A stretch of DNA of 64,000 bases. Origin: Fimbriiglobus ruber (GTDB lineage Bacteria > Planctomycetota > Planctomycetia > Gemmatales > Gemmataceae). Location of the stretch: NCBI RefSeq assembly GCF_002197845.1, contig NZ_NIDE01000019.1, positions 372,001-436,000 of the forward strand. Direction: 5' to 3'. Position numbers and translations under genes: made by a program. Numbering within the stretch: the first letter of the stretch is position 1; each line of letters starts with the position of its first letter. The notes beneath the pieces were generated by a model. That model did not search any database. It saw nothing but the letters and a program-made list of their open reading frames with translations, and was not told the origin of the DNA. Below, in pieces: positions 1-64,000 of the stretch.

Positions 1-29
1 TAAGAAGCCTTTCTTTCTACTGGTCGAGA

Positions 30-551
30 TCAAAGGCCTTTCCCGACGACTTCAACGATGTCTACTTTCACCGAGCCGCCTTTAAACAAATCCATGTATT
101 CCGGGTTCAAAATAAAGCCTGAATCTGCCGCAGTTTTGTATCCACCGCCCGGTGCGATGCCCACGTCATCATTCCGAACAGAGTAAATACAATACTTTTC
201 GACCGATGCACCCGAGAGACGCAGCCCATCTTGATCAAAGAATGTGATTCCCGCAAACACACCGCGAATGGGGTGATTGCCGGTGTTCTTCCATGCCACC
301 TTGACGCGATACGTTTTGCGACCCGCGGCAGTTACGAAAGGTTCGGCCGAGGCGGAAAGAACCTCCGCAGCAAATTTAGGTTGCTCGTCGCCGATTACGA
401 TCTCCTTCGCGGGAGATGATTGCCGTGTGGGTGAAGAAAAAGTGGGCTGAGCTTTATCGCTCAAGAGTAGCGAACAGCCCGCGTACAATGCAAAGAGAGC
501 CAGAATGATTCCCAGTAAAACTCCCGCCGCAACTTTGAAACTCGTTTCCAT
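30..551 (-). CDS. membrane-anchored protein with FxLYD-like domain
   Basis: 173-residue protein of unknown function. The ATG at 551 is chosen because the open frame upstream is Arg-rich and looks non-coding, whereas from this Met there is a clean signal anchor (about residues 6-30, VLLGIILALFALYAGCSLLL) that includes a possible lipobox Cys. The exported part has a segment of the kind VKVAWKNTGNHPIRGV..ITFFDQDG, which resembles the Ig-like FxLYD fold found in many secreted or lipid-anchored bacterial proteins. It is transcribed divergently from the M14 peptidase, with about 275 bp between the two starts. The location outside the cytoplasm is inferred from the anchor and the domain assignment is tentative. 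Confidence 0.65.
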   Translation of the reverse strand: METSFKVAAGVLLGIILALFALYAGCSLLLSDKAQPTFSSPTRQSSPAKEIVIGDEQPKFAAEVLSASAEPFVTAAGRKTYRVKVAWKNTGNHPIRGVFAGITFFDQDGLRLSGASVEKYCIYSVRNDDVGIAPGGGYKTAADSGFILNPEYMDLFKGGSVKVDIVEVVGKGL

Positions 552-825
552 GCGCCTCGCTCGCTTCGATGAAAAACTTCCGATTAAGCCATGAGAGCCG
601 ATTCTCCGGGACCGCCGGACGCCGGTCAAGAACGCGCGCGGAGCAGCGCGAAAACGTCGCGCGGTCGAACCCTTGAAAACAAGGCGTTCCTGAAATGGGA
701 GGCGTAAAAATGCCTTGGAAATTGCGCGAGGTGGTCGCGCCGACATCGTTGACCGGGAATATTCTGAAGTCACCTGGTCTCGGCGACCCCGCCGATGCCG
801 CCTTTCGGCCCGCGGAGTACGTCCG

Positions 826-2451
826 ATGTTCGCCGCGATCACGCTCGCCCTTCTCGCTCCCGCCGTCGCCGACCTACCCCGGTCGCGGGCCGAACAGACC
901 GACTACACAGAGACGAGCCGACTCGACGACGTGAACCGGTTCTTTTCCGACCTGCAACAGCACTCCGACTTCGTCCGGGTCGGGTCGTTCGGGAAGTCCC
1001 GGGAGGGGCGCGACCTGCCGTTCGTCGTCCTGGCCGACCCACCCGTGGCTCACCCGAGGGACGCGCGGGCCACAGGCAAGCCGGTCGTACTCGTGATGGC
1101 CAACATCCACGCCGGGGAGGTCGAAGGCAAGGAGGCGGTTCAGCACCTCGCCCGCCGGGTCGTGGCCGGTGACCTGAAGCCCCTCCTGGGGTCGCTCGTA
1201 CTCCTCATCGCCCCGGTTTACAACGTCGACGGGAACGAGAAGATCGACGTGATGAACCGGACCGCCCAGAACGGCCCGGTCGCAGGAGTCGGGGTCCGCG
1301 AGAACGCCGACGGGTTGGACCTGAACCGGGACTTCATGAAGCTCGACTCCCCAGAGGCCCGCGCCCTCGTCGGCTTGTTCGACCGCTGGGATCCGCTTTT
1401 GATCGTGGACCTGCACACCACGAACGGGTCGTACCACGGGTATCACCTGACGTACTCGATCCCGCTCAACCCGGCCACGGACCCCCGGTTGGCGGTCCAA
1501 CACCGGGAAACGCTGATCCCGGCCCTGGCCCGGACCATGTCCGACCGGCACAAGTTTCGGACCTACTACTACGGCAACTTCTCGGGGGCGAACCCGCGGC
1601 CGTTGGCGGCCGACGGCTTGTCCTGGCAGGCGTTCAGCCCGGCCCCCCGGGTCGGCACCAACTACTTCGGATTGCGGAACCGGTTCTCGATCCTGTCCGA
1701 GGCGTACAGCTACATGACCTTCCGCCGGCGGGTCGAGGTCACGGAGGCGTTCGTCGAAGAGATCTGGAAGTACGTCGCAGCCAACGCGGCCGAGATGACC
1801 GAGGTCGCCCGCCGGGCCGACGCCGACGCGGTCCGCCGGGGGCGGACCGGACCGCCCGTGAAGATCGGGGCAGCCCACCGGCCGAAGGCACTGTCGGCCC
1901 CGGTGGACATCCTGGTCGGGGAGGTGAAGGCGGTCCGCAACCCGCGGTCCGGCCGCGATATGACGGCGATGGTCGAGGACAAGTTTGTTCCGCTGCGGGT
2001 GCCGGACTTCGGGGCGTTCGAGGCGACCCGGACGGTGGACGCGGCACGTATGTATCTGTTTCCGCCGGGCGGGACCGGCAAGGCGGCGGCGGACAACCTC
2101 CGCCAGCACGGGGTGGTTGTCGAGGAACTGACCGCGGCCCTGACGGCAGACGTCGAGACGGTCGTTGTGGAGGGCATCACGCGAGGCGAAAAACCGTCTC
2201 AAGGCCACCGGGAGGTCCGCCTCGCGGGGCAGACCCGGGCCGGGCGGGCCACGTTCCCGGCGGGGACGGTCGTGGTGCGGACGGCGCAACCTCTCGGTAC
2301 GCTCGCCGCGTACCTGCTGGACCCGGAGAGCGACGACGGGCTGACCACGTGGAACGTGTTCGACCCCGACCTGGCGGTCGGGCGAGCGCACCCGGTGGCC
2401 CGGTTACGGGGGGATGTTCGGCTTGCCGCCAAGGTGGTCGGCGGGCCGTAA
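826..2451 (+). CDS. secreted M14-family zinc carboxypeptidase
   Basis: 541-residue exported metallopeptidase predicted to remove C-terminal residues from peptides outside the cytoplasm. The start at 826 gives a signal peptide (MFAAITLALLAPAVA); the open frame further upstream is Arg-rich and unlikely to be coding. M14 zinc ligands are visible as H95 and E98 in NIHAGEVEGKE and H197 in VDLHTTNG. DGLDLNRDF fits the substrate-binding Asn-Arg pair and a later SEAYSY can supply the catalytic Glu. The last 150 residues lie outside the peptidase core and look like a beta-rich accessory region. The cupin-like gene starts 13 bp after its stop, so co-transcription is likely. The family is secure; the substrate is unknown. 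Confidence 0.87.
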   Translation: MFAAITLALLAPAVADLPRSRAEQTDYTETSRLDDVNRFFSDLQQHSDFVRVGSFGKSREGRDLPFVVLADPPVAHPRDARATGKPVVLVMANIHAGEVEGKEAVQHLARRVVAGDLKPLLGSLVLLIAPVYNVDGNEKIDVMNRTAQNGPVAGVGVRENADGLDLNRDFMKLDSPEARALVGLFDRWDPLLIVDLHTTNGSYHGYHLTYSIPLNPATDPRLAVQHRETLIPALARTMSDRHKFRTYYYGNFSGANPRPLAADGLSWQAFSPAPRVGTNYFGLRNRFSILSEAYSYMTFRRRVEVTEAFVEEIWKYVAANAAEMTEVARRADADAVRRGRTGPPVKIGAAHRPKALSAPVDILVGEVKAVRNPRSGRDMTAMVEDKFVPLRVPDFGAFEATRTVDAARMYLFPPGGTGKAAADNLRQHGVVVEELTAALTADVETVVVEGITRGEKPSQGHREVRLAGQTRAGRATFPAGTVVVRTAQPLGTLAAYLLDPESDDGLTTWNVFDPDLAVGRAHPVARLRGDVRLAAKVVGGP

Positions 2452-2464
2452 CTTGGGACGAAAC

Positions 2465-3265
2465 ATGAAAAACGCCTGGAAACAACGGTGTACGTTCGAT
2501 CAACTCGCGACCTGCGACCGCCCAACCCTCGACCGTTATGTTCGTGCCGGAAGACCGTTCGTGGTGCCCGGGCTTGCGGGCCGATGGCCCGCGTGCGAGC
2601 GGTGGACGCCGGAATACCTCGCCGCCGCGGGCGGGGACACGCTCATTCCGGTGAGCCACTACCCCGACGGCGTCACACTGGCGGGCAAGGTCGAGATGAC
2701 CGTGGGCGACTACCTCGCCGCCATCTCGGCCACGCCGGAGAGTTGGCAGCACCACTACATGGAGTCAGTCGAGTTGGCGGAGCTTTCGGAAGCGTTGTAC
2801 CAGGACGCACCGGTCCCGACCGACCTCGATAACCTGCCCGGGGTTTCGGACACCGTTTTCTTTGGCTTGAACACCGGAAGTTGCTGCCACATCCACGCCC
2901 ACGAGGAAGCGGTCGTCTTCCAGGTCGTGGGGACCAAGGTCTTCACCTTATACCCGCCGGAAGACGTCCGGCACCTCTACTTCGAGCCGATCACCCAGGA
3001 CTACCGCCGCAGCCGAGTCGTGTTCCCGGAGGTGGACTACCGGCGGTTCCCCCTCGCCCGTCGATTGAACAGGATCGACGTGGTTCTGAAACCGGGGGAC
3101 GCCCTCTATCTCCCAGTCCACTGGGCCCATTGGACGGCCGCGGAGGGATTCACTTTCACGCTGACGCGGTTCTTCCAGGCCCGGCTCCGCCACTATCGCT
3201 TCCCGTCACCGGGCATCCGGTGCATTCTGGGGCGGCTGATCCAGTTGATGCGTGACCGGAAGTGA
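2465..3265 (+). CDS. cupin-like (JmjC/Cupin_8) putative Fe(II)/2-oxoglutarate oxygenase
   Basis: 266 residues, starting at the ATG 13 bp after the M14 peptidase stop. A longer frame exists upstream but overlaps that gene. The N-terminal part has the Cupin_8 pattern of a short helical lead (RPFVVPGLAGRWPACERWT). The metal site is visible as CHIHAHEEAVVFQVVGTKVFTLYPPED near residue 140 and a distal His in DALYLPVHWAHWT near residue 218, the double-stranded beta-helix geometry of FIH-like hydroxylases. Such enzymes hydroxylate protein side chains or small molecules; the substrate here is unknown. The two-gene arrangement with a secreted peptidase does not reveal the pathway. Confidence 0.8.
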   Translation: MKNAWKQRCTFDQLATCDRPTLDRYVRAGRPFVVPGLAGRWPACERWTPEYLAAAGGDTLIPVSHYPDGVTLAGKVEMTVGDYLAAISATPESWQHHYMESVELAELSEALYQDAPVPTDLDNLPGVSDTVFFGLNTGSCCHIHAHEEAVVFQVVGTKVFTLYPPEDVRHLYFEPITQDYRRSRVVFPEVDYRRFPLARRLNRIDVVLKPGDALYLPVHWAHWTAAEGFTFTLTRFFQARLRHYRFPSPGIRCILGRLIQLMRDRK

Positions 3266-3330
3266 AGCGAAAAACGGAGACTTCTGGCTCGACGCGACTG
3301 CACCCGGCGCGATGTTATGAGGTGGACTTT

Positions 3331-3498
3331 ATTTGGAGTGCGGCGCTGTACCGCCGCTGTTGTTTTTGTTTCTGGCATCCGAAGCGTCGCTGAGCGCTAA
3401 GCGGACCCCGGATAGCTGGCACGGGACGCGACCTTGGCAGGGGCTAAATTGGGCTAATCCCGAAACAAAAGCGGCGGTACAGCGCCGCACTCCAAATC
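3331..3498. repeat. inverted pair of REP-like palindromic elements
   Basis: Two arms of about 36-42 bp face each other at 3331-3372 and 3462-3498. Each arm contains the hairpin GCGGCG-ctgtac-CGCCGC flanked by ATTTGGAGT on the outer side and an A/T-rich tract (TTTTGTTTC and its complement) on the inner side. About 90 bp of unrelated sequence lie between them. A second pair of the same family lies at 42074-42222. They sit between the convergent cupin and EF-hand genes. Structure and intergenic placement match REP/BIME elements, which are normally mobilised by a REP-associated transposase; none is in this window. Confidence 0.8.
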
Positions 3499-3546
3499 TT
3501 GTCGCGTCGAGCGAGAAGTATCGAAAAACGCCTGTAAATCGACGTA

Positions 3547-5055
3547 TTATTTCGCCACGGCTTCGTCGGACGAGATGAGCCCGTCGTGATCGGCGTCGAG
3601 TTTGCGGAAGGCGTCGTCGCTGCCGACGAACTCGCGGCGCGAGACGTCGCCGTCGCGGTTGCGGTCCATCGCCTGGAACCAAACGGGGCCGACGCGGGGC
3701 AGGATTCGCAGGAGCGACTGGGGACGACCGCGGCTCGCGACGATGCGGACGGTGCGGGGTAATTTCGATGCCTCGAAATGCCCGCCGGGCGCGCAGCCGA
3801 GGGCCGTCAGGCGCGCCCAGGCGATGCGGAGTTCCCGGACCGAGAGCGCACCGTCGCCGTCGGCGTCAAGTACCTCGAATAAACCCCGTCCGTGGTCGAA
3901 AATCGTGACAGTGACTTGCGCGCCGACGAGGTGGCTCCGCAACGCGAGGTACGCTTCCCACTCGGACCGCGCGAGGCGGTGGTTCCCGTTGCGGTCCGCG
4001 AACGCGAAGTGGTCGCGGAGGTGCGCGTTCCCGGCGTTCTTCACTTCCGCGGCGTCGAGAAAACCGTCGCCGTCGGCGTCAGCGGCGGCAAACCGTTCGA
4101 GGGCGGCTTTCCGACCGGCCGTGAAGTCGTCGATCAAAGTCGACGGCACGGTGTACGTCACGAAACGAATCCCCGTCGGGCCGCCCGGCGTTTGCGTCGC
4201 GTCGTCGTCGCCGGGCTTCCGGTCTCCCAACTGGAATGTGATCGAAGCATTCCCCACCGACTTTCGCAATAGCGTGAGTTCGGTGTCACTTAGAACACCG
4301 TCGCCGTTCGTATCGGCGGTAAACCGAGTCGTGTGAGCGGGAAGAGGAACCGGCTCTTTGAGATTCGCCGGCAATCGCACGAGGGGAAAATCGGCGAGTA
4401 ATTTCGGTAACGTCTGGGAAGTTGTCGGGGGCAATAGCATTGCGCTACCAACCGAGCCGGGGTACATGGTCCGGGCGACCAACTCGGTCGGTCGGATCAG
4501 TTCGTCGTCGTCTTGATCGAGGGCACTAAGGGCGACGTCCGCTCGTTTCCATTCGGCCTCGGAAACCTGGCCGTCGTGGTTCGCGTCGAGATGTTTGAGC
4601 AGTGCGTCCGTGAGTACCGAGCCCGGTACGGCTTGCGCGGCGCCGATTTGTGGCGCGTCGATCATCTGCCGGTGGTAGTACGCGGCGAGTTCTTCGCGGG
4701 TGACTTTGCCGTCCGACGGCGCCGTATCCAACTCGCCCCACGCGGCCGCTTGCGGAACCGCCCACTGGTAGCCCCAGTCGAGTTGTCGGACCCGCAGCGC
4801 CGAGAGAACCCGCTTCGCCTCCTGCTCGTCGAGCGAACCATTTCCGTCCACGTCGGCGTCCGCGAAGATCGCCGCGACGGCCTCAGACCATTTGTCGGCA
4901 AACGGCCTACGGTTCACTTCCGCGGCGAGAGCCAGCACCGAGAGCCGGTCCGTGGACACGACGAGAAATTCGGCCGCCGGGCGGCTCTCCGTCGGCGGAG
5001 TTGCGTTGAGGGTGGCGGCCAGGGCGATCGGGATGGCGGCGAGGAGCCGTTTCAC
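3547..5055 (-). CDS. secreted multi-EF-hand calcium-binding protein
   Basis: 502 residues from a GTG start at 5055. That start overlaps the TGA of the upstream DUF1501 gene as GTGA, which indicates translational coupling and decides the start. The N-terminus MKRLLAAIPIALAATLNA is a signal peptide. At least nine EF-hand-type loops follow, among them DADVDGNGSLDEQE, DANHDGQVSEAE, DTNGDGVLSDTE, DADGDGFLDAAE, DADGDGALSVRE and DADHDGLISSDE. Several have the full Asp-x-Asp-x-Asp-Gly calcium ligation pattern and a few, such as DQDDDELIRPTE, are degenerate. It is the last gene of the minus-strand cluster. Calcium binding is well supported; the partner or structural role is unknown. Confidence 0.85.
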   Translation of the reverse strand: MKRLLAAIPIALAATLNATPPTESRPAAEFLVVSTDRLSVLALAAEVNRRPFADKWSEAVAAIFADADVDGNGSLDEQEAKRVLSALRVRQLDWGYQWAVPQAAAWGELDTAPSDGKVTREELAAYYHRQMIDAPQIGAAQAVPGSVLTDALLKHLDANHDGQVSEAEWKRADVALSALDQDDDELIRPTELVARTMYPGSVGSAMLLPPTTSQTLPKLLADFPLVRLPANLKEPVPLPAHTTRFTADTNGDGVLSDTELTLLRKSVGNASITFQLGDRKPGDDDATQTPGGPTGIRFVTYTVPSTLIDDFTAGRKAALERFAAADADGDGFLDAAEVKNAGNAHLRDHFAFADRNGNHRLARSEWEAYLALRSHLVGAQVTVTIFDHGRGLFEVLDADGDGALSVRELRIAWARLTALGCAPGGHFEASKLPRTVRIVASRGRPQSLLRILPRVGPVWFQAMDRNRDGDVSRREFVGSDDAFRKLDADHDGLISSDEAVAK

Positions 5056-6359
5056 GCGAGAACCTCCTCGACGGCCCGGGCGGACTTGTCCACGATGCGG
5101 ATCGGCCGCCCGACGTTCGACAGGTTCTGCTTGAGCGGGTCGATACCCAGGGCCCGGCAGATCGTCGCGAGGAAGTCCGGCACGCTCACGGCACGCTCCT
5201 CGACTTCCGTCCCGTCGGCACTGGTGCGGCCTGCGGCAAGACCGCCTTTCACGCCGCCGCCTGCGATCACGGTACTCCAGGCTTTCGGGTAGTGGTCCCG
5301 GCCGTTGCCGGTGTTGATCGACGGCGTCCGGCCGAACTCGCCGGCCCACACGACGGTCGTCGTGGCGAGGAGGCCGCGGTCCTTGAGGTCGAGCAGCAAC
5401 GACGACCACCCGGAGTCGAGAGCCGGGGTCAGCCGGTGGAGGGCGTCGAAGTTCTGGTTGTGCGTGTCCCACCCGTCGAGCCCGACTTCCACGAACGGCA
5501 CGCCGCGCTCGACGAGGCGGCGGGCGAGCAGACACCCCTGGCCGAAGGGCGTGCGGCCGTAGCGGTCGCGTGCGGCCGCCGGTTCGTCGTCGAGTTGGAA
5601 GGCGCGGGCCGCGTCCGGGCGCATGAGCCGCTCGGCCCGTTCGGCCGCCCCGCGGTGGGCGCCGGGCAACTCGCCGGCGCGGTCCGTCGCGAATACGCGG
5701 TCCACCTCGGCGAGCAGGTCGAGCCGCTCGGCGTATTCCGCCCCGTTCACGCCGGCTGCACGCTCTAGATTGGGCACCCGCAGCAGGTCCGCGGCCGAGA
5801 CGTCCGCGCGGTCACTCTCGCCGATCGCGAGCGGCGTGTACCGCGGGCCGAGGAACCCGGCCCCGGTGCCGAGCCCGAACGCCCGCTCGCGCAGCGGCGG
5901 GCAGATGCGGACGTAGCCCGGCAGGTCGGCCGCCGGGTCGTCCAGTTCCTTCGCCACGAGCGCGCCGAAGCCCGGGAACTGAATCGCCCCCAACGGGAGG
6001 TTGCCGGTTCGCATGATGAACGCGGCCCGCCCGTGGTCGCCCTCCTTGGTGGACATCGAGCGAATCACCGCGAGGTGGTCCGCCAGGCGGGCGACCTTCG
6101 GCAGCAACTCGCTGACGCGGAGCCCGGGCACGTTCGTCGCGATCTCCTTGAGCGGCCCGCCGTTCTTGTGGCCCGGTTTCAGGTCGAAGAGGTCGATCGT
6201 ACTCGGCCCGCCGTTCATCCAGAGGACGATGCACGACCGCTTGCGGCTCGGGTTGCGGGCGGCGTCGGCGGCGAGGGCCGGGAGCCACCCGCTCGCGCCG
6301 AGACTCGCCATAGCCCCGAGGAGGTAACCGCGGCGGGAGAGGTGGTCAGAATCTCGCAT
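5052..6359 (-). CDS. DUF1501 family secreted protein
   Basis: 435 residues from the ATG at 6359; a TTG at 6371 in the same frame is less likely. The N-terminus SRRGYLLGAMASLGASGWLPALA is a Tat-type signal. DUF1501 proteins are alkaline-phosphatase-fold proteins highly expanded in planctomycetes; recognisable segments are CIVLWMNGGPSTIDLFDLKPG, EGDHGRAAFIMRTG, VEVGLDGWDTHNQNF and VVWAGEFGRTPSIN..GRDHYP. The gene begins 8 bp after the DUF1549/DUF1553 stop, the linkage usual in this phylum, and its own stop overlaps the EF-hand gene start. The biochemical role is not established; proposals link the pair to breakdown of complex substrates. Confidence 0.9.
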   Translation of the reverse strand: MRDSDHLSRRGYLLGAMASLGASGWLPALAADAARNPSRKRSCIVLWMNGGPSTIDLFDLKPGHKNGGPLKEIATNVPGLRVSELLPKVARLADHLAVIRSMSTKEGDHGRAAFIMRTGNLPLGAIQFPGFGALVAKELDDPAADLPGYVRICPPLRERAFGLGTGAGFLGPRYTPLAIGESDRADVSAADLLRVPNLERAAGVNGAEYAERLDLLAEVDRVFATDRAGELPGAHRGAAERAERLMRPDAARAFQLDDEPAAARDRYGRTPFGQGCLLARRLVERGVPFVEVGLDGWDTHNQNFDALHRLTPALDSGWSSLLLDLKDRGLLATTTVVWAGEFGRTPSINTGNGRDHYPKAWSTVIAGGGVKGGLAAGRTSADGTEVEERAVSVPDFLATICRALGIDPLKQNLSNVGRPIRIVDKSARAVEEVLA

Positions 6360-6367
6360 GGTCGCTC

Positions 6368-7846
6368 TCAATGAATGACGGCGAATTCGTGGCTGTTCAA
6401 GAGTACCCAGAAGACCGAGGCGAGGGCCCGGCGCGGGTCGCGGGCGGCGCCGCCTTTATCGACCAACGCAATCAATCGATCGCGCTCCTCGGGTCGCGGG
6501 AGGCGCGAATAGGCGGCGAGGTACAGGGCGTCGACGCGGCCGGCCGTGTCGAGGAAGGGGGCGTCGGCGACGGCCGTCAGTGTGCCCCCTCCGGCCGGCG
6601 AGGTCGCGTCCGTCAGGGTCTTGCTGTTCATCAGCGTGAGCGATTGAAGAATGGTGCGGCCCGCTTCGGTCGGCCGTTCCGGGCGACCGAAGCGGGCCAG
6701 GAAACTTGCCCGGTCCGCCTCCCGGGGGTCGAGGCCGGCGGCGAGAATCACGCTGTCGAACAGTTGATCCCCGCTCATGGACCGGAGCGCGAACCGCGAG
6801 AACAGGTGCGGCGGGTTCGCCGACGGGCCGGCGCTCGCGAGTTGATAGGCCCGCGTCCGGGTAAGAGCCCGGATCAGGAACTGGAGGTCGAAGCCGCTCT
6901 CCGCGAACGCCTCCGCCAGGTCGTCGAGCAATTCGGGGTGGCTCGGCTTCATCGCGCCGCTGAGGTCGTCGAGCGGTTCGACGAGCCCGGTCCCGAAGAA
7001 GTCGGCCCAGGCGCGGTTCACCGCGTTCTTCGCGAAGTACGGGTTCTTCGACGACACCAGCCAGTCGGTGAGCGCCAAGCGCCCCGCCGCCGCGGTCGGC
7101 TCGCCCGCCCACTTCGGCTCGGAGCCGTCGACGAATTTCGCGGTCACTTCCGTCTTCGAGTTCGGCGGGGTGAGTTTCAGCACCCGACGGCCCTGCGCGG
7201 TCGGGTCGGCGAAGAACGCGGCGAACTCCCAGAACTGGTCCTTCGTCCACCGGGCGAACGGGTGGTCGTGGCACTGGGCGCAGTCGATGTTCAGCCCGAG
7301 GAACGTCCGGGCCGTACTCCCGGCGAGGTTCGCCGGCTTGTACTCGTTCGCCTGGAGAAACACCTGGGCCGAGCGACCCGCGACCGGGCCGCCGGGCGCG
7401 GCGAGTAGCGAGCGGACCATGCGGTCGTAGGGCACATTGGCCCGTAGTTGACTCTGGAGCCAGTCCTCGAATTCGGGCTTGAGTTCTTCAAACTGGGTGG
7501 CCGACTGTGGCAGCCAGTGCTGGCACCAGACTTTCGCGAAGTGGGCCGCGGAGCCGGGTTGGGCGATCAGCCGATCGATCAGTTTCTCGCGCTTGTCCGG
7601 AGCCCGATCCGCGAGAAACGTGCGGACTTCCGTCACCGTCGGGATGCGACCGATCAGATCGAGGTGGACGCGGCGGAGGAACTCCGCGTCGTCCGCCCGG
7701 GCCGCCGGCGCGACATTCTCCTGTTTCCAGCGGGCCTCCAGGTGTTGATCGATGCGGCGGGCCAATGCGGCCGGGTCGCGCTCCGCCGCGGCCGCCGGAA
7801 AGGCGACGACCGTCATCACCGCGAAGAGGATCGGGAATCGGTTCAT
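6368..7846 (-). CDS. DUF1549 and DUF1553 domain protein
   Basis: 492 residues starting at MNRFPILFAVMTVVAFPAAAA, a signal peptide. The DUF1549 part covers about residues 25-240 and ends in the hallmark FLGLNIDCAQCHDHPFARW, a CxxCH haem-type motif. DUF1553 follows (LTDWLVSSKNPYFAKNAVNRAW, then FIRALTRTRAYQLAS-type helices). The planctomycete PSCyt1 cytochrome domain that often precedes these domains is absent, so this is a short version. It is followed closely by its usual partner DUF1501. Export and possible haem attachment are inferred from the signal and the CxxCH; the reaction is unknown. Confidence 0.9.
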   Translation of the reverse strand: MNRFPILFAVMTVVAFPAAAAERDPAALARRIDQHLEARWKQENVAPAARADDAEFLRRVHLDLIGRIPTVTEVRTFLADRAPDKREKLIDRLIAQPGSAAHFAKVWCQHWLPQSATQFEELKPEFEDWLQSQLRANVPYDRMVRSLLAAPGGPVAGRSAQVFLQANEYKPANLAGSTARTFLGLNIDCAQCHDHPFARWTKDQFWEFAAFFADPTAQGRRVLKLTPPNSKTEVTAKFVDGSEPKWAGEPTAAAGRLALTDWLVSSKNPYFAKNAVNRAWADFFGTGLVEPLDDLSGAMKPSHPELLDDLAEAFAESGFDLQFLIRALTRTRAYQLASAGPSANPPHLFSRFALRSMSGDQLFDSVILAAGLDPREADRASFLARFGRPERPTEAGRTILQSLTLMNSKTLTDATSPAGGGTLTAVADAPFLDTAGRVDALYLAAYSRLPRPEERDRLIALVDKGGAARDPRRALASVFWVLLNSHEFAVIH

Positions 7847-7857
7847 TCTGTCTCGGG

Positions 7858-8754
7858 TCAAAAGTCGTTGGGAGACACGAGTTCGCCGCCCTCGCGGGTG
7901 ACCAGGGCGTACATCACGTACACGTCCAGGCCGACCTTCAGGAATCGTACCGACCCGTCGGCGACGACGGCATACGCGCCGCCATCGTGGAACGAGTAAA
8001 AGATGTTGACGTTGTTGCAGTTGACGGCACACGGGCCGGGCGCGGATTTGCCGTCAGCCGTGTACGCCCGGACGTAGTTGCCGTTCCACGCCGCCCAGGT
8101 GTTCTTCTCGTTCGGCGGCACTTTATCTTGCTTGACCCCCATCTGCCACACTTGAGGGCGGCCCGCGTCCTCCCCGATGATGAGCGTGGTCGACAGCCCG
8201 TCGGGGATTTCCGACCGCTTGCGGGCTTCGTCCACCGGCATCGCCCCGTGCTTCGAGGTGCCGGGCGGGAACACGTCGGGAATTAGCATGTCGGTGAACC
8301 CGCTCACGCCGAAGTAGTCCGCCGGCGGCACGGCGTACTTCGTCCCGCCCTCGCTGCCAGTCATCAGGCGGTCGGGGTCGGGCGTCGCGGGGCACTCGAA
8401 GAACGCGAGGTGGGTCTTCGCGAGTTTCTGATTGTCCGGGTGAACCCAGTCGAGTTCCCAGTCATACTGACGGTAAAGTTTCTCTTCCCCGAGGTGGGGC
8501 AGCAGTAGCGTGGCCCACCCGCTGAGTGGGGCCTTGAAGCGATGGCTGTACGGCAGGTGGTCGGCGTTCGCGTCGGCGTAGGCGTGGACTGCCGTGCCGA
8601 GTCTCCGCAGATTCTGCTCGCACGTCGACCGCGCCGCCGTCGCGCGGGCTTTCTGAACCCCGGGTAGGGCCATCCCGCCCAGGAGCCCGACGACCGCGAT
8701 CAGGACGGCGGCATCAACGAGTGTGAGCCCGCGGCGAGTGGTGTTGCGAATCAT
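7858..8754 (-). CDS. DUF1559 pseudopilin-like protein, divergent paralogue
   Basis: 298 residues. The ATG at 8754 is preferred because GAGGGG sits 8 bases upstream; a GTG at 8763 overlaps the previous stop as GTGA and is the alternative. The N-terminus MIRNTTRRGLTLVDAAVLIAVVGLLGGMALPGVQKARA is a type IV pilin-like prepilin helix, but the usual [15 protein letters not shown] is altered: the Glu at mature position +5 is replaced by Asp (TLVDAAV). The H-X9-DG C-terminal signature of DUF1559 is present (YSFHDGGAYAVVADGSVRFLK). It lies 5 bp after a canonical DUF1559 gene and may be its duplicate. Function in planctomycetes is unknown. Confidence 0.88.
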   Translation of the reverse strand: MIRNTTRRGLTLVDAAVLIAVVGLLGGMALPGVQKARATAARSTCEQNLRRLGTAVHAYADANADHLPYSHRFKAPLSGWATLLLPHLGEEKLYRQYDWELDWVHPDNQKLAKTHLAFFECPATPDPDRLMTGSEGGTKYAVPPADYFGVSGFTDMLIPDVFPPGTSKHGAMPVDEARKRSEIPDGLSTTLIIGEDAGRPQVWQMGVKQDKVPPNEKNTWAAWNGNYVRAYTADGKSAPGPCAVNCNNVNIFYSFHDGGAYAVVADGSVRFLKVGLDVYVMYALVTREGGELVSPNDF

Positions 8755-8759
8755 GCCGG

Positions 8760-9665
8760 TCACCCCTCGTTGGCCTGAACTTCGCCGCCCTCGCGGGTGG
8801 ACATGGCGTAGATCACCCAGACGTCCAGCGACTGGGCGAGGAACCGCACCGACCCGTCACCGAAAAGGGCGTTCGCCCCGCCGATGTGGAAGCTGTAAAT
8901 GGCGTTGTTGTTCGAGCAGTTTACCCCGCACGGGCCGGGCGACAGGAGCCCGTCGTAGGTCGTTCCGCGGATGTAACTGCCGTTCCACGACGCCCAGCAG
9001 TTCTTGTCCTGGAACGCACCCGTACTCGGCACCCTGGCGCTGTACATCGTCGGCCTGCCCGCACTCTCCGACACAAACATCGTCGTCGACAGGCCGTCCG
9101 GTATCTGGGTGATCTGGCGGGTGTAGACGGTGATGACGCCGTTGGCGCTTTCGTCGATCGGCATGGCCCCGAGCCGGGGGTAAGTGGCCGAGATGACCGC
9201 GGGGATCAGGGCCGTGGTCATCCCGAAGATGGCGTTGTAGTCGGACACGCCCGCGTCGATCGTAAACCCGGCCATCGTCCCGGCGGACCGGCGGTCCGGG
9301 TTGGGGGTGCTGGGGCATTGCATCGCCGACCATTGCGGCGTATACAACGGGGTGTTGATCGGGTTGTACCAGTCGTACGCCGGGTTGTACAACCGGAACA
9401 GGTTTTCCTGTTCCATGAACGGGAGTATCTTCACCGCCCACCCGTACTCGGGTGAGGTGTAGCGGTGCGAGTCCGGCATGTAGTCCGCGTTGGCGCTGGC
9501 GTAATTGTGGATCGCCAGCCCGATTTGTTTGAGGTTGTTCGCGCAGCGGGCGCGGGCGGCCGACTCGCGGACCTTTTGCACCGCCGGGAGCAAGAGGCCG
9601 ATGAGGATGGCGATGATCGCGATCACCACCAACAGCTCGATCAGGGTAAACGCCGCTCGGCGCAT
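8760..9665 (-). CDS. DUF1559 pseudopilin-like protein
   Basis: 301 residues with a canonical prepilin N-terminus: MRRA then [20 protein letters not shown], including the conserved Glu, followed by [16 protein letters not shown] and [13 protein letters not shown]. The C-terminus has the DUF1559 H-X9-DG signature ([25 protein letters not shown]). The protein is expected to be cleaved by a prepilin peptidase and kept at the membrane. A GAGG Shine-Dalgarno lies just upstream of the ATG at 9665. It is the second gene of a run that starts with a lipoprotein 11 bp upstream. DUF1559 genes are present in tens to hundreds of copies in planctomycete genomes and lack an assigned role. Confidence 0.92.
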
Positions 9666-9676
9666 GGCGGTCCTCG

Positions 9677-10105
9677 TTACTTGAGGCGGAACGGTTCGAG
9701 GTCGTTGTTCCCCGCCTTGACGGTCACCCGCAACTTCGACTTCTTCGCGTCGGCGTATGCGTATTTCAACCGGTCCCCGCTGATCTCCTCGTCGGCGCCG
9801 GCTTTCGTCGGCCAGGTGACCGTGACCACGTATTCACCGGCCGGCGCCCCGTCGTTCGCGAGGTAGGTCGTGAGCCGGAACGAACCGTCGGCCTCCACAA
9901 TCGCGATCGGCCGCAGCGCTCGCGGGTCGGCGAGATTGGCTTCGGGGTGGAAGAAAATCCTGGCCCCGGCCGCGGGCTTCCCGTCCACCGTCACTTCGCC
10001 GCGGACGGGATAGACCTTCAGGCGATTCACTCGCTCGCACCCGCCCGACAGGGACGCGAACAGCACGAAGCAACCCAGGAGCGGGATCAAACGCCTGTCG
10101 GCCAT
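9677..10105 (-). CDS. lipoprotein with carboxypeptidase-regulatory-like domain
   Basis: 142 residues. The start at 10105 gives a lipoprotein signal ([15 protein letters not shown] with the lipobox Cys near residue 23). The mature part, [25 protein letters not shown] followed by [26 protein letters not shown], is the transthyretin-like/carboxypeptidase-regulatory beta sandwich that planctomycetes very often place immediately upstream of DUF1559 genes, as here (11 bp). The two are presumably co-expressed and both at the cell envelope. No enzymatic residues are seen; it is probably structural or binding. Confidence 0.85.
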
Positions 10106-10482
10106 AGTCTCCTCTGTGCCCGTACTCGCCGTGGAAATGGGAAACCGTTTACCGGAGTGCGGGATTCCTTCCAACGCTTTCCTCTCCCCACTCTCAAGCC
10201 GACACGGCTGATATTCTTCGTAAGAAGCGCGGCACATTGCAATGACGCCGGCCGGGCGGCGTGATTCCATTTTATGGGCGCCCACGAAGCGGGGCACATG
10301 GGGTCGCAATTGTGCCGGGATGGTGCGACGTGTTTCGACAACCGTCTCGCCTGGCACCCGGATCGAGCCAAGTCCGCCTACGCTTTCCGTCTCAGATCTT
10401 ATCCCCAATAGCCGGACGCAGGCTGGCGAATTTCAAAATTTCAGAAACGCACTTGTGCCGCGTGTCAGACGCGACACGAGCA
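10106..10482. other. intergenic stretch without recognised gene
   Basis: 377 bp between two minus-strand genes. Reading frames here have no recognisable domain and no good ribosome-binding site. The stretch must contain the promoter of the lipoprotein/DUF1559/DUF1549/DUF1501 cluster, but no sigma-70-like boxes could be assigned with confidence. Confidence 0.5.
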
Positions 10483-11451
10483 TCATTTGTCGCGGTATCG
10501 CTCGTGGCATTTCGCACACAAACTTGAGGAACGTGCATACGCGGCAGCAGCGGTGTCCGCCCGTGGCGGCGACGCACGGAGAGCCTTCTCCAGATCCGCC
10601 GCGGAGGCTTCCGCGTCGGCCAACATCTGCCGGAACTCTTTGTCCGGCCGCTCGGGGTCGTTCAGCCTGCTGACTTCGAAGAAGTGTTCCATCAGTTGAA
10701 GGGCTTCGTGTGTCGGGTCGACGTCCGGATGATCGGGGACGGCTTTCCACCCCGCCGCGCGGACGAGTTTCAACCGGTCCCACCGTTCGTCGATTCCCGC
10801 CATCAGGCGCGCCAGATCGGGGACTGGGGCGGTCTCGGGAAAATCCTGGCCCGCGCGATCCCACTCGGCCGGTGTGGCCGCCGCGGACGACTCGACCGAG
10901 GCGAACAATCCTTTGTATTTCGGGTCCGTTCCGGCGGTCCGGAGAATGTCCATGGCCGCCGACGCGGGGCAGCGGTCGTCGAGGCACCGGAGGGCGGCGG
11001 CCGCCGCCGAGGGGCCGCGGTGCGTTCCGTGGTGGCAATGAATGTAGGCCGGGCCGGGAAGATCGCGGACGGCCCGGGCGATCCTGACGGCCGTCTCTCG
11101 TGGCACCCCGTTGTACCCGATCGGTAGGTGGACGTACCGCAGCCCGAACCGCTTGGCCGTCGCGACGTCCGGCTTTGCGCCGTCGACCGAGATGACCGTT
11201 TTGATGCCGAGGTCGCGGAGCGACTGGAAACCCGCGTCCCCCTCGGGGCTACTCCCGCTGTAGAGACGGTCGGTGAGCCGGAGGAGGTTGTGGACCCCGG
11301 GCGGGTCGGCGAACTTGACGGGGGTGAAGTCAGTTGAAGAAGGCGGATCGGGGGCAGGCGTCCGGCTGCACCCGAACACGGCGGCGATCACTAACAAAGC
11401 GCAGAGTGATTGGCGAAGCAGGCCGTGGCGTTTCGTCCGTAAAGGTTTCAT
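10483..11451 (-). CDS. CX5R tyrosine/dual-specificity phosphatase fused to C-terminal CxxCH tail
   Basis: 322 residues from the ATG at 11451. An N-terminal lipoprotein-type signal ends in LLVIAAVFGC. Residues about 50-180 resemble a DSP/PTP-like phosphatase: LTDRLYSGSSPEG, LGIKTVISVDGA, then the P-loop IHCHHGTHRGP, in which Cys-HHGTH-Arg gives the CX5R active site. The C-terminal 100 residues (DERWDRLKLV..FEVSRLNDPERPDKEFRQMLADAE) are helical and end with SSLCAKCHERYRD, a single c-type haem CxxCH motif as in cytochrome c' or c556. An exported phosphatase with a haem-binding tail is unusual. Haem attachment is an inference from the motif. Confidence 0.78.
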   Translation of the reverse strand: MKPLRTKRHGLLRQSLCALLVIAAVFGCSRTPAPDPPSSTDFTPVKFADPPGVHNLLRLTDRLYSGSSPEGDAGFQSLRDLGIKTVISVDGAKPDVATAKRFGLRYVHLPIGYNGVPRETAVRIARAVRDLPGPAYIHCHHGTHRGPSAAAAALRCLDDRCPASAAMDILRTAGTDPKYKGLFASVESSAAATPAEWDRAGQDFPETAPVPDLARLMAGIDERWDRLKLVRAAGWKAVPDHPDVDPTHEALQLMEHFFEVSRLNDPERPDKEFRQMLADAEASAADLEKALRASPPRADTAAAAYARSSSLCAKCHERYRDK

Positions 11452-11582
11452 GACTGCCCGCTCGGGGAAGAAGCCCGGTCGATGTCGAGGAAGTTCACCT
11501 GCCATTTTATCCTTGGCCACATTTCTTGCGACATCTCGCGCATTGCGGAGAATATCTCTTTCTTGAGAGATATAGATATCCA

Positions 11583-11640
11583 ATGATGTCTTTCGTGAAA
11601 ATCATCGTACTCGCAAATCAGAAAGGCGGCTCGGGCAGTC
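11583..11640 (+). pseudogene. ParA N-terminal remnant
   Basis: An ATG at 11583 (second ATG at 11586) opens a frame reading MSFVKIIVLANQKGGSG, the beta-1 strand and deviant Walker A (KGGxGKTT) start of ParA/Soj ATPases. Exactly where Lys-Thr-Thr should follow, the frame continues with unrelated residues (SLPRPYPWRR) and stops at 11757-11759 with no trace of the remaining 200 residues. It is therefore a truncated stub, probably left by a recombination or deletion at the left edge of the RHS region. The 395 bp from here to the RHS start are comparatively AT-rich and show no other gene. Confidence 0.6.
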
Positions 11641-12035
11641 TACCTCGACCGTACCCCTGGCGGCGGGTCCTGCAGGATTTGAAGTGGAATGGCCGAATTC
11701 TCTGCTTTTTGAACTCTCTGTCTTTTTTTAATTTTTCGGATTTACTGTTGTTGACGTAGCGGAGGGTTATGGTAACGTTTCATCTACCTCTCCCGCGCAT
11801 CCTGCGAATCAGCGAATAACTCTCTTTGCCAGTTTTTATTTGATTGCGTTCACATTCTGATTGTCGTTGCTTTTCCGGCTGTCCGGAACAATGGCATACG
11901 AATGTTGATAAATTCTCTCCTGACATCGTTGTAGATGGCTGTTGGCGACGCTTTGCGATCACGCATTCGTCGCGTGTAATCTGTCGTCTCCGGATACTTG
12001 TTTGATCCATAATTACTCGTTTTCCAAGGTTGCCC

Positions 12036-15000
12036 ATGCGCATCACCGTGCCCTCGTGGCTCCGCCGAACGGATCGGGTTTGGGATTATTTGCTCGGGCA
12101 GTCAAAACCAACCCGGACTCGCGGACAGACTCTGGGCCGCATAGGGATCGAAGTTTTAGAGGACCGTATCGTCCCGGACGGTCGCCCGTTGCCGTCACCC
12201 GTCATTTTCGCCGGGGCGGGTGTCGGGATGAGCCCCGTGGTGAAGGCGTACAACGCCGAGACCGGGGTGTTGAACTGGCAGGAGACAGTGTTCGCCCCGT
12301 CGTTCACGGGCGGGGTCCTGGTCGCGACCGCGGACTTCAACAAGGACGGGTATCCGGATGTCGTCGTGGCGGCCGGGTCTGGGGGCGGGGCCGAAATCCG
12401 CATCCTGGATGGTAAGACGGGTGCGCAAATCAGTGGGCCGCTCGGGGCATTTATGGCGCTCGATGCAGGCTTTCGCGGCGGTGTGAGCGTCGCCGCGGCC
12501 GATGTCGATGGGGACGGAACGCCGGACGTGATTGTCGCGGCTGGTGGCGGGGGTGGGCCGCGGGTCCAGGTGTGGAGCGGGGCCACCGGGAAGGTGATTG
12601 CCGACTTCTTCGCGTTCGACCCGAGTTTCCGCGGCGGGACGACCATCGCGGCGGCCGATTTCACCGGGAGCGGCAAAGCCTCGGTCGCGGTCGGCGCGGG
12701 GCCTGGGGGTGGTCCGCAAATCAAGGTGTTTGATCCGATGACGGGCGCCCAGGTGGCGGGCCCTCTGGGATCGTTTTTCGCGTTCGATCCGTCGTCCCGG
12801 AACGGGGTCTTCGTGGGGAGTGATTCCCTCGCCGGCGACGTGAACGGCGACGGGATTCCGGACCTGGCGGTGGGGAGCGGGCCGGGGGCGGGCGAGGTGA
12901 AAGTGTTCAGCGGGGCGGACGGGTCGGTCCTCAAAGACTTCACCCCGTTCGGCTCGGGGTATACGGGCGGCGTCCGGGTCGGATTGGCTTACGTGGACGA
13001 CGATTCGTACGCCGACGTAGTGACCGGGACCGGCCCGGGTCAGACGGCCGAGGTCCGCGTATTCAGCGGGGCTACCGGGACGCAACTGGCGGCCCCGTTG
13101 GGCGACTACCAGCCGTTCGGCGCGACTGCGACCGGCGGCGTGTATGTCGCTTCCAGTAACGACCCGGGCGGGCCTCCGACCGGGAGTACGAGTACCACCC
13201 TTACCGCCGATCCGAGCGGCGGTACTTTTACTGCGAACGAACAGTTCTTGCTCAGTTCGGTGGTGACGATCACCGCCGGGTCGGGCACGCCGACGGGAAC
13301 GGTCACCTACGCCATTGCCGGCGGCGCGTTCACCTCGGCCCACACGCTCTGGTCCGGTACTCTTGGGGCATACAATGCGGCTGCCGGAGGGTATGTCAAC
13401 TCGTACGTGGTGACCCAACCGATCCCGGCCGGATCTTACTCCCTGTCCGTGAGTTATTCGGGCGACGCTAACTTTTTGGGGTCGGGCGGGTACACGGTAC
13501 CTACGGTCGGTTCCGCCACGGGGCCCGTGAATCAACCACCGACCAACAGTTCTCCGGTCGGTCCGGTCCAACTCGGGAGCGGTACGAACGCCCCGGCCCC
13601 GGGAGCCTCGTCGTCGACGGGGGTCATTTACTCAACAGGTAGCATTCAACTCTCCCGGACGGACCTGTCTTCGTCCGCCGGGGGCACGTCGTACGGCCAG
13701 ACGTGGTCGTGGTCCAGTGCGAGCGGTTACTCTGACGGCGTATCTGGCACCGGGGCTACTCAGGCCCAGGCTCCGCACCTGACCCAGGTGAATGGGAATG
13801 ATTCCATCGCCCTGGTCGAGGACGGGCAGACGGCCGAGTTCTTCGACCTGTACGGCGGAACCTATCACTCGCGGTTCTACGGCGGATCGACCCTGACCCA
13901 CGACGCCGTCGCCGGAACCTTCACCGCCACGGACGGGGTCGGTAACACGGTCACGTTCTACGACTTCTCGGGATCGACTCCGTCCGGCCGGGCGGGGAAG
14001 ATGAGCAGCATGACCGACGAGTACGGGAACACGACCAGTGTGACGAGTTGGGCCACCGGCGGACTCCCGACCGAGGTGCAACAGGTCACTGGAACGGGGT
14101 CGACGGCCGCAACGATTTCGTTCGTGTACACGTACGTTACGAGTGGGGTCAACGCCGGGCTCCTGGCGACCGTCACCCAGCGGCAAAAGATCGGGAGCGG
14201 GTCGTTCGCGACGGTCCGGTCGAGTGCCTACACGTATTACGACGGAACGTCGAGCAACGGGCTGGCGGGGGAATTGGAATTGGCCGCCGTCCTCGACGCG
14301 AGCGGGAACACGATCGACACGAGCTACTACCGGTACTACACGAGCGGGACCGGGTCATCCGGGAACGTCGAGTATTCCTTCGGCCCGGCCGCGTACGCCC
14401 GGCTGGTCGCGGCCCTCGGGACGAGCGTCGACTCGCTGACCGACGCCCAGGTCGCGCCGTACGCGGACGTTTACCTGGCGTACAATTCGGCCGGTCAGGT
14501 GAGCAGCACCACGCAGGCCGGGGACGGGGCCTCCGGAACGGGCGGCGGGCTCGGGACCTACACTTACACGTACACCGCGAACACGTCGTACACCGGCCTC
14601 TTCACGCCGGACGTGTGGGACACCAAGACAGTCGAAACTTTGCCGGACGGAAATGAGAACATCGTTTACACGAACGCGTTTGGAGCGATCATTCTGAAGG
14701 TATACGAGGACACCACAACCTCCCAGCAGTGGGCGACGTATTACCGGTACGACACCGCCGGGCAGCTGGTGCTGGAGGCGTCCCCGTCGGCGGTCACCGG
14801 GTACAACGACTCGCTCCCGGACCTGGTCGGATACACCGGCCCCGGGGCGACGTACCTCAGTTCGTCGGCCGGCCAGATTACGACCAACACGTACGCCACC
14901 ACGACCACCGCGACGACGAGTACGGCCGGGGACGCGGCCGGCTATCTTTCGCAAACGGACCTGTCCAACGGGACCGGCGGGTCGGCCGTCCCCCAGCAGT

Positions 15001-18000
15001 CGATGACGTACCTGGAGTCCCCGACCGGGACTTTCGTCCCGACGGCGTCCACGCAATACCGAAACACCAACGGGACCGGCGGGGAGACGACGACCGCGGC
15101 GTACACGTGGCAGGGGAGTACCGCGCAGCCCGCGACGGTCGCCACGACCCTGCCGACGGTGACGTCGGGTGAGAACGGGCCGGGGACGGCGGCCACGACG
15201 ACCACCGTCTACAACCAGTACAACCAGCCGGTCTGGCAAATGGACGCGGGCGGGTTCATCACGTACACGGCGTACGACAACGCGACCGGGGCGGTGGTCA
15301 AGACAATTCAGGACGTGAACACGGCCGACACGGGCGACTTCACGAACCTGCCGTCCGGGTGGACGACGCCGTCCGGCGGCGGGCTAGAACTGATTACCAC
15401 GTATCAGGTGGACGCGCTCGGGCGGACGATCGAGGAAACGGACCCGAACGGGAACGTGACGTACACGGTCTACGACGACGCGGACCACGAGGTCCGGGTC
15501 TACCCGGGGTGGAACGCATCGACCGACACCACGACCGGGCCGATCCAGGTGACCCGGGAGGACCGGGCGAACAACTACACCGAAACGTTCACGATGTCCG
15601 CGACGCCGCACACCACCGGGGGCGTGCCGGACGGGACCGAGGCGATTACCGGGATTCAATCGCTGACCCGGACGTACCGGAACAGCGGTGGCCAGACGGT
15701 GGCCACGGACGCCTACTTCAACCTGGGTGGGCTGACGTACTCGACCGGGACGATGGGCACCGCCGGCGTCAACTTCTACCAGACGCAATACGGGTACGAC
15801 GCGGACGGGTGGCAGAATCGGGTGGTCGATCCGACCGGCACGATCACCCGGACGGTCTACGACGGCCAGGGGCGGGTGGTGAGTGCGTGGGTCGGGACGG
15901 ACGACACGCCGACGAGCGGGGCGTGGTCGCCGACGAACAACACGTCCCCGAGCAACATGGTGGAAACGTCGTCGGACGTGTACGACGGGGGCGGCGTCGG
16001 GGACGGGACGCTGACCCAGAAGACGGTCTACCCCGGCGGATCGGCGGCGGCCCGCGTGACCGATTACTGGTACGACTGGCGGGACCGTTTGGTGGCCGAG
16101 AAGGACGGGGTCGAGGCGACCGAGACGGACGGCGTGAACCGGCCGCTGACGGTCACCACGTACGACAACCTAAACGAGGCCATCGAGACCCAGCAGTACG
16201 TCGGCGACGGGGTCACGCCATCGATTGTGAGCGGCGTCCTCAGCCTCCCGTCCGGGACGTCGGCCGACTTACGAACCCAGACGGTCACAAGCTACGACGA
16301 GCAGGGCCGGGTGTACCAGACCCAGGTGTACGACGTGAACCCGACGACCGGGTCGGTGTCGACGGGTGCCCTGACAACGAACGACTACTACGACCTCCGG
16401 GGGAACCAGATCGCCGAGAGCGCGCCGGGCGGCGCGTGGACGAAGGATGTGTACGACGGGGCCGGCCGCAAGGTGGAAGAATCGGTAACGGACGGGGCCG
16501 CGGGGACGTCGTATTCCGACGCGGCGAGCGTGACGGGCGACCACGTCCTGACCCAGACGCAGACGATCTACGACGCGGACGGGAACGCGATCGAGACGGT
16601 CACCAGCGACCGGGACGACAATGCCACCGGGACGGGAACCCTGGGAACTCCCACGAGCGGGGTCCATGCCCGGGTGAGTTACATGGCGAGCTACTTCGAC
16701 GCGGCCAACCGCGATGTCGCGGACGTGAACGTGGGAACGAACGGCGGGTCGGCGTGGACGCGGCCGGGGTCGGTGCCGACGGCGTCGAGTACGGTGCTGG
16801 TGACGAGCAATTCCTACTCCGCGGACGCGGTTCAGACGGTCCAACTCACGGGGTCGCCGACGGGCGGCACGTTCACTCTCACGTTCGGCGGCCAGACGAC
16901 GTCCGCGATCGCGTACAACGCGACGGCGGCCACCGTCCAGAGCGACCTCCAGGGGCTGTCGTCGATCGGGTCCGGGAACGCGATCGTCACTCCGGCCGAC
17001 GGGAGTGGGTGGACGGTCCGGTTCGCCGGTTCCCTGGCCGGGGTGTATCAGGTCGCGGTGACCGGGAGTGGGGCGTCGCTGACCGGGGGCACGCTGCCGG
17101 CGGTCGCGGTCGGGGTGGTGTCGGCCGGCGGGGACGCCGGGTTGGTGCAGGCGGTGACCGACCCGCTCGGGTTGGTCGCGCGGACGTATTACGACGCCCT
17201 CGGCCGAACGGTCGAGACGGTGGCCGACTACACTGGGGCGGCGGAGACGACGACGACCGACGTGGCGACAGAATACACGTATGACGGGGCCGGGCACACG
17301 CTGACGCTGACGGCCGACGAACCGGGCGGGGCGTACGAGCAGACGCTGTACGTGTACGGGGCGACGACGGCCGGCGGGAGCGGGGTGAACAGCAACGACT
17401 TGCTGGTCACGACCGAGTGGCCGGACCCGACGACCGGGGCTCCGAGTACCTCCCAGGAAGACACCCAGACGGTCAACGCCCTGGGTCAGGTGCTGACCAG
17501 CACGGACCGGAACGGGTCGACGCACACGCTCACGTACGACGTCCTCGGGCGGGTCACGGCGGACGCGGTCACGACCCTCGGCAGCGGGGTCGACGGGAGC
17601 GTCCGGCGGATCGCGACGGCGTACGACACCCAGGGGAATGCGTACTTGACGACAAGCTACAATGCGGCGTCGGGCGGGAGCGTGGTGAACCAGGTCGAGG
17701 ACGTGTACAACGGGCTCGACCAGTTGACAGGCGAATACCAGGCGGTCGGCGGGGCAGTCAACACGTCGACGACGCCCGAAGCCCAGTACGCGTACACCGA
17801 GATGGCGGGCGGGGTGAACAACTCGCGGCTGACGAGTACGACGTACCCGGATGGGTATGTGGTGACCGACAACTACGCGAGCGGGGTCGACAACACGATC
17901 AGCCGGCTGACATCGCTGTCGGACAATACGGGGACGCTGGAGAGCTACAAGTACCTGGGCCTGGACACGGTGGTCGAGCGAGACCACCCGGAGAGTGGCG

Positions 18001-19505
18001 TCAACCTGACTTATATCAGCCAGACCGGAAGTACCGGGGACGCCGGGGACCAGTACACCGGTCTGGACCGGTTCGGCCGTGTGGTCGACCAAAACTGGTA
18101 CGATCCGACGACCAGTACCTCCGCGGCCGATCTCCAATACGGGTACGATGCCGACGGGAACGTGCTGTGGCGGAACGATCTGGTGAACACGGCATTCGGC
18201 GAGGTGTACACGTACGACGGACTGAACCAGCTGGCGACGTTCGCCCGGGGGACGCTGAACGGGACCAAGACGGGCATCAGCGGGACGGCCAGTGCGACCC
18301 AGAGCTGGACGCCGGACGCGCTGGGCAACTTCATGTCGGTGACGACCAACGGGACGGCCCAATCGCGGACGGCGAACGCCCGGAATGAGATCACGTCCGT
18401 CGGTGGGGCGACCACCCCGACGTACGACGCCAACGGCAACATGACGACCGACGAGACGGGCCTCCAGTACGTCTACGACGCGTGGAACCGACTCGTGACG
18501 GTCAAGTCATCGGGCGGCACGACACTGGAGACGAACACCTACGACGGCGAGAACCGACTGGTGACGCAGGCTATCTCGGGGACGACGACCAACTCGTATT
18601 ACTCGAATCAGTGGCAAGTTCTGGAGCAGCAGGTCGGAACCGAGTACACTACACGGAATGTGTGGAGTCCGGTGTACGTGAACGCGATGGTGGACCGTGA
18701 CATGGACACCAGCGGGACCGGGCTGACGGCAACCGGAAGCGGATACCAGCGGTTGTGGCCGGCCCAGGACGCGAACTGGAACGTGATGGCGCTGGTGAAC
18801 GGTAGCGGGACCGTCGTCGAGCGATATACGTACAGCCCGTATGGTGTGGTGTCGGTACTGGACGGAAGTTACGGGTCACGGAACGGGTCGAGTTACGGGT
18901 GGATAGTGTTGTTCCAGGGGATGGCTCATGACACAGTCAGCGAGATGGATTACGGACGGAATCGGTGGTACAGTGAAACGTTGGGACGGTGGGCTACGAC
19001 TGATCCAATAAAATTCAGATCGAAGGACGATAATTTTTATCGATTTGTGGGGAACGGACCGCTTGTGGGCTTAGATCCTTCAGGCACGTTCAACTCTTTC
19101 GCATTCCCAATCGGAGCGAACTGGGGTGCGATAAAAGGCTCAGAAGTGGGTACAGGTCTCGGCTTTGTTGCAGGCGCAATTGTCGGGTTTGCTATTGCTA
19201 CTCGTGTACCCGCGGTAGGGATAGCAGTTCCATGTATTGCGGGCGCCGGCGCGTATGTCGGTTCTAAGATGGGATGGTATATTGGTGGGTATCTCGGTGG
19301 AACATGGGCTGCCATCAGACAACCGCCCGGTCCGGCCAATGGGCCTCAGGCCATGGAGGATGGAAAATTAGTAGGATATACATATCCAATTGCTGCGGTT
19401 ATAGCCATTCCTCTGCCAATGAATCCGCTAGCACTTACACCATTTGCTCCATTCGTTCTGGCGGCACAATTATACGTTACGTATGAACTTGTTGCGAATT
19501 GGTAA
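12036..19505 (+). CDS. giant FG-GAP/RHS repeat polymorphic-toxin protein
   Basis: 2489 residues from the ATG at 12036; a TTG two codons earlier is less likely. The N-terminus carries a planctomycete-type motif IEVLEDRIVPDG near residue 40. Residues about 55-385 are FG-GAP/VCBS beta-propeller repeats (for example DVDGDGTPDVIVAAGGGGGPRVQVW). Residues about 390-495 are a bacterial Ig-like domain. From about 540 to 2350 there are RHS/YD repeats, ending with the core signature NRWYSETLGRWATTDPI..GLDPSG. The last 139 residues form a variable tip rich in Gly and Ala with zipper-like helices (VGTGLGFVAGAIVGFAIA). The tip DNA is strikingly more AT-rich than the core. RHS proteins are encapsulating shells that deliver a C-terminal toxin; a pore-forming tip is an inference. 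A small membrane-protein gene follows after 2 bp. Confidence 0.9.
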   Translation: MRITVPSWLRRTDRVWDYLLGQSKPTRTRGQTLGRIGIEVLEDRIVPDGRPLPSPVIFAGAGVGMSPVVKAYNAETGVLNWQETVFAPSFTGGVLVATADFNKDGYPDVVVAAGSGGGAEIRILDGKTGAQISGPLGAFMALDAGFRGGVSVAAADVDGDGTPDVIVAAGGGGGPRVQVWSGATGKVIADFFAFDPSFRGGTTIAAADFTGSGKASVAVGAGPGGGPQIKVFDPMTGAQVAGPLGSFFAFDPSSRNGVFVGSDSLAGDVNGDGIPDLAVGSGPGAGEVKVFSGADGSVLKDFTPFGSGYTGGVRVGLAYVDDDSYADVVTGTGPGQTAEVRVFSGATGTQLAAPLGDYQPFGATATGGVYVASSNDPGGPPTGSTSTTLTADPSGGTFTANEQFLLSSVVTITAGSGTPTGTVTYAIAGGAFTSAHTLWSGTLGAYNAAAGGYVNSYVVTQPIPAGSYSLSVSYSGDANFLGSGGYTVPTVGSATGPVNQPPTNSSPVGPVQLGSGTNAPAPGASSSTGVIYSTGSIQLSRTDLSSSAGGTSYGQTWSWSSASGYSDGVSGTGATQAQAPHLTQVNGNDSIALVEDGQTAEFFDLYGGTYHSRFYGGSTLTHDAVAGTFTATDGVGNTVTFYDFSGSTPSGRAGKMSSMTDEYGNTTSVTSWATGGLPTEVQQVTGTGSTAATISFVYTYVTSGVNAGLLATVTQRQKIGSGSFATVRSSAYTYYDGTSSNGLAGELELAAVLDASGNTIDTSYYRYYTSGTGSSGNVEYSFGPAAYARLVAALGTSVDSLTDAQVAPYADVYLAYNSAGQVSSTTQAGDGASGTGGGLGTYTYTYTANTSYTGLFTPDVWDTKTVETLPDGNENIVYTNAFGAIILKVYEDTTTSQQWATYYRYDTAGQLVLEASPSAVTGYNDSLPDLVGYTGPGATYLSSSAGQITTNTYATTTTATTSTAGDAAGYLSQTDLSNGTGGSAVPQQSMTYLESPTGTFVPTASTQYRNTNGTGGETTTAAYTWQGSTAQPATVATTLPTVTSGENGPGTAATTTTVYNQYNQPVWQMDAGGFITYTAYDNATGAVVKTIQDVNTADTGDFTNLPSGWTTPSGGGLELITTYQVDALGRTIEETDPNGNVTYTVYDDADHEVRVYPGWNASTDTTTGPIQVTREDRANNYTETFTMSATPHTTGGVPDGTEAITGIQSLTRTYRNSGGQTVATDAYFNLGGLTYSTGTMGTAGVNFYQTQYGYDADGWQNRVVDPTGTITRTVYDGQGRVVSAWVGTDDTPTSGAWSPTNNTSPSNMVETSSDVYDGGGVGDGTLTQKTVYPGGSAAARVTDYWYDWRDRLVAEKDGVEATETDGVNRPLTVTTYDNLNEAIETQQYVGDGVTPSIVSGVLSLPSGTSADLRTQTVTSYDEQGRVYQTQVYDVNPTTGSVSTGALTTNDYYDLRGNQIAESAPGGAWTKDVYDGAGRKVEESVTDGAAGTSYSDAASVTGDHVLTQTQTIYDADGNAIETVTSDRDDNATGTGTLGTPTSGVHARVSYMASYFDAANRDVADVNVGTNGGSAWTRPGSVPTASSTVLVTSNSYSADAVQTVQLTGSPTGGTFTLTFGGQTTSAIAYNATAATVQSDLQGLSSIGSGNAIVTPADGSGWTVRFAGSLAGVYQVAVTGSGASLTGGTLPAVAVGVVSAGGDAGLVQAVTDPLGLVARTYYDALGRTVETVADYTGAAETTTTDVATEYTYDGAGHTLTLTADEPGGAYEQTLYVYGATTAGGSGVNSNDLLVTTEWPDPTTGAPSTSQEDTQTVNALGQVLTSTDRNGSTHTLTYDVLGRVTADAVTTLGSGVDGSVRRIATAYDTQGNAYLTTSYNAASGGSVVNQVEDVYNGLDQLTGEYQAVGGAVNTSTTPEAQYAYTEMAGGVNNSRLTSTTYPDGYVVTDNYASGVDNTISRLTSLSDNTGTLESYKYLGLDTVVERDHPESGVNLTYISQTGSTGDAGDQYTGLDRFGRVVDQNWYDPTTSTSAADLQYGYDADGNVLWRNDLVNTAFGEVYTYDGLNQLATFARGTLNGTKTGISGTASATQSWTPDALGNFMSVTTNGTAQSRTANARNEITSVGGATTPTYDANGNMTTDETGLQYVYDAWNRLVTVKSSGGTTLETNTYDGENRLVTQAISGTTTNSYYSNQWQVLEQQVGTEYTTRNVWSPVYVNAMVDRDMDTSGTGLTATGSGYQRLWPAQDANWNVMALVNGSGTVVERYTYSPYGVVSVLDGSYGSRNGSSYGWIVLFQGMAHDTVSEMDYGRNRWYSETLGRWATTDPIKFRSKDDNFYRFVGNGPLVGLDPSGTFNSFAFPIGANWGAIKGSEVGTGLGFVAGAIVGFAIATRVPAVGIAVPCIAGAGAYVGSKMGWYIGGYLGGTWAAIRQPPGPANGPQAMEDGKLVGYTYPIAAVIAIPLPMNPLALTPFAPFVLAAQLYVTYELVANW

Positions 19506-19507
19506 GA

Positions 19508-19963
19508 ATGACTGCAAAACATATAGAACCTGTAGTACCTGGCAGTGGACCAGCAGTGTCGACACGTACGACAGTGCGCCGCTTTCAGATTGGACTCGGC
19601 ACACTCGTTGCCTTGATACCTCTCTATATATTATTTGCGCCTTCTACACCACACGAACGACTGCTGAATCATCTAAAGACTGCACCAAAACACGAGGCAA
19701 TTTTATTGGGATATGTCGGATTTTTAACCTTTTTTGCTTCGCTGTCATTATCATCAATTTTATCGCTATATCTACTTTATCCGAGACCATTAGATCTGTT
19801 TTCGTCTGTTCAATACAAATTAATAACATTAAAAAATTGCGATGTATTATTAATTTATAACACTATGATTCAAGATGGCATCTTGGTAACCAAAATTTGC
19901 AATCGCGAAGGCGAGCTTACGATATCTGGAAATAAGTCTTTTTTGGATTTTTATATACAATAA
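19508..19963 (+). CDS. small two-helix membrane protein, candidate RHS immunity protein
   Basis: 151 residues from the ATG at 19508, 2 bp after the RHS stop. Two hydrophobic helices (about residues 27-46, IGLGTLVALIPLYILF, and 63-92, ILLGYVGFLTFFASLSLSSILSLYLLY) are followed by a soluble C-terminal half. No family is recognised. The gene is AT-rich like the toxin tip upstream and unlike the RHS core. Position immediately 3' of a polymorphic toxin tip is the classical place of the cognate immunity gene, and a membrane location would suit protection from a membrane-active tip. Both points are inference from context. Confidence 0.7.
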   Translation: MTAKHIEPVVPGSGPAVSTRTTVRRFQIGLGTLVALIPLYILFAPSTPHERLLNHLKTAPKHEAILLGYVGFLTFFASLSLSSILSLYLLYPRPLDLFSSVQYKLITLKNCDVLLIYNTMIQDGILVTKICNREGELTISGNKSFLDFYIQ

Positions 19964-20174
19964 CAATTACCAAGAGCGACCGTTCACAGAATATCGTTAC
20001 AATATTTGTTATCAATAACAAAACATTTGGACTTGACATTGGGATCTGCCGTTTCGTACTCAGTTCGCTATCTTGGCGCCTTCAGTCTTAGCCTTCATTG
20101 CCTAGTGATCGGCATCGAATTCGGATCCACATCAGCATCGAAAACAAGTCCACGGGGCGGGGGTTCATCGGGCA

Positions 20175-20327
20175 TCACTTCTTGGGTTTGGTGGCTTTCA
20201 TCGTCTGGCCATCTTTCGCTTTCATCGACTCCCGGAAGCGGTAACTTTCGCCATTCATCTCGAAGATGTGGCAGCGGTGGGTGAGCCGGTCGAGCAGGGC
20301 GGCCGTCATCCGCTCGCCCTGGAAGTC
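20175..20327 (-). pseudogene. istB C-terminal remnant (IS21 family)
   Basis: On the minus strand the frame reads MTAALLDRLTHRCHIFEMNGESYRFRES and then a Lys-rich tail, the characteristic C-terminus of the IS21-family helper ATPase IstB (the DRL-H-x(7)-GESYR pattern). Only about 50 codons remain; the AAA+ core and istA are missing. It abuts an IS66 transposase fragment, so the gap between the first RHS gene and the next cassette is a graveyard of insertion elements. Confidence 0.7.
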
Positions 20328-20339
20328 CCGAGCCAGGTC

Positions 20340-20412
20340 TGCTGGGCGCACTTGGCTCGGGACTTCCAGGCCATGATCGACCGGAAGAACGCGGGCGCGG
20401 AGATCGGAGCAT
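20340..20412 (+). pseudogene. IS66 transposase fragment
   Basis: The plus strand encodes CWAHLARDFQAMIDRKNAG, a segment typical of the IS66-family DDE transposase (CWAHLxRDFQ), before running into unrelated sequence with a stop at about 20447. About 24 codons survive. An 18-bp perfect inverted repeat (20318-20335 and 20353-20370) overlaps it, so the LARDFQ-coding DNA occurs in both orientations around a 17-bp spacer, a scar of nested rearrangements. Confidence 0.65.
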
Positions 20413-20565
20413 GCGGGTATCGACAGCGATCCCCAAGTTAGTACCGGCGTTTGGTTCAACCAGTGTAAGCGAGCCGACCTAGACCTAGATATGCCTCTCT
20501 ACGCCGTTCGATCTGCCGCCATCGCGACCCATGATACGACGCTTAGGAGTTGAGGGGACGCCGGG

Positions 20566-23178
20566 TTGGTGCAGGCGGTGACCGATCCGCTCGGGTTGGT
20601 CGCGCGGACGTATTACGACGCCCTCGGGCGGACGGTCGAGACGGTGGCTGACTACACTGGCGCGGCGGAGACGACGACCGACGTGGCGACCGAATACACG
20701 TATGACGGTGCCGGGCACACGCTGACGCTGACGGCCGACGAACCCGGCGGGGCGTACGAGCAGACGGCGTACGTGTACGGGGCGACGACGGCCGGCGGGA
20801 GCGGGGTGAACAGCAACGACCTGCTGGTCACGACCGAGTGGCCGGACCCGACGACCGGGGCCCCGAGTACCTCGCAGGAGGACACCCAGACGGTCAACGC
20901 CCTGGGCCAGGTGTTGACCAGCACGGACCGCAACGGGTCGACGCACACGCTCACGTACGACGTCCTCGGGCGAGTCACGTCGGACGCGGTGACGACCCTC
21001 GGTAGCGGGGTCGACGGGAGTGTGCGGCGGATCGCGACGGCGTACGACACCCAGGGGAACGCGTACTTGACGACAAGCTACAATGCGGCGTCGGGCGGGA
21101 GCGTTGTGAATCAGGTCGAGGACGTGTACAACGGGCTCGACCAGTTGACGGGCGAATACCAGGCGGTCGGCGGGGTGAATAACTCGCGCATGACAAGTAC
21201 GACATACCCCGATGGGTACGTGGTGACCGACAACTACGCGAGCGGGCTCGACAACACGATCAGCCGGCTGACGTCGCTGTCGGACACCACGGGGACGCTA
21301 GAGAGTTACAAGTACCTGGGCCTGGACACGGTGGTCGAGCGGGACCACCCGGAATCTGGGGTGAACCTGACGGACATCAGCCAGACCGGAAGTACCGGGG
21401 ACGCCGGGGACCAGTACACCGGACTGGACCGGTTCGGCCGTGTGGTTGACCAGAACTGGTACGACCCGACGACCAGCATCTCCGCAGTCGACCTTCAGTA
21501 CGGGTATGACGCGGACGGGAACGTGCTGTGGCGGAACGATACGGTGAACACGGCATTCGGTGAGGTGTACACGTACGACGGGCTGAACCAGCTGGCGACG
21601 TTCGCCCGGGGGACGCTGAACGGCACTAAGACAGGCATCAGCGGGACGGCCAGCGCGACCCAGAGTTGGACGCCGGACGCGCTGGGCAATTTCACGTCGG
21701 TGACGACCAACGGGACGGCCCAGTCGCGGACGGCGAACGCCCAGAACGAGATCACGGCAATCGGCGGGGCGACCACCCCAACGTATGACGCCAATGGGAA
21801 CATGACGACCGACGAGACCGGCCTCCAGTACGTATACGACGCCTGGAACCGATTAGTGATGGTGAAATCGTCCGGCGGGACGACGTTGGAAACGAACACT
21901 TACGACGGCAAGAGCCGCTTGGTGACGCAGACGGTCTCGGGGACGACGACCAACTCGTACTACTCGAATCAGTGGCAAGTTCTGGAGCAGCAGGTTGGGA
22001 CCGAGTACACGACACGAAATGTGTGGAGCCCGGTGTACGTGAACGCGATGGTGGACCGGGATACGGATACGAGTGGGACCGGGCTGACTGCGACGGGAAG
22101 CGGATACCAACGCTTGTGGCCGGCCCAGGATGCGAACTGGAACGTGGTGGCGTTAGTGAACGGCAGCGCAACAGTCGTTGAGCGGTATACGTACCAGCCG
22201 TTCGGTGCGGTAACGGTTCTGGATGGAAGTTACGGGTCGCGGAGTGCGTCGAGCTACGCGTGGACGATTCTATTCCAAGGCATGGCCCAGGATGCCGTGA
22301 GCGGGTTGGATCAAGCGAATCGACGGTGGTATAGTGAAACGCAAGGACGGTGGATGACAACGGACCCACTCAAGTTTGCTGCCGAGGACAACAACTTTTA
22401 TAGGACCGAAGGAAACGCCCCAGTCGATACGAGCGACCCTAGCGGGCTCCGCTGGACTTGGTCTGATGTTCTGGTTGGGGCCGGAACGGCATTGGTGGTA
22501 GCAGGAGGAGTGGTATTGGTGGTCGGCACAGGTGGGTTAGCAACCCCTCTCGTGGTCGGTGGATTGGCAGTTGCAGCGACAGCTGGCGGAGTTCGGGCTG
22601 GAATGTATGCACAATCTACAGGAGATGCTTTCGAGTATGGAGTAGGGACAGGGCTTGCGGTGGGGGCACCCACTGCTGCGGGCACAGCAGTTGCGCGGTT
22701 TGGTGTTCAAGGGGCGGCGAGCGTATATGCCAGTGCGACTGTGTCGGTGGCTACCGGCACTTATGTATCATATGGCACTGCATACACTCCTACCGTTACA
22801 TTATACAGAGGCGTCAATTCGGACAACTTTGCGTATCCACAGGCACAAAATGGAGTTATAAGTCCCAACTGGCGTTGGTGGTATTATTTGACGGGATACA
22901 CGCCATCCTATCCGGGCGCACACAACTTCGTTCGTGGCGGAACTACGTTGTCGCCTTACACATCTTGGACTACAGATCCAGAAGTGGCAATCAACTTTGC
23001 CCTTAGGCCCTCATCCACAGGAGTAGTAGTCACAGCCGAAGTCCCAGTTACCAGAATAGTTACGAGCCCAAACACGCAAAGTGTAACGCTTATTCAGAAC
23101 GGTAAATATGTCTCCGAGGCGGAAGTGTTGGTCACCAAGACCGTCTATGGTACACCGACTGCTATAGAGCTGCCTTGA
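20566..23178 (+). CDS. orphan RHS core cassette with ADP-ribosyltransferase-like toxin tip
   Basis: 870 codons from a TTG in a duplicated stretch of RHS core; no signal peptide or N-terminal delivery domain is present. Similarity to the full-length RHS gene starts abruptly near 20555 (its position 17130), so this is a displaced C-terminal cassette rather than a complete gene. The core ends in NRRWYSETQGRWMTTDPLKF..SDPSG. The AT-rich tip from about 22440 has an Ala/Gly-rich hydrophobic region and then an R-S-E ADP-ribosyltransferase pattern: Arg in VTLYRGVNSD, Ser-Thr in SPYTSWTTDPEVAINFA, Glu-x-Glu in YVSEAEVLVT. Compared with the first gene it lacks 20 codons (GAVNTS..EMAG) in frame. It probably becomes active only after recombination with the upstream core. 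A partner gene follows after 36 bp. Confidence 0.8.
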   Translation: MVQAVTDPLGLVARTYYDALGRTVETVADYTGAAETTTDVATEYTYDGAGHTLTLTADEPGGAYEQTAYVYGATTAGGSGVNSNDLLVTTEWPDPTTGAPSTSQEDTQTVNALGQVLTSTDRNGSTHTLTYDVLGRVTSDAVTTLGSGVDGSVRRIATAYDTQGNAYLTTSYNAASGGSVVNQVEDVYNGLDQLTGEYQAVGGVNNSRMTSTTYPDGYVVTDNYASGLDNTISRLTSLSDTTGTLESYKYLGLDTVVERDHPESGVNLTDISQTGSTGDAGDQYTGLDRFGRVVDQNWYDPTTSISAVDLQYGYDADGNVLWRNDTVNTAFGEVYTYDGLNQLATFARGTLNGTKTGISGTASATQSWTPDALGNFTSVTTNGTAQSRTANAQNEITAIGGATTPTYDANGNMTTDETGLQYVYDAWNRLVMVKSSGGTTLETNTYDGKSRLVTQTVSGTTTNSYYSNQWQVLEQQVGTEYTTRNVWSPVYVNAMVDRDTDTSGTGLTATGSGYQRLWPAQDANWNVVALVNGSATVVERYTYQPFGAVTVLDGSYGSRSASSYAWTILFQGMAQDAVSGLDQANRRWYSETQGRWMTTDPLKFAAEDNNFYRTEGNAPVDTSDPSGLRWTWSDVLVGAGTALVVAGGVVLVVGTGGLATPLVVGGLAVAATAGGVRAGMYAQSTGDAFEYGVGTGLAVGAPTAAGTAVARFGVQGAASVYASATVSVATGTYVSYGTAYTPTVTLYRGVNSDNFAYPQAQNGVISPNWRWWYYLTGYTPSYPGAHNFVRGGTTLSPYTSWTTDPEVAINFALRPSSTGVVVTAEVPVTRIVTSPNTQSVTLIQNGKYVSEAEVLVTKTVYGTPTAIELP

Positions 23179-23214
23179 TTCTCTATACAATCATCGTCAT
23201 TCTGATATTTAAAT

Positions 23215-23490
23215 ATGTTTACCAAAATACGACCGTTCATAAAAACCGGGGATTTTTACGTAATCGTTGCAGAGCACGATACCGGGATAATACTAGACAA
23301 AGACGGCAAATATGACAACTCCGACAGCATTCACTATTTTGAATTTATTGATCTTGACATGGCCATATTGTACTGCCAAGAACAGTCCGCCCGTAACATA
23401 AAGCAAGAATATGTAATTTATAATTCTGATCACGAATGTATTCTTGCAGTATATAAGAACGGACAAATACGAAGATATAAATTGCCATAA
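23215..23490 (+). CDS. small protein, candidate immunity partner of the ART-like tip
   Basis: 91 residues, soluble and mixed in charge, with no recognised family (MFTKIRPFIKTGDFYVIVAE at the start). The gene is AT-rich, unlike the RHS core. It follows the ADP-ribosyltransferase-like tip by 36 bp on the same strand, the expected place for an immunity protein that would bind and block the toxin in the cytoplasm. Function is inferred from position only. The stretch 23491-23712 after it has no recognised gene. Confidence 0.65.
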   Translation: MFTKIRPFIKTGDFYVIVAEHDTGIILDKDGKYDNSDSIHYFEFIDLDMAILYCQEQSARNIKQEYVIYNSDHECILAVYKNGQIRRYKLP

Positions 23491-25035
23491 TATATACGCC
23501 AATGTATTGCACGACATGGCTGTAAAACTGCTTTGCGACAGGTGACACAGCTTGTCACGGCGGGCAAAGTTTTTTCTCAATGTGCATTTTTTTTGGTTTG
23601 CTAGAGACAGAGAATGCGGGGATTTTGGAACCCTTACCCCATCCGTTGAAGTTATCGCTCGACCAGCGGGCATATCTTTCCCTTGCCCAGGAGTTGAACA
23701 TACCGGTTCGACAATGCCACCGGGACGGGCGCCCTGGGAATCCCCACGAGTGGGGTCCACGCCCGGGTGAGCTACATGGCCAGCTATTACGACGCGGCCA
23801 ACCGGGACATCGCGGACGTGAACGTGGGAACGAACGGCGGGTCGGCGTGGACGCGGCCGGGGTCGGTGCCGACGGCGTCGGGCACGGTACTGGTGACGAG
23901 CAATTCGTACGCCGCCGACGCGGTTCAGACGGTTCAACTCACGGGGTCGCCGACGGGCGGCACGTTCACCCTCACGTTCGGCGGCCAGACGACGTCCGCG
24001 ATCGCGTACAACGCGACGGCGGCGACCGTCCAGAGCGACCTCCAGGGGCTGTCGTCGATCGGGTCCGGGAACGCGATCGTCACCCCGGCCGACGGGACCG
24101 GGTGGACGGTCCGGTTCGCCGGGTCCCTGGCCGGTGCGTATCAGGTCGCCGTGACCGGGAGCGGAGCGTCGCTGACCGGGGGCACGCTACCGGCGGTCGC
24201 GGTCGGGGTGGTGTCGGCCGGTGGGGACGCCGGGTTGGTGCAGGCGGTGACCGACCCCCTCGGGCTGGTCGCGCGGACGTATGACGACGCCCTCGGGCGG
24301 ACGGTCGAGACGGCGGCCGATTACACCGGGGTGGCCGAGACGACGACGACCGACGTGGCCACCGAATACACGTACGACGGGGCCGGGCACACGTTGACCC
24401 TGACGGCCGACGAACCGGGTGGGGCGTACGAGCAGACGCTGTACGTGTACGGTGCGACGACGGCCGGCGGGAGCGGGGTGAACAGCAACGACTTGCTCGT
24501 CACGACCGAGTGGCCGGACCCGACGACCGGGGCCCCGAGCGCGTCCCAGGAAGACACCCAGACGGTCAACGCTCTGGGCCAGGTGCTGACCAGCACGGAC
24601 CGGAACGGGTCGACGCACACGCTGACGTACGACGTCCTCGGGCGGGTCACGTCGGACGCGGTCACGACGCTCGGCAGCGGGGTGGACGGGAGCGTGCGAC
24701 GGATCACGACGGCGTATGACACCCAAGGGAACGCGTACTTGACGACGAGCTATAGCGCGGCCTCGGGCGGGAGTGTGGTGAACCAGGTTGAGGACGTGTA
24801 TGATGGGCTCGATCAGTTGACGGGCGAATATCAGGCGGTCGCCGGGGCGGTCAACACGTCGACGACGCCCGAAGTGCAGTATGCGTACACCGAGATGGCG
24901 AGCGGCGTGAATAACTCTCGCATGACGAGTACGACGTACCCCGATGGGTATGTGGTCACCGACAACTACGCGAGCGGCCTGGACGATTCGATCAGTCGGT
25001 TGACGTCGCTGTCGGACACCACGGGCACGCTGGAG

Positions 25036-25289
25036 GTAACCGTTCACGGGAGTCGCTGGCACTGACAGACAATCGTAATCGCAAATTTGCCTTGTTTTTC
25101 GGGACTATTGCGGGCGGCGCCCACATGTTTACTTGAGTCCGAGGGCGATTTTACCCGCCTTTAGACCACATTATTGATCCGGGGTCATGTATATAATGTA
25201 CACTATCAGAGTGAAAAACAGCTTGTTTTCGGGGAACTTTATAACCCGTTGTTCAGGTGAACAAATGCTTTAGCCCCGTGAACGGTTGC
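25036..25289. mobile_element. 254-bp MITE copy 1 (IS66-like ends)
   Basis: Starts GTAACCGTTCACGGG and ends with the near-perfect complement (CCCCGTGAACGGTTGC). It is flanked by the direct repeat CGCTGGAG at 25028-25035 and 25290-25297; the same 8 bp occur once at the homologous site of the intact RHS gene. GTAA termini and an 8-bp duplication are the hallmarks of the IS66 family. No protein is encoded, so it must have been mobilised in trans. It appears identical to the copy at 26640. Confidence 0.9.
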
Positions 25290-26639
25290 CGCTGGAGAGC
25301 TACAAGTACCTGGGCCTGGACACGGTGGTCGAGCGGGATCACCCGGAGAGTGGCGTCAACCTGACGTATATCAGCCAAACTGGTAGCACGGGAGACGCCG
25401 GGGATCAGTACACGGGACTGGATCGCTTCGGCCGTGTCGTCGACCAAAACTGGTACGACCCGATGACCAGCACTTCCGCGGTCGACCTCCAGTACGGGTA
25501 CGACGCGGACGGGAACGTCCTGTGGCGGAACGATACGGTGAACACGGCGTTCGGCGAGGTGTACACGTACGACGGGCTGAACCAGCTGGCGACGTTTGCC
25601 CGGGGGACGCTGAACGGGACCAAGACGGGCATCAGCGGGACGGCGTCAGCGACCCAGAGCTGGACGCCCGACGCGCTCGGCAACTTCACGTCGGTGACGA
25701 CCAACGGAACGGCTCAGTCGAGGGCGGCGAATGCCCAAAACGAGATCACGGCCGTCGGCGGGGCGGCCACCCCGACATACGACGCCAACGGCAACATGAC
25801 GACCGACGAGACCGGCCTCCAGTACGTATACGACGCGTGGAATCGACTGGTGACAGTCAAGTCGTCCGGCGGCACGACGCTGGAAACGGACAGCTACGAC
25901 GGACTGAACCGATTGGTGACGCAGGCGGTCTCGGGAACGACGACGAACTCGTACTACTCGATCAGTGGCAGGTTCTGGAACAGCAGGTTGGGAGCGAGTA
26001 CACTACACGGAATGTGTGGAGCCCGGTGTACGTGAACGCGATGGTGGACCGAGATACAGATACGAGCGGGACCGGGCTGACTGCAACTGGGAGCGGCTAC
26101 CAGCGACTATGGCCAGCCCAGGATGCGAACTGGAATGTGGTGGCGCTGGTCAATGGAAGTAGTGCAGTCGTTGAGCGGTATGCGTACGCTCCGTTTGGGG
26201 CAGTCACTGTGCTGGATGGGAGTTACGGGGCGCGGAGCGGGTCGAGTTATGGATGGACTGTAATGTACCAGGGTATGACTCGTGACATAGTAAGTGGATT
26301 GATTGAAGCAAACCGACGGTGGTACAGTGAAGAACTTGGCCGATGGATAAAAACAGATCCGTTAGGCTTTAATGGAGGAAGTGACAATTTTTATCAATTT
26401 GTAGGAAACAAACCTCTTGATTCTGTAGATCCTTCAGGTCTGTTTAATCCTGGAGCATTTGGGCCGGGAGCTAATGCTGGATGGAAAACTGGTGCGCTGT
26501 CAGGTGTCGTTGTGGGGGCAATCGTCGGAGCAGCAATCGGCGCGCCCTTTGGTGTCGACGGCTTTTTCACGGGCGGGATTTATGGTGCTGCTATCGGAGG
26601 AGTTGCAGGAGGTGTTATTGGATATGCAGCTGGCGGTGT

Positions 26640-26893
26640 GTAACCGTTCACGGGAGTCGCTGGCACTGACAGACAATCGTAATCGCAAATTTGCCTTGTT
26701 TTTCGGGACTATTGCGGGCGGCGCCCACATGTTTACTTGAGTCCGAGGGCGATTTTACCCGCCTTTAGACCACATTATTGATCCGGGGTCATGTATATAA
26801 TGTACACTATCAGAGTGAAAAACAGCTTGTTTTCGGGGAACTTTATAACCCGTTGTTCAGGTGAACAAATGCTTTAGCCCCGTGAACGGTTGC
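26640..26893. mobile_element. 254-bp MITE copy 2 (IS66-like ends)
   Basis: Same length, ends and internal sequence as copy 1, in the same orientation. Flanking direct repeats are GGCGGTGT at 26632-26639 and 26894-26901. The insertion lies in the toxin tip of the second orphan cassette; the reading frame resumes after the right duplication. Two apparently identical copies with intact target duplications indicate recent movement. Confidence 0.9.
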
Positions 26894-27033
26894 GGCGGTG
26901 TTTATGCGACTTTGAATCAACGCCCAGGTCCGGTGAATGTAGGAAAAGCCATCAATGATGGCAATCTTGCTGGCGCAATAGCACCGTTTTCCTAGGGAGC
27001 ATACGTTGCTATTACTACCATTGCTTTAATTAG

Positions 27034-27231
27034 AAATTTTTAATAATCCAATGCACACATACAGATTTATTATACACCATTCTATGGCTGTTTTCAGGTT
27101 ATTTGCTATTTGTTGAAATTATTCCCCTGCTGAAAACACATCCATATGTACTGCTTATAAGCCAATTAACTTTAATGCTTTTTTGGCTTATTTTGTATGT
27201 TCGAATTTTGTTTAAAAAATTTATCAAGTAA
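27034..27231 (+). pseudogene. eroded small membrane-protein frame, possible immunity remnant
   Basis: An AT-rich open stretch of about 65 codons ends at a TAA at 27229-27231. It encodes two hydrophobic segments (LWLFSGYLLFVEIIPLL and LLISQLTLMLFWLILYV) and a basic tail (RILFKKFIK). There is no ATG or GTG at its beginning, so it is probably decayed or truncated. It lies 38 bp after the end of the disrupted RHS tip, where an immunity gene would be. The surrounding 26996-27363 shows no other gene. Confidence 0.3.
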
Positions 27232-27363
27232 CTTATTCATATTTGCGAATACTTAACAGCGCATCGCAATAGCTTAATATAAGAGAGGAAGCAATTTGGG
27301 AGAAACCGCATGTCGGAGCAGAAAATTGTGGGCGTCGGCCCAGCGTTCGCTTAATATTGGGAC

Positions 27364-27666
27364 GTGTTCTGGCTGGACCGCACGGCCACCCACTTCGGCA
27401 CGTATTGCCGACGCTTGTTATCCGATCTGCTGCGGAAATTTACTGAGCCAATCTCCCTGGCCAGTGAAACAAGGGTCCGCACCCTCCAGTGTTTAGTGAA
27501 GACCTCGGCGAAGTCGTTCGACGACACCCGGGCTCGGCTGCATTGTTTGGTAGCTAACACGCTGGCCGATTTTTCGGCCGATCCAGACGGAACAGAGGTT
27601 TTGGGCCTACCATTGATATCCAATTTTAGAGAGATACAAGTTGTGTTGACTGAAAACAGTGAGTAA
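27364..27666 (+). CDS. hypothetical protein, uncertain
   Basis: 100 codons from a GTG, with no recognised domain (FWLDRTATHFGTYCRRLLSDLL at the start). An in-frame stop lies a few codons upstream, so the frame cannot be extended, and there is no clear ribosome-binding site. Amino-acid composition is plausible for a real protein, but this could equally be the remnant of a longer gene cut by rearrangement at the right edge of the RHS locus. Confidence 0.3.
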   Translation: MFWLDRTATHFGTYCRRLLSDLLRKFTEPISLASETRVRTLQCLVKTSAKSFDDTRARLHCLVANTLADFSADPDGTEVLGLPLISNFREIQVVLTENSE

Positions 27667-27775
27667 GTGACAACACCCACCCGTACTTCGGCACCCACAA
27701 TTTCCAGGTCAGCCTCTTCTCGTATGATGACTTTCAAATCCTCTCTACGTTCCCGGAATTTCATTAGGGGGCATC

Positions 27776-30529
27776 ATGCGCTTGTTACTTGTCGCTGGTT
27801 GGATTTTCGTCGGCGGGGTGGCCGCGGCGGCGGGGCCGCCCGTCAAAGTCGCTTCGATCGAAGGGGTGACGGAATACCGACTCGCCAACGGGGCGCGGGT
27901 CCTGCTCTTCCCCGAAGCGTCGCGGCCGACCGTCACCGTGAACATGACCGTTCTCGTCGGCAGCCGCCACGAAGGGTACGGCGAATCCGGCATGGCTCAC
28001 CTGCTCGAACACCTGGTTTTCAAGGGTACGCCGACGCACCCGGAGGTGCCCAAGGCCCTCCGCGACCACGGCGCCAGCTTCAACGGCACCACGAACAGCG
28101 ACCGCACGAACTACTTCGAGACCATGCCGGCCACGGACGAGAACCTGGAATTCGGCATCGCCATCGAGTGCGACCGCCTCGTCAACAGCTTCGTCAAGCG
28201 CGAGGATCTGGTGTCCGAAATGACGGTCGTCCGCAACGAGTTCGAGCGCGGCGAAAACAACCCTAGCTCTATTCTCAATCAGCGGATCTACGCCGCGGCC
28301 TACGAGTGGCACAACTACGGCAAATCGACCATCGGCAACCGGACCGACATCGAGCGCGTGCCGATCGATAACCTGCAAGCCTTCTACAAGAAATACTACC
28401 AGCCGGACAACGTCGTGCTGATCGTGGCCGGCAAGTTCGAGGAGGCGAAGGCCCTCGCCCTCGTTGAAAAACACCTCGGGTCGATCCCGAAGCCGACGCG
28501 CACGCTCGACGCCACCTACACCGAGGAGCCGCCGCAGGACGGCGAGCGGACGGTCACGCTCCGCCGGGTCGGCGCCGTCGGCTCGGTCGGCGTGGCGTAC
28601 CACGTCCCCGCGGCGGCCCACCCCGACTGGGCGCCCCTGAGCCTGCTGGGCGGCCTCGTCTCGCAGTCGCCGAACGGCCGGCTCTACAAGGCCCTCGTCG
28701 AATCGAAGCTGGCCACCGGCGCGTTCGCCGGGTCGGACAACTCGCACGACGCCGGCCTCTTTTTCGCCTCGGCGTCCTGCCCCCCGGAGTCGCTCGACGC
28801 GGTCCGCGACGGCCTCGTGAGCACGCTCGAATCGCTCGGCGACGTGGCGTTCACGGACGACGAAGTGAACAAAGCCAAAGTCCGCAGCAAGCGGAGCGCC
28901 GAGATGCTGCAATCGAATAGCCAGGCGATGGCCACGACCCTGAGTTCGGCGTCGAGCCGCGGCGACTGGCGGCTGCTGTTCGTCCAGCGCGACCGCGTGG
29001 CGGACGTGACCGCGGCGGACGTGAACCGCGTGGCGAGAGCCTACTTCCAGAAGCCCAACCGCACGGTCGGCGTTTACATCCCCGCCAAGGAGGCGCAGCG
29101 GCTCACGGTGCCGACCGCCCCCGCCATTGCCACGGTCGTAAACGACTACAAGGGCGGGACCGTCGGGGCGGCCGGCGAGGCGTTCGACCCGTCGCCCACC
29201 AATCTGGACGCGCGGCTCAGAGTCGTCACGGAAGGCGGCTTGAAAGCCGGCCTGTTGGCCAAAAAGAATCGCGGCGAGACGGTCTCGCTCGTGCTGACGC
29301 TGCACTACGGCAACGAGGAATCACTCAAGGGGCAGACGACCGCGGCCGGAATGCTCCCGGGGCTGATGATGGCCGGCACGAAGAAGCACGACCGCCAGGC
29401 GCTGCGGGAACAACTCGACGCGCTGGGCATTCGCATCGGGGTTGGGGCAGGGGGCGGCGGCGGGCGGGGCGGTCGCGGGGCAGGGGGTGGCGGAGGTGGC
29501 GGGACCGTGGGGCAACTCACGTTCTCCGTCGAAGCCAGGCGAGACACGCTCCCGCAGGCCCTCAAACTGCTCGGCGAAATCCTCCGCGAGCCGGCGTTCC
29601 CCGCAGCCGAGTTCGAGACCTCGAAGCGCCGCATGAGTTCGATGATGGCTGCGGGCAGCACCGAGCCGCGCACCCTGGCTGGCAACAAACTCAGCCGCAC
29701 CCTGTCGCCGTACTCGCTCGAAGACGTGCGCTACGTGCCAACGCTCGAGGAAACACTCGACCGCGTCGAGACCGTTACCCTCGAACAGGTCCGGACGTTG
29801 TACGAGACGCAGGTCGGTGGCTCGCACGCCGAGTTGGGCGTCGTCGGGGATTTCGACCCGGAGACCACGCTCCGGCTCGTCAAGGGCATGCTCGCGGACT
29901 GGGAATCGAAGGTGCCGGTGAAGCGGCTCGACCACAAAGTCGCGCCGAACGTGACGGGCTATAAGGAAGACATCGTCACGCCCGACAAGTCGAACGCGGA
30001 ATACCTCGCGGGGCTGTCGTTCCCGTTGTCGGACGGCGACCCGGATTACGCCGCCTTGCGGATCGGCAACTTCATCTTCGGCGGCAGCACGCTCGCCTCG
30101 CGGCTGGGCGACCGCATCCGCCAGAAGGACGGCCTCTCGTACGGCGCCACCTCGTCGTTTACCGCGTCGTCTCGCGACCCCGTGGCCTCGTTGACGGTCA
30201 CCGTCAGCACGAACCCGGCGAACATCGACAAGGTGACGGCTGCCGTGATGGAAGAACTCCAGCGGTTCCTAAAGGACGGCCCCACGGAGGTGGAATTGAC
30301 CGACGCGAAGCGGGCGTTCCTGGAAGCCCAGAAGGTGGGCCGCACGGGCGACGGGGCGATCGCCGGGCAGATCGTCTCGAACCTGAACATCGGCCGCACG
30401 TTCGCCCACATCGCGGAACTCGAAAAGGCGATCCAGGCCCTCACGCCCGCGAAGGTCGCGGGGGCGTTCCGCAAGCACGTCGATCCCAGCCGGCTCGTCG
30501 TCATCCGCGCGGGTGATTTCAAGAAGTAA
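27776..30529 (+). CDS. M16-family zinc metalloprotease (insulinase/PqqL type), two-module
   Basis: 917 residues from the ATG at 27776, preceded by AGGGGG. The N-terminus MRLLLVAGWIFVGGVAAAAG is a signal peptide, so the enzyme acts outside the cytoplasm. The inverted zinc motif HLLEH is at residues 75-79 and the third ligand Glu at 155 in VVRNEFERGENN, exactly 76 residues later as the family requires. A second, inactive M16 module occupies the C-terminal half (TLHYGNEESLKGQTTAAGMLPGL; SFPLSDGDPDYAALRIGNFIFGG with the R/Y region GDRIRQKDGLSYG). A Gly-rich linker of about 25 residues (GAGGGGGRGGRGAGGG) lies between strands of the second half. It likely degrades peptides within a clam-shaped chamber; the substrate is unknown. 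Confidence 0.93.
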   Translation: MRLLLVAGWIFVGGVAAAAGPPVKVASIEGVTEYRLANGARVLLFPEASRPTVTVNMTVLVGSRHEGYGESGMAHLLEHLVFKGTPTHPEVPKALRDHGASFNGTTNSDRTNYFETMPATDENLEFGIAIECDRLVNSFVKREDLVSEMTVVRNEFERGENNPSSILNQRIYAAAYEWHNYGKSTIGNRTDIERVPIDNLQAFYKKYYQPDNVVLIVAGKFEEAKALALVEKHLGSIPKPTRTLDATYTEEPPQDGERTVTLRRVGAVGSVGVAYHVPAAAHPDWAPLSLLGGLVSQSPNGRLYKALVESKLATGAFAGSDNSHDAGLFFASASCPPESLDAVRDGLVSTLESLGDVAFTDDEVNKAKVRSKRSAEMLQSNSQAMATTLSSASSRGDWRLLFVQRDRVADVTAADVNRVARAYFQKPNRTVGVYIPAKEAQRLTVPTAPAIATVVNDYKGGTVGAAGEAFDPSPTNLDARLRVVTEGGLKAGLLAKKNRGETVSLVLTLHYGNEESLKGQTTAAGMLPGLMMAGTKKHDRQALREQLDALGIRIGVGAGGGGGRGGRGAGGGGGGGTVGQLTFSVEARRDTLPQALKLLGEILREPAFPAAEFETSKRRMSSMMAAGSTEPRTLAGNKLSRTLSPYSLEDVRYVPTLEETLDRVETVTLEQVRTLYETQVGGSHAELGVVGDFDPETTLRLVKGMLADWESKVPVKRLDHKVAPNVTGYKEDIVTPDKSNAEYLAGLSFPLSDGDPDYAALRIGNFIFGGSTLASRLGDRIRQKDGLSYGATSSFTASSRDPVASLTVTVSTNPANIDKVTAAVMEELQRFLKDGPTEVELTDAKRAFLEAQKVGRTGDGAIAGQIVSNLNIGRTFAHIAELEKAIQALTPAKVAGAFRKHVDPSRLVVIRAGDFKK

Positions 30530-30736
30530 CCGGGGACGGCGTGGTTCAAACCCGGGTCGCGGTGGTGCCAGCCGCGACCCACCTGCTCCCGACATTAGCC
30601 CCCGTTTGAACCACGCCGGGTTTCCAGACATTCTGCGAATGAGTGACCGAGGAATATTCGGAGTCGTCAGGGGCTTCTTGCATTTTCTTCCGGAATTTCC
30701 GATTCCCTGCCGCTCCACCGGGCACTTCTCTTCGAC

Positions 30737-32563
30737 ATGCACGCACCGCTCACCCGACTGGCCTCACACATTGCCCCGCCACTATCGGACGGGGATCTGC
30801 TCGCGCGGTTTGTCCGCGACCGGGACGAGATCGCGTTCGCCACGCTGGTCCACCGCCACGGGTCAACCGTCTTCGGAGTGTGCCGGCGCGTCCTCGGCGA
30901 TACTGATGATGCCGACGACGCGTTCCAGGCCGTGTTCCTCGTTCTCGTGAACCGGGCGGACGCGCTCACCGATCGGCTGGCCCTCGGTGGCTGGTTGCAC
31001 GGGGTCGCGTTGCGCGTGGCGAAGAAGGCCCGAACGACCTTCGCCCGCCGTCGGAAGCACGAACGACGGACGGCCGAAGCCCGCGCGGAATCGGTGTTCG
31101 ACCCGCCCCCGGACGACCCGCCGGCGTGGCTGGACCGGGAATTGGCCGCCCTCCCGGAGCGATTCCGCGAACCGGTCGTGCGGTGCCTGATCCAGAACCA
31201 ACCGCGGTCCGAGGTGGCGGCCGAACTCGGCATCCCCGTGGGAACCCTGGCCAGTCGGCTCGACACGGCCCGCAAGCGGCTGGCGAAGCGGTTGGCTCCG
31301 TACCGCGTTCCACTGGTGTTCGGCGGACTACTGGTGCCGGTGCCCGCGACACTGGCCGAGACGACGGTATGCCGAGCGGCGGATGCCGGAACGGTAGGAG
31401 TAATCCATCAACTCGCGAACGAGGTGACGAAAACGATGATCCCGAACACGAAGTGGGTGGTGGCGGTCGTGGTCGGAGCCTTGACGGCGGTCGGAGGGCT
31501 GTTGCTGACCGTTGTCGCGAGTGATCCACAGGATACCCGACAACCTATTCCGATCCCCAGGCCGAAGGATGCGAAGGAGTCGCCCGAGCCGGCGTGGGCG
31601 AAGGCGTTCCGCAAGGCGTATGAACTGAAGGACGGCGAGTACGTGAAGCGGGTCGCCCCGCCGTACATCGACGAGCGGAAGGAGTACATGTACCGGGTGT
31701 GGTATCCGAACAAGCAAACGCCCGAAGAGGAGGAACGAGCGCGGGACCACCTCGATCGAGAAAAACTGTTCTTGGCGTTGTTCCTGGATTTCGACGGCAA
31801 CAAATTGACAAGGCGGACGGCCGTGTCCGCGACCTGGCTCGCCCGGGTTCCGACACTTCAGAACGGCGAGAAGATGATGAACGTGTGGGACGCGGTCACG
31901 TGCATCACCGGGCGTCGGCCTCCCGAAGTCGTGATCGACCCGAAGTCGAGCGACCACCCGCTGCTCTCGACGAAGGAACAGCTAGTCGAGAGCGCGTTGG
32001 TTCGGGGTGTGCTGTCCGTCGGCGGGGATTTCGTAACCCGCAAAGATGCGCCGCTGGACAAACTCGCCCCGCAACTGGAGAAAATCCTGCGCGACGAGTG
32101 CGACCTGGACGTGCGGTTGACCGTGAGGGAAGAGGAGCAGGAGGTGTACGTCGTCGGAGGGACGTTTCATCTCACCCCCCGCAGCTGGCGGAAAAAGGAC
32201 GAGATCGATCTGTATGCCGACGAGGGCGTTCTCGGCAAACACTTCAACCGGACGAACACGCAAAACCCGGAGACGGGCGGAGTCGTGAGCGGATGGAACG
32301 TCCGCAGGCCCGCCACACTGGTTCGGCACGTCGGCGAGTTCGTGAACGCCCGCATGGTCTGGGACCGCGAACTGCCGATCGATCCGAAGTTCAACGTCTA
32401 CCAACACGAACGGTCGCCACGCACGGCAACACAAGAGCAGAAGGCTGCCGATCACGACCCCGAGAAGGTACTCGCGAACGTGACGGAACAGACGGGGCTA
32501 ACTTTCAAGAAGGCAAAGCGGAAAGTGCAAGTGTTGTATCTGAGCGTGCCGGAGAAGAAGTGA
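30737..32563 (+). CDS. ECF sigma factor fused to membrane and extracytoplasmic domain
   Basis: 608 residues. Sigma region 2 is at about residues 20-95 (LLARFVRDRDEIAFATLVHRHGSTVFGVCRRVLGDTDDADDAFQAVFLVL) and region 4 at about 130-190 (LPERFREPVVRCLIQNQPRSEVAAELGIPVGTLASRLDTARKRLAKRL). A transmembrane helix is at about 238-259 (WVVAVVVGALTAVGGLLLTVVA). The remaining 345 residues would lie outside the cytoplasm and match no family I recognise. In planctomycetes such fusions replace a separate anti-sigma factor: the C-terminal sensor probably controls release or activity of the membrane-tethered sigma. No anti-sigma gene is adjacent. An upstream GAATATTC motif (30652-30659) resembles one before the M14 gene. 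Confidence 0.9.
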   Translation: MHAPLTRLASHIAPPLSDGDLLARFVRDRDEIAFATLVHRHGSTVFGVCRRVLGDTDDADDAFQAVFLVLVNRADALTDRLALGGWLHGVALRVAKKARTTFARRRKHERRTAEARAESVFDPPPDDPPAWLDRELAALPERFREPVVRCLIQNQPRSEVAAELGIPVGTLASRLDTARKRLAKRLAPYRVPLVFGGLLVPVPATLAETTVCRAADAGTVGVIHQLANEVTKTMIPNTKWVVAVVVGALTAVGGLLLTVVASDPQDTRQPIPIPRPKDAKESPEPAWAKAFRKAYELKDGEYVKRVAPPYIDERKEYMYRVWYPNKQTPEEEERARDHLDREKLFLALFLDFDGNKLTRRTAVSATWLARVPTLQNGEKMMNVWDAVTCITGRRPPEVVIDPKSSDHPLLSTKEQLVESALVRGVLSVGGDFVTRKDAPLDKLAPQLEKILRDECDLDVRLTVREEEQEVYVVGGTFHLTPRSWRKKDEIDLYADEGVLGKHFNRTNTQNPETGGVVSGWNVRRPATLVRHVGEFVNARMVWDRELPIDPKFNVYQHERSPRTATQEQKAADHDPEKVLANVTEQTGLTFKKAKRKVQVLYLSVPEKK

Positions 32564-32770
32564 CCCGTGGGCCTTTTGGTGACCGTCGCCATCCGTTTCA
32601 GGTAGTGCCTGCCGAGACGACGTCGTAGCCGGCGGTCATGCCGGGGAATTCGACCCTTTTCTGCTCGTAAAGACAGGAATGAAATGGATTAAAATTATTT
32701 ATTACTTTAGAATAGCTGGTTGAGCGGCGGTTTCCGACGCTCCCGTCGGACTACCTGTTAGGAGAAATCT

Positions 32771-32992
32771 GTGCCAACCTGGAAGGTTCTGTTCATTGGC
32801 GTACTCGCCTGCGTCTGCATGGCCCTCGCGTCGGCCACCGTCACCATCCCCATTGCGCAAGAAGGTGGCGAAAGGTGGATGTGGTTGGGCGGCCTTTTGA
32901 CGGCCACCATCGGTGCGGGCACTGTCCTCGCGCTCTTTATGAGACACGCGGGTGCTGCCCTCGACCTGAAACCCCGCAGGGCAAGGCATTAA
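32771..32992 (+). CDS. small two-helix membrane protein
   Basis: 73 residues from a GTG at 32771 with AGGAGA 5 bases upstream, which supports it as a real gene. Two hydrophobic helices (VLFIGVLACVCMALASATVTI and WLGGLLTATIGAGTVLALFM) are joined by a short charged loop; the tail is basic (LKPRRARH). No family is recognised. It stands alone; the 207 bp before it and 230 bp after it show no gene. Confidence 0.6.
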   Translation: MPTWKVLFIGVLACVCMALASATVTIPIAQEGGERWMWLGGLLTATIGAGTVLALFMRHAGAALDLKPRRARH

Positions 32993-33222
32993 TCGGGCTG
33001 CCCTTCCTGATTCGACGTCGGTGCAGACGTACTCCGTGTCCACTCCCCGTTCGCCCTTTTCTCATCTTCGCTTCAAGAGTATCCTTCACCATCGCCCCAA
33101 TGGAAACCCCCAGGGGAGATGAGAATGCTGTCCATCACCCGCTATTTTCTCGCGTTCCCGCTGTGCGTGGCCATCGACCTACTCCTTCCACCTTGCCAAC
33201 GCTGATGCCGGTTGACACCGCT

Positions 33223-33657
33223 CTATAACTTGTGCGGCAATCCTCTTTTGATCAACATCTCAGTCTTGCTGGTCGCAACTCCCACCACGACGACGTAGCG
33301 CCCTACGATCGTCGGCGTGGTGGCGACGATCGCCCCCGGGGTCGTCTCGCTCAGGAAGTAATGCTTTCCGGCTTTCAGACCGTCGCTGGTGCCCGCGACC
33401 GCGTCCCATTCGGCGGTCGTCAGAGACAGCGTGCCTTGCATCTGAATATCGACCCGGCCCTCGGTGCCACTCGCCCCGGCACAGAGGCCCACCACGCGGG
33501 CCGTGACTTCTTCGTCGGCCCGGGCTTTTTCGACACGGTTGCCGACGCTCATGTACACGGCGCTTCCCGGCAGCAGGTCCGTGCCGAGCATTCTGACGGT
33601 TTCTTTGGCGTATTGATTCGTTTCTTCGTTAGCCGGCGAAGGCGTTGTGTGCAACAT
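33223..33657 (-). CDS. hypothetical protein with phage-structural-like repeat segment
   Basis: 144 residues, no signal peptide. The segment LTTAEWDAVAGTSDGLKAGKHYFLSETTPGAIVATTP..VGRYVVVVGVATSKTEMLI resembles the short beta-rich domain found in some phage tail or capsid-associated proteins (LTxxxWDAVTG..GL..G..YYLS), recalled from pattern only. There are no other phage genes nearby, so it may be a domesticated fragment or a cellular relative. The ATG at 33657 lacks a clear Shine-Dalgarno, common in this phylum. Confidence 0.55.
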   Translation of the reverse strand: MLHTTPSPANEETNQYAKETVRMLGTDLLPGSAVYMSVGNRVEKARADEEVTARVVGLCAGASGTEGRVDIQMQGTLSLTTAEWDAVAGTSDGLKAGKHYFLSETTPGAIVATTPTIVGRYVVVVGVATSKTEMLIKRGLPHKL

Positions 33658-33923
33658 AGCGTGATTTTAACCCAAGTCGTATCTGAGTTGAGGATTACGC
33701 GGGTAACGACCTGGCCCCGTGGGGGTCGCGTCTTTTCTGATTCGCCAGTGCGAACGACCGCATTACCCATATACCCGGACCGGAACAGAACCTTAACCCG
33801 GCCGTTATCCGGACCCTTCAAATGACCCCTTGCGACCCCGTGGAGGGAGTGGGACCGCCGCTCCCAGCTGTCGCCGGTCCTGGGACGGCCGCTTTCCCGA
33901 CCACGCGGTGATGAACCGCTGCC

Positions 33924-34301
33924 TCATTCCGTCGCGGGTCGCTCGCCGCGACACCGTAGCCAGGAGTTGGCCAGCGTTCCGACGACGACCGCGTAAGCCC
34001 CGCCGACGGACGCCGCGGCCGCGAACGTGACGATTCCCCACCAATCCAGGGCGGCCACGAGTTCGTCTTCCGTGACATCCGCCTTTTCGGACACGACCAC
34101 CCCATAGACCATGAACCGGTAGTCCCACCTTTGTTGAACGGCCAACCCCGGCGGCGGGGGCGGGGCCGTCTTGGTCACGGCGGACCGGCACCCGTGAGCC
34201 GTCACGTAGCCCGCGCCGGCCCAGGAAACGCACACGATCCAAAAGACGATCGCCCCGCGCCACGGGTTGCGGCGCGGGCGGCGGGCCGAAGGGTCTGGCA
34301 T
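33924..34301 (-). CDS. two-helix membrane protein
   Basis: 125 residues from an ATG with GGAGAC upstream. A basic N-terminus (RRPRRNPW) precedes the first helix (AIVFWIVCVSWAGAGYVTAHGC); a Pro-rich linker and a soluble middle (WDYRFMVYGVVVSEKADVTEDELVAALDWW) precede the second helix (IVTFAAAASVGGAYAVVVGTLAN). No family is recognised. The IS1202-like element is inserted 48 bp upstream of its start and may have displaced or altered its promoter. Confidence 0.6.
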   Translation of the reverse strand: MPDPSARRPRRNPWRGAIVFWIVCVSWAGAGYVTAHGCRSAVTKTAPPPPPGLAVQQRWDYRFMVYGVVVSEKADVTEDELVAALDWWGIVTFAAAASVGGAYAVVVGTLANSWLRCRGERPATE

Positions 34302-34349
34302 ACGGGCGTCTCCGCGAGTAGGGCGATTCTATCCGGCGCGGCCCGCGCG

Positions 34350-35895
34350 TGTTGAAACACATTAGAAATGTCCGGCCTTAACTCGTTAGAAATGTCCTCC
34401 TTGTTCATGCCAAGGAGGACGTATGTCTACCGAGCTACAAGATTGGGGCATTCTAGCCATGAGTCAGCGCGAGCGTGACGTTTTGGCGATTCTGAAGGCG
34501 GTGGTATCGGGAGATCGGACGGTTACGGAAGCCGCTGGTTTGTTGAAGTTGAGCGCGCGTCAGGTCCGGCGACTGAAGGGCAAACTGAAGACCCAGGGTG
34601 ACAGCGCCCTGGTGCATGGCCTTCGAGGTCAGCCGTCGAATCGCTGCCTGGAAGCCAAGCTGCGAACGCAGGTGCTGGCGGCGTACCGCCAGCGTTACCG
34701 CGACTTCGGCCCCACCTTCGCGTGCGAGAAGTTGGCGGAAGAAGGGTTGAAGGTGGGCGTCGAAACGCTGCGTCGCTGGTTGCTGGCCGAGGGCTTGTGG
34801 GAACGCCAACGTCGCCGTGACCCGCATCGCAGTCGTCGGCCGCGACGGGCTTGTTTGGGCGAGTTGGTGCAGATGGACGCCTCGGTGCATGAGTGGCTGG
34901 AGGGTCGCGGCGAGACGATCGTTCTGATCACCATGATCGATGACGCCACCAGCCGCGTCGAAGCGAAGTTTTACCGGCATGGGAGCGTGGAATCGCACCT
35001 GGATTTGTTGGGGGTCTGGCTGCGGAAATACGGCCGACCGCTGGCGGTTTACACGGATCGACACAGCATCTTCGAGCCGCACGAGAAGGGACGTCCGCTC
35101 GCCGATCCCGACGCGCAAACGCAGTTTGGCCGAGCGCTCGGCGAACTGGCCATAGAGTTGATTCGGGCGCACAGTCCCCAGGCGAAGGGACGTGTCGAGC
35201 GTTCGTTTGGCACGGCTCAGGATCGGTGGGTCAAGGAACTGCGGTTGGCCAAGGTCACGACCTGCGAGGACGCCAACGCGTTGTTGGCGAAACTCCTTCC
35301 CGACCACAACAAGCGGTTCGCCAAGCCGGCGCGTCAGCCAAACGATGCCCATCGACCGTTGGGTCGAGATCACAAGCTGGCGTCGATCCTGTCGATTCAG
35401 AGCGAGCGGGTGGTGAGCAACGACTACGTGGTGCGTTTCGCGAATACGTTCTACCAATTGTTGCCGCCAGCGTACCCGGGAGAGCGTGGCGGCCGGGTGG
35501 TGATTGAGCAGAGACTGGATGGGACGCTGCACATTCGGTTCGGGAAGCGTCATTTGCCGTACCAGGAGATCACCGTGGGGGGCAGCCTTGGGGGCTCTGC
35601 CCCCAAACCCCCGGAGTTTAGCGCATCAGCGGCCGATGCCAGTGCGGAGACGACGGGACGGGAGCCGGTCAAGGACTCCCGTCCCGCGGGCATGCAGCCG
35701 ACTGCCGGACGCTCGGGTCGCACTCCTGCGGAGCCCTATCCTTCCGGCGGCGAGGAGGTAGATAACCCGAAGCGATCGTACCGTCCAGCTCCAAATCATC
35801 CTTGGCGAAAACGTCTATGATGAGTGGAAATATGTCCCGGGGGGAGGACATTTCTATTGGGGCCAAACCCCGGACATTTCTAATGGGGCGTGACA
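34350..35895 (+). mobile_element. complete IS1202-like insertion sequence with 17-bp target duplication
   Basis: 1546 bp with inverted ends: left TGTTGAAACAC then ATTAGAAATGTCC, right (complement) TGTCACGCCCC then ATTAGAAATGTCC. A second AGAAATGTCCTCC copy follows about 20 bp inward on both sides. A perfect direct repeat CCGGCGCGGCCCGCGCG flanks it at 34333-34349 and 35896-35912. Long duplications of 15-18 bp are known for the ISTde1-like branch of the IS1202 family (formerly grouped with ISNCY). The transposase gene looks intact, so the element may be active. Confidence 0.87.
34423..35820 (+). CDS. IS1202/ISNCY-type DDE transposase
   Basis: 465 residues from an ATG with AAGGAGG 4 bases upstream. 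An N-terminal helix-turn-helix (VTEAAGLLKLSARQVRRLKGKL) and a second DNA-binding region (FGPTFACEKLAEEGLKVGVETLRRWL) precede an rve integrase core. The DDE triad fits D in LVQMDASVHEWLEG, D in AVYTDRHSIF and E in SPQAKGRVERSFG. The C-terminus ends in PAPNHPWRKRL, typical of this transposase group. A low-complexity insert (GGSLGGSAPKPPEFSASAADAS) separates the core from that tail. No frameshift or internal stop is seen. Confidence 0.9.
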   Translation: MSTELQDWGILAMSQRERDVLAILKAVVSGDRTVTEAAGLLKLSARQVRRLKGKLKTQGDSALVHGLRGQPSNRCLEAKLRTQVLAAYRQRYRDFGPTFACEKLAEEGLKVGVETLRRWLLAEGLWERQRRRDPHRSRRPRRACLGELVQMDASVHEWLEGRGETIVLITMIDDATSRVEAKFYRHGSVESHLDLLGVWLRKYGRPLAVYTDRHSIFEPHEKGRPLADPDAQTQFGRALGELAIELIRAHSPQAKGRVERSFGTAQDRWVKELRLAKVTTCEDANALLAKLLPDHNKRFAKPARQPNDAHRPLGRDHKLASILSIQSERVVSNDYVVRFANTFYQLLPPAYPGERGGRVVIEQRLDGTLHIRFGKRHLPYQEITVGGSLGGSAPKPPEFSASAADASAETTGREPVKDSRPAGMQPTAGRSGRTPAEPYPSGGEEVDNPKRSYRPAPNHPWRKRL

Positions 35896-36058
35896 CCGGC
35901 GCGGCCCGCGCGTTGCCATCCCGCCCGCAATTTGCAACACTCATAGCCGTTGCCGTTTCTTCCTGCTCGCCTTTCATTCCCCGAGTAATGCCATGAACTT
36001 ATTGCCGCGTACGTCCGCGATCAGTCCCACGCTAGCTCCTTCCTTCGACGTTGTTGCG

Positions 36059-36706
36059 ATGGCGGAACGCGACCGGCCCAAGCCGCGGCGGGCAGACGAC
36101 GACGACGACGATGACGACCGTCCGCGAAAGCGGCGGCGCCCGGTCGACGATGACGAGGAAGAGGACGACCGGCCCCGCGGCGGCAACCGGGCCGGCGACG
36201 ACCCGCCCCGGCGCAAGACGCGCAACGGCAACCGGGACGACGACGATGGCGACGACGCCCCGCGGCGGCCCAAGCGGGCCAAGAAGAAAGGTGTGCCGGT
36301 TCTCCTGATCGTGGGGATTGGCGTCGGCGCGCTGGTCTTGTTGAGCTGCTGTGGGGTTGGAGGTTACTTCGCGTTCTTTTCAAGCTTCTCCCCGGTCGGA
36401 AAAGCGGTTGTCATCACGGAAGCCAAAAATGAGACACCGCCGTTCGGGGGCGGGATTATGGTTTCGATCAAATACCAAGTCTCCGCGGCGGGAGAGCCGG
36501 GGGTAACCTACGTTGCCAAAGTCAAGGCGGGGAACAAAACTTCCACGTCCAAAACCATCATGGTCCTGATGCCCGGTGCGAGCGGCACCGCATCCTGGTC
36601 GGTAAACGATCTGGCGAAGGAAACCGGGCCGCTTGAAGTGTGGGTTGAATCCGAGGGCGGCAGCAGCCCGGGGAAAAAGGTGTCGAATGTCTTCGTAATA
36701 CCGTAG
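36059..36706 (+). CDS. membrane protein with acidic/basic low-complexity N-terminus
   Basis: 215 residues from the ATG at 36059 (MAERDRPKPRR); an ATG at 35993 in the same frame is the alternative. The first 80 residues are an alternating Asp and Arg/Lys low-complexity tract (RADDDDDDDDRPRKRRRP..). A transmembrane helix follows (PVLLIVGIGVGALVLLSCCGVGGYFAFF), then an exported domain of about 110 residues (VVITEAKNETPPFGGGIMVSIKYQVSAAG..) that looks like an Ig-type beta sandwich. Proteins of this build are common in Gemmataceae. A cytoplasmic, possibly disordered or nucleic-acid-binding tail with an extracytoplasmic domain is inferred. Confidence 0.7.
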   Translation: MAERDRPKPRRADDDDDDDDRPRKRRRPVDDDEEEDDRPRGGNRAGDDPPRRKTRNGNRDDDDGDDAPRRPKRAKKKGVPVLLIVGIGVGALVLLSCCGVGGYFAFFSSFSPVGKAVVITEAKNETPPFGGGIMVSIKYQVSAAGEPGVTYVAKVKAGNKTSTSKTIMVLMPGASGTASWSVNDLAKETGPLEVWVESEGGSSPGKKVSNVFVIP

Positions 36707-36995
36707 GTGGTTCAGCCCTGGCAAGAAGCCGCGATCGAATCAGCTCGTTCGCTCCGTGTCCGCCGTGCGAAAAGACGGGTACTATCGTCCGATCGCGCGG
36801 CGTACCGTCGCGTGTTTGTCCCGAACGGTACAATTTTCCGACGGTGTAAGCGCTCGTGGACCGGCCGGTATCTTCACGGCCGCGCCATTTCGTGTCCGAC
36901 GACAACTCCGGTCGGACGTTTGCCGGCGGCACGACGGTTAGCCTAGAATGGAAAAGTTTCATCGATCCTTCACCCCGCATATCGAGGCGGGCGGT

Positions 36996-37751
36996 ATGGA
37001 AAATACTCGCTGGCTCACGGCCGTTCCGGTTTACAACGAAGCCCAATACGTCCGCGGGGTACTCGCGGAGGTGCGCCGGTATAGTCCCGAAATCCTCGTC
37101 ATCGACGACGGTTCGACGGACGGCACGGCAAACCTCCTCGCAAGCGAGAAAGACATCCTCCGCGTCACCCACCCGCAGAACCGCGGGTACGGTGCGGCGA
37201 TCGCGACGGCCTTTCGGTACGCCGCCGAACGCGGGTACGAGATCCTGGTCACGATGGATTGCGACGGGCAGCACGAACCGTCCCGCATTCCGGTCCTGCT
37301 CGAAGCCATTCACGACTGCGACATCGTTTCCGGCAGTCGGTACCTTCGCGATTTCCGACAGGACACGCCGCCGCCGACCGACCGGCGGTACATCAACGCC
37401 ACCGTGACGAACGAGTTGAACGCCCGGTACGGGCTGAACCTGACGGACGCCTTCTGCGGGTTCAAGGCTTACCGAGTCGACGCGCTCGCCCGCCTTCGCG
37501 TGACCGAGACCGGCTGGGGTATGCCGTTGCAATTGTGGGTTCAGGCGGCGCGGCTCGGGCTGCGCGTCAAGGAAGTCGGCGTCCCGCGGCTCTACCTCGA
37601 CCCGAACCGGGCGTTCGGGGGCATGTTGAACGACCCCGAACAACGATTGGCCTACTACCGCGGGGTCATTCAGTCCGCCGAGACCGACGACCTGCCGGTC
37701 CAGGCGGTCACCGCCGACTGTCACGATTGGACGTGTCCGGAGCTGTCATAG
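36996..37751 (+). CDS. family 2 glycosyltransferase (polyprenyl-phosphate type)
   Basis: 251 residues from the ATG at 36996; an in-frame ATG at 36948 would add 16 residues that are not family-like. A GT-A fold is clear: AVPVYNEAQYVRGVLAEV, ILVIDDGSTDGTANLL, HPQNRGYGAAIATAFRYA, and the metal-binding ILVTMDCDGQHEPSRIP, followed by DIVSGSRYL and LTDAFCGFKAYRV. This matches dolichol/polyprenyl-phosphate mannosyl- or glucosyltransferases, but no C-terminal membrane helices are present, so it is the soluble short form. Its stop is immediately followed by the start of the next gene (TAGATG), so they are translated together. Confidence 0.87.
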   Translation: MENTRWLTAVPVYNEAQYVRGVLAEVRRYSPEILVIDDGSTDGTANLLASEKDILRVTHPQNRGYGAAIATAFRYAAERGYEILVTMDCDGQHEPSRIPVLLEAIHDCDIVSGSRYLRDFRQDTPPPTDRRYINATVTNELNARYGLNLTDAFCGFKAYRVDALARLRVTETGWGMPLQLWVQAARLGLRVKEVGVPRLYLDPNRAFGGMLNDPEQRLAYYRGVIQSAETDDLPVQAVTADCHDWTCPELS

Positions 37752-39260
37752 ATGCCGCTGCCCCGCCGGTTCCGCGCCCCCACCGCCGACGGCGCCGTCC
37801 TCTCAGAACCCCCAGCCGACCGAGCTGCAGAACTGGTCGGCCGAAATCAACAGTCGCTCGACCGCGCGGACGTCCTGGTCGGCGGTCTTTCGCTCCGGAA
37901 CCTGCGAACACTCGCCCGCGACGAATCGTTCGCGGCGGCCCGGGATTACATGAAGGCTGCCGGTGAGCGGCCCGGCGATTGTCCATTTCCCTCCGCGTCC
38001 GGCAGCCCCCTTGTTCTCGCCGGCCACCAGCCGGAACTCTTTCACCCCGGCGTTTGGGTCAAAAACTTCGCGCTGAACGCCCTGGCGAGATCGGCCGGCG
38101 GCACCGCGATCAATCTCGTCGTCGACAATGACACGATGAAATCGACCGCCTTGCGGTTCCCCATTTTTACTCCCCGCGATCCCAGTTCGGTCCGTCTGGA
38201 GTCGATCCCGTTCGACCGTCAGGACGGCGAACTGCCTTACGAAGAACGACGGATTGCGGACCCGGATTTGTTCCGCACGTTTGCGGACCGGACGGCTCAC
38301 ATCTGGCGGACGTGGCCGCGTGAGCCGCTGTTGCCCCGCGTTTGGGCCGAGATCGTCGCACACCCGGCGGCCACGATCGGCGAGCGGTTCGCCGCGGTCA
38401 GACGGCGGTGGGAGCGGGCCTGGGGGTGTACGAACCTCGAACTGCCGGTCAGCCGCCTGGCCCAGACTCGTGCCTTCGGCCTCTTCGTCCGGCACCTCGC
38501 GGGCGACGCCGGGCGTTTCCGTCAGGTCTACAACACGGCCGTTCAGAGCTACCGCGTCGCCAACCGCATCCGGAGCCGCAGCCATCCGGTGCCGGACCTC
38601 GGCCCGGACGAACTCCCGTTCTGGAGCCCGCCCGGCGCCGACGGCCGCCGCGGTCGGGCTACCGCCGGCGCCGCGAACGACCCGGCCGGCGTCCGCCCCC
38701 GCGCGCTGACACTGACACTCTTTGCCCGCCTCTGCCTCGGCGACTTCTTCATCCACGGGATCGGCGGCGGGAAATACGACGAGGTGACGGACGCCATCAT
38801 TCGCGACTACTTCGGCGTCGATCCGCCCGCGTATCAAGTTTTGACCGCGACGATTCACCTGCCTCTGCCGGGATATCCGGCCGGGCCGCGAGACGTGGAA
38901 TCGCTCGAACGGACCGAGCGAGACTTGCGGTGGAACCCGCACCGGCACCTGCCGGCGGCGGTGGCCGAGCGACCGGACGTGCGCGAGTTACTTCGGCGCC
39001 GGGCCGCCCTCAGTGCCGTTGAGCCGGAGGACCGGGCCGCGCGACGGTGGCGGTTTCAAAATCTGCGAGCGATCGCGGACGAACTCCGCCCGCTGGTCGG
39101 ACTGGAAATGGCGGCCACGCACGATCGCGCCGCCCGTGCAAAAGAAGAGGTCCGGGCCAACGCCGTCCTCCGCCGACGGGACTTTTCGTGGCTGCTATAC
39201 CCGGAAGACGCACTCAAACCCTTCGCGCGTCAGTTTCTGAAACCATCAACTGAAAAGTGA
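37752..39260 (+). CDS. conserved protein of unknown function coupled to the glycosyltransferase
   Basis: 502 residues, starting on the base after the glycosyltransferase stop. Not assigned to a family. Visible conserved-looking blocks are LVLAGHQPELFHPGVWVKNFAL near residue 90, INLVVDNDTMKS, RALTLTLFARLCLGDFFIHGIGGGKYDEVTDAIIRDYFG near residue 340, and FSWLLYPEDAL at the end. The GHQPxLFHPGVWVKN block is faintly reminiscent of the opening of bacillithiol synthase BshC, but this is not enough to claim homology. No signal peptide or transmembrane segment. Tight coupling implies a role in the same pathway as the glycosyltransferase. Confidence 0.7.
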   Translation: MPLPRRFRAPTADGAVLSEPPADRAAELVGRNQQSLDRADVLVGGLSLRNLRTLARDESFAAARDYMKAAGERPGDCPFPSASGSPLVLAGHQPELFHPGVWVKNFALNALARSAGGTAINLVVDNDTMKSTALRFPIFTPRDPSSVRLESIPFDRQDGELPYEERRIADPDLFRTFADRTAHIWRTWPREPLLPRVWAEIVAHPAATIGERFAAVRRRWERAWGCTNLELPVSRLAQTRAFGLFVRHLAGDAGRFRQVYNTAVQSYRVANRIRSRSHPVPDLGPDELPFWSPPGADGRRGRATAGAANDPAGVRPRALTLTLFARLCLGDFFIHGIGGGKYDEVTDAIIRDYFGVDPPAYQVLTATIHLPLPGYPAGPRDVESLERTERDLRWNPHRHLPAAVAERPDVRELLRRRAALSAVEPEDRAARRWRFQNLRAIADELRPLVGLEMAATHDRAARAKEEVRANAVLRRRDFSWLLYPEDALKPFARQFLKPSTEK

Positions 39261-39325
39261 AACTGCTTGCTCATGAAGCGGCCGAGGTGGAAGTAACCAT
39301 CCCGCTACAATCGCCTCCCGCACCG

Positions 39326-39579
39326 GCGCTCGGCGCGGGTCTCCGACCCCGCCGTTCGGCCGGGCGCAGGTCTCCACCACCACCCTGGCGCAGGCGGCGG
39401 TGTTCGAGGGGGCGAGCGGCGGGAGACCTGCGGTCAAGCCGAACGGCGGGGTCGGAGACCCGCGCCGAGCGCGTGAGTGAATGTCCCGCTGAAATGATAG
39501 CCGTCGCACCTCTCCCGCCTCGGAAGAGGAGACCTGCGGTCGGGCCGAACGGCGGGGTCGGAGACCCGCGCCGAGCGCG
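39326..39579. repeat. three-copy interspersed repeat array, family 1
   Basis: One forward copy (39326-39375) and two reverse copies (39422-39473 and 39528-39579) share GCTCGGCGCGGGTCTCC, GACCCCGCCGTTCGGCC and GCAGGTCTCC, about 50 bp in total. Similarity continues outward with a segment found again at 54784-54830. The array fills the gap between a plus-strand gene and a convergent minus-strand gene. The long plus-strand frame through it and the next gene shows no protein-like features. Confidence 0.85.
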
Positions 39580-39586
39580 AGGTCCG

Positions 39587-40407
39587 TCAGCGCGTGCTTG
39601 CTTCCTTAGCCGTATCGGTCACGATCGCATCGATATCCGCATCCGAAACAGCCGTGCCGGTTTTGAACGCCCACTTTTTCACGACTTTCATCCGGTCGTA
39701 GAGTATCACCACGGTTTCGTCGTCGTCGGCCACGCCCCACGCTTCCACCTGCGGCGACTTGCGGGCGGCCAGGCCGAACGCGACTTCGAAGGCGCCGTCG
39801 ACCGGCTTGTCCGGGGCGCGGGCGCCGATTTTGGCACGTTGATCTTCCCGCTCTTTCCCGCGCGCCGCCAACATCGGCTGGGCGAGGGCCACGATTTCCT
39901 TGGCTTCGACCTCCCGGACCAGACCTTTCTGCGGTCGGTTCTCTTCGACCGGCCGGTCGTCCTGCGGGTATTCGTTTTCCAGAGACAGGAAAACAACGAA
40001 CGCGCCCAGGTTGCTCGCCCGGTACTGGAAGACCACCGGGGCCAGTTTCTTGGCCAGCTTCGCGGCGGCCGAATCCTCGGTCGGCTTGGCCGCGTGAGAA
40101 CGACCACGACCGGGTTCAAGCCCTGCTCGCAGACGAAGCAGTGCATCTTGTCCGTCCGGTCGCGGGCGTCGCGGTCGTCGACTTTCAGGCCCGGTTTAGG
40201 AGCCGGTTTGGCCGGGTCGGGCGTCTTGTGGGGGAACCGCTCGTCCACGACGACGAAGCACCGCAGGCTGGCCGGCACGCTCTCGCCCGAGGGGGCAGCT
40301 GCCTTCGGCTGGTCGTCGGCCGGCTTTTCGTTTTGGCCCCGGCTGGTGGCGCCCACGAACGACGCGACCAGGATCGCCGGAATGATGACCGCCCACCTGT
40401 ACCGCAT
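39587..40407 (-). pseudogene. secreted thioredoxin-like-fold protein, frameshifted
   Basis: A signal peptide (MRYRWAVIIPAILVASFVGATSRG) starts at 40407; the first frame continues to MHCFVCEQGLNPVVVVLTR. Around 40091-40105 the coding continues in another frame as AAKPTEDSAAAKLAKKLAPVVFQYRASNLGAFVVFLSLENEYPQDD and runs to the TGA at 39587. A 1-nt deletion, real or a sequencing error, explains this. The CFVCEQGLNP block, VVFLSLENEY strand and DDETVVILYDRMKVVKKWAF end resemble a thioredoxin/peroxiredoxin fold seen in planctomycete secreted proteins. Length if repaired is about 273 residues. Confidence 0.65.
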
Positions 40408-40637
40408 AATTGTCTCCGATGGAAATGCCCGTTCCTGGTATCATTCTAGCGTGACGGGTTCCGGGCGCGGCGTCAAGCCGCCGGATGTTTCACGGGGCGG
40501 AACGGCCCCGCGGTGCGCGGCATAGACTGCCCCGCCGACAGGGTCGCCCCTTGCCGGCCGCCGGTCCGGGCCGATAACATCGACACATCTTCACCCGGCC
40601 GCACTCCCGCTCCCGCGCCCCGCAGGGTTAACCGATC

Positions 40638-42001
40638 ATGGCGTTCGACGTCCGCTGCCCGTCGTGCAAGGCCAAACTCCGTCTGGACGACGCCCCCGAC
40701 CCGGACACGCCGATCGAGTGCCCGAAATGCGGTTCGCAATTCACCCCCCCGCCGGCGGAGGAGGGCAAGAAGCCGGGTAAACCGGAGAAACCCAAAGGCA
40801 ACGGCGGCGAGGGCAAGAAGAAGAAACGGATCAAGCGGAAGGCCAAGAAAAAGAAAACCAACCCGATCATCCTGGTACTCGCCATCGGGTTCGGGTTCGG
40901 CGGCCTGATCGTCGTGGGCATCCTCATGATCTGGATGCTCAACAGGACCGGCAAAGTCACGGAAATGCTCTCGTACGTCCCGGCGTCGTGCAACGTGGCG
41001 CGGGGCCTGAATATGAGCCAGCTCGCGAAATTTCCCGGGTACGCGAAGGAAGTGGACCGGCACCGTACGCCCGACGTGAAAGCCGCCTGTGACGAACTCG
41101 CCAAGGCCGCCGGACAGGACCCGGAGAAGTTCCTCGACTACATGGTCGTCGCCCGAAACCGTGCCGATTCGGGCGTCGTCGGGACGACTTACGTCCTCCG
41201 TTCGATCAAGTCGTTCAGCCCCCAGGCGGTCGGGAAAGCCTTGCCCGGGGCGAGCGAAACGAACGTCGACGGGACGACCTGCTACCGGATGCCGGGGTCG
41301 AGCCGGGCATCTTGAGCGGGGCCACGGTCGTACTCCCGACCCCCAGGCTCGCCGTCGTCGTGCCCCCCAGCAGTCAACAGGACGCACACGTCCGCGCCGC
41401 GGTCGCCGGCAAAAATGGACCGAAGGACACGTTCGCCGGCACCACGGACGCCACGTCCCAGATCGTCGTCCGCGGCGCCATCTGGATCATCGTCCGGGAG
41501 ACGGGCGGTCTGTCGAATTACATGGATGCGACCACCGAAAAAGTCGACAAGGACTTGAAAGCCGTCCGCGACAAATGTCTCAAGGCGCCCACGTTCGGCC
41601 TCTGGTCGACGCCGGGGGGCAACGGCGTTCGCTTCGGGGCCGCCTTCCAGTGCCAATCGGACAAGGACGCCCGCGATCTGGTCAAAGCGATGGAGGACGG
41701 CCCGTATGGCAAGGGCGACGAATCCGAGACGGGTAACCAGCTCAAGAGTGCCGCGTCCAGTCTGGCCGACCGGAAGACTTGGAGCGACTTCATGCAAAAC
41801 CTGAGTTTCCGTTCCAAGGACGGCTGTGCGTATATCGTGACCACCGTCAGCCCCGAAAACGCCGACCGCTTGATGAGCATGTTCAATTCCCCCACGATGG
41901 CTATCGGCGACATCGGGACGGCCGGTGGCGGCGGCGGGATGCCGGGGATGATGCCGGGGCCAGGAGGAGGGGGCCCTGGCATGATGCCGAAAAAAAATTA
42001 G
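40638..42001 (+). pseudogene. zinc-ribbon membrane protein, frameshifted
   Basis: From the ATG at 40638 the frame gives an MJ0042-type zinc ribbon (CPSCKAKL..CPKCGSQF), a Lys-rich linker, a transmembrane helix (IILVLAIGFGFGGLIVVGILMIWML) and the start of an extracytoplasmic domain (YVPASCNVARGLNMSQLAKFPGY). It then ends early at 41313-41315. The domain continues in another frame from about 41298 (VEPGILSGATVVLPTPRLAVVV..) to 42001, ending in a Gly/Met/Pro-rich tail (GGGMPGMMPGPGGGGPGMMP). One missing G in the run at 41294-41297 restores a single protein of about 454 residues. A sequencing error, a real mutation and ribosomal slippage on the G-run cannot be separated here. Confidence 0.75.
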
Positions 42002-42073
42002 CCGGTACGTCAGTCTGGTCCGGTGTCGGGCCGGTATTGCGTACCGACCTCGCCACGAGGAGCGAGGGCACGC

Positions 42074-42222
42074 AATTTGGAGTGCGGCGCTTGACCGCCG
42101 CTTTTGCTTTTAAAATTAGATGGAGTGAGCCATTGTTCAAACGCAATCCGTTGCGTGGGCCATTCGGAATCGATGACCGAATTTAAAAACAAAAGCGGCG
42201 GTCAAGCGCCGCACTCCAAATT
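42074..42222. repeat. second inverted pair of REP-like elements
   Basis: Arms at 42074-42111 and 42185-42222 carry AATTTGGAGTGCGGCGC-ttga-CCGCCGCTTTTG and its complement, the same family as the pair at 3331-3498 but with TTGA/TCAA in place of TGTA in the hairpin loop. About 73 bp lie between the arms. Together with short flanks they fill the 304-bp gap before the queuosine gene pair. Confidence 0.8.
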
Positions 42223-42305
42223 GCGCGCCCTACATCGGGGCACTCCCCAAAATCTCGCGCCGCCGATTGTCGAAGACGCCGAACTCGGGCCTACAATAAA
42301 GCTTG

Positions 42306-43028
42306 ATGCCGCAGAACCACGCCCCTACCAACCCGATTCCACTACATTCTTCGTGGCCACCGTCCGCCCCGATTGGCCCCATCGCCGTTCTCGTCAGCGG
42401 GGGGGCTGACAGCGCGATTTTGCTCGCCGAAGCAGCCCGAACGTACCCCGCAGTTTACCCCCTTTACGTCCGCGTCGGGTCCGTCTGGGAAACCGTCGAA
42501 TACGAATTCCTGCTCGAATTCCTCGCGGCCATCGCGTGTCCCGCGCTGAAGGCGTTGACGGTACTGAGCCAGCCCGTCGGCGACCTGTACGGCCCGCACT
42601 GGAGCCTGACCGGGCGCGACGTACCGGCCGCGGACACGCCGGACGAGGCGGTCTTTCTCCCCGGCCGGAACGTCCTTCTCCTGGCCAAGCCGCTGCTCTG
42701 GTGTCACTTAAACGGGATTGCGGAAGTCGCCACCGCGCCGCTCGCCTCCAACCCATTCCCGGACGCCACTCCCGAGTTCTACCACGGGTTCGCGGCCGAG
42801 GTCGGTCGGGCCGTCGGGGGGAATGTTCGTGTCTTGACGCCCTACGCCGATATGGGTTTGCATAAAGACGAAGTGCTGCGCCGCGGGGTCGGGCTGCCGC
42901 TCCAGTTCACGTTTTCGTGTTTGCGGCCGACGGGCGGCCGGCACTGCGGCCGGTGCAACAAGTGCGCGGAGCGACGGGCCGGGTTTTCTGCCGCCGGAAT
43001 GGCCGACCCGACGCGGTACGCCGTCTGA
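42306..43028 (+). CDS. queC: QueC-like 7-cyano-7-deazaguanine synthase
   Basis: 240 residues from the ATG at 42306 (a TTG precedes it by one codon). It converts 7-carboxy-7-deazaguanine to preQ0 with ATP and ammonia. The PP-loop ATP-binding motif VLVSGGADSAILLAEAAR is at about residues 28-45. The C-terminal zinc site is clear: FSCLRPTGGRHCGRCNKCAERRAGF provides four Cys. The middle (FLPGRNVLLLAKPLLWCHLNGI, then ATAPLASNPFPDATPEF) matches the family. Somewhat divergent from E. coli QueC, so a related PP-loop reaction is possible. It is followed after 17 bp by queD. Confidence 0.85.
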   Translation: MPQNHAPTNPIPLHSSWPPSAPIGPIAVLVSGGADSAILLAEAARTYPAVYPLYVRVGSVWETVEYEFLLEFLAAIACPALKALTVLSQPVGDLYGPHWSLTGRDVPAADTPDEAVFLPGRNVLLLAKPLLWCHLNGIAEVATAPLASNPFPDATPEFYHGFAAEVGRAVGGNVRVLTPYADMGLHKDEVLRRGVGLPLQFTFSCLRPTGGRHCGRCNKCAERRAGFSAAGMADPTRYAV

Positions 43029-43045
43029 CCATTGACGAGGAAATT

Positions 43046-43519
43046 ATGTCGTCCGAGTCCCGCTCCAGCCCGCTCGCCTTCTCCGTCGGCCCGACGATCC
43101 CGGGCGGTACCGCCGTTTACCGGGTGACGAAGGAAATTCCCTTCTGCTACGGCCACCGGCTCCTGAACTACACGGGCAAGTGCCGACACCTGCACGGGCA
43201 CAACGGGAAAGCCGTCGTGACGCTCCAATCTCCGGAACTCGACGATCTCGGGATGGTGGTCGACTTTACGGACGTGAAACGGGTACTCGGGCGGTGGATC
43301 GACGAGAACCTGGACCACCGCCTGCTACTGCACAAGGACGACCCGCTGATCCCCGAACTGCGCCGCCAGGGCGAACCGTTCGTCACCCTGGACGCCAACC
43401 CGACGGCCGAGAACATCGCCCGGCTGATCTACCACTTCGCGGCCAACCAACACCTGCCCGTGGTCGAAGTGACGCTCTGGGAAACCGAGAATTCTTACGC
43501 CACCTACCGCGGCGAGTAA
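43046..43519 (+). CDS. queD: QueD/PTPS-family 6-carboxytetrahydropterin synthase
   Basis: 157 residues from an ATG with GAGG upstream. It converts 7,8-dihydroneopterin triphosphate to 6-carboxy-5,6,7,8-tetrahydropterin, the first committed step to queuosine and other deazaguanines. Zinc ligands are H37 (CYGHRLLNY), H50 and H52 (CRHLHGHNG), with C46 as catalytic Cys. The other PTPS signatures MVVDFTDVKRVLGRWIDENLDHRLLL and PTAENIARLIYHF are present. It forms an evident operon with queC; queE is not adjacent. Confidence 0.92.
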   Translation: MSSESRSSPLAFSVGPTIPGGTAVYRVTKEIPFCYGHRLLNYTGKCRHLHGHNGKAVVTLQSPELDDLGMVVDFTDVKRVLGRWIDENLDHRLLLHKDDPLIPELRRQGEPFVTLDANPTAENIARLIYHFAANQHLPVVEVTLWETENSYATYRGE

Positions 43520-43524
43520 TTCGC

Positions 43525-44301
43525 CTAACCCCGCCTGGGATGGATCAGCCGCGGTGGGTGGTTGTCCAGGCAGTTCTGAAACCATCTCGGGAGACGGTCC
43601 TGCGACACCCGCAACTGACAAGTGCCTTCCGGGTCGAACTCGGCTAACCAGACCGGCACGCTTCCCGAGTTATCGAAGAAGTAGGCCCGATACGCCTGCG
43701 CACGAGCGACGCTCGCCAGATCCAGGCAACGGGCGTAGCGCTCGCGGATCTTGTCCTCGGGTACTGCGTGCCCACCGATCTGCACACGGGTGCGGACGCG
43801 GGCGACGTTGAGTTCCGCCGTACTCGTGCAGACGAAGTACAGGTAGGTCTTGTAGCCCTCCGCTCTGGCCCGGCCGAAGAACTCCACCTTGCTCGGGTGC
43901 GACATCACGGTCTCGAACGAGAACGAGTCGCCGCGCCGCATCAACTCCTCGCGCAAGAAATCCACGACGGCCGCGGCGAGATACCCGTCGGCCCGCGGCG
44001 CCCACACCACGGACCCATCCACCACGGCTTCACAGAAGAACGGGTGGTCGGCCGCGAGCCGCCCGCCGGCCCGGAGGGAATCGCACAGCCTCTCGAACGG
44101 CACCGCCACGTCGAACCGCGCCAGGTCGAGGCCGGCGCTAACGAGCGCGCGCTCCACCTCGTCGGCGTTGAGGTAGTGATTCAGCCGGAACAGCCCGGTC
44201 GCCGGAGACCATTCCCGGGCCAGTGACCGGATGATGCTCGACTTTCCCGAGCCGTTCGGGCCGGCGAACATCCGCAACCGTTTGGCCCGAGTGTCGGTCA
44301 T
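43525..44301 (-). CDS. zeta-toxin-like P-loop kinase
   Basis: 258 residues from the ATG at 44301, which overlaps the stop of the large WD40/GTPase/TIR gene as ATGA. Walker A FAGPNGSGKSSIIRSL is at residues about 12-27, followed by the zeta-family pattern NADEVERAL and SFSFETVMSHPSKVEFFGRARAEGYKTYLYFVCT, which match the UDP-GlcNAc kinase/zeta toxin family. RVRTRVQIGGHAVPEDKIRERYARCL supplies the Arg-rich region that contacts phosphate. Family members phosphorylate nucleotide sugars or other small molecules. No epsilon-like antitoxin lies next to it; instead it is coupled to a giant sensor-like protein, so it may be an effector or a housekeeping kinase recruited to it. Confidence 0.85.
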   Translation of the reverse strand: MTDTRAKRLRMFAGPNGSGKSSIIRSLAREWSPATGLFRLNHYLNADEVERALVSAGLDLARFDVAVPFERLCDSLRAGGRLAADHPFFCEAVVDGSVVWAPRADGYLAAAVVDFLREELMRRGDSFSFETVMSHPSKVEFFGRARAEGYKTYLYFVCTSTAELNVARVRTRVQIGGHAVPEDKIRERYARCLDLASVARAQAYRAYFFDNSGSVPVWLAEFDPEGTCQLRVSQDRLPRWFQNCLDNHPPRLIHPRRG

Positions 44302-47300
44302 GGCTGCGGCCCGGGCGTGCCGTCAGACTGCGGGTCGTAAGGCGTCGTTGTGCCGTCGGCGTGCAGCCGGACCAGCCGGCCGTCCTGTTCCACGACGACC
44401 GATTTTTGGATCGCAAACGCCGCGTCCAGCGACTGACGGCCGACCTGTTGCAGGGCCAGTCGCATCCGGCTTTCTACCGGCGATTGGTCATCGTCCTCCG
44501 TCTCGCCATCCGGCCCGCGGCGGCTAAACTCGTCTTTCGCCAAACGCTGTTTCCAGTGAATCGCTGCCGGGTGGCGCGGGTCGATGCGGTAGAGGGCTAG
44601 TAGCAGGTCCAACGCGGTGTCGAAGTAGCGATCGTCGTTGCGGAAGTCGAAATATACGTCGGTTTGCAAAGCGGGTGGCAGCGACTCCTTCGGCTCGCCG
44701 GCCAGCAGTAGAAGGGTGACGGATGCCTTTTCGGCCTCGGTCCCCAACAGCCGGGCCGAGATCAGATCCGCTTCCGCAGCAACGACGGCCTCCGTGTTCG
44801 GGACTTGGTTCTCGTACTTCCGCCGATAAGCTGGCGTGCCGACGATTAGCACCCGGTCCGCTTGCTCGACGCGACCCACGAAGCGCGAGCCGCTGGCCCC
44901 GAGGTGGGCGTTGTCCCCGCGTTCAAGCACGACGGGAATGCCGGCCTTTTCCAGGTCGGACGCCAACCGGCGTTCGACCCACCGCTCGTATTCGGCGTTC
45001 TCCCGTGCGTAGCTGACGAAGCATGTGGGTACTGGCCGCTCCTCAGCTTGGGCGAGCCGCAATAGCTCGTAGATCACTTCCTCGAACCGCGTCCGCCGTT
45101 CGGCGACGGCGCCCTCGTGGGTGATCGCCCGGCGGTCCGCCGGCCGCACGCTGAGGGGCTCGTCCGGCGGGTACGCGACGCTATTACCGCACTCCTCGCA
45201 GAACACATTTACCTTCCCCAACTTCATCCGCCGAATCATCACCACCCGGTCTACCGGCGTCCCGCACCGCGAACACCGGACCGGGCGCAGTCGCCGCACG
45301 TTCACACTCCGGCGACTCAAAACCTGCTCGACCAACCCCTCGAACACCGCCCGAACCTGGGCGCCGAGCGTGGGGCTGAACAGCAGGACCAGTGTGCGCT
45401 CGGTGTCGTCGCGGACCTGCCGCACCCCGCACAGGTCGTTATGATCGGTCGTGAACCATGCCACGTCCTGAGCCTGATCGGTGCGGAGGAACAGGTTCGT
45501 GTAGCCCAGGAGTACGACCAGCGAGGCGAAGGTGTTCTCCGTCGAGCCGGTGAGGACGTACAAGGGTCCGTCCTCTGTCACGAGGTCGTCCCGCTCCGGC
45601 TTCTTCAGGTTCATCAGGTCGGGGAAGACCAGTAGCCGCATGTCGCCCCACGCCTCGCGGAAGCAGCGGTAGCTCAGCCGGTTGGCGAGGAACGCCGTGA
45701 TCGTGCCGTCGAGCAGCAGAGCCCGGTCGGACTCGGAGAGTACCTCTAGCTCCCGAAAGCGGTAACTGTTGTCGAGCAGGCGGGACTCCTCGACCGCGCC
45801 CAGCCCGCGCGAGTTCCGTCGGGCTTCGAGTACGATCGAAGACGCCAGGTTGTTCAGGAGTTCGGGGACAAGCAGAATGCGCTCGTCGCCGGTCGAGAGC
45901 ATCAGCAGCCGCACGAAACCCTGGCTGCTCAAGTGCCGGACGGCGGTCAATAACTGGGCGTCGGTCAACGATTCCAGAGTCCCCGCAGGCAATCGCCGCG
46001 CGCTCTGATCCGGACGGTTGCTCGTCAATTCCTCCCGAAGTTCTGCGGTCGAGAAGATGATCTGCTTCCGGGTGCGGTTCTCTTTCAAGGCCAGTACGAA
46101 GTCTTTGATACGCTTGAAGACGGCGTCGGTCGAAACGGCCGGCTTGTCATCCCAGGGGATTGCCCGCTTCATGCGATCCAGCAGATCGTCCAGCCCAAGC
46201 CCCGAGGCGGCGCTCGTAGCCACCCAGCCCCCGGCGATGCCTTGCCGACGGCAGAACTGGTCGAGTTCCTCGCGGGTGAGTACGGGGTGCCCGCGATCCA
46301 CACGGGCCGCGACCAGGATCTTCGGGCACTCGGGAGGGAGTTGACGAAGCCAATACTCGGCACTGCCTAGCGGGTCGCGGGTATTGGTCGGGTCGAACAG
46401 TATTAGAGCCAGGTCCGCGTCCTGGATCGAGAGTGCGTGAATCAGCCGATAGTCGGGCTGACCGGCGAGATCCCACAGCACGGCTTCACACTGTGTGCCA
46501 TCTTTGCGTGTCTGGGCGAGTTGACCGAGTACCCAGAATTGTTGCCCGTGGGTCGAATCGTGTTCGCGGTACTCGCCATGCGCCAGCCGCCAGCCGAGCC
46601 CCGTCTTTCCGACCCCGGAATCGCCGACGAGTACGATTTTCGCGGTGGTGTTGTGGACAGTTTGGTATCTCGGGTTGGCTACTCCACTTGTCGACTCGGT
46701 GGATGTGCGGCCCGCGCCGTGACCCAAAAGTATGTCGAAATCCAATTCCCAGAAGCGAATGAGACGGCTGTTGTGTTTGTCTTCTAATGTCGATGCCGAA
46801 GCGTCCGTCGCCAGTATGGGGCGGTCCGGATGAAAGCACAGGGCTGCTACGTTAATAAATTGCTGCTGCGGCACTGGAATAATTGCGATACACTCCCACG
46901 ATTGGCGACTCCAGAGCCGGACTGTTCCGTCAAAACTCTTGGAGGCGAGCAATGCGGCCTTCTGGCAGAACGCAAGCGCCGACACTGCGTGCGTGTGCCC
47001 TTCGAGAGTACGCATCAGCTTGCCGCTCTCCGGGTCCCACAATCGCACCGTCTTGTCATCTCCTCCGCTAGCCAATACGCTGCCCCGCGGGTCGAACGCC
47101 ACGCTGAAGACAGCGTGCGTGTGCCCGAGAGTGTGGAGCAGCTTGCCACCATCTGTGTACCATAGCCGGACTTTCTTGTCATACCCACCGCTGGCCAACA
47201 CACCACCCCGTGGGTCGAATGCCACGCTGTATACATATTCCCTGTGCGCTTCGAGGGTACGCAGCTCACCGCTCTCTAGATCCCACAACCTTACCGTCTC

Positions 47301-47711
47301 ATTTCCCCCACTGGCCAATGCCCCGCCTCGCGGGTCGAACGCCACGCTCCAGAAATTGCCCGTGTGCCCTTCGAGAGTGCTGAGCAGCATTCCGCTCTCC
47401 ACGTCCCACAACCGCACCGTCTTGTCCCCCCCACTGGCCAACACCGCGCCACGCGGGTCGAACGCCACACTGCGGGCATTGTTCTTCTGCCCTTTGAGGG
47501 TACGTAACAGCTCGCCGCTCTCCACGTCCCATGTCCTTACCGTGCTGTCATTTCCGCTGCTGGCCAATAATCCGCCCCGCGGGTCGAACGCCACGCCATT
47601 AACCACGCCCTTGTGCCCTTCGAGGGTGCGCAGGAGCTTCACGCCCGGTGGCAGTTCCTCCGTCGCGTCGCTGGCTATCGGTCGTGGTTTGAACTGTGGA
47701 TTTTTCGCCAT
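44298..47711 (-). CDS. WD40 / Roc-like GTPase / zinc-ribbon / TIR-SEFIR multidomain protein
   Basis: 1137 residues. Residues about 25-330 form a WD40 beta-propeller with seven repeats of the type LEGH..VAFDPRG..LASGG-DKTVRLWD. A small GTPase follows, with P-loop VLVGDSGVGKTGLGWRL near 365, switch II LWDLAGQPDYR near 413, and a specificity-loop-like VAARVDRG, as in Roc or Rab-like modules. About 550-780 is a helical COR-like or winged-helix region. A four-Cys zinc ribbon (CSRCGTPVDR..CEECG) lies at about 812-838. A TIR/SEFIR domain begins near 892 (PTCFVSYARENAEYERWVERRLASDLEKAGIPVVLE, then ADRVLIVGTPAYRRKYE). The architecture resembles NLR-like immune receptors: propeller sensor, GTPase switch, TIR effector. 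Whether TIR has NADase activity is not determined. A zeta-like kinase is translated from its stop. Confidence 0.88.
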   Translation of the reverse strand: MAKNPQFKPRPIASDATEELPPGVKLLRTLEGHKGVVNGVAFDPRGGLLASSGNDSTVRTWDVESGELLRTLKGQKNNARSVAFDPRGAVLASGGDKTVRLWDVESGMLLSTLEGHTGNFWSVAFDPRGGALASGGNETVRLWDLESGELRTLEAHREYVYSVAFDPRGGVLASGGYDKKVRLWYTDGGKLLHTLGHTHAVFSVAFDPRGSVLASGGDDKTVRLWDPESGKLMRTLEGHTHAVSALAFCQKAALLASKSFDGTVRLWSRQSWECIAIIPVPQQQFINVAALCFHPDRPILATDASASTLEDKHNSRLIRFWELDFDILLGHGAGRTSTESTSGVANPRYQTVHNTTAKIVLVGDSGVGKTGLGWRLAHGEYREHDSTHGQQFWVLGQLAQTRKDGTQCEAVLWDLAGQPDYRLIHALSIQDADLALILFDPTNTRDPLGSAEYWLRQLPPECPKILVAARVDRGHPVLTREELDQFCRRQGIAGGWVATSAASGLGLDDLLDRMKRAIPWDDKPAVSTDAVFKRIKDFVLALKENRTRKQIIFSTAELREELTSNRPDQSARRLPAGTLESLTDAQLLTAVRHLSSQGFVRLLMLSTGDERILLVPELLNNLASSIVLEARRNSRGLGAVEESRLLDNSYRFRELEVLSESDRALLLDGTITAFLANRLSYRCFREAWGDMRLLVFPDLMNLKKPERDDLVTEDGPLYVLTGSTENTFASLVVLLGYTNLFLRTDQAQDVAWFTTDHNDLCGVRQVRDDTERTLVLLFSPTLGAQVRAVFEGLVEQVLSRRSVNVRRLRPVRCSRCGTPVDRVVMIRRMKLGKVNVFCEECGNSVAYPPDEPLSVRPADRRAITHEGAVAERRTRFEEVIYELLRLAQAEERPVPTCFVSYARENAEYERWVERRLASDLEKAGIPVVLERGDNAHLGASGSRFVGRVEQADRVLIVGTPAYRRKYENQVPNTEAVVAAEADLISARLLGTEAEKASVTLLLLAGEPKESLPPALQTDVYFDFRNDDRYFDTALDLLLALYRIDPRHPAAIHWKQRLAKDEFSRRGPDGETEDDDQSPVESRMRLALQQVGRQSLDAAFAIQKSVVVEQDGRLVRLHADGTTTPYDPQSDGTPGPQP

Positions 47712-47907
47712 ACGCTTTCACGCGCCCCGCGCTGTGTCCCGCGGTACTCGGAGCAAGTTGGTGTCATCCGATTTCGTCGGATCGTCACCAGTCAATATAC
47801 CGTTTGTGTTGTTGGGCCAGAAGGCGGGCGAGCCGAGTAAAATCTGTCGGCGACACCCGATTGAGTTGCTGGAGCCGGCTCGTGGGGCCGGGGGCGCCTA
47901 ACCCGCC

Positions 47908-49611
47908 TTACCCCACGATCGTTTTTCGCCGCTTGATGTAGTCCCACACGACGTACCGATCGAGTTCCCGGCCGGTGGTGAAGACGACGCGGCCCTTCGT
48001 GGCTTCCGCCATCTTGTATGCGAAGCGGATGTCCTCGCGGGACTGGTTCCAGGTCGAAAGTAAGAAAATGTTGATCGTGATGCCTTCCCGGGCGCAGAGC
48101 ATGGCTTCGCGCATGGTCGCCCGCTCCGTCCGCGGGTCGGGCGGGTAGAGCATGTAGAGCGTGCTGCCCTCGAAGTGGGCAGTGGGCAGCCCGTCGGTGA
48201 TGAGCATGATCTGCCGGTTCGGCGTGTCGCGGACGCTCAGATACCGACGGGCCGTTTGCAGCGCGTACTGGATGTTCGTGAAGTGCCAGGGGATGTCGAA
48301 CTCGGACACGTCCGGCTTACTCATGTCCTTCCACAGGCGGACGACCGGGCTGAACAGCGTGACCGGCTTGGGCATCAGGGACGCCACTTCGGTCACCGCC
48401 CGCGGCTTGGCGAACGTGTACATCTCGATGAACTGGAGGAAGTCGCCCGGGTATTCCGAGCGGATCAACCCGTCCAGCGCCAGGCCCATCCGCTTGACGT
48501 TCACGTACAACCCGTCGTAGCGCATCGAGCCGGACATGTCGAGCAACACGCACGTCGCCGCCTTCGGGTAGTTCCGCGTCTCGTGGACTTCAATGTCTTC
48601 CGGCTTCATGCGGACCGGCAGGCCGGGGCCGCCGCGGAGCAGGGCGTTGGTGAAGCTGGCCGGGATGTCCATGTGCGCGACCGAGTCGCCGAACTCGTAT
48701 TGTTTCGTTTTCGCGGACTCGGTCGCCCCGTCCCCGGTCACCGCGTCCGGGTGCCGCCCGGTCCGGGACGCCCGCAGGTCGCTGAAGATCTGGGTCAGAA
48801 CCTTCGATTGGAAGACGCGGAACGCCTTCGGGGTCATCTGGAACCCCTTGCGGGCGTCCCCTTCGAGCCCCTGCTGGCGGGCCATCTCGCGGACGTAATC
48901 CTCGACCCGTTGCTGAAACTGGCGGAGCCCTTCGACGTCCGCCTCGGACGCGAACTTGGACAACTCGTCGAGGTCGATGATGCCGATCTGGGCGGTCTTC
49001 TTCGCCTCGGCGAGTTGCTTGAGGAGTTTGTCGATCTCTTCGAGTTCTTCCTTGATCGCGAGCGCTTCCGGAACCGTCATCTTCTTCCGGCCGGTGAACG
49101 TGTACTTCCCGGCCAGTTCGTCCACCTGGTACTTGTCGCCCAGGTTCTGGACGAGTTGAACGAGGCCGCGCGCGAACGCCCCGCGCTCGTCGCCGGCTTC
49201 GTAATAGAGTTCTTCCAGGTCGCGGAGTTGTTCTTCCTTGAGCGCCTGCCGAAACTTCTTTTGCAAATGCTGTGGCGGATTCATCCCGGCGGCCCGGTCG
49301 TCAACGGCACGCTTGGCCGCGTTCTGGGCGGCCTTGGTCTCGTATGTTTCGAGGATCTTGCGCTTCCGCTCTTCGAGCATTTGCCGCAGCGCGTCGATGC
49401 TCGGCCCGAGCCCCGCGATCTCACTGATGTCGAGGCGGACCGCCCGGGCGAGTTCTTCCTCGGTCAGGTCGTTGAGGTCGCCATATTCGAGTAAATGCTC
49501 GAAAGCCGGCGAAACCAAATCGGGGGGCGGTTGCGACGGACTGGGGAAACGGACCGGGTCGTATTTCTGATAGGTATGAATGATCCCGCCGAGGCGGTTC
49601 GGGTTGCTCAT
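47908..49611 (-). CDS. VWA-domain protein
   Basis: 567 residues from the ATG at 49611 (MSNPNRLGGIIHTYQKYDPVRFP); the frame upstream is not protein-like. The N-terminal 330 residues are helical and charged. The C-terminal third is a von Willebrand factor A domain with an intact MIDAS: DMSGSMRYDG near residue 355, Thr in DIPWHFTNIQYAL and Asp in IMLITDGLPTAH. Similar proteins, often next to MoxR AAA+ ATPases, assist metal insertion or complex assembly, but no MoxR gene is adjacent here. Cytoplasmic, as no signal is seen. Confidence 0.87.
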   Translation of the reverse strand: MSNPNRLGGIIHTYQKYDPVRFPSPSQPPPDLVSPAFEHLLEYGDLNDLTEEELARAVRLDISEIAGLGPSIDALRQMLEERKRKILETYETKAAQNAAKRAVDDRAAGMNPPQHLQKKFRQALKEEQLRDLEELYYEAGDERGAFARGLVQLVQNLGDKYQVDELAGKYTFTGRKKMTVPEALAIKEELEEIDKLLKQLAEAKKTAQIGIIDLDELSKFASEADVEGLRQFQQRVEDYVREMARQQGLEGDARKGFQMTPKAFRVFQSKVLTQIFSDLRASRTGRHPDAVTGDGATESAKTKQYEFGDSVAHMDIPASFTNALLRGGPGLPVRMKPEDIEVHETRNYPKAATCVLLDMSGSMRYDGLYVNVKRMGLALDGLIRSEYPGDFLQFIEMYTFAKPRAVTEVASLMPKPVTLFSPVVRLWKDMSKPDVSEFDIPWHFTNIQYALQTARRYLSVRDTPNRQIMLITDGLPTAHFEGSTLYMLYPPDPRTERATMREAMLCAREGITINIFLLSTWNQSREDIRFAYKMAEATKGRVVFTTGRELDRYVVWDYIKRRKTIVG

Positions 49612-49707
49612 GCGCGGCCTGCCGTGGGAGTCGGGCCGGTCACGGTTGGCTGCCGGCACACCCCCATTGTAGACGGGCCGCGCCGCGAGAAACACGCGGT
49701 TCGGTCG

Positions 49708-50520
49708 TTATCCGCACAGAACCAGGAGTTCGCCCGTCCCGCCGTTGACGAGATCGCCGCGGTAGCAGCGAACGTCCCGGGCGACAAATCGATCGGTGGC
49801 TCGCACGTCCAGGGTCCGAAGGTGTGACAATAGGAGGCCGAGAAACGCGGGGCGGTAGTCGCAACTCCATTGCATCCCGGGCGCCAGTTCCGGCGGCGGA
49901 CCGCCGACCAGGATCGTCCCGCGCTTCATCCCCGCTCCGGCCCCGCGGCCGACCCCGCCGGCAGCCACGAGCGTCCCCGCGATCATCGAGGCGGCTGCAA
50001 ACTCACCGATCGCCCCCTCGACGACGATGATGCCGCGGCGCATCAACAAGCCGACCTCGTGGCCCGCAGCCCCGCGAACCACGATCGACCCGCCCCGCAT
50101 TCCCCGCCGGCTCCCGCGGTACGCCGCCCCGACCTGGTTTCCCGCGCGGCCGGCCACCTCGATCGCCCCACCCGCCATCTCGGCACCGAGCCAGTCCCCG
50201 GCATCGCCCGCGACGGCGAGCCGCCCGCCGGTCATCCCCGCCCCGGCGTGCATGCCGACGTTGCCCTCGACCGTGATCGTCCCCGCGGTCATGCCCGCGC
50301 CGACGTGCTTGATCGTGTCGGTCTCGCCCGCAATGTGAAGATGGCCGTCGTCCGCGGAGCCGGTCACGGCGAAAAACTGGCCGACTTCCTCGCGGTGGTT
50401 GCCGTGGTAGACGGGCAACTTTGAGATTTCTAGTGGGCTCAATCCACGAACCCGGTCCGGCGTCACGCCTTCGAGTTCGAGCGGGATCGGGGACGATTGG
50501 CGGAGAGTCAGCGTCAGCAT
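49708..50520 (-). CDS. fhcC: FhcC-like formyltransferase/hydrolase complex subunit C (GXGXG domain)
   Basis: 270 residues from the ATG at 50520. The protein is a GXGXG-motif beta-helix: repeated units such as HIAGETDTIKHVGAGMTAGTITVEGNVGMHAGAGMTGGRLAVAGDAGDWLGAEM and NQVGAAYRGSRRGMRGGSIVVRG. This is the signature of subunit C of formylmethanofuran dehydrogenase (FwdC/FmdC) and of FhcC of the H4MPT-linked formyltransferase/hydrolase complex. Many planctomycetes carry that C1 pathway for formaldehyde oxidation. No fhcA, B or D gene lies within the window on either side, so the complex is split or encoded upstream of another unit. Cytoplasmic. Confidence 0.85.
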   Translation of the reverse strand: MLTLTLRQSSPIPLELEGVTPDRVRGLSPLEISKLPVYHGNHREEVGQFFAVTGSADDGHLHIAGETDTIKHVGAGMTAGTITVEGNVGMHAGAGMTGGRLAVAGDAGDWLGAEMAGGAIEVAGRAGNQVGAAYRGSRRGMRGGSIVVRGAAGHEVGLLMRRGIIVVEGAIGEFAAASMIAGTLVAAGGVGRGAGAGMKRGTILVGGPPPELAPGMQWSCDYRPAFLGLLLSHLRTLDVRATDRFVARDVRCYRGDLVNGGTGELLVLCG

Positions 50521-50698
50521 GGGGAAAGCCGGGTGGGTCGTCGGCAATCGGGAGGTTGATACTCTACGACCTCTACGACCCACGGGGGGCTCCTGGCCGA
50601 ACGCCCGTCGGAACGCGCCGCCATACATCGGAGTTTGTGTCGAACCCCCCTCGCTCGGTAAAATCCCTTCTTTCTCCCGCGCCGAAAAGGATTTGAAC

Positions 50699-52183
50699 GT
50701 GGCCGATCGCTGGGCTCTCGTCGTAGCCGTCGATAAATACCTCGACCCCGCACTGAACGGCGTGACCTATGCCGAGGCGAGCGCGCGGGCCGTGGCAGAC
50801 GCGCTCGCCGGCGCGGGGTGGCCCAAGGCCAATCAAATCCTTCTCTTCGGCCAGCAAGCTACCAAGACCGTTCTGGAATCCCGGCTAGGAAAGCTCAAGA
50901 AGGCGGTCCGCCGCGGCGACGACCTGCTGGTTTTCGTCACAGGGAAAGGATTCTCGCGGGGCGGAGCCGGGTACCTCGCTTGCTGGGACACCCAGGCGGA
51001 CGACCTGACCGACACCGCCGCGGCCGTGGCGGACTTGTTCGCTGCCCTGAACGCGACCAAGGCCGCCCGGGTCACCGTGTTGCTCGACGTGGGCGAAACC
51101 CCGCTGCCGTCGAACCCGGTCCCCGCCGACACCTTGCCCCAACTCGACGTCGACCAACTTCACGCCCTTTTCGATGACTCGGCTCGGGCGGTCTGCCTCA
51201 TGGCGTGTGCGCCAGACGAAGAGTCTTATGCCCCGGCCGCGCTCAAGAAAAGCGCGTGGGCTCATCTCGTCGCCGACGCGCTCTCCGGTCGCACGGCGAA
51301 GGCAGCCGACGCCGGCGGCCGTGTTACCGCCCGCTCCCTACACGATTTCGTCGGCGACGAGTTGCCGCGGACGTTGCGCAAGCACTTCGGTGCGTCAGCC
51401 GTCCAGACGCCGCAGCTTTACGGCGCGTGCCCCGCGGACGCGATTCTGGCGGACGTGTCGGGCCGGGTTGGGGGGGCGGAGAACGGCTTCCTGCTCGACC
51501 CGGCCCGCCTGAGCCGCGTGGTGTTTCGGTCCGAAAGCTCGGGGCGGGTCAAGGATCTCACCGGGTTCCGCAAATCGTTCCAGATGCCGACGAGTGCGAC
51601 GCCGTCGGCCCGGAAGTTCATTGCCCGACTCGCCGCCGAGGACGTGAAAGCCGACCTGGACGAAGTCTTCGCTGCGGTCCGTGAACAGGTGGGTTACAAG
51701 CGCAAAGACCTGGACGTTTCCACCGGCGGTGATGGAGCCGGAACGCTGCGAACGCCCGATTTTGAATACACCGTATCCGCCGGCCTCGACCCGGCCGACC
51801 CGGCGCGGGTGACGTGGACCCGGGAGGTCGGCCAGTTCGCCGACCCGGGGTTCGTTCGCGGCCCGGGCTTCGAAGCCGTGTTCGGCAAGCTGTTCGACCA
51901 ACTCGTCTTCGAGTTCGCGGTCCCGGTCGACGTGTCCGGCCTGGTCGACCGGCTCGAAGACCGCTTGCCCAAAGGTGTGAAGATTCACGTCGCCAGCGAC
52001 GGCACGACCTGCGATGTGGCGCTCGCGGGATTCGCCGGGCGGGTGACTGTGGGCAAGGACACATTGACTGTCCGCGGCCGCGGGGCCGACTCGGCCGGGT
52101 TGCTCGACCAGTTCCTGGCGTTCTTGCAGACGGTCGGGCCGCTCGGCGAACCGGCTGCGTTGCCGCCGCGGAAAAAAGCTTGA
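50699..52183 (+). CDS. caspase-fold (C14-like) protein lacking the catalytic dyad
   Basis: 494 residues from the GTG at 50699, chosen for AAAGGA 7 bases upstream and because the fold begins at once (ADRWALVVAVDKYLDPALNGVTYAEASARAVADALAGAGW). The p20-like order is intact: ILLFGQQATKTVLESRLGKL, then DLLVFVTGKGFSRGGAGYLACWD, TAAAVADLFAAL, VTVLLDVGETPL. The catalytic His (usually SGHG) is replaced by Lys in TGKG near residue 80, and the catalytic Cys (usually DxCxS) is replaced by Gly in LDVGET near residue 129. It is therefore a predicted pseudoprotease. The C-terminal half has no recognised domain. It is divergent from fhcC, with 178 bp between starts. Confidence 0.8.
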   Translation: MADRWALVVAVDKYLDPALNGVTYAEASARAVADALAGAGWPKANQILLFGQQATKTVLESRLGKLKKAVRRGDDLLVFVTGKGFSRGGAGYLACWDTQADDLTDTAAAVADLFAALNATKAARVTVLLDVGETPLPSNPVPADTLPQLDVDQLHALFDDSARAVCLMACAPDEESYAPAALKKSAWAHLVADALSGRTAKAADAGGRVTARSLHDFVGDELPRTLRKHFGASAVQTPQLYGACPADAILADVSGRVGGAENGFLLDPARLSRVVFRSESSGRVKDLTGFRKSFQMPTSATPSARKFIARLAAEDVKADLDEVFAAVREQVGYKRKDLDVSTGGDGAGTLRTPDFEYTVSAGLDPADPARVTWTREVGQFADPGFVRGPGFEAVFGKLFDQLVFEFAVPVDVSGLVDRLEDRLPKGVKIHVASDGTTCDVALAGFAGRVTVGKDTLTVRGRGADSAGLLDQFLAFLQTVGPLGEPAALPPRKKA

Positions 52184-52307
52184 TCGGCGAATCACCCGCC
52201 CGCCGCGCCGCGGACCATTGACTCCCTCCGCCCGATGGGAACAATAGCCGGAACCGCGGCCGCGACGGCCCGGTTTCCCACCTGCAATGTCTCACCGAGG
52301 CCACCTC

Positions 52308-53342
52308 ATGTTCCGCGTTGCCCTCTCCGCCCTGCTCGGCGCGGGGTTGATCGCCCTGGCTACCCCGACGGTCGCCCAGGAAACGAAGCCGAAAGAAAAG
52401 CCGAAGGCCCTGCCCCGAATCGCCGTCGACGACCCCGCGAAACTGAAGGACGACGCGGACTTCGCCACGCAAGGCGAGTACGAAGGGGAACTGACGATCG
52501 ACGGCAAGTCCGAGAAGGTCGGCGCGCAAGTGGTCGCGCTGGGCGACGGCAAATTCTCGCTCAAGGGCTACCACGGCGGCCTGCCCGGCGCGGGCTGGAA
52601 CGACACGAAGCCGAACACCCACCCGGCCGCCCGGGACGGCGACAAGGTGGTAATCTCGAACGAGAAGGGCGAGCCGATGGGGGACATCAAGGGCGGCGTC
52701 ATCACCGTCTCCACCGACAAAATCAAGGGCTCGCTCAAGAAGGTCGAGCGGAAGTCGCCGACTCTCGGGGCCAAGCCGCCGGAGGGCGCGGTCGTGCTGT
52801 TCGGCGAGCCGGGCGACGAGAAGAACTGGCAAGGCGGCAAGCTGATCGAACTGTCCGACGGCAAGTTCCTGAACTTCGGCATCCGGAGCAAGCAATCGTT
52901 CGGGAGCTTCAAGGCCCACGTCGAGTTCCGCCTGCCGTGGATGCCGAACAGCCGCGGTCAGGGCCGCGGGAACAGCGGCTTCTACCTGCAAGACCGGTAC
53001 GAAGTCCAGGTGCTGGACAGCTTCGGGTTGAAGGGCGAGAACAACGAGTGCGGCGGCGTCTACACGCAGTACGCCCCGACCGTGAACATGTGCTTCCCGC
53101 CGCTGGAGTGGCAGACCTACGACATCGACTTCACCGCCGCCGCGTTCGACGCCGACGGCAAGAAGACCGCCCCCGCCCGGCTGACGCTGGTGCATAACGG
53201 CGTGAAGGTCCACGACAACGTCGAACTCAAGGGCCCGACCGGCGGCGGCCAGCCCGAAAAGGCGACCCCCGGCCCGATCCAACTCCAGAACCACGGCGAC
53301 CCGCTCGCCTACCGGAACATCTGGGTCGTCGAGAAAAAGTAA
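52308..53342 (+). CDS. secreted DUF1080 (3-keto-disaccharide hydrolase-like) protein
   Basis: 344 residues. The ATG at 52308 has GAGG 8 bases upstream and gives a signal peptide (MFRVALSALLGAGLIALATPTVAQ). After a beta-rich N-terminal region (EYEGELTIDGKSEKVGAQVVALGDG) the DUF1080 jelly-roll, a concanavalin-like fold, covers about residues 165-344: SFGSFKAHVEFRLPW, GRGNSGFYLQDRYEVQVLDSFG, WQTYDIDFTAAAF, PIQLQNHGDPLAYRNIWVVE. DUF1080 proteins are abundant in planctomycetes and some hydrolyse 3-keto-glycosides. The extracytoplasmic location is well supported; the substrate is unknown. Confidence 0.9.
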   Translation: MFRVALSALLGAGLIALATPTVAQETKPKEKPKALPRIAVDDPAKLKDDADFATQGEYEGELTIDGKSEKVGAQVVALGDGKFSLKGYHGGLPGAGWNDTKPNTHPAARDGDKVVISNEKGEPMGDIKGGVITVSTDKIKGSLKKVERKSPTLGAKPPEGAVVLFGEPGDEKNWQGGKLIELSDGKFLNFGIRSKQSFGSFKAHVEFRLPWMPNSRGQGRGNSGFYLQDRYEVQVLDSFGLKGENNECGGVYTQYAPTVNMCFPPLEWQTYDIDFTAAAFDADGKKTAPARLTLVHNGVKVHDNVELKGPTGGGQPEKATPGPIQLQNHGDPLAYRNIWVVEKK

Positions 53343-53358
53343 GGCGTAATCGCGAAAG

Positions 53359-53401
53359 GCGGGCGGGGGACGTGAGTCTGTACTCACGTCCCCGCCCGCC
53401 G
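53359..53401. terminator. bidirectional hairpin terminator
   Basis: A long GC-rich inverted repeat, left arm 53359-53378 (GGCGGGCGGGGGACGTGAGT) and right arm 53383-53401, encloses a CTGT loop; one extra G in the left arm is the only mismatch. It lies 16 bp after the DUF1080 stop and 21 bp before the stop of the convergent DUF3754 gene, the right place to end both transcripts. A U-tract is lacking, so it may act by blocking rather than as a classical intrinsic terminator. Confidence 0.7.
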
Positions 53402-53422
53402 GGACTCTCTCCGCTCGTCACA

Positions 53423-54682
53423 TTACCCCACCAGCTCGCAGACCGCCGACTCGTCCGCCGCCCCGAGTCGGCCCCACAGGGCCGCGAACCGGTCCCGCGC
53501 GGCCGCGACCGGCAGCGCGGCGTACCGGTCGCCGTCCTGGGTTACGAGCCCGAGGGCGACGAGCTTGCCGAGCGCGTCTTCGATCTCGAAGTCGACTTCC
53601 GTTTCGAGCAGGCGTTCGAGGTCGAGTTCGACGTAGTCGTCGAGTTCGGCCGCCGTCCACCCGCCGTCGCCGGCGAACCGCCAGAGGTAGAAGTACGCGA
53701 GCAGGATCTCCCGCAACTCTTGCTCCTCGGCCTCGTCCAACATCCGATAAATCACCCCGGCGTTGTTGTCGAGGTTCTGGTAGTACAGGCTCTGCGCGAG
53801 GTTGTAGAGGTACGTCTGCTTCTGGGTGACGAAGCTCGCGTACGTGCTGTACCCGTACCCCAAGAGGACGGCAATCGGTGTCGCCAAGGTCATCACGCCC
53901 AACACGCCCGCCGCGCCGGACAGGGCCGCCATCATGGCGTCGAACGAGAGCGTGCTGAGCTTGTACACCCCGTACCCGACCGAACTCGAGATCGACCCGC
54001 CGAGCTTGACCCGGTCAAACTTCGGCATCTTGACCCGCGTGGCCGGGAGCAACATCTCGACGTCCATGCGCGGGATGTCCTTGAACAGCTTGAGGAAGAC
54101 GCTCCGCGTGTCCGCGCCCACCCCGAGCCGCGGGTGCGGCCGCTGCTTCACGGCCACCAGGACGCGCCGGAAGGTCGGGACCGCGATCTCCTCGCGCCGC
54201 CAGAGGCGGTACCACTTCCGCCGGAACCGGCGGGTGTGGCCGATGCCGCGGACGAACACCTCCAGGCGGTCGAACGCGGCCCACGCCACGTCCATGTCCA
54301 CGCCCCAGTCGCTCGCCCCTTCCATGACGCTGACGAACTCCTCGCGCGTCATCTGGGTGTAGTTCGCCTTCTCCAGCAAGTGGGCGATGCCGTCGAACAG
54401 CCCGTCGAGCGCGGCGTCCCGGGCGGCGTCCGTCGGCGGGGCGACCGTCTTGAGGTCGGTGTCCGGGTCGAACGGGGCGTACGCGGTCTTCAGTCGATCG
54501 AGGTTGTCCCGGTACTGGGCGTGGACGTGCGCGGCGGCCGCGCGGGCGAACCGCCGGAACTCGTTCTGATCAACCAAGTTGAGGTGCTGGCCGTCGGCCG
54601 GTCCGGCGCGCGTGCAGAGCGCGTCGACGAGGTCGGACGCCCGGAGCGGGATGAAGTGTTCGCGGTCGGGGTGAATCGCCAT
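53423..54682 (-). CDS. DUF3754 (TMEM143-like) membrane protein
   Basis: 419 residues from an ATG with GGAGGA 8 bases upstream. The N-terminal half is soluble (MAIHPDREHFIPLRASDLVDAL, then FRRFARAAAAHVHAQYRDNLDRLKTAYAPFDPD). The DUF3754 region is at about residues 190-350: VFLKLFKDIPRMDVEMLLPATRVKMPKFDRVKLGG, a hydrophobic pair (AALSGAAGVLGVMTLATPIAVLLGYGYSTY), and QTYLYNLAQSLYYQNLDNNAGVIYRMLDEAEEQE, a signature stretch shared with eukaryotic TMEM143. The function of the family is unknown; two membrane helices are predicted in the middle. Confidence 0.87.
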   Translation of the reverse strand: MAIHPDREHFIPLRASDLVDALCTRAGPADGQHLNLVDQNEFRRFARAAAAHVHAQYRDNLDRLKTAYAPFDPDTDLKTVAPPTDAARDAALDGLFDGIAHLLEKANYTQMTREEFVSVMEGASDWGVDMDVAWAAFDRLEVFVRGIGHTRRFRRKWYRLWRREEIAVPTFRRVLVAVKQRPHPRLGVGADTRSVFLKLFKDIPRMDVEMLLPATRVKMPKFDRVKLGGSISSSVGYGVYKLSTLSFDAMMAALSGAAGVLGVMTLATPIAVLLGYGYSTYASFVTQKQTYLYNLAQSLYYQNLDNNAGVIYRMLDEAEEQELREILLAYFYLWRFAGDGGWTAAELDDYVELDLERLLETEVDFEIEDALGKLVALGLVTQDGDRYAALPVAAARDRFAALWGRLGAADESAVCELVG

Positions 54683-54733
54683 GATGAGAGTCCTCCGTGC
54701 CCGGGCAGGCAGCCGACAGGCACCTAACCGACA

Positions 54734-55087
54734 GACTCGTTCACCAAATGGTTCGTCCGCGGGACGAAATTATTCGCTCATGAGGTGGGAGAGGTGTGAT
54801 GGCTCTTATTTCGGCGGGACGTTCACTCGCGCGCTCGGCGCGGGTCTCCGACCCCGCCGTTCGGCCGACCGCAGGTCTCCTCTTCTGAGGGACATTCACT
54901 CGCGCGCTCGGCGCGGGTCTCCGACCCCGCCGTTCGGCCGACCGCAGGTCTCCTCTTCTGACGCTCGCCGCAGGAGACATCGACCAAATGGGCACGCGCC
55001 GAGCGCGGAGACCTTCGGTCGGCCGAACGGCGGGGTCGGAGACCCGCGCCGAGCGCCGACTCGTTCACCAAATGGTTCGTCCGCGGG
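54734..55087. repeat. interspersed repeat array, family 1, flanked by a 30-bp direct repeat
   Basis: Two tandem forward copies (54816-54887 and 54889-54961, about 72 bp each, nearly identical) and one reverse copy (55007-55056) belong to the family at 39326-39579. The whole array is bracketed by a 30-bp direct repeat at 54734-54763 and 55058-55087, beginning GACTCGTTCACCAAATGG. It fills the 411-bp gap between DUF3754 and the kinase gene, both on the minus strand. No gene is seen. Confidence 0.85.
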
Positions 55088-55093
55088 CCTCGA

Positions 55094-55951
55094 TTATTCT
55101 TCCTCAAGCTCGGCCGGGGACAGTTTGGCCTCATACGCTTCCGCGAGGCGGTCGAGGACGCTCTGGACCTGGCTCATCCGCTCGGGCCGCTTGTGGGCGT
55201 TGAAGTTCAGGCAGGAATGGATCAGCGCGCTGAGTTCTTTGGGGGCGATCGGGTTGAGGGACTGGACCGGCTTCAGTTGGCTGGTGAACATTTTCTCGTC
55301 CGGACCCATCCCTTCGATGCCGGGCAGGACCGGCGGGGGGAGTTTGAACGTGACGAGGCGGTACATCGTCGCCCCGAAGTTGTAGATGTCGGTGCGCTCG
55401 TTGATGATCTTGTGCTGGACGGTTTCCGGGGCCATGTACTCCGGCGTCCCTTGCACGCGGTCCTTGGGCTCGCCCTTGATCCACGACAGCCCGTAGTCGA
55501 GAATCTTGACGTTCGTCCCGCGGCCGAGCATCATGTTGTTCGGCTTCAGGTCGGCGTGGACGACGCCGGCCTTGTGCATGTGGACGAGCCCGGCCGCCGC
55601 CTTTTCAAGTACCCGCAACAGCTTGGCCATCTTCAGGAGCGGCACCTTGTCGAGCGTCTGGCCGGGCACGAATTCCACCAGCAGCTTGGCCTTCTTCACC
55701 CGGAACAGCCAGTCCGACTCGGTCTCGAAGCAGTAGACCTTCACGAGCGCGGGGTGGTCGAGCATTTGGCCGACGCGGTATTCGAGTTTGGCTTGTTCGA
55801 GGAACTTTTTCTCGTCGTTGCCATCGACCGAGACCAGTTTGAGCGCGTACTCCCGCCCGTCCGCCTCCCGCCGGATGCGGAGAATGCTACTGTGGGCGCC
55901 GGCACCGAGGGTGGCAAGAACCGAGAACTTACCGATCTTGTCGATTGCCAT
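55094..55951 (-). CDS. Ser/Thr protein kinase (Hanks type), single-domain
   Basis: 285 residues from the ATG at 55951 (MAIDKIGKFSVLATLGAGAHSSILRIRR). Kinase motifs: Gly loop GAGAHS, the ATP Lys in EYALKLVSVD, catalytic loop VVHADLKPNNMML (HxD as HAD, with the Lys and Asn in place), metal-binding DYG in place of DFG, and YMAPE. It lacks the transmembrane and PASTA or propeller regions common on planctomycete kinases, so it is a short cytoplasmic form. The C-terminus has a helix and an acidic end (SPAELEEE). Family is certain, targets unknown. Confidence 0.92.
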   Translation of the reverse strand: MAIDKIGKFSVLATLGAGAHSSILRIRREADGREYALKLVSVDGNDEKKFLEQAKLEYRVGQMLDHPALVKVYCFETESDWLFRVKKAKLLVEFVPGQTLDKVPLLKMAKLLRVLEKAAAGLVHMHKAGVVHADLKPNNMMLGRGTNVKILDYGLSWIKGEPKDRVQGTPEYMAPETVQHKIINERTDIYNFGATMYRLVTFKLPPPVLPGIEGMGPDEKMFTSQLKPVQSLNPIAPKELSALIHSCLNFNAHKRPERMSQVQSVLDRLAEAYEAKLSPAELEEE

Positions 55952-56123
55952 CACGAACGTCTCCGCCTGCGATCTGATTCCAGCGATCTTACCGGCCGCC
56001 CGGCCCGGAAGCAAACGGGCGGTGGCTGCCACCAACGGTTTAGGGGAAATGAGTCACGGTCGCGCCGCGAAGGCGGTGCGAGACCCGCTTTTATCGGTGT
56101 GAATCCGCGGCCAAAAAATGCGT

Positions 56124-56717
56124 CTATTTGTCCGAGTCATCCGGCATCAGGTGCTGGGGCAGGTCGGTCAACTTCCCATTCCCCTTGGCGTCGTAGCGGA
56201 TTTGCCAGACCCGGTCGAAGACGGCGGGCTTGAGCTTCGGGGGCACCGGCTCGGCTTTGAGGCTCGTCACGAGGTCCGGCATCTCTCCGTGGTGCCAGCA
56301 GATCAGGACGATCTTGCCAGAGTATTTCGCCTGCCCAAATAGTTCGTTCGCCAACTGGGCGAATCCCTCATTTTTAGACTGATGTTCGATCGGCAGACGG
56401 AGTTTCTCGGAGAGCGGCGTCACCGTCTCCACGGGCCGGTGGCTATTTTTGGAATTTTTGGTGGCAAAAATGAAATCGGGCTTGGGGAACGGGTCGGGGC
56501 GAGACGGGGATTTCTCAAACAACTTGAAGAGGTTCTTCGCTCGCGCTTTTCCGGCCGCGTTCAGGTCGACAGACATGTCGTCCGCGGGCGGCTTTTCCGC
56601 GTGGCGAATCACCAGCACCACACTGGGGTGCGCCTTGGCTGCGTTCTGAGCGCCGGCTGTGCCCGAGTACGAAGCAAGTACGAGTACGAGGACGACGACA
56701 ACGAATCGGGCGATCAT
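56124..56717 (-). CDS. exported histidine-phosphatase-superfamily protein
   Basis: 197 residues. The ATG at 56717 has GGAGAG upstream and gives a signal peptide (MIARFVVVVLVLVLASYSGTAGA). The histidine phosphatase core begins at once: VVLVIRHAEKPPAD, with the RHAEK phosphohistidine motif, then LNAAGKARAKNLFKLF, and the second catalytic His in ILICWHHGEMPDLV. Phosphoglycerate-mutase-like or SixA-like enzymes of this size hydrolyse small phosphoesters or phosphohistidine. Location outside the cytoplasm suggests a nutrient-scavenging or envelope role (inference). Confidence 0.83.
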   Translation of the reverse strand: MIARFVVVVLVLVLASYSGTAGAQNAAKAHPSVVLVIRHAEKPPADDMSVDLNAAGKARAKNLFKLFEKSPSRPDPFPKPDFIFATKNSKNSHRPVETVTPLSEKLRLPIEHQSKNEGFAQLANELFGQAKYSGKIVLICWHHGEMPDLVTSLKAEPVPPKLKPAVFDRVWQIRYDAKGNGKLTDLPQHLMPDDSDK

Positions 56718-56912
56718 TTGCGACTCTCCGGGCGGGAATTTCCAGAGTCCGCAAGGTAATAGATCGACGCGGGCATTTCCAAAGGATTTTGAGACGACGG
56801 AGCCGAATGAACGAAATCGTTGTCGGCACGCAAAATGCGGCCATTCATGAAGATCGAGAAGTTGATGATGTGCCAACGAAGGGAGTTGCGCGCTGCCTGA
56901 CTGAGTACGTTT

Positions 56913-57803
56913 TCAGGCAGCCGAGTCGATGGTGAGGTGTTCGAGGGCGGCCGTGACGGGTTTGAAGGCCCGCAGAATCAGCACGCGGCCCATGAACCGT
57001 TCGAGAACGCTGACCGGGGCGAATCGCCAGAGGTGCGGCAGTTCGGACCGGCGGAGGTGCCGTTTGGCCGTCCGGTGTTCGGCGAACGGCGCGAGTACGC
57101 GGCGGAGACCGCGGGCGGAGTACCGCGGGGCGTCGGTAAAGTGAACCGGCGGTCGGTACCACCGGCGGAATGGCAGGACGAGGTGCTGCCAGAAGCCGGC
57201 ATCGAATCGGGCCGGGGCGAGGACGAAGATTTTGCCACCGGGCTTAAGAATCCGGTAGAGTTCGGCGACTTGCGACGCGAGATTCGCGGGCGGCGTGTAC
57301 AGTAAATTCAGGTACGCCAGATCGAACGTCCCGCGGTCGAACGGCAGCCCGGCATCGTGGGTTGTGTGAACGAGCCGGAGCGACAGGCCGCGAAGGTCGA
57401 AGTTTCTGCGAATGATCTCGGGGTGATCGCTGGGCGTGACGCAGACCGTAACCTGGGTGTTGTGGCGTTGATACTGGAGCGCGTCCGAGCCGATGCCCGG
57501 ATTGAGCATGAGCAGGGATTCGTTCGAGTGGCGGGTGAATTCCAGAACCCGGCGCACCCAGCCGCCGTGCGGCCCGTACCGCTTGATTTCGAGTTCCTCG
57601 AACCAGCTCCGGGAAAATGGCTCCAGCCCCCGGCTACACGCCCGCACCGCGGGCGGCCGGAGCAATTCCCGGGCGGCGAGCAGGTGCGGGTCGATATGCG
57701 CGGGTGGCACGCACGCAACCTCTTCGAGCCCCGAATCCGGACTCGGGTATTCGGGCGGGACGTCGCGAAAAATCCGGAGCGTGCTTTGTGGCGCCGGGGT
57801 CAT
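56913..57803 (-). CDS. class I SAM-dependent methyltransferase
   Basis: 296 residues from the ATG at 57803 (MTPAPQSTLRIF); an upstream extension is in frame but overlaps the divergent GTPase gene. The Rossmann methyltransferase core is partial but recognisable: LLMLNPGIGSDALQYQRHNTQVTVCVTPSDHPEII (motif I and the acidic post-I strand region), GTFDLAYLNLLYTP (motif II), LYRILKPGGKIFVLAP (motif III). The first 90 residues are family-specific. The substrate is unknown. The divergent start of the GTPase gene is 208 bp away. Confidence 0.78.
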   Translation of the reverse strand: MTPAPQSTLRIFRDVPPEYPSPDSGLEEVACVPPAHIDPHLLAARELLRPPAVRACSRGLEPFSRSWFEELEIKRYGPHGGWVRRVLEFTRHSNESLLMLNPGIGSDALQYQRHNTQVTVCVTPSDHPEIIRRNFDLRGLSLRLVHTTHDAGLPFDRGTFDLAYLNLLYTPPANLASQVAELYRILKPGGKIFVLAPARFDAGFWQHLVLPFRRWYRPPVHFTDAPRYSARGLRRVLAPFAEHRTAKRHLRRSELPHLWRFAPVSVLERFMGRVLILRAFKPVTAALEHLTIDSAA

Positions 57804-58011
57804 GGTCGTACTGCCATAGCGATAAAGGCCGTTGCTCCGCCTATACTCGGTCCCCGCCGTGCGGGTCAATAGCGAGAAAGCGAACGGGCCGGGCCGGCGG
57901 ATGGTGCACGACTTCGCACGCGGGTCGGGATTAGCGGCCGCCAATTTTGACGGCGACTCGAATCGGTGAACGGTCCACGCACACCCACGATTAATCTGAG
58001 GAAGACGGCCA

Positions 58012-59232
58012 ATGACAGCCAGCAATCGGGGCGCGAGGTTGCGTCAGACCTGGAACGTCGTGAAGCAATTGTGGAAGCCGGACGGGCCGCCGCCGGACCT
58101 GGAAAAGGAATTGGCGTCGATCCGGGACAAGGTGCCCGCGCCCGTCTTCTGGCAGTTCGGCAAAACCCAGTCGGGGAAAACGTCGCTCGTTCGCTACCTG
58201 ACCGGCGCCGCGGACGCCGAGATCGGGTCGGGCTTCCGGCCTTGTACGCGGACGTCCCGCATGTTCCCGTTCCCGACCGCGACCGCCCCCGTCCTGACCT
58301 TCCTGGACACCCGCGGCGTGGACGAGCCGGGCTACGACCCGGCCGATGACCTGGCGGCGTTCGACCGCCAGGCCCACCTTATCGTGGTGTCGTCCCGGCT
58401 CACGGACTTCACCCACGGGAGCGTCCGCGAAGCCCTCGGCACCATCCGCCGGGCGAACCCGACCCGCCCGGTGGTCCTCGCGCTCACCTGTTTGCACGAA
58501 GCCCACCCCCAACAGCAGCACCCCCAGCCCTATCCGTTCGATCCGCTGGCCGTCCCCGCGGGGCAACCGCCCGCGCTGATCGGCGAGGCACCGGACGACG
58601 TGGTGCGGCTCGTCCGCGAACAATCCGCCCAGTTCGCCGGATTGGTGGACCGGATCGTCCCGATCGACCTGACCAAGCCCGAGGAGGGGTTCACGGACAC
58701 AGCTTACGGCGGCGCGGTCCTGAAGCGAGTCTTTCTCGAATCGCTCCCGGCCGCCCTGCGGACCACCTTCGCCCGGCTGGACGAGATCAGCGCCGCGCTG
58801 AAGGACTTGCACCTGCGGCACGCGATGCCGGTCATCCTCGGCTATAGCTCGCTGGCGGCGACGGCCGGGGCGGTGCCGATTCCGTTCGTCGACCTGGTGA
58901 TGTTGCCGGTGATTCAGGCCCGAATGGTGCGAGACCTGGCAAGACTCTATGGCAACCCCGAACACGGGACACGCTTTCTGGAAGCGGCGACCTCGCTGGG
59001 CCTCGGCTTGTTGGCCCGACAGGCGATTCGGGAAATCGTGAAGTTCATTCCGTTCGTCGGTTCGGCGGCGGGAGCGGCCCTCGCGGGCGCCTCGACTTAC
59101 GCCCTCGGCCGCGCGTTTTGCGAATACCACCAGAGGGTTCACCAGGGGCACGTGCCGACCGCCGGCATGATGCGCAAACTCTACCACGACCAGCTCGCGG
59201 CTGCCGAGCGGGCGTGGACCGGCGGGAAATAA
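58012..59232 (+). CDS. GTPase with hydrophobic DUF697-like C-terminus
   Basis: 406 residues. Ras-like/50S-ribosome-binding-type GTPase motifs: G1 FGKTQSGKTSLVRYL near residue 50, G3 LTFLDTRGVDEPG, and a G4-like region with ALTCLHE in place of NKxD. The C-terminal 150 residues hold hydrophobic helices (PVILGYSSLAATAGAVPIPFVDLVMLPVIQARMVRDLARLYG, then FVGSAAGAALAGASTYALG) of the DUF697 type, found in GTPases that associate with membranes. The canonical NKxD guanine-specificity motif appears altered. Role unknown; an AT-rich HNH gene follows after 46 bp. Confidence 0.82.
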   Translation: MTASNRGARLRQTWNVVKQLWKPDGPPPDLEKELASIRDKVPAPVFWQFGKTQSGKTSLVRYLTGAADAEIGSGFRPCTRTSRMFPFPTATAPVLTFLDTRGVDEPGYDPADDLAAFDRQAHLIVVSSRLTDFTHGSVREALGTIRRANPTRPVVLALTCLHEAHPQQQHPQPYPFDPLAVPAGQPPALIGEAPDDVVRLVREQSAQFAGLVDRIVPIDLTKPEEGFTDTAYGGAVLKRVFLESLPAALRTTFARLDEISAALKDLHLRHAMPVILGYSSLAATAGAVPIPFVDLVMLPVIQARMVRDLARLYGNPEHGTRFLEAATSLGLGLLARQAIREIVKFIPFVGSAAGAALAGASTYALGRAFCEYHQRVHQGHVPTAGMMRKLYHDQLAAAERAWTGGK

Positions 59233-59278
59233 GCAGTTGCAACGGATTGCTTAAAATATTAATATTTATATTAAATAA

Positions 59279-60385
59279 ATGGACGATAATTCATCAAATA
59301 AACATGGGCTCACAAGAGCAATACCAGAGCATATTAAGAAGCAAATACGCCAGGACGCTGGTTATGGGTGCGTCGTTTGTGGTGACGCCATTTATGAGTA
59401 CGAACACATTGATCCGGAATTCACCGAGGCTACTTCTCATGAATCATCAAGGATGACGATCCTTTGCGGAAGATGCCACGGCAGTGTCACGAAGAAAATC
59501 TGGTCAAAGGATAAGATTTGGCAAGCGAAAATGCGGCCGAAATGCAAAGAAGTCGGCTGGTCGCAATTTGAACTTGATCTGTGCAAGAAATTTGTCGTCG
59601 AATTTGGCTCAGGCTTTTTTATTAATCCGATAGCTATCCTCATAATTGACGGCATACAAGTACTATCGATCGGTCCTCCAGAATCTCAGAAATCTCCTCC
59701 CACTATATCAGCTGTTTTTTGCGACCGAGATGGAAAGGAAGTGGCTTCAATTGTTAGAAACGAATGGAGAGGAGCGGCGGACGCTTTCGATATCGAATGC
59801 AAGGGAAACAAGTTTAAAATTCGCAGTGAAAAGAGACAAATCGATCTGGTCATAACATTTATTCCTCCGCGCGGCGTACGAATCGATTCGATTGATATGC
59901 TTTTTCGTGGAGTGAAAATACGAGGTCGACAGGGTTCGCCTATTACTATAACGACTTCCAAATGTGAGCTAGTATTTCCTGCGTTGCCATTTACTATCGA
60001 AAAAACAGATTTTTGTATCGCCGTCAATGACCATACGATAACTATGGCTATTGATAAGTCATTTTATGCGCCCAGTCAATATGGCACGAACCCGACTGCG
60101 ATTATCGTTTTGAGCGGTTGCCTTGAATTCATTTCATATGAACAAGCATCGTTAGAAGGTATTCGATTTCCTGGTATGAAGCCAGGCGATAAAATACAGA
60201 AGATCACGAATAAATCAACACAGCCCCAAGATATGAGAGTAGCATACGTTTACCCTAACCCAAACTATCGGCCTGCCAATCTGCTTTTGCCAGTTATTTT
60301 CACGCTAAATATTGGACGCAACGATCTGTGTCCGTGTGGAAGTGGTAGGAAGTACAAGAAGTGCCATTGGAATTATTTGAGATGA
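59279..60385 (+). CDS. HNH-type zinc-finger protein with C-terminal SEC-C motif
   Basis: 368 residues. Near the N-terminus CVVCGDAIYEYEHIDPEF followed by MTILCGRCHGSV is an HNH endonuclease fold (CxxC, His in YEHI, CxxCH). The catalytic His position carries EH rather than the usual DH. The centre (residues about 110-330) is unassigned and rich in beta strands. The end, NDLCPCGSGRKYKKCHWNY, is a SEC-C zinc motif, which binds nucleic acid or ribosome-linked partners. The gene is clearly AT-rich between GC-rich neighbours, which points to recent transfer. It may cut DNA as part of a defence or mobile function, but no partner gene is recognised. Confidence 0.8.
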   Translation: MDDNSSNKHGLTRAIPEHIKKQIRQDAGYGCVVCGDAIYEYEHIDPEFTEATSHESSRMTILCGRCHGSVTKKIWSKDKIWQAKMRPKCKEVGWSQFELDLCKKFVVEFGSGFFINPIAILIIDGIQVLSIGPPESQKSPPTISAVFCDRDGKEVASIVRNEWRGAADAFDIECKGNKFKIRSEKRQIDLVITFIPPRGVRIDSIDMLFRGVKIRGRQGSPITITTSKCELVFPALPFTIEKTDFCIAVNDHTITMAIDKSFYAPSQYGTNPTAIIVLSGCLEFISYEQASLEGIRFPGMKPGDKIQKITNKSTQPQDMRVAYVYPNPNYRPANLLLPVIFTLNIGRNDLCPCGSGRKYKKCHWNYLR

Positions 60386-60476
60386 TACTTAATAATTCTC
60401 CACCAAGCGAGGCGGACGTCGTCCCCCCCGGTACACTTGAATTGATGTTCGCGTAACACTTCCCCGTAACAAACCC

Positions 60477-61973
60477 TCATTCGCGGCAAATCACCGCACC
60501 ACGCCCAAGCGCACCCAAGTAATCGGCGATCGCTTTCGTGTCTCCGCTCCGGGCCACGCACGCCACGTACCCGTCCGGGCGAACCAGCCACATTCCGCCG
60601 GTGTGCAGTGGCGGCCGAAGATCGGGATCGAGCAGCTCTGCGAACTCTTTGATTAGCTCCGTTACGCCGCTGCCGAACTCGGCAAACAGCGCGAATCGCG
60701 GGACGTTGCCCGAGCCGGCGGGAACCTGACCAGCGACCGGCACGACGCGCTCGCCCGGCTCGGGGCCGGTCATCCCGTGCGCGGCCGGGCCGTTGAGCGG
60801 ACTGTGGTCGTAGCCGATGGAGACTTCCGCCATCTGGTTCGCCATCGCCCGGCGGACCGGCCCCAACCCGAACAAAGCGTGCCCCAACACGTTCCGCACT
60901 ATTTGAGCGGTGTGGTTCCTCATGATAGCTACCGCCGTCAGACGGCCCGCGGCTTTGAGGACCTGTTCGCCGACAGCACTGCGCTCAACGCTGTAGCTGT
61001 CGAGCAATTTCTCGGAACACGTTTTCCGGCAGACCAGGGCCAGCTTCCACGCGAGGTTGAAGGCGTCCTGCATGCCGGTGTTCATGCCCTGACCGCCGGC
61101 CGGGCTGTGGACGTGGGCGGCGTCCCCGACCACGAAGACGTGCCCGGACCGGTAGTCGCCCACTTTCCGCTCATTGATCCGGAAAGCCGTAAGCCAGATC
61201 GGGTCGGATACGACCATGCCGCCGGGACCGCGGCGGTCGATAAGCTGCTGGGTTTGTTCGAGCGTCGGCTGTGGGGGCAGGGCTCCGGTGGACTGGCCGA
61301 TGTCGGCAATCACGCGGGCCCGGCCGGGCGAGATCGGGAAGACGACGAGGACGCCGTCTTCGTGCCAGTAGGTCGCGATCTCGGATTCCGGGAACGGGTA
61401 CCCGCTCAGATGGACGTCCGCCAGCATCCAGTCGCTTTGCAGGGTGTCGCCCAGGAACGACAGGCCGAGGCCGTGGCGGACCGTGCTGTGGGCGCCGTCG
61501 CAGCCAATCAGCCAGTCCGTCTCCAGCGTCTCTTCCCGCCCGTCCGCGTGGCGAAAAACGGTCGTGACGCCGTGATCCTGTTTCGCGAAGGAAGCGACTT
61601 CGACCTGTCGTTCGACGCGGACACCGAGCCGGGCAAGATGTTCTTCCAGCAGCCGTTCCGTTTCCGATTGTGGCAGCATCAAAGCGAACGGGTAGGGGCT
61701 GTCCACGACGGAAATGTCGACGTGGCCGATGGCTTTTTGACCCGCGACAATGTTGGCCGCAGTGACCTTGTGCCCGGCGGCGACGAACGTGCCGCTGCAC
61801 CCCGCCCGGTCGAACAGTTCCAGTGTGCGGCTCCAGATCACGAGGGCTTTTGATTTGTCCGTGCGCTGGGCCGCCTTGTCCACGATCCGGACCGGGACGC
61901 CGTAGCGGGCGAGTTCGGCCGCCATCGTCATGCCGACGGGTCCGGCGCCAACGACCAGAACTTGCGGCGTCAT
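60477..61973 (-). CDS. FAD-dependent aromatic hydroxylase-type monooxygenase
   Basis: 498 residues with the class A flavin monooxygenase pattern: dinucleotide-binding VLVVGAGPVGMTMAAELARYGVPVRIVDK at the start, the DG motif WLIGCDGAHSTVRHGLGL, and the GD motif GHVFVVGDAAHVHSPAGGQGMNTGMQDAFNLAWKLA. A C-terminal thioredoxin-like tail (GGMWLVRPDGYVACVARSGD) as in phenol and resorcinol hydroxylases (PheA/TfdB) or polyketide oxygenases completes it. Uses NAD(P)H and O2 to hydroxylate an aromatic or polyketide substrate, identity unknown. Standalone gene with no regulator or catabolic operon nearby. Confidence 0.9.
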   Translation of the reverse strand: MTPQVLVVGAGPVGMTMAAELARYGVPVRIVDKAAQRTDKSKALVIWSRTLELFDRAGCSGTFVAAGHKVTAANIVAGQKAIGHVDISVVDSPYPFALMLPQSETERLLEEHLARLGVRVERQVEVASFAKQDHGVTTVFRHADGREETLETDWLIGCDGAHSTVRHGLGLSFLGDTLQSDWMLADVHLSGYPFPESEIATYWHEDGVLVVFPISPGRARVIADIGQSTGALPPQPTLEQTQQLIDRRGPGGMVVSDPIWLTAFRINERKVGDYRSGHVFVVGDAAHVHSPAGGQGMNTGMQDAFNLAWKLALVCRKTCSEKLLDSYSVERSAVGEQVLKAAGRLTAVAIMRNHTAQIVRNVLGHALFGLGPVRRAMANQMAEVSIGYDHSPLNGPAAHGMTGPEPGERVVPVAGQVPAGSGNVPRFALFAEFGSGVTELIKEFAELLDPDLRPPLHTGGMWLVRPDGYVACVARSGDTKAIADYLGALGRGAVICRE

Positions 61974-62167
61974 GGTTCGCTCCAGAATGAGAGCCGATCA
62001 GTGACTTTGGGCTAGCGATTGCTGGCACGCCCGAACACGACCATGCGGATGAACGGACAACTTCTCAAGAAAGGACGGAGGGTAAATTACAGGCGCCCGC
62101 GACCTTCGCCCACAACCCGATTTCCGCGGTTGCATACCTCGTGCCAAAGGCTTTGATGTGCATGTTC

Positions 62168-62207
62168 GTCCAGGTCAGGTGCGCCGGGCGGCGCACCTGA
62201 CCTGGAC
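62168..62207. repeat. perfect 18-bp inverted repeat (hairpin)
   Basis: GTCCAGGTCAGGTGCGCC at 62168-62185 and its exact complement at 62190-62207 flank a GGGC loop. About 50 bp further a related sequence TCAACTGCG-(8)-CGCAGTTGA is followed by the same CCTGGACCG string, so GCGCA..TGACCTGGACCG occurs twice as a unit. Likely a dispersed palindromic element rather than a terminator, since no coding end is near. Confidence 0.7.
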
Positions 62208-62860
62208 CGATCAGCATCGACTTTCCGGTCCCAACACTCTGCGCGTTCACGCAAATCAACTGCGTACCCCTGCGCAGTTGACCTGGACCGCGCTGCGTCG
62301 GCCAACATGCTCCAGCAGACACGTCTCACCCGCGCCGGGGTTAGCCTGTCGGCGTGCGAACGCTACGGAGGTTTCAGTAAGCCGGCGAGTTCGCGGCGGG
62401 CCATCGCGCCGCGACGGGTTGCGAGTTCAGGCGGACGACATCCCGGGGCCGCGGGGCCCGAAAAACGGAAGCCTGCCCACCCCGGTGGGACCGACCCCGA
62501 TTCGATCCTCTCGGGGGCGTCGGACGCGGCACCGCGAAAACAGGTTCCCCGGCCTTAACGTGGCCGGTTTCCCAGGCAACGGGCAGGTAGTCGATCCTGC
62601 GCTGCGAGATACGTCCTGGTCCATCACCTCTCACGGCCGCGAACGTCCGGCCGGAAAAACCTGTGCAGTACCCGGTGCGGGCGGACGACTGAAACACGGA
62701 TTCAACGCCGGCCGAAACACGGTGCGCGAGACCGCTCCCTCTCTGACTTGGTAGAGAGAGAGCGGGAATCTCGCCGCGCGCCGAACTGGTCAACGAGTCC
62801 GTCGGCGGTGTCGCATCGAACCGGATTGATCTCCGGGAAGAGTGCCCCCCGCCTACCGAA

Positions 62861-63023
62861 ATTGGTTCGTTTCGTAAAAACCGATCCCGCGACGCCGCGG
62901 AGACCAACCTCTGGCCATCGCCAGATGACGTGGAATGGGTTCGTTTTGTAAAAACTGGTGGCGGGGCAGGCGGGAACCGCAACCGGGGACGAATTCCGCC
63001 GGGAATGGGTTCGTTTTGTAAAA
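62861..63023. repeat. three dispersed direct copies of a GGTTCGTTTTGTAAAA motif
   Basis: Copies at 62861-62880, 62934-62954 and 63004-63023 share (A)ATxGGTTCGTTTTGTAAAAxC, one with a C for T; spacing is about 70 bp. In complementary reading these give the FYKTNPFP-like strings that recur between planctomycete genes. No gene function is implied. Confidence 0.6.
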
Positions 63024-63079
63024 GCCGGTTCCAGCGGCCCGAAAGGGATAGGTTGGCGGGAACAGACTGCCCATCCGCC

Positions 63080-63163
63080 CGGAGTTCGCGAAGCGTACCC
63101 CGGAGTTCGCGAAGCGTACCCCGGAGTTCGCGAAGCGTACCCCGGAGTTCGCGAAGCGTATCC
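63080..63163. repeat. 21-bp tandem repeat, four units
   Basis: Four consecutive 21-bp units of CGGAGTTCGCGAAGCGTACCC start at 63080, 63101, 63122 and 63143; only the last has one T for C. Each contains the 8-bp palindrome TTCGCGAA. The block ends 9 bp before the stop of the SNF2 helicase gene. The unit length is a multiple of three, but no supported gene covers it. Confidence 0.9.
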
Positions 63164-63172
63164 CGGGCAAAC

Positions 63173-64000
63173 CTACCGCTTCGGCCGCGCCCGAATGTCG
63201 AAGAGGCCGAAGATTTCGTCCTCGTTGAGGCCGATGCTGGACGGCTTGTCGGCCTGGGCGATGAGGTCGTTGAACACCTTGCGCTTGGCTTCTAGCACGT
63301 CCGCGATGCGCTTCTCGATGGTGTTTTCGGTCAGGAACCGGGTCACGGTGACCGGGTACTTTTGGCCGATGCGGTGCGCGCGGTTGATCGCTTGGTCCTC
63401 GATCGCCGGGTTCCACCACCGGTCGAAGAGGAAGACGTAGTTCGTGAACTGCAAGTTCAACCCGACGCTGCCGCTGCCGTAACTCATCAGAAGTACGTGC
63501 TTGGTCGGGTCCGCCTTGAACCGGTCGAGGATCGGCGTCCGCTGCTGGGTGGGGATGCGGCCGTGGTACTGGAGCGGCCCGTAAGCCGCGAGGGCCTTTT
63601 CGATCACCAGCAGCGGCTCGACCCACTGGGAGAAGATGATCGCCTTTCGCCCGTTCGCGACGACCTCTTCCATGTCTTGAACGAGCTGTACGAGCTTGGC
63701 GCTCTCGCCCGTCAGCGGGTCGAAGTTGCAAATCTGCTTGAGACGCATGACGAGTTGGAACACGTGCTGGACGTTGATCGTGTCCCCGAGTTCGTTCAGG
63801 CGGATCACGCCGTCCTTTTCGGCCAGGTCGTACGCACTTCGCTGAGCGGGCAGCAGTTCCACTTCCAGGTCTTTGATCATCTTCGGCGGCATGTCGGACT
63901 GAACGTCGTCCTTGGTCCGCCGGAGGATGCTGTCGTTCGTGAGTGCCGCCAGCTGTTTCGGCGGCGTGTCGGCCGGGACGCGGCCCGGATCGACGAACGC
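63173..64000 (-). CDS. SNF2/RapA-family helicase, C-terminal part (gene runs past window end)
   Basis: The 275 codons visible are open to the window edge. They start mid-protein with LTNDSILRRTKDDVQSDMPPKM, the junction between the two SNF2 ATPase lobes, and include helicase motifs V and VI: FSQWVEPLLVIEKAL, VLLMSYGSGSVGLNLQFTNYVFLFDRWWNPAIEDQAINRAHRIGQ, with Arg fingers in HRIGQ. The end is EDEIFGLFDIRARPKR. SNF2 enzymes move along or remodel DNA-protein complexes using ATP. No domain after the helicase core. N-terminal domains cannot be seen. Confidence 0.93.
   Translation of the reverse strand, partial: AFVDPGRVPADTPPKQLAALTNDSILRRTKDDVQSDMPPKMIKDLEVELLPAQRSAYDLAEKDGVIRLNELGDTINVQHVFQLVMRLKQICNFDPLTGESAKLVQLVQDMEEVVANGRKAIIFSQWVEPLLVIEKALAAYGPLQYHGRIPTQQRTPILDRFKADPTKHVLLMSYGSGSVGLNLQFTNYVFLFDRWWNPAIEDQAINRAHRIGQKYPVTVTRFLTENTIEKRIADVLEAKRKVFNDLIAQADKPSSIGLNEDEIFGLFDIRARPKR

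Follow-up and report, generated by a model that had tools for sequence, protein, structure and literature searches.

A two-domain caspase-fold protein of Fimbriiglobus ruber with both predicted catalytic residues replaced, and its relatives in the Planctomycetota

Human c-FLIP(L) is a pseudo-caspase that pairs with caspase-8. Among prokaryotes, the closest described proteins are the pseudo-orthocaspases, in which Tyr-Ser is the commonest replacement of the catalytic dyad (Klemencic et al. 2019, PMC6426788); 90% of them are reported from Alphaproteobacteria or Cyanobacteria, and the string "planctomycet" occurs nowhere in the main text of that paper. The EACC1-associated caspases, which combine an N-terminal caspase with one of up to 50 different partner domains, form a second described group (Kaur et al. 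2020, PMC7159879). That paper proposes caspase self-cleavage as the release step for C-terminal effectors, and suggests that caspase domains which have become inactive in conflict systems act as dominant negatives or bind peptides. Bacterial pseudo-caspases have therefore already been described. The family presented here and its C-terminal domain are new as far as searched, as are the two-domain combination, the Arg-acid pair at the dyad positions and the solo forms at the same locus; no title in the literature searched describes the family, most subscription papers and supplements lying outside that search.

The window, meaning the whole stretch of DNA that was analysed, comprises 64,000 nucleotides of Fimbriiglobus ruber, a member of the Gemmataceae. 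The features considered are as follows.

50699..52183, forward strand: pseudo-caspase gene, GTG start, stop included, 494 aa, an open frame
50685..50691, forward strand: likely ribosome-binding site AAAAGGA, 7 bases before the GTG, from sequence and inference
50699..51472, forward strand: caspase-like p20 domain, residues 1-258, from the AlphaFold2 model, structure matches, paralogue alignment and profile NF047832
50945..50947, forward strand: Lys83 at the catalytic His position, by alignment (41 orthologous rows: Arg 32, His 2)
51092..51094, forward strand: Gly132 at the catalytic Cys position, by alignment (41 orthologous rows: no Cys, Asp/Glu 25, gap 5)
51491..52180, forward strand: C-terminal domain, residues 265-494, without a Pfam match, modelled as two beta-alpha-beta4-alpha halves
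49708..50628, reverse strand: formylmethanofuran dehydrogenase subunit C gene, the divergent neighbour (TIGR03122, E 1.9e-82)

The start codon recurs at the matching place in most of the orthologous frames extracted. A preliminary description, made from the sequence alone, had treated the frame as one caspase-fold protein; that holds for the p20, while the frame in fact contains two domains, of which the C-terminal one (about residues 265-494) had been overlooked.

Structural modeling supports a caspase-type p20. In an AlphaFold2 model of the full-length protein built from 6 input sequences (mean pLDDT 81.1, pTM 0.59), residues 3-256 superpose on Arabidopsis metacaspase 4 (6w8r_B; VIA-align Z 21.9, rmsd 3.1, 226 aligned) and residues 1-253 on paracaspase MALT1 (3uo8_C; Z 21.8). 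Foldseek returned 48 matches at E<=0.001, all titled caspase, paracaspase MALT1 or metacaspase save three chains of 3bij, a structural-genomics entry whose title names no fold. The order of strands and helices that had been read from the sequence is thus borne out by the model, in which K83 lies within a strand spanning 75-87 and G132 at the end of another spanning 124-132. In profile searches, the focal protein lacks a PF00656 match at E<=1, so a survey relying on PF00656 only would miss it, and some orthologues pass the cut-off of that profile, for example G022:C3 (2.5e-7) and G018:C109 (2.7e-7). NF047832 is the only NCBIfam profile that matches the p20 (E 1.3e-13, 50.9 bits, cut-off 140). 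Of the earlier label "C14/CHAT-like", the C14-like part is retained and the CHAT part is dropped, since PF12770 gave no match at E<=1. A DUF3000 match (E 0.0094, below cut-off) was set aside as chance, and sequence searches for solved relatives of the whole protein yielded none that was convincing.

To establish which residues occupy the catalytic positions, the focal protein was aligned with P0002, a dyad-intact paralogue that sets the register. TGKG falls opposite AGHG (K83 for H82) and LDVGET opposite LDCCES (G132 for C131), confirming the two substitutions proposed earlier, SGHG to TGKG and DxCxS to LDVGET. The orthologues extend this picture. The p20 could be read in 41 Gemmataceae orthologues. 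At the Cys position these have D in 23, S in 5, G in 3, E and R in 2 each, P in 1 and a gap in 5, with no Cys in any row; at the His position they have R in 32, P in 4, H in 2, and Y, K and A once each. Both dyad residues occur together in none of the 41 rows, which indicates that dyad loss is more than chance, and to judge from these sequences such loss is the shared state of the orthologous family. The caspase-fold model, Lys83 and Gly132, and the loss across orthologues together sustain the designation as a pseudo-caspase. An alternative His/Cys pair in the active site would have contradicted it; this was checked by column conservation only, and no universal His or Cys column was found. The best-kept Cys is C95 (36/41 rows), which P0002 also has besides its catalytic Cys, and Asp130, just before the lost Cys, is present in 37/41 rows, with Glu in one more.

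What replaced the dyad differs between subclades (R/D, R/S, R/G, P/S, Y/S, A/R and others). Arg with Asp or Glu is the commonest pair, in 25/41 rows. A clade of 25 rows (support 100/99), chosen from the tree and not by its residues at positions 83 and 132, has Arg at 83 in 25/25 and D 21, E 2 and S 2 at 132. As far as sequence can tell, Arg83 with an acid at 132 is in this clade a mostly fixed charged pair and not random decay. Arg83 need not be special, being one of 39 invariant columns among the 253 p20 columns of the clade.

The protein shares features with each of the described systems. As in the pseudo-orthocaspases (PMC6426788), a prokaryotic p20 has its dyad replaced and its modelled fold kept, and loss has occurred repeatedly; a prokaryotic p20 with both dyad residues substituted, which defines that group, is what alignment and model predict here. 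Unlike in that group, the commonest replacement is Arg plus Asp/Glu, and the p20 is joined to a C-terminal domain that has no counterpart in Pfam. Measured against an active peptidase C14, the modelled fold is present, whereas the PF00656 score, the His expected at the end of strand 3 and the Cys expected after strand 4 are absent. The arrangement of an N-terminal caspase and a C-terminal partner domain recalls the EACC1-associated caspases covered by NF047832. However, the p20 scores 50.9, far short of the 140 required, the gene on its 5' side is that of the divergent formylmethanofuran dehydrogenase subunit and no same-strand EACC1 gene, and the partner domain is constant in the focal family. 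Chain B of 3h11, which we take to be the c-FLIP(L)/caspase-8 complex, is among the structure matches of the focal model. As in c-FLIP(L), a caspase fold appears to have lost its dyad, but no death-effector domain was matched in the focal protein.

Genomes of the order and a sample of the phylum were searched for the family. Seventy of 102 genomes of the order match the focal protein. A copy including the C-terminal domain, as read from the match table, is present in 45 of the 102, a count that includes the window's own genome, omits G033 (whose copy groups with dyad-bearing relatives) and admits G040 (two contig pieces) without regard to the clade of its copy; the remaining matches are p20 only. 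Among 392 genomes drawn from the phylum, 11 contain the C-terminal domain, the window's own included. The ten others divide into five with the two-domain form (L064-L067, L069) and five with the domain alone, as judged by open frames (L068, L070-L073). No relatives were confirmed on viral contigs.

Selection was assessed on relatives, with Nei-Gojobori counting. The ratio dN/dS was 0.043-0.258 for the p20 and 0.009-0.254 for the C-terminal domain in the same 15 pairs, which remained of 16 after one proved saturated; the pairs are hand-picked close rows with shared members, values with dS above about 1 are unreliable, and the window's gene was left out, its nearest orthologues being too distant. 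By these sequence comparisons, purifying selection acts on the p20 in relatives. Within the two-domain family, both dyad residues occur only in L006 (the paralogue P0002), L065 and L067. A tree of 46 two-domain rows, rooted by midpoint or on an assumed outgroup, places these three in a clade with L055, L064, L066 and L069 that draws on several families of the phylum. Their nearest rows in the tree are L064, L066 and L055, all without the Cys. The residue lost is the Cys in L064 and L055 and the His in L069, while L066 has lost both (Tyr/Ser). If loss is assumed to be irreversible, the Cys was lost at least 4 times (L055, L064, L066 and the Gemmataceae lineage; counted by eye). When regain is permitted, parsimony counts 4 changes at the Cys position, 4 at the His position and 3 when the two are scored jointly, and it makes no decision between loss and gain. 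The Tyr/Ser pair of L066 (G482), which lies outside the order, is an independent convergence on the described pseudo-orthocaspase pair; its sister L065, of the same genus, keeps the dyad.

Of the two domains, the C-terminal one is the more conserved. In all ten Gemmataceae orthologues sampled, identity to the focal protein is higher over the C-terminal domain than over the p20 (e.g., 64 vs 51%); for the three dyad-intact relatives the corresponding values are 27 vs 36, 29 vs 30 and 25 vs 33%. A Pfam scan of 21 members of the domain gave single weak matches at most (best E 0.034), and a search with the C-terminal profile found no convincing relative among solved structures. Modelled alone (mean pLDDT 85.7, pTM 0.81), the domain runs through beta-alpha-beta4-alpha twice. 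That element order fits the TATA-binding protein (TBP). In VIA, TBPs are the best matches to the model (Z up to 6.8 over 84-87 residues), below the level at which the tool is trusted. TBP, Bet v 1-like and phosphoglucomutase structures all match the model, each weakly, and would belong to one fold class in SCOP. Against BFVD, the model gave 7 matches at E<=0.001 with query TM-scores of 0.20-0.31, four of them nameless and none named as a TBP; proteins named viral TBP appear only further down, at ranks 11 and 25. The idea that the two halves are duplicates at the sequence level was rejected (hhalign probability 0.2%), so their apparent symmetry rests on the element order of the model only. We accordingly treat a TBP-like fold as a lead from modelling.

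Additionally, the domain occurs by itself within the Gemmataceae. At L057 and L058, it stands alone at the syntenic locus beside a pyrimidine-nucleoside phosphorylase gene, one end of which lies no more than about 0.1 kb from the solo frame, too close to accommodate a p20. Placed separately on a tree rooted on an assumed outgroup, L057, whose source genome shows 7% contamination, falls inside an 18-row Gemmataceae clade (94/94), and L058, on a long branch, joins L046 (94/84), just short of the mark set by the tree tool. Because both are placed within the Gemmataceae and have no p20 at the locus, one or two losses of the p20 are probable in this family. At L058:6048-8292, the stop codon of the solo domain shares one base with the start codon of a purE-type gene (AIR carboxylase), and a purK-type gene follows.

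Apart from the window, 42 Gemmataceae loci have at least 0.7 kb of upstream flank (L035 was too short; L060, without the gene, was not counted). In 23 of them a phosphorylase gene is found upstream in divergent orientation, the phosphorylase family having been assigned from one member. In 22 of the 23 the matches are less than 0.6 kb apart, and in one they are separated by 2.7 kb. Where the flank reaches at least 4 kb upstream (15 phosphorylase loci), a cytidine deaminase gene (11) and a uracil phosphoribosyltransferase gene (9) with the same orientation are also present; both are absent from L046, L047, L048 and L053. The uracil phosphoribosyltransferase gene is absent at L057 and points in the opposite direction at L058. 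No phosphorylase gene was found at any of the six testable loci of the dyad-bearing group (L055, L059, L064, L065, L066, L069), nor was there a phosphorylase match in the window's genome, although the same query was positive in a same-genus genome and in the genome from which the query came. The association of the focal gene with the phosphorylase gene is old and not obligatory.

Caspase-fold paralogues were surveyed in the window's genome and in others. The window's genome encodes eight PF00656 proteins, of which five (L002, L003, L005, L006, L007) keep His and Cys by motif, lending motif-level support to the earlier expectation of active paralogues. The dyad is incomplete in the other three, L001 (H/G), L004 (Y/G) and L008 (H/R) (G000:C17 and C14); since these lack the Cys, several pseudo-caspases coexist in this genome. 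P0002 (L006; G000:C19, L059:7592-9103) lies about 126 kb from the focal gene on the same contig, has the same two-domain layout with 33% identity over 449 columns, and passes the PF00656 cut-off; it differs from the focal protein in its intact AGHG and DCCESG motifs. Its surroundings include RepA_C-type and ParA-like genes and a PIN-domain gene. Specifically, L059:7592-10315 encodes P0002 and, next to it in the same orientation and downstream, a PIN_12-domain protein; the pair is possibly a caspase-plus-nuclease module on a mobile element. Among the genomes of the order searched, only the window's has a dyad-intact two-domain form.

In seven orthologue-bearing genomes (G007, G016, G023, G045, G046, G052, G053), a wide PF00656 search came back blank; it covered genomes 87-100% complete and was lossy, recovering six of the eight PF00656 proteins that the window's genome has. 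A more restricted search gave nothing over the cut-off in the seven, and a repeat search found none in two of them, with a control of 8/8. With P0002 as the query, a second p20-like frame appeared in four (G007, G016, G023, G046), both P0002-query frames of G007 being its CHAT matches. CHAT matches occur in six of the seven, including G045, G052 and G053, where the P0002 query matched only the orthologue. Taken together, the P0002-query frames and CHAT matches give each of the seven genomes some caspase-fold candidate.

Integrating these results, we lean on balance towards a non-proteolytic, vertically inherited two-domain planctomycete protein of which, as the sequences suggest, the C-terminal domain is the working part. 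The ancestor would have been a working protease of the caspase type, with this domain as its partner at the C terminus, by analogy with the bacterial conflict systems in which caspase self-cleavage has been proposed to release an effector. In the Gemmataceae the protease would have been switched off and the protein domesticated; the C-terminal domain would then do the work by binding a partner or ligand, and the p20 would remain as a structural element for holding, dimerising or docking it, one that can be lost altogether. The protein thus probably works by binding, not cutting. In many relatives the gene neighbours pyrimidine salvage genes, which gives a lead, and no more, to the partner or ligand. 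The L057 and L058 loci, which keep the C-terminal domain without the p20, speak against the p20 as the essential part. Conversely, constraint on the p20 in close pairs almost equals that on the C-terminal domain, and the p20 may therefore matter more than this reading says.

The preliminary description had proposed a scaffold or decoy, and the corresponding alternative, in which the dead p20 pairs in a c-FLIP-like, dominant-negative manner with an active caspase-fold protein, above all P0002, is rather unlikely. The shared layout of P0002, the five dyad-keeping PF00656 proteins of the window's genome and the candidates in all seven genomes checked would supply partners, and a dominant-negative role is among those proposed for inactive conflict-system caspases (PMC7159879). 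However, the dyad-intact two-domain form is rare and within the order's genomes confined to the window's, three of the seven genomes (G045, G052, G053) offer only CHAT proteins besides the orthologue, and L057 and L058 keep the locus without a p20. That the C-terminal domain determines what the protein does is more probable than a decoy action of the p20. The neighbourhood invites another explanation, that the protein is a regulator or ligand-binding partner of pyrimidine nucleoside salvage, divergently transcribed from the phosphorylase gene. The 23 divergent loci, the deaminase and phosphoribosyltransferase genes beyond them and the purE-type overlap at L058 agree with it, but 19 of the 42 loci and the window have no phosphorylase gene there, four of the 15 with longer flanks carry neither the deaminase nor the phosphoribosyltransferase gene, and ancestral gene order, with some loci near-copies, explains the pattern equally well. 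With no DNA-binding motif identified, and with a focal gene that outlives its neighbour in the window's genome, where the phosphorylase query gave no match, we regard this role as improbable.

Two further alternatives concern the p20 itself. A protease with altered chemistry, using other residues of the cleft, would account for purifying selection on the p20 of relatives and for the persistence of Asp130 or Glu at that position; the dyad positions nevertheless differ between subclades and no His or Cys column is universal, making such an enzyme very improbable. A functionless, decaying gene is the hardest to credit of all: the catalytic residues are gone and the selection figures come from relatives and not from the window's copy, yet open frames persist in dozens of genomes and dN/dS in relatives is 0.04-0.26.

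Returning to the non-proteolytic two-domain protein, a more specific and speculative version, to which we attach little probability, would make the C-terminal domain a duplicated TBP-like module that binds nucleic acid or nucleotides, drawn from a caspase-linked conflict system and domesticated in the Gemmataceae beside pyrimidine salvage genes, the protease being killed (with Arg-Asp/Glu at the former active site in one clade) and then discarded in some lineages. If true, the family would preserve a stepwise record from a death-type protease to a housekeeping binding protein. Furthermore, one family unites dyad-intact, half-lost, fully lost and p20-less forms, all with one recognisable domain, and so offers a natural series for asking what use a caspase fold has once cutting is gone. 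Because a PF00656 survey would pass over this protein, the spread of bacterial pseudo-caspases may be underestimated.

An association of the family with the window's own neighbours was considered and rejected, the relatives' flanks often being only 1.5 kb: the search with window neighbours found only a DUF1080-type gene in the flanks of L012, L014, L015 and L026 and weak matches to protein kinases (26-29% identity) flanking L016, L040, L047 and L053. Two genes upstream of the focal gene, on the other strand, window positions 47908-49695 (reverse strand) encode a protein that matches vWA weakly, short of the Pfam cut-off, and for which the flanks of the relatives compared held no counterpart. 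Positions 44298-47711 (reverse strand) encode a 1137-aa protein that combines WD40 repeats, a Roc/Ras-like GTPase and a bSEFIR match, an architecture presumably of the kind seen in multi-domain signalling or conflict proteins.
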